Assembly: GCA_002361535.1 (NCBI GenBank)
Contig: DETG01000106.1
Coordinates: 51,529 to 63,003 of the forward strand
DNA from: Prevotella sp. UBA3294
GTDB lineage: Bacteria; Bacteroidota; Bacteroidia; Bacteroidales; Bacteroidaceae
Length of the DNA: 11,475 nt
Reading direction: 5' to 3'
Made by a program: the position numbers and the translations under genes. Position 1 is the first letter of the stretch. Each line of letters starts with the position of its first letter. Positions 1-11,475 of the stretch are shown here, in pieces. Under the pieces are notes generated by a model that worked only from the letters and a program-made list of their open reading frames with translations, was not told where the DNA came from and searched no databases.

Positions 1-20
1 TCGACCCCCTGCAGGCGTAC

Positions 21-49
21 AAAGGCAACCTTTCGAGGTTGCCTTTTTT
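21..49 (+). terminator. Intrinsic terminator of an upstream gene
   Basis: A perfect 10-bp stem (AAAGGCAACC at 21-30 with GGTTGCCTTT at 37-46) and a 6-base loop TTTCGA, running into a T-run at 44-49. This is the classic shape of a rho-independent terminator. It presumably ends a gene that lies before the window; nothing recognisable is coded in bases 1-20. The stem is equally stable on the other strand and its own A-run gives T's there, so it could act in both directions. Confidence 0.8.
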
Positions 50-130
50 CATACCCATATATGACTACTACGGTTCACCATTTGTTTTCAAGCATCATCA
101 TTAATAGGTATTTTTTTATGATTTCAAATC

Positions 131-168
131 GTTGCAACCCGGTTGCAACTTTTTTATTTGTACCTTTG
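131..168 (+). promoter_or_regulatory. feoAB promoter with overlapping palindrome
   Basis: A -7 element TACCTTTG lies at 161-168, matching the Bacteroidota consensus TAnnTTTG and predicting a start near 172 and a leader of about 120 nt before feoAB. No good -33 TTTG stands 19-20 bases upstream; that position is instead covered by a perfect dyad GTTGCAACC-C-GGTTGCAAC at 131-149, centred about -32. The octamer GTTGCAAC is itself palindromic and occurs twice, 11 bp apart. A site on the core promoter fits a repressor, plausibly metal- or redox-responsive given the iron transporter, but the regulator is unknown. The dyad is followed by T6 (150-155), so a weak terminator is the alternative reading. 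Confidence 0.55.
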
Positions 169-214
169 CAGTAAACATTTCGTTTATGCGAAAAAGGGGC
201 ACCCTCCGCATGGC

Positions 215-269
215 ACTCCCCTCCCATCGTAGGGGAGGGGTGGAGCGTAGCGAGGGGTGGGGTCAGTAA
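215..269. repeat. GC-rich hairpin repeat, copy A
   Basis: A short GC-rich block in an otherwise AT-rich leader. CCCCTCCC (218-225) pairs with GGGAGGGG (233-240) around the loop ATCGTAG, followed by G-rich sequence and TCAGTAA (263-269). A second copy lies at 10829-10873: both share ACTCCCC, then CC, then ATCGTAGGGG, then a G-rich stretch, then TCAGTAA. It resembles a dispersed REP-like element. Here it sits within the predicted feoAB mRNA leader, ending 24 bases before the start codon. Confidence 0.6.
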
Positions 270-293
270 CTTTAGAAGAAAATTGAGAAGACG

Positions 294-2693
294 ATGAAAT
301 TATCAGAGCTGAACACAGGAGAGAAAGGAGTCATCGTAAAGGTGGCGGGCCACGGAGGTTTCCGTAAGCGCATCATAGAGATGGGATTCATTCGGGGGAA
401 GAAGGTAGAGGTATTGCTGAATGCTCCCCTCCAAGATCCTGTTAAATATAAGATTATGGGCTACGAGGTATCGTTACGACACAGCGAAGCCCGACAGATC
501 GAGGTAGTATCCGAAAAAGAATTCTTAGAAGAGCATCCTGACCGTCAGGAAAGTTTGGAGGTGAAGGATGAGACGGATGACGTTGAGAAGAAATGGCACT
601 CGGCAGCACTTAAACGCCGCCGTACGATCAACATCGCGTTGGTGGGCAACCCCAACTGTGGCAAGACCTCCCTCTTCAACTTCGCTTCGGGAGCTCACGA
701 ACGGGTAGGCAACTATAGTGGTGTGACAGTAGATGCGAAAGAAGGAGTAGCCGAATATAAAGGGTATCGTTTCAACCTCGTTGACCTCCCCGGCACCTAT
801 TCGCTCAGTGCCTATAGTCCGGAGGAGCTGTATGTGCGCAAGCAGATTGTGGAGAAAACACCCGATATCATCATCAACGTGATCGACTCCAGTAACCTGG
901 AACGTAATCTCTATCTCACCACACAACTCATTGACATGAACCTCCAGATGGTGGGAGCACTAAACATGTTCGATGAACTGGAGTCACGAGGAGACCGTTT
1001 AGACACCAACAAGTTAGGTGAACTGCTGGGATTCCCGATGGTGCCCACGGTCTTCAAGAGTGGGCGCGGTGTTGACCAACTCTTCCAGACCATCATTCAG
1101 GTATATGAGGGGAAGTTCAAACAGCACAAGGTGCGCCACCTGCATATCAACCACGGCACATATATCGAACAAGGTATCACGGAGATCCAGAAAATCCTGA
1201 AGAAAGACGAGAATATCCGTCAGCAGTTCTCCACCCGCTACCTGGCCATCAAGCTGTTGGAGGGTGACAAAGACATCGAACGCGTGATGGAAGACATGCC
1301 CCAACATCAGGAGATGATCAAGGTGCGTGACAAAGCTGCTGCACTGATCAAGGCAGAGACGAAAGAAGACAGTGAGACAGCCATCATGAACGCGAAGTAC
1401 GGGTTTATCCATGGTGCCTTGGAAGAGGTGGGTTATCAGGAGGGGACACGGAAAGACACCTATCAGATGACCCATGCCTTAGATGCCATCATCACACACC
1501 GGTGGTTAGGATTCCCCCTGTTCTTCTTCTTCCTGTATCTGATGTTCGAGGTGACCTTTACCGTGGGGCAATACCCCATGGACTGGATCGATGCGGGTGT
1601 TGGAGCCCTCTCCGAGTGGCTCAACGGCTTATTGCCCGACGGACCTGTCAAGGCCATGATTGTGGATGGTGCCATCGCCGGTGTGGGGGCTGTAATCATC
1701 TTCCTTCCCCAGATTTTGATCCTCTATACCTTTATCTCGTTCATGGAGGATTCCGGGTATATGGCCCGTGCTGCCTTTATCATGGATAAGCTGATGCACA
1801 AGATGGGAGTTCACGGGAAGTCGTTTATCCCCCTGATCATGGGATTCGGCTGTAACGTGCCTGCCGTGATGGCCACCCGAACCATCGAGAGTCACCGTAG
1901 TAGATTGATCACCATGCTGGTGCTGCCGCTGATGAGTTGTTCTGCCCGCCTACCTATTTATATTATGATTGTGGGAACATTCTTCGCGGTGAAATACCAA
2001 AGTGCCATTATGATCTCACTTTATGTCGTAGGCATCCTCCTGGCTGTCGTCATGAGCAGGATTTTCAGCAAATGGGTGGTGAAAGGCGAGGACACCCCTT
2101 TTGTGATGGAGCTCCCACCCTACCGTTTCCCCACGGCCAAGGCCATCATGCGGCACACCTGGGAGAAAGGTAAACAGTATCTGAAGAAGATGGGAGGTAT
2201 CATCCTTGTGGCCAGCATCATCGTCTGGGCCTTGGGATACTTCCCCCATGATGAGAGTCTGCCCCGACAGGAACAGCAGGAGCAGAGCTATATCGGCAGA
2301 ATCGGTAAGGTGATCGAACCGGTATTCCGTCCGCAGGGCTTTGACTGGAAACTGGATGTGAGTCTGATTGCCGGCGTGGGTGCCAAAGAGATTGTTGCCT
2401 CCACCATGGGTGTGCTCTATGCTGATGATGAGGAAGTGGCCGATGACAGTATCGGCGACCAGAGTGAACGCTACGCCAACCTCCGTCAGAAGATGGAGGC
2501 TAACGGCATCACCCCGCTCATCGCCTTTGCATATCTGTTGTTTGTCTTGATCTACTTCCCTTGCATCGCGACGATAGCGGCCATCAAGGGAGAAACAGGC
2601 TCGTGGAAATGGGCTCTGTTCGCCGCCTGCTATACCACCGTGTTGGCATGGTGCGTATCAGCAGCAGTGTATCAAATAGGAAGAATTATTTAG
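294..2693 (+). CDS. feoB: FeoA-FeoB fusion, GTP-driven ferrous iron transporter
   Basis: Imports Fe2+ across the inner membrane. Residues 1-73 form a FeoA (SH3-like) domain, which in many bacteria is a separate protein; a charged linker (about 74-108) follows. The G domain (about 111-275) shows G1 GNPNCGKT at 118-125, the GVTVD switch at 143-147, G3 DLPG at 164-167 and G4 NMFD at 224-227. A helical GDI-like spacer (about 275-395) leads to the membrane part, with gate motifs GFGCNVPA (517-524), MSCSARLP (547-554) and PCIAT (756-760), all with the expected cysteines. The length of 799 residues fits a full FeoAB fusion with no break. The ATG is preceded by purine-rich sequence but no strong Shine-Dalgarno. 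It has its own promoter, a long leader, and no FeoC-like neighbour. The fusion arrangement is common in Bacteroidales. Confidence 0.97.
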   Translation: MKLSELNTGEKGVIVKVAGHGGFRKRIIEMGFIRGKKVEVLLNAPLQDPVKYKIMGYEVSLRHSEARQIEVVSEKEFLEEHPDRQESLEVKDETDDVEKKWHSAALKRRRTINIALVGNPNCGKTSLFNFASGAHERVGNYSGVTVDAKEGVAEYKGYRFNLVDLPGTYSLSAYSPEELYVRKQIVEKTPDIIINVIDSSNLERNLYLTTQLIDMNLQMVGALNMFDELESRGDRLDTNKLGELLGFPMVPTVFKSGRGVDQLFQTIIQVYEGKFKQHKVRHLHINHGTYIEQGITEIQKILKKDENIRQQFSTRYLAIKLLEGDKDIERVMEDMPQHQEMIKVRDKAAALIKAETKEDSETAIMNAKYGFIHGALEEVGYQEGTRKDTYQMTHALDAIITHRWLGFPLFFFFLYLMFEVTFTVGQYPMDWIDAGVGALSEWLNGLLPDGPVKAMIVDGAIAGVGAVIIFLPQILILYTFISFMEDSGYMARAAFIMDKLMHKMGVHGKSFIPLIMGFGCNVPAVMATRTIESHRSRLITMLVLPLMSCSARLPIYIMIVGTFFAVKYQSAIMISLYVVGILLAVVMSRIFSKWVVKGEDTPFVMELPPYRFPTAKAIMRHTWEKGKQYLKKMGGIILVASIIVWALGYFPHDESLPRQEQQEQSYIGRIGKVIEPVFRPQGFDWKLDVSLIAGVGAKEIVASTMGVLYADDEEVADDSIGDQSERYANLRQKMEANGITPLIAFAYLLFVLIYFPCIATIAAIKGETGSWKWALFAACYTTVLAWCVSAAVYQIGRII

Positions 2694-2780
2694 AGATGAG
2701 AGATGAGAGATGAGAGATGAGAGATGAGAGATGAGAGATGAAAGATGAGAGATATGATTTCTCATCTCTCATTTCTCATT
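2694..2780. repeat. AGATGAG heptamer tract with inverted arm
   Basis: Directly after the feoAB stop codon come eight consecutive heptamers (AGATGAG, with one AGATGAA) at 2694-2749, then complementary CTCATCT/CTCATTT sequence up to 2780. The right arm includes the stop codon and last codons of the minus-strand YkvA gene. The same heptamer family reappears at 10766-11006. The period of 7 is not a multiple of 3 and the tract is intergenic, so it is not coding. The function is unknown; the tract provides a hairpin between convergent genes. Confidence 0.85.
2743..2767. terminator. Hairpin between convergent genes feoAB and YkvA gene
   Basis: AGATGAGA (2743-2750) and TCTCATCT (2760-2767) form a perfect 8-bp inverted repeat with a 9-base loop. 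Because the upstream heptamers are redundant, several registers of longer pairing are possible. There is no strong T-run on either strand, so its role as a bidirectional terminator is inferred from position rather than sequence. Confidence 0.35.
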
Positions 2781-3164
2781 TAAATCAAAGAGTCCATCGA
2801 TCTCCGTGATCTCATCTTCATCGAACCACTTGGAAAGACGTTCGCGCGCTTTTGCCTTGACATCATCGTTCACGTCACCCCATACCTTCTGGAGGACATA
2901 GATCAAGACACCTAAGTCATCACCTAATCCGACAATAGGAATCGCATCTGGAACCACATCAAGCGGACTGATCAGATAGCCCAATGCTCCAATGATAATT
3001 GCCTTATCCTTCACCGATACCTTATCGCTTTGCAGCGTGTAATACAAGATCAGCGCGGCATAAACCAATTTCGCACCAGCGCGCTTGGCGATGCGGGAAA
3101 TCTTTTCCACAAATTCCGTCTTCGAGAATTTGTTCGAATATTGCATAAAATCAGGTAATTCCAT
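2769..3164 (-). CDS. YkvA/DUF1232 family small membrane protein
   Basis: A 131-residue protein with the YkvA/DUF1232 signature: a hydrophobic segment running through GALGYLISPLDVVPDAIP, followed by GLGDDLGVL. Members are small membrane-associated proteins without an assigned biochemical role, so no function is given. The open frame extends to a TTG at 3170, but the ATG at 3164 (protein starting MELPDF) is preferred: it lies about 30 nt from the predicted transcription start. The final residues NEK and the TGA stop are encoded by the edge of the heptamer tract shared with feoAB, so repeat changes could alter the C-terminus. It appears monocistronic, convergent with feoAB and divergent from the candidate RNA. 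Confidence 0.88.
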   Translation of the reverse strand: MELPDFMQYSNKFSKTEFVEKISRIAKRAGAKLVYAALILYYTLQSDKVSVKDKAIIIGALGYLISPLDVVPDAIPIVGLGDDLGVLIYVLQKVWGDVNDDVKAKARERLSKWFDEDEITEIDGLFDLNEK

Positions 3165-3200
3165 ATCCAATCGTTTGATGAGTAATTACAATTACGACGG

Positions 3201-3232
3201 CAAAAGTAATAAAAAGATTAAAACCCTGCAAA
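3201..3232 (-). promoter_or_regulatory. Promoter of the YkvA/DUF1232 gene
   Basis: On the minus strand, TTTG (3232-3229), a 20-base spacer, and TACTTTTG (3208-3201) match the Bacteroidota -33/-7 consensus. The predicted start is near 3194, about 30 nt before the chosen ATG. Confidence 0.65.
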
Positions 3233-3277
3233 TTAATTAGCATTTATCAAGAAAAAACCACGTTTATCTCAAAAAAG

Positions 3278-3308
3278 TTTGCTACTTCGAAAATAATTTG
3301 TATCTTTG
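3278..3308 (+). promoter_or_regulatory. Strong consensus promoter of the candidate RNA
   Basis: TTTG at 3278-3281, a spacer of exactly 19 bases, and TATCTTTG at 3301-3308 give a full match to the Bacteroidota housekeeping promoter. The predicted start is about 3311-3314, a few bases before the closing helix of the structured RNA. It is back to back with the YkvA promoter. Confidence 0.75.
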
Positions 3309-3311
3309 CAA

Positions 3312-3509
3312 TGGATTACAGGCCGTATCGGTTCGATCGGGATACTCATCAAATAACATCGAAAACCGAGAAGGCTTCTCTTGCTAATGGCGGGCCACAT
3401 AAACCGTGAAAACGGCCAAGCTGTAAAGCCGGTGGATTACAAAGGCGGAGAGCGCTCAAATCATTTCTGCTCGGAGTTTCATCACATCATCGATACGGCC
3501 TCTTTTTTT
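3312..3509 (+). ncRNA. Candidate structured RNA of about 200 nt (6S-like or ribE leader)
   Basis: The segment is non-coding. Its ends pair perfectly: GGCCGTATCG (3321-3330) with CGATACGGCC (3491-3500), followed by TCTTTTTTT (3501-3509). I see no local hairpin before the T-run, so the long-range closing helix itself would serve as terminator stem. Inside are GGTTCGAT/ATCGA-AA-ACC (from 3330 to 3367), hairpin GAGAA-GGC-TTCTC (3368-3380), hairpin CCGT-GAAA-ACGG with a GNRA loop (3404-3415), and a possible CCGAG/CTCGG helix (3366-3370 with 3470-3474); some of these are mutually exclusive. Own promoter, about 195-nt length, end-closing helix and poly-U resemble a stand-alone RNA such as 6S. Since ribE follows with no clear promoter, a cis-regulatory leader is also possible. 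It lacks the conserved FMN-riboswitch sequences I know. Confidence 0.6.
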
Positions 3510-3510
3510 G

Positions 3511-3545
3511 AATTGAGAATTGACAATTGATAATAGATTAATAAC
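3511..3545 (+). repeat. AATTGAG-type heptamer tract
   Basis: Five degenerate heptamers in register: AATTGAG, AATTGAC, AATTGAT, AATAGAT, TAATAAC. The tract fills the space between the T-run of the candidate RNA and the ribE start. It has the same 7-bp period as the AGATGAG tracts but a different sequence. No convincing -7 element is seen here; the closest, TAACTGTG at 3542-3549, has one mismatch to TAnnTTTG and is only seven bases from the ATG. Confidence 0.55.
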
Positions 3546-3556
3546 TGTGCAAAGCC

Positions 3557-4162
3557 ATGTTTTCTGGAATTATTGAGGAATTTGCAAAGGTTGTGGCCAT
3601 CAAGCACGACAAAGAGAATATTGATTTCACCCTGACATGCTCGTTTGTGGAGGAACTCACCATTGATCAGAGTGTGGCCCACAACGGTGTCTGTCTGACT
3701 GTTGTGGAGATCAAAGACGGTACCTACACGGTGACCGCCATGAAAGAGACACTGGAGCGTTCGAATCTCGGTCTCCTTCAGGTTGGTGACAAGGTGAACG
3801 TGGAACGTTCGATGTTGATGAACGGCCGCCTTGATGGTCATATCGTTCAAGGACATGTGGACATGACCGCCACTTGTATCGACATGGAGGACGCTGACGG
3901 CAGTACCTATTTCACTTTCCAGTATCCCTACGACCAGCAGATGGCAAAGCGCGGATATTTCACCGTTGACAAAGGAAGTGTCACCGTGAATGGTGTTTCG
4001 CTGACTGTATGCAATCCTACGGAAGATACGTTCCAGGTGGCCATCATCCCCTACACGTTTGAACATACGAATTTCTGCGATATCCATGTTGGAACAAAAG
4101 TCAACCTGGAATTTGACATCTTGGGGAAATATATCGCCCGTCTCCAATCACTAAGCCGTTGA
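3557..4162 (+). CDS. ribE: Riboflavin synthase alpha chain
   Basis: Catalyses the last step of riboflavin synthesis, dismutation of two 6,7-dimethyl-8-ribityllumazine molecules. The protein has 201 residues, the usual length, and consists of two lumazine-binding repeats. Repeat 1 starts with the hallmark MFSGIIEE and contains SVAHNGVCLTV; repeat 2 starts near GHIVQGHVD and contains GSVTVNGVSLTV. The ATG at the MFSG start is secure. No other riboflavin gene is present, so it is unlinked from ribD, ribBA and ribH. It lies 47 bases after the T-run of the candidate RNA with no clear promoter of its own, which suggests either read-through from the RNA promoter or a promoter I cannot recognise. The 22-bp repeat array lies downstream. 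Confidence 0.96.
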   Translation: MFSGIIEEFAKVVAIKHDKENIDFTLTCSFVEELTIDQSVAHNGVCLTVVEIKDGTYTVTAMKETLERSNLGLLQVGDKVNVERSMLMNGRLDGHIVQGHVDMTATCIDMEDADGSTYFTFQYPYDQQMAKRGYFTVDKGSVTVNGVSLTVCNPTEDTFQVAIIPYTFEHTNFCDIHVGTKVNLEFDILGKYIARLQSLSR

Positions 4163-4178
4163 TTCAAGCCTCGCTTAC

Positions 4179-4354
4179 GTTTCACTTGAGCATACCATTT
4201 GCACCAGTTGAGCTGATTTTACGCATCAGTTGAGCTGGTCTTTTGCATCATTAGTGCAACCTATCTGCACACTTTGTGCAAGCCATCCGCACACTTTGTG
4301 CAAGCCATCTGCACACTTTGTGCAAGCCCTTTGCACCAATGGTACATCCGTCAT
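4179..4354. repeat. Array of degenerate 22-bp tandem repeats
   Basis: Units start at 4201, 4223, 4245, 4267, 4289, 4311 and 4333, with a further diverged one at 4179; every start is exactly 22 bases from the next. Units 4-6 are nearly identical and begin GCACACTTTGTGC followed by AAGCC. Units 1 and 2 begin GCACCAGTTGAGC and GCATCAGTTGAGC; the 4179 unit keeps TTGAGC in the same phase. Inside the central units GCACA and TGTGC form a perfect dyad around CTT, and the last unit has ACCA-A-TGGT instead, so symmetry persists although bases change. No spacers, no open frame, no poly-T. Function unknown; candidates are a repeat family of Bacteroidales, protein-binding array or transcript end structure. 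Confidence 0.8.
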
Positions 4355-4413
4355 TAAATACAGAAACTGCTAAAACTTACATCATTAAAATATTATTATA
4401 GACAAAATAGAGG

Positions 4414-4427
4414 TTTGTATCTACAAA
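4414..4427. promoter_or_regulatory. Dyad upstream of the kinase promoter
   Basis: TTTGTA-TC-TACAAA is a perfect 6-2-6 dyad, centred about 66 bases before the predicted start of the kinase-regulator transcript. The position fits an activator site. It does not look like the direct repeats usually bound by LytTR domains, so I do not assign a regulator. In this AT-rich stretch a chance dyad is possible. Confidence 0.3.
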
Positions 4428-4450
4428 TAACAAATAATTATCTAAATCGT

Positions 4451-4481
4451 TTTAGTAATTCCTCCTTTTTTTTTACCTTTG
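4451..4481 (+). promoter_or_regulatory. Promoter of the kinase-regulator operon
   Basis: TACCTTTG at 4474-4481 matches the -7 consensus; TTTA at 4451-4454 is a near match to -33 TTTG with a 19-base spacer. The predicted start is near 4486. This places the GTG at 4494 only some 8 bases into the mRNA, which supports the downstream ATG at 4527 as the real start of the kinase. Confidence 0.6.
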
Positions 4482-4526
4482 TATCGTTAAAACGTGTCAA
4501 TTCGACAGAATCTACGGTCAAAAGGT

Positions 4527-5567
4527 ATGAATTTGAATCAAAAACTGTTTTACTTTGTCCATTTTATATGCTGGGTACTGGTTTTCATGCCCGCCGTGAT
4601 TCTTATTCCAAAAGACCAACACGACCCCTACCACATCCTTTTGAATCTGGCGTTGCCCATCAACATGTGCATCGTGTTCTATATCAACTATTTGTGGATT
4701 GTTCCCAAGCTGGCCTTGAAGAAACGATACAGGTTATTCTTCTTTGTGAACACCGTCCTGGTGATTTTCTTCGCATTGCTCACCCACCACGCATGGCTGC
4801 AGCTGCATCCCACTGGCACATCGGGAACACTGCTCAAGACACTCACTTTCTTCGTTGCCCGAAAGATGCTATTGCTTACCGTGCCCATCGTACTCGCTAC
4901 CTTAATACAGCAGTCGCTCCATTGGTATCAGATTGAAGAGAAACAGAAGGAAAGTGAGATGCAGCGGAAGGAGTTGGAACTGAAGAATCTTCAGTCACAG
5001 TTCAACCCCCATTTCCTGCTCAACACACTGAATAACATCTATGCACTGATATCCTTCGACCAAAAGAAAGCACAAAAAGCCGTCATCTCACTCAGTGAGC
5101 TGATGCGCCAGATGCTATACGGCAACGAACAGACAGACATCAACCTGCAGGACGAAATCCAATTCATTGACAACTATATCAACCTGATGCGGCTAAGACT
5201 GCCGCAGACAGTAGAAATTGATGTACGGTACGACATCCCCGAGCCTTGTCGTATCAGGATCGCGCCCCTCATCTTCATCTCGTTGGTGGAGAATGCATTC
5301 AAACATGGGGTTAGCCTCTCAGAGCCTTGCTTCATCAGTATTCACCTCAGTGCTGACGATCATCAAATCTGTTTTGAAAGTTCGAACAGTAATTTCCCCA
5401 AGTCAAAGAAAGACAGCAGCGGGCATGGTATCGGACTGGATCAGGTGCAGCGCCGACTGGATATCTTGTACCCGGAGAATTACAAGTGGGAAAAAGGCAT
5501 TTTAAAAGATAACAATACCTACATTTCTAAAATAACCATTTATGATACTAAGTTGTGCCATCATTGA
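4527..5567 (+). CDS. LytS/YehU-type sensor histidine kinase
   Basis: Membrane sensor kinase that should phosphorylate the LytTR regulator encoded next. With the ATG start it has 346 residues. Hydrophobic segments at about 8-27, 37-58, 69-87 and 104-128 suggest four membrane helices with very short loops and no separate extracellular sensor domain. A charged helix (135-155) leads to the His_kinase (PF06580) domain: phospho-acceptor His162 in SQFNPHFLLNTLNN, then the ATP-binding part with N box LVENAFKHG (253-261) and G box GHGIGL (299-304). The frame stays open back to a GTG at 4494, but that lies almost at the predicted transcription start. The gene overlaps the regulator by 26 bases, implying coupled translation. 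The signal sensed is not evident from sequence. Confidence 0.93.
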   Translation: MNLNQKLFYFVHFICWVLVFMPAVILIPKDQHDPYHILLNLALPINMCIVFYINYLWIVPKLALKKRYRLFFFVNTVLVIFFALLTHHAWLQLHPTGTSGTLLKTLTFFVARKMLLLTVPIVLATLIQQSLHWYQIEEKQKESEMQRKELELKNLQSQFNPHFLLNTLNNIYALISFDQKKAQKAVISLSELMRQMLYGNEQTDINLQDEIQFIDNYINLMRLRLPQTVEIDVRYDIPEPCRIRIAPLIFISLVENAFKHGVSLSEPCFISIHLSADDHQICFESSNSNFPKSKKDSSGHGIGLDQVQRRLDILYPENYKWEKGILKDNNTYISKITIYDTKLCHH

Positions 5568-6255
5568 TGACGAACCACTGGCTGCCGACCTGTTGGCCAG
5601 TTATGTCAAGAAGACCCCCATGCTTTACCTGAGGGGTGCTTATAATAGTGCTATCACCGCCATGCGCGACCTACGGGATGATCCCGTGGATCTGCTGTTC
5701 CTCGATATTCAGATGCCCGAGTTGAGCGGACTTGAATTGGCGAAGATTCTGCCACGGACTACAAAGATTGTCTTTACCACAGCCTTCAAGAACTATGCCA
5801 TTGAAGGATACAAAGCCAATGCCCTGGATTACCTCATCAAACCCGTGAGCTACGAAAATTTCATCACCACAGTGAACAAAGCATTGGATTTCTTTTCCAG
5901 TTCCCAAAAACAGGAACTGCTGAAAACCGATCGGTTTATATTCGTGAAAAGCGACTACAAGCTATTACAGATCTGTTTTGACGACATCCTCTACATCGAA
6001 GGCTTCAAAGACTACGTAAAAATCTATCTGGAGAACAATCCCAAAGGAGTGATGTCGCTCATCAACATGAAGAAGATCGATGAATTCATGCCCCATCCAC
6101 AGTTCCTCCGTGTACACCGTTCCTACATCGTGCACATGAACAAGGTGAAACTCGTTGACCGTGCACGTATCGTCTTCGGCGATGTCTTCATCCCCATCTC
6201 CGAGAGTTACAAGGAGGAGGTGCAGCGATACTTAGATGCCCATACGCTGGCATAG
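5542..6255 (+). CDS. LytTR-family response regulator
   Basis: A 237-residue DNA-binding response regulator. The receiver domain (1-115) has the acidic pair Asp9-Asp10, phospho-acceptor Asp55 in LLFLDIQMPE, Thr79/Thr80 and Lys100 in the LIKP motif, so it should be phosphorylatable. A linker (about 116-130) leads to a LytTR DNA-binding domain (131-235), recognisable from FVKSDYKLLQICFDDILYIE, the FLRVHRSYIVHMN stretch and the C-terminal VFIPISESYK. It starts inside the kinase gene (26-base overlap) and ends 16 bases from the convergent phosphatase gene. The hairpin at 6289-6324 probably ends its transcript. Targets are unknown; in Bacteroidota, kinase-LytTR pairs are numerous, so no gene name is given. 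Confidence 0.94.
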   Translation: MILSCAIIDDEPLAADLLASYVKKTPMLYLRGAYNSAITAMRDLRDDPVDLLFLDIQMPELSGLELAKILPRTTKIVFTTAFKNYAIEGYKANALDYLIKPVSYENFITTVNKALDFFSSSQKQELLKTDRFIFVKSDYKLLQICFDDILYIEGFKDYVKIYLENNPKGVMSLINMKKIDEFMPHPQFLRVHRSYIVHMNKVKLVDRARIVFGDVFIPISESYKEEVQRYLDAHTLA

Positions 6256-6271
6256 CCACACCAAAGACCGA

Positions 6272-6913
6272 TTAAATCTTCAAGATATCACATGGAGCCC
6301 CAATCAATGTGGTGGCTCCATGTGCTTTTAGGAACACTTCGTCACGGAACCCCCACAACACACTAATGCAAGGCAGGCCACTGTTGCGCGCCGTTTCGAT
6401 ATCCACATCGCTGTCACCGACATATACGGCCGTGTCGGCAGAGACACCTAACTGTCGCAAAGCCTCCATCACCGTATCGGGCGCAGGCTTCTTCCGGATA
6501 TCTTCCCTTTCGCCGATCGCCACAGTAATCAGGTCACCGAAGAAATGACGGCACAGTTTCTGCGTGGCAGCATAGAACTTATTACTCACCACAGCCATGT
6601 TCTTACCCTGATTCTTCAACATCCGCAAGGTGTCCATGATTCCAGGGTAAGGTGCCGTCGTGTCCATGCTATGTTCCAGATAATGCTGACGGAACAGGGC
6701 GTATGCTTCTTCAAAGCGTGGGTTCCCCACCCCATCAGGAACGGCACGTTCCATGAGCAGCTTCACTCCGTTGCCCACGAACTGTCTTACTTCCCCTACA
6801 CGGCGTTCAGGCATCCCTGTGTGGCGCAATGCATAGTTCACACTCGACGCCAGATCATCCAGGGTGTTCAACAGGGTTCCGTCAAGATCGAAAATATAGG
6901 TATCAAAGTTCAT
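6272..6913 (-). CDS. HAD-family phosphatase, phosphoglycolate phosphatase-like
   Basis: A 213-residue soluble HAD hydrolase with all four motifs: nucleophile Asp9 and Asp11 in FDLDGTLLNT, Ser110 in VVSNK, Lys142 in RKKPAPD, and acidic GDSDVD at 166-171. A helical cap lies between motifs I and II (about 18-90), as in the Gph/PpaX/beta-phosphoglucomutase branch. The exact substrate cannot be read from sequence: 2-phosphoglycolate, pyrophosphate or a sugar phosphate are all possible. The start codon overlaps the malQ stop (ATGA), so it is the second gene of a malQ operon with likely translational coupling; this linkage makes a sugar-phosphate role worth considering. Its C-terminal codons contain an 11-bp inverted repeat that can act as terminator for the opposite strand. 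Confidence 0.9.
   Translation of the reverse strand: MNFDTYIFDLDGTLLNTLDDLASSVNYALRHTGMPERRVGEVRQFVGNGVKLLMERAVPDGVGNPRFEEAYALFRQHYLEHSMDTTAPYPGIMDTLRMLKNQGKNMAVVSNKFYAATQKLCRHFFGDLITVAIGEREDIRKKPAPDTVMEALRQLGVSADTAVYVGDSDVDIETARNSGLPCISVLWGFRDEVFLKAHGATTLIGAPCDILKI
6289..6329 (+). terminator. Terminator for the kinase-regulator operon inside the HAD gene
   Basis: A perfect 11-bp stem, CACATGGAGCC (6289-6299) with GGCTCCATGTG (6314-6324), 14-base loop, followed on the plus strand by CTTTT (6325-6329). It lies 33 bases after the regulator stop codon and within the 3' coding end of the convergent HAD gene. The minus-strand side has no T-run, so it should work mainly for the plus-strand transcript. 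Confidence 0.5.
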
Positions 6914-9618
6914 CGTTTACTCCTTGTTATCATGGTTTTGATCTTCATGTTCAGCGCTTTGGCCCGTAACAGTTCCTCTATCGTGAGATGCATGCGATAC
7001 TTCCACTGGTGATAGCTGTCATAAGGACAGTTCACACGTTCCTCACGGATCCGGTCGGAACGGAGCGTGCCATCCATCGCTAACCAGTCTTGCAGACTCA
7101 GCAGGCAAAGCATGGAAGGACAGTAAAGATGGCGGGCAATGATTTCTTCGGCCAGCATGGCCGACATCTGTTGGGGAGCTCTTCCCTCTTTCTGCAGCAT
7201 GGTGGTGTAGTAGCGTTGTGCCTTTCCTGCATCCTCCTCCCACCACAGGCGCATAGGCGACATGTCGTGAGTGGTGATGGTGGCCACACTCCTATAAGGA
7301 TAAGCATCCAGATGGGCAAACTCATAGCCATACTGCTTGGGCATGACCTGCACCTCCAATGTCAGGATGCGCAGGCCATCGAGCACCTGTTGCACACATG
7401 ACGGCAGCATACCCAGATCTTCGGCACATGCCAACATCTTCGTGTCACGGAGGATAGCCGACAACTTGCGCGTGGCCTGCCATGCCCAGAAGTTCTGGTG
7501 CCGCTCATAATAGTAACTGTTGTACAGGCGCATGAACGCCTCTTTCTCCTCTTTGTCGAGGATATCATAGACAGGTTCGTTGAACACCCCGTATCGCGGA
7601 TGGTACATCCCTTTCTGGTGAGCATCCTCCAAAAACAGCACATTCATGGTCAGACGGTACAGGCCGTCGCGTATCCACAGCGAATTCTCGTCATGCCGGT
7701 CATGGAACTGCTCACGTATCTTTTTCTGCGTGCGGTATTCAGGCTTCAGACTATAAAGTCCGTACGGCTTCCGTTCCAGACAATGGTCACGCACATATTG
7801 GGCATGGATACCGAAGACTTTCTCCACCACTTTGTCGTTGATGAACGGATGAGTGAACATGTCCTTTCTAAACACCAGACCCGTTGCCCCGATTTCTGCT
7901 TCTGTCAGAGGCAGCGATGGGGAGAAATGCCCTAAGGTGCCGTAGATCGCCCCTTCGGGAATGGACCACGACCGGAAGAAGCCCACGACATGATCGATAC
8001 GGAAAGCATCGAAGTACTGTTCCATCCAGCGGAACCGGCGCCTCCACCAGTCATAGATACCTTTCTCCTCCCACCGATAAGTGGGGAATCCCCAATTCTG
8101 TCCGTTGGGGGTATAGAGATCTGGGGGTGTTCCCATTTGTTCATCGAAATAGAAGAACTCGGGATGCCTCCATGTCTCTACACTGTCACGATAGACCCCG
8201 ATGGGCAGGTCGCCTTTCAGTGACACACCTTGGCGGTGAGCATAGTCGGCAGCACGTTTCAGCTGTCGGTGAAGATGGTACTGCACATAGCAGATCCTTC
8301 GTATCTGAAGGTAATAGGGTGAGTTCTCCTGACAGAATTCCTTCACCGTTGCCTCGTCATAAGCTGTTAACTGGGGCCAGTCGGTGAAGCGTGCGGTATG
8401 ATAGCTGTCACGCAATACGCAGAACACAGCGTATGGGAACAGCCACTCCTGGTTGTTCTCCTCGAACCAGTGATAGTCGTCACTGCCGAAGGTGTCATCT
8501 CCAAAAGCCTCAAAGGCAGCATCAATATAGTCCTCCTTCACACGGTCAACAGCTAAGTAGTCACTGTATTTTAACGTATTCAACTCCCGTCGCTGACGAG
8601 CAAAAGCATTCATCCGCTCCTCATCGGGCAGGACACCTAACTGCTCCAGATCTAAGTAATGAGGATGCAGGGCAAAACAGCTCACGGCATTGTACGGATG
8701 ACTGTCTGTCCACGAATGGGTGGTTGTCGTATCATTCACTGGTAACAGCTGAATCATCCGCATTCCCGTGAGGGCAGCCCAGTCGATAAACCGCAGCAGG
8801 TCACCGAAGTCTCCCACGCCATACGAATGTTCTGAGCGGAGTGAGAAGACAGGCACCACCACACCGGCGGCTTTCCAGGTGTCCTCTTTCAGATGCAGGA
8901 AGCCGCCATCCATCACCAACACCTCCCCGTCACCCACTTCGTAGTCGGATGTCGAACGATTCTCTCCATCCTCCCAGGCACGCAACAGATTGTTTTTTTC
9001 ATCTACCACCACATATTTATATTCCAAGGGCAGCAGCATTCCATCCACGTTCACGCTGAGCTGCCACTCATAATGTCCCATGTACTCCATCCGATGGTAA
9101 CGGGCGGGATTCCAGTCACCGATGGCGGGATGACTGCCTATGAGTGCTACACATTCGTTTTTCCTCAGCTGGGGAGCCAGTACACGGAAGATGATCGTCT
9201 TGCGGAACAATGGCTGTTGTTGATTTGCTGTCGGCACACTGTGTACAGCATCTTCTTGATCATCCTCTCGGAAAAACACCTTCGTATATAAATGGGCATT
9301 CAACGGACGGTCACGCCATTGGTCGGGAAAGACAAAGCTCTTGGTGGGGTCAGCCCGGTAGAAGCGGGGCACCCACTCCCATTCACGGCGCAGCACCTGT
9401 CCCTGTTGGTCTTCCAACAGGTAACAGTAGCTGAATGTGGTGACGACCCGCTGCTTGGATGGCATCAGCGTGGTCTCCAAAGTCCACCACTCTCCGTCTT
9501 GGGTGAGCATCTCCACATCTTTCTGCTGTTCCCTGCCATCCTGCGTACGATAGCTGATCAGCACGTGCATGCTCTGCCCCCACTCAGTGTTATAATGTAT
9601 GATGAATTTCAGTTTCAT
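6910..9618 (-). CDS. malQ: 4-alpha-glucanotransferase (amylomaltase), GH77 with N-terminal CBM20-like domains
   Basis: Transfers alpha-1,4-glucan segments between maltooligosaccharides, releasing glucose; cytoplasmic, in starch, maltose and glycogen use. The 902-residue protein has two N-terminal starch-binding (CBM20-like) modules at about 1-105 and 138-243; the second shows the typical IGSHPAIGDWNP and LPLEYKYVV. The GH77 barrel follows from about 250, with catalytic nucleophile Asp542 in FRIDHVVGFF, acid/base Glu733 in CAEDLGMLP, and conserved Asp785 in TTHDMSP. Length is above the roughly 500 residues of simple bacterial MalQ but normal for the CBM20-bearing type found in Bacteroidales and plant DPE2. 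No signal peptide. The ATG at the MKLKF start fits the promoter 32 bases upstream. It overlaps the HAD phosphatase by ATGA and is divergent from mltG. Confidence 0.95.
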   Translation of the reverse strand: MKLKFIIHYNTEWGQSMHVLISYRTQDGREQQKDVEMLTQDGEWWTLETTLMPSKQRVVTTFSYCYLLEDQQGQVLRREWEWVPRFYRADPTKSFVFPDQWRDRPLNAHLYTKVFFREDDQEDAVHSVPTANQQQPLFRKTIIFRVLAPQLRKNECVALIGSHPAIGDWNPARYHRMEYMGHYEWQLSVNVDGMLLPLEYKYVVVDEKNNLLRAWEDGENRSTSDYEVGDGEVLVMDGGFLHLKEDTWKAAGVVVPVFSLRSEHSYGVGDFGDLLRFIDWAALTGMRMIQLLPVNDTTTTHSWTDSHPYNAVSCFALHPHYLDLEQLGVLPDEERMNAFARQRRELNTLKYSDYLAVDRVKEDYIDAAFEAFGDDTFGSDDYHWFEENNQEWLFPYAVFCVLRDSYHTARFTDWPQLTAYDEATVKEFCQENSPYYLQIRRICYVQYHLHRQLKRAADYAHRQGVSLKGDLPIGVYRDSVETWRHPEFFYFDEQMGTPPDLYTPNGQNWGFPTYRWEEKGIYDWWRRRFRWMEQYFDAFRIDHVVGFFRSWSIPEGAIYGTLGHFSPSLPLTEAEIGATGLVFRKDMFTHPFINDKVVEKVFGIHAQYVRDHCLERKPYGLYSLKPEYRTQKKIREQFHDRHDENSLWIRDGLYRLTMNVLFLEDAHQKGMYHPRYGVFNEPVYDILDKEEKEAFMRLYNSYYYERHQNFWAWQATRKLSAILRDTKMLACAEDLGMLPSCVQQVLDGLRILTLEVQVMPKQYGYEFAHLDAYPYRSVATITTHDMSPMRLWWEEDAGKAQRYYTTMLQKEGRAPQQMSAMLAEEIIARHLYCPSMLCLLSLQDWLAMDGTLRSDRIREERVNCPYDSYHQWKYRMHLTIEELLRAKALNMKIKTMITRSKR

Positions 9619-9654
9619 GCCACAACGATTTGTCGTATCTGGTTAAACGATATG

Positions 9655-9662
9655 CAAATGTA
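9655..9662 (-). promoter_or_regulatory. -7 element of the malQ operon
   Basis: On the minus strand TACATTTG (9662-9655) matches TAnnTTTG and predicts a start near 9650, about 32 nt before the malQ ATG. The -33 position (9685-9682) reads ACTT and is poor, so activation by a regulator is possible. Confidence 0.5.
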
Positions 9663-9707
9663 CATAAAAAACTTGAATATTAAGTCAGATGATTCGAGAT
9701 TTTTCAT

Positions 9708-9715
9708 TACCTTTG
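9708..9715 (+). promoter_or_regulatory. -7 element of mltG
   Basis: TACCTTTG matches the -7 consensus and predicts a start near 9720, about 20 nt before the mltG ATG. The -33 position (9685-9688) reads TCAG, a weak match. This -7 and that of malQ are 45 bases apart on opposite strands, so the two promoters share their upstream DNA. Confidence 0.5.
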
Positions 9716-9739
9716 TACACTTTTACAAACAAATAGGAA

Positions 9740-10765
9740 ATGAAAAGATTCTCATCACGCAAATACACAATACCCGCAGGTTGCTGTCTGCTGGTCATTC
9801 TGGGCATCGTTTACTATTTCTTCTTCTCGGACATCAGTACCCAGAAGGAAACGGCCTATGTCTATATCGATGACGATGACACCATCGACAGTGTCTTCAC
9901 CAAAGTGAAACCACTGTCAACCAGTGCAGGTATGACAGGGTTCTCCACCTTGATGCGACACTCATCCTACAGTGAGCATGTACGAACGGGCCGCTATGCC
10001 ATCGAACCCGGCGACGGAGCGTTCACTGTGTTCCGCCGGATCAAGAACGGATTACAGACGCCCTTGAACCTCACTATCCCCTCGGTACGCACCCTCGACC
10101 GATTGGCTGGTGCTGTAGCCACGAAGCTGATGCTCGACAGTGCATCCCTCTATGAAGCACTGACGGATGAAAAGGTATGCGAGCAACTGGGCTACGACAC
10201 CGCCACCGTGGCGTGTATGTTCATTCCCAACACCTACGACGTGTACTGGAATATCTCGCAGGAGAAGTTCCTCGAAAGAATGAAGAAAGAGAGTGAGAAA
10301 TTCTGGAACGATGAACGTCTCGACAAGGCTGAACGCATGCACTTCTCCCCACAGCAGGTGATCACCCTTGCCAGCATCGTGGATGAAGAGACGGCCAATG
10401 ATGCCGAGAAACCCATGGTAGCAGGCATGTATATCAACCGACTAAATGCCGATATGCCACTGCAGGCTGACCCCACCATCAAATTCGCCCTGAAAGATTT
10501 CTCCCTGAAACGGATCTATAACAACATGCTGTCCGTGAACAGTCCATATAACACCTACCGTAACAAAGGACTGCCTCCTGGTCCTATCCGTATTCCCACC
10601 GTGGCAGGAATCGATGCCGTACTCGACCATGTTCACCACACCTATTTATATATGTGTGCCAAAGAGGACTTCAGCGGAACACATAATTTCGCACGAACCT
10701 ATACCGAACATCTGGCCAATGCAGCGAAGTATGCCGCCGCATTGAACCAAAGAGGAATCAAGTGA
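9740..10765 (+). CDS. mltG: MltG/YceG endolytic murein transglycosylase
   Basis: Cleaves nascent peptidoglycan glycan strands at the outer face of the inner membrane and so sets strand ends. The 341-residue protein has an N-terminal membrane anchor (about 12-29) and an extracytoplasmic part with a LysM-like region (about 38-105) and the YceG catalytic domain (about 110-335). The motif ASIVDEET (211-218) contains Glu217, aligned with catalytic Glu218 of Escherichia coli MltG (ASIIEKET). Further family marks are NRLNADMPLQADPT, NTYRNKGLPPGPI and FARTYTEH. The cysteines in GCCLLV lie in the membrane helix and I do not read them as a lipobox. The gene is alone, with its own promoter, divergent from malQ. 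Its stop codon abuts a heptamer repeat tract, as that of feoAB does. Confidence 0.95.
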   Translation: MKRFSSRKYTIPAGCCLLVILGIVYYFFFSDISTQKETAYVYIDDDDTIDSVFTKVKPLSTSAGMTGFSTLMRHSSYSEHVRTGRYAIEPGDGAFTVFRRIKNGLQTPLNLTIPSVRTLDRLAGAVATKLMLDSASLYEALTDEKVCEQLGYDTATVACMFIPNTYDVYWNISQEKFLERMKKESEKFWNDERLDKAERMHFSPQQVITLASIVDEETANDAEKPMVAGMYINRLNADMPLQADPTIKFALKDFSLKRIYNNMLSVNSPYNTYRNKGLPPGPIRIPTVAGIDAVLDHVHHTYLYMCAKEDFSGTHNFARTYTEHLANAAKYAAALNQRGIK

Positions 10766-11006
10766 AAGATGAGAGATGAGAGATGAAAGATGAGAGATAT
10801 GATTACCACTAAGGACTTGGTCTTGGGGACTCCCCGCCTATCGTAGGGGCGGAGCTGGGGGCGGCCTCAGTAATCATACCTCTCATCTCTCATTTCTCAT
10901 CTCTCATCTTTCATCTCTCATCTTTCATCTCTCCTCTTTCATCTCTCCTCTCTCCTCTCTCATCTTTCATCTCCCATCTCTCATCTTTCATCTTTTATTA
11001 TTCATT
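10766..11006. repeat. Composite intergenic element: heptamer arms around a GC-rich hairpin
   Basis: This fills most of the 471-base gap between mltG and gdhA. Left arm: heptamers AAGATGA/GAGATGA at 10766-10793, leading into ATGATTAC (10799-10806). Core: GC-rich copy B (10829-10873), sharing ACTCCCC, ATCGTAGGGG and TCAGTAA with 215-269. Right arm: GTAATCAT (10870-10877), then about 18 heptamers of TCTCATC, TTTCATC or TCTCCTC type (10881-11006), complementary to the left arm. The arms form an interrupted inverted repeat. After it come A/T-rich sequence and the gdhA control region. No open reading frame, transposase or target-site duplication is visible. Confidence 0.8.
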
Positions 11007-11069
11007 GGGTGCGCAAACAATTCATGAAAAACACAAAAATCGAATAAATATGTCAAAAAACGGCATTGG

Positions 11070-11085
11070 ATTGATGAAAATCAAT
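11070..11085. promoter_or_regulatory. FNR/CRP-type dyad upstream of gdhA
   Basis: ATTGAT-GAAA-ATCAAT contains TTGATnnnnATCAA, which is the consensus for FNR in enterobacteria, with a perfect dyad extended by one base each side. The centre is about 91 bases before the predicted gdhA start, a helical-phase position known for class I activation. Whether a CRP/FNR-family protein of this organism recognises it is not known. Confidence 0.4.
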
Positions 11086-11109
11086 ACAAAAGTGACTTTT
11101 TTACTACTA

Positions 11110-11131
11110 TTTTGAAAATTTTCTTTCAAAA
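11110..11131. promoter_or_regulatory. Inverted repeat adjoining the gdhA -33 element
   Basis: TTTTGAAA (11110-11117) and TTTCAAAA (11124-11131) form a perfect 8-bp dyad with a 6-base centre, ending two bases before the -33 TTTG. It may be an operator; in such AT-rich DNA a chance dyad is a real alternative. Confidence 0.25.
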
Positions 11132-11133
11132 TG

Positions 11134-11164
11134 TTTGGTATTTCACGGAAATGATGTAATTTTG
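11134..11164 (+). promoter_or_regulatory. gdhA promoter
   Basis: TTTG (11134-11137), a spacer of exactly 19 bases and TAATTTTG (11157-11164) fully match the Bacteroidota promoter. The predicted start near 11169 gives a leader of about 68 nt before the gdhA ATG. Confidence 0.75.
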
Positions 11165-11236
11165 CAACCGAAATCAAGAATATTTAGGTAAAAAGGTAAA
11201 TAACAAAGTATAAACATCTAATTAAAAGAATTGATT

Positions 11237-11475
11237 ATGAATGCAGCAAAAGTTGTAGAAGATCTCAAGCAGAGATTCCCCAATGAGCCGGAGTACATCC
11301 AGGCAGTTTCTCAGGTTCTTCCCACCATCGAGGAAGAATATAACAAGCATCCTGAGTTCGAGAAGGCAAACCTCATCGAGCGCCTGTGCATCCCCGACAG
11401 AGTGTGTGAGTTCCGCATCACATGGGTAGATGACAAAGGTAATGTACAGACCAACATGGGTTACCGCATCCAGCA
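11237..11475 (+). CDS. gdhA: NADP-type glutamate dehydrogenase, N-terminal part
   Basis: The first 79 codons of a gene cut by the window end; the frame is still open. Glutamate dehydrogenase forms glutamate from 2-oxoglutarate and ammonium, the main ammonium assimilation route in many gut and rumen Bacteroidales. The visible part begins MNAAKVVEDLKQRFP and has the N-terminal signature of hexameric GdhA: YNKHPEFEKANLIERLCIPDR, then EFRITWVDDKGNVQTNMGYR leading into the substrate domain. The catalytic lysines lie beyond the window, so integrity and NADP preference cannot be confirmed here; NADP use is inferred from similarity to Bacteroidales GdhA. It has a consensus promoter, with two upstream dyads. 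Confidence 0.88.
   Translation, partial: MNAAKVVEDLKQRFPNEPEYIQAVSQVLPTIEEEYNKHPEFEKANLIERLCIPDRVCEFRITWVDDKGNVQTNMGYRIQ

What the first reader, a model, noticed from the sequence alone, without database searches (positions are those of the whole stretch)
3312..3509. Candidate structured RNA closed by a 10-bp end-to-end helix with its own consensus promoter
The promoter TTTG-N19-TATCTTTG places the transcript start at about 3312; nine bases later a 10-base arm begins that is perfectly complementary to the last 10 bases before a T-rich run. A perfect match of this length joining the ends of a 180-nt span and directly followed by T7 is unlikely by chance. Internal hairpins include a GNRA-capped one. 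Length and end-closing helix resemble 6S RNA, but I could not identify the central bubble, so it may be a divergent 6S or a new family.
Basis: partly seen in the sequence, partly recalled or inferred. Interest (0 to 1): 0.8.

Follow-up and report, generated by a model that had tools for sequence, protein, structure and literature searches.

The report
Bacteroidales 6S RNA gene (Bacteroidales-1)
This stretch encodes a copy of a known small RNA of Bacteroidales bacteria that very probably works as their 6S RNA, a decoy that ties up the transcription machinery; comparison with relatives adds two paired regions to its shape and links it to the 6S RNA of a neighbouring bacterial group.

Summary
In detail: promoter TTTG-N19-TATCTTTG, a perfect 10-bp end-to-end helix (3321-3330 with 3491-3500) and a T-run. 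But it is not a new family. Window 3321-3506 matches Rfam RF01693, Bacteroidales-1, end to end (148.5 bits, cut-off 60), which Rfam already titles '6S-Bacteroidales RNA suggested'. It occurs in 118 of 121 genomes of the host's family.

Added here: (1) the closing helix, absent from Rfam's consensus structure, is real: 10 of 11 pairs show changes on both sides, 99% of cells pair. (3) A model built only from this RNA's family matched all 7 loci that Rfam's separate 6S-Flavo model had found in 198 class genomes. A joint model found 61 of those 198 genomes, against 19 for the two Rfam models together.

Best reading: 6S RNA, an RNA-polymerase decoy. Polymerase binding and product RNAs are inferred, and no covariance-model match to canonical 6S (RF00013) was found. 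The object is known; the structural revision is moderately interesting.

The parts
3278..3308 (+). Promoter of Bacteroidota type: TTTG (3278-3281), 19-nt spacer, TATCTTTG (3301-3308)
   Evidence: Sequence; TAnnTTTG at a comparable place in 54 of 71 family loci, about 1.9 expected
3321..3506 (+). RF01693 Bacteroidales-1 RNA, whole model; proposed 6S RNA
   Evidence: 148.5 bits, cut-off 60
3321..3331 (+). P1 closing helix, 5' strand GGCCGTATCGG
   Evidence: 10 of 11 pairs with changes on both sides in 37 sequences, 99.0% of cells paired
3490..3500 (+). P1 closing helix, 3' strand TCGATACGGCC
   Evidence: As above; also found by RNAalifold in 53 sequences
3341..3347 (+). P2, 5' strand GATACTC (U3343-U3478 is a mismatch in the window)
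   Evidence: Compensatory changes among relatives
3474..3480 (+). P2, 3' strand GAGTTTC
   Evidence: Compensatory changes among relatives
3348..3374 (+). 5' strand of the central bubble, with the conserved ATCAA; proposed pRNA start region (inference)
   Evidence: Between P2 and the internal stem; conserved columns
3454..3473 (+). 3' strand of the central bubble, with the conserved CTCAAAT
   Evidence: Between the internal stem and P2; conserved columns
3375..3453 (+). Internal (apical) stem, outer strands 3375-3399 and 3432-3453, with conserved GGCGGGCC and GGATTACAAAG and a variable tip holding the GNRA hairpin 3404-3415
   Evidence: 10 of 15 pairs with changes on both sides (helices 3 and 4)
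3501..3509 (+). T-rich run TCTTTTTTT, likely transcription end
   Evidence: Sequence; at least 8 T of 16 in 42 of 71 family loci, without a chance control

Best explanation
The gene makes the 6S RNA of this Bacteroidales bacterium, a member of RF01693. Transcribed from its own promoter, the RNA of about 190 nt folds into a rod: closing helix P1, a small internal loop, helix P2, a central bubble (27 nt / 20 nt) and an internal stem. It imitates an opened promoter, so that RNA polymerase with its housekeeping sigma factor binds it and is held off real promoters when growth slows. When nucleotides return, polymerase transcribes a short product RNA (pRNA) from the 5' bubble strand into the P2 strand, which opens P2 and releases the enzyme. 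Shown here by computation: family membership, promoter, P1, P2 (in relatives), internal stem, single copy, presence in nearly all sampled genomes of the family, homology with 6S-Flavo. Inferred by analogy: polymerase binding, pRNA start and direction, refolding, growth-phase role.
For: RF01693 at 148.5 bits; Rfam's own title suggests 6S. 118 of 121 family genomes have it, while canonical 6S RF00013 is found in the own genome not at all and in 0 of 198 class genomes. Closing stem, central bubble and apical stem as in the 6S description of PMC8876501 (passages), with covariation. Homology with 6S-Flavo: loci in G141 and G282 are hit by both Rfam models at the same place, and R1 hits all 7 loci found with RF01685 at 25.3-55.5 bits, best unrelated match 12.9. 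Own promoter in 54 of 71 loci. B. thetaiotaomicron is reported to express a 6S RNA with pRNA and pRNA* (PMC7366714, passages).
Against: No covariance-model match to canonical 6S in either direction: RF00013 absent from the window at E up to 10, R2 gives E. coli ssrS 4.2 bits. Energy folding of the window alone does not form P2, and P2 has a U-U mismatch in the window and in 21 of 53 rows in all. Competing helices that could serve a release switch show little or no covariation. 3 of 121 family genomes and 137 of 198 class genomes gave no match. The link between the published B. thetaiotaomicron 6S RNA and RF01693 was not checked.
Confidence: 0.85

Rival explanations
1. It is a cis-acting leader of ribE (riboflavin synthase), such as an FMN riboswitch or an attenuator, because it ends about 50 nt before the ribE start codon.
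For: ribE starts at 3557; RibE lies near the RNA in all seven sampled genomes of the host genus. Weinberg 2010 left 'cis-reg' open for this motif (table).
Against: RibE is found near 8 of 71 family loci only, the host genus plus one contig of a mixed bin; seven of the 71 loci have under 1 kb of downstream sequence, so the test is weak for them. No FMN riboswitch match. Own promoter and a T-run before ribE.
Confidence: 0.03
2. It is a structured RNA of the RF01693 family with another function than 6S (a base-pairing sRNA, or an RNA sequestering another protein); the 6S resemblance is convergent.
For: No covariance-model bridge to canonical 6S. The internal-stem loop GGCGGGCC / GGAUUACAAAG is unusually conserved, which a pure promoter mimic would not obviously need.
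Against: Homology with 6S-Flavo, 6S-like rod with a covarying closing stem, near-universal single copy in the family, no other 6S candidate found.
Confidence: 0.11
3. The helix and T-run are a chance arrangement in intergenic DNA.
For: Perfect 10-bp matches at this spacing occur 0.7 times per shuffled window; folding z-scores are modest.
Against: Rfam match at E 7e-26 and extensive compensatory change.
Confidence: 0.01

Closest known systems
RF01693 Bacteroidales-1 (6S-Bacteroidales RNA suggested)
   Same: Whole-model match at 148.5 bits; internal stem and conserved motifs
   Different: Rfam's consensus structure leaves both ends unpaired; P1 and P2 are added here
RF01685 6S-Flavo
   Same: Homologous: shared ACUCAAC...GGAGUUU ends, P1 and P2, two loci hit by both Rfam models
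   Different: The window itself is not matched by RF01685 at E up to 10; the RF01685 model is 108 positions and stops short of the closing helix; Rfam 15 shows no shared clan (clan column '-')
RF00013 6S / SsrS RNA (canonical 6S)
   Same: Length, rod with closing stem, central bubble and apical stem, stand-alone transcript
   Different: No covariance-model match in either direction; 0 of 198 class genomes

Membership tests
RF01693 Bacteroidales-1 | Covariance-model score above the curated cut-off over the whole model | tested here: met
   148.5 bits against 60, positions 1-179 of 179
RF01685 6S-Flavo | Covariance-model score above the curated cut-off | tested here: not met
   No match of the window at E up to 10; homology only through intermediate loci
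RF00013 canonical 6S | Covariance-model score above the curated cut-off | tested here: not met
   No match in the window or own genome; R2 against E. coli ssrS 4.2 bits
6S RNA (functional class) | RNA of about 200 nt, closing stem of both ends, central bubble, apical stem | tested here: met
   Covariation of P1, P2 and internal stem; definition from PMC8876501 (passages). The bubble is placed by inference from these helices.
6S RNA (functional class) | Binds RNA polymerase with the housekeeping sigma factor | not testable with these tools
   Needs co-immunoprecipitation or a gel-shift assay
6S RNA (functional class) | Serves as template for product RNAs (pRNA) | not testable with these tools
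   Reported for the B. thetaiotaomicron 6S RNA (PMC7366714, passages); identity of that RNA with RF01693 not checked
FMN riboswitch / ribE leader | Rfam match and conserved position before riboflavin genes | tested here: not met
   No FMN match; RibE near 8 of 71 family loci

The most novel reading that the evidence does not exclude
Bacteroidales-1 and 6S-Flavo are pieces of one 6S RNA family that reaches across the class Bacteroidia and that the two Rfam models mostly miss outside Bacteroidales and some flavobacteria. Its closing helix P1 and bubble-bounding helix P2 are missing from both Rfam models. The strongly conserved GGCGGGCC / GGAUUACAAAG loop of the internal stem lies roughly where a -33 element would lie relative to the bubble, and may be how this RNA imitates the unusual Bacteroidota promoter.
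Probability: 0.6. Interest if true: 0.5.

Novelty: already known. Interest (0 to 1): 0.33.

Why it matters
The locus is a copy of a described family. The comparison is more useful: it gives a covariation-supported whole-molecule structure for the likely 6S RNA of a phylum with non-standard promoters, ties two Rfam families together, and yields a model that raises detection in sampled class genomes from 19 to 61 of 198. That makes it testable how a 6S RNA imitates a TTTG / TAnnTTTG promoter.

Tried and rejected
New RNA family: rejected, RF01693. FMN riboswitch or ribE leader: rejected. tRNA or tmRNA: none in the window. Energy-only evidence: weak. A refolding switch between P2 and competing short helices (CUC/GAG, CCG/CGG, GGG/CCG): counted on 72 rows; at most 4 rows per pair changed on both sides and 2-21 rows per pair were broken (58 for the extension CCGAG/CUCGG), so not supported. 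Homology to E. coli 6S by model: none.

Row choices that affect counts: alignment A1 holds 53 sequences (the window and 52 of the other family loci L002-L071). A2 holds 37; I left out rows whose closing helix has another sequence (for example L046, L056, L058, L059, L064, L065), hard-to-align rows (for example L038, L041, L045, L052, L066) and some near-duplicates. A4 (72 rows) takes back eight of these: L038, L041, L045, L046, L052, L056, L064, L066. A4 was fitted to the model's structure, so its pair counts lean towards it. In one search, 9 of 71 loci (L043, L046, L049, L053, L058, L059, L064, L065, L069) had closing duplexes that 8-49 of 200 shuffles matched. In A2 one P2 pair (columns 28/180) is misaligned by a gap, so P2 is judged.

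Counts that go the other way: model R1 over the class found 13 of 198 genomes, fewer than RF01693 with 14, and missed G141, which one search then scored 55.5 bits; over the order it found 52 of 198 against 48. Searches over 40 genomes score only the top candidates with strict filters. Of 20 class genomes without a match searched again with laxer filters, 2 gave a weak match; the 3 family genomes without a match gave none. 137 of 198 class genomes had no match, so class-wide presence is not shown.

Papers: Weinberg 2010 (PMC2864571), Ryan 2020 (PMC7366714), PMC9723704, PMC5771137, PMC6808178, PMC8876501 and PMC7160235 were seen as passages only; PMC10994844 was searched for 6S and pRNA terms and gave none. 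Wehner 2014 (PMC4615782) and 10.1111/mmi.14793 are not held; the first is known from Ryan's reference list, the second is recalled. Whether the P1/P2 structure or the link to 6S-Flavo is in print elsewhere is unknown. In the held library one paper has '6S-Flavo' and none '6S-Bacteroidales'; three have 'Bacteroidales-1', one of them as a taxon label.

Full report
What is there. The finding's coordinates hold a Bacteroidota-type promoter (TTTG 3278-3281, 19-nt spacer, TATCTTTG 3301-3308), a perfect 10-bp match between 3321-3330 and 3491-3500, and a T-run at 3503-3509, two bases after it. Rfam identifies 3321-3506 as RF01693, Bacteroidales-1, over the whole model at 148.5 bits (cut-off 60), the only match in the window over a cut-off. 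Rfam's description reads '6S-Bacteroidales RNA suggested'. With E-values up to 10 only one chance-level match is added (a microRNA family far below its cut-off); neither canonical 6S (RF00013) nor 6S-Flavo (RF01685) appears.

Surroundings. Upstream lie feoB fused to a FeoA domain (294-2693) and, on the other strand, a DUF1232 gene (2769-3170). Downstream lie ribE (3557-4162), a histidine kinase (PF06580) and a LytTR response regulator; then, on the other strand, a HAD enzyme like phosphoglycolate phosphatase and a 4-alpha-glucanotransferase; then an mltG-like gene. The own genome (2.73 Mb, 133 contigs, 81% complete) has one copy and no RF00013 match.

Spread. RF01693 is found in 118 of 121 genomes of the host's family, one copy each except one genome with three (G065), probably a mixed bin. 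Gene neighbours are not kept: RibE is near 8 of 71 family loci, namely the seven genomes of the host genus (the window's included) and one contig of G065; seven of the 71 loci hold under 1 kb downstream. So the RNA is not in general a ribE leader. The promoter element is kept in 54 of 71 loci against 1.9 expected.

Closing helix. Rfam's structure line leaves the ends unpaired. Across 37 family sequences 10 of 11 closing pairs show changes on both sides and 99.0% of cells pair; sliding every partner by one to three columns drops the whole structure from 95.1% to 40-48%. RNAalifold predicts the same helix without being told in 53 sequences. A duplex test on the 71 family loci gave a closing helix matched by at most 3 of 200 shuffles in 62 and by 8-49 in 9. 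In one clade the helix has quite another sequence (AGCCGGG...CCCGGCU), which suggests that pairing, not sequence, is kept.

P2 and the central bubble. GAAACUC and GAGUUUC face each other inside the closing helix. In 53 sequences one pair is C-G turned G-C in 2 rows and another A-U turned G-C in 3 rows; at the latter pair 21 of 53 rows, the window among them, have a U-U mismatch. In distant relatives both strands are rewritten together: UUUUUUGA/UCAAAAAA (L092), AAAAACCU/AGGUUUUU (L075), GAAAAUUC/GAAUUUU (L121). On the 72-row model alignment all 33 pairs of the structure have changes on both sides and 94.3% of cells pair (the alignment is fitted to the structure and leans that way). Energy folding of the window alone prefers local hairpins to P2, so P2 rests on the relatives.

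Link to 6S-Flavo. In 198 genomes of the class RF01693 found 14 (6 over its cut-off) and RF01685 found 7 (1 over its cut-off); G141 and G282 were found by both at the same place (again). G282's locus passes the 6S-Flavo cut-off (96.8 bits against 85) but scores 38.3 bits with RF01693, below that cut-off. Model R1, built only from 37 RNAs of the host family with P1 and P2, matched all 7 loci found with RF01685, end to end, at 25.3-55.5 bits; the best unrelated match in that call had 12.9. The 21 order- and class-level loci tested for a closing duplex, six of the seven 6S-Flavo loci under their own locus ids and the seventh (G141) as L077, all had one matched by at most 4 of 200 shuffles. A joint model R2 (72 sequences) found 61 of 198 class genomes, one match each, among them all 19 that either Rfam model had found; 18 of the 61 genomes supplied training sequences, 43 did not. 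In a draw of 198 genomes of the phylum, partly the same genomes, it found 29, one of them outside the class at E 7e-5. RF00013 found 0 of the 198 class genomes while it rang in four control genomes, E. coli and B. subtilis among them.

How it probably works. The anatomy is that of 6S RNA as described in PMC8876501 (passages): about 200 nt, rod-shaped, a central bubble between a closing stem and an apical stem, both broken by small loops. By analogy the bubble poses as an opened promoter and holds sigma-bearing RNA polymerase. In B. subtilis 6S-1 the pRNA starts at nt 40 and a weakened P2 helix, together with a stabilised collapse helix, eases release (same passages). The same layout here predicts a pRNA starting just 3' of P2, around 3348-3352, and running into the P2 strand. 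For B. thetaiotaomicron, detection of the Bacteroides 6S RNA with evidence of pRNA and pRNA* is reported (PMC7366714, passages); I could not check that this RNA is the RF01693 locus. Polymerase binding, pRNA start and refolding are inferences here.

What stays open. There is no covariance-model bridge to canonical 6S: R2 scored E. coli ssrS at 4.2 bits, where RF00013 scores 139.8. Short competing helices that might serve a release switch show little or no covariation. 137 of 198 class genomes and 3 of 121 family genomes gave no match; laxer filters rescued 2 of the 20 class genomes tried and none of the three.

Verdict. The value added is a better supported structure and the link between two Rfam families, which I could not compare with two papers that are not held.

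Noticed in passing
window 3174-3184 and 3343-3353: The 11-mer TTTGATGAGTA just upstream of the DUF1232 gene is the exact reverse complement of the RNA's P2 and 5' bubble strand TACTCATCAAA, so the minus strand there carries the same 11-mer as the RNA. Possibly chance.
   Followed up: no
window 2692-2753, 10763-10798, 10880-10995: Arrays of 7-bp units of one kind (AGAGATG / TGAGAGA, and its complement CTCTCAT) in three places between genes.
   Followed up: no
window 4198-4336: Two arrays of 22-bp repeats directly after ribE.
   Followed up: no
window 294-2693: FeoB with a FeoA domain fused at its N-terminus.
   Followed up: no
genome G065 (loci L068, L069, L070): Three different RF01693 copies in one draft genome, one of them beside a ribE 85% identical to the window's; most likely a mixed bin.
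   Followed up: partly
closing helix in loci L043, L046, L053, L056, L058, L059, L064, L065, L068, L069: A clade in which the closing helix has been replaced by another, G/C-rich sequence with a 2-5-nt bulge on the 5' strand.
   Followed up: partly
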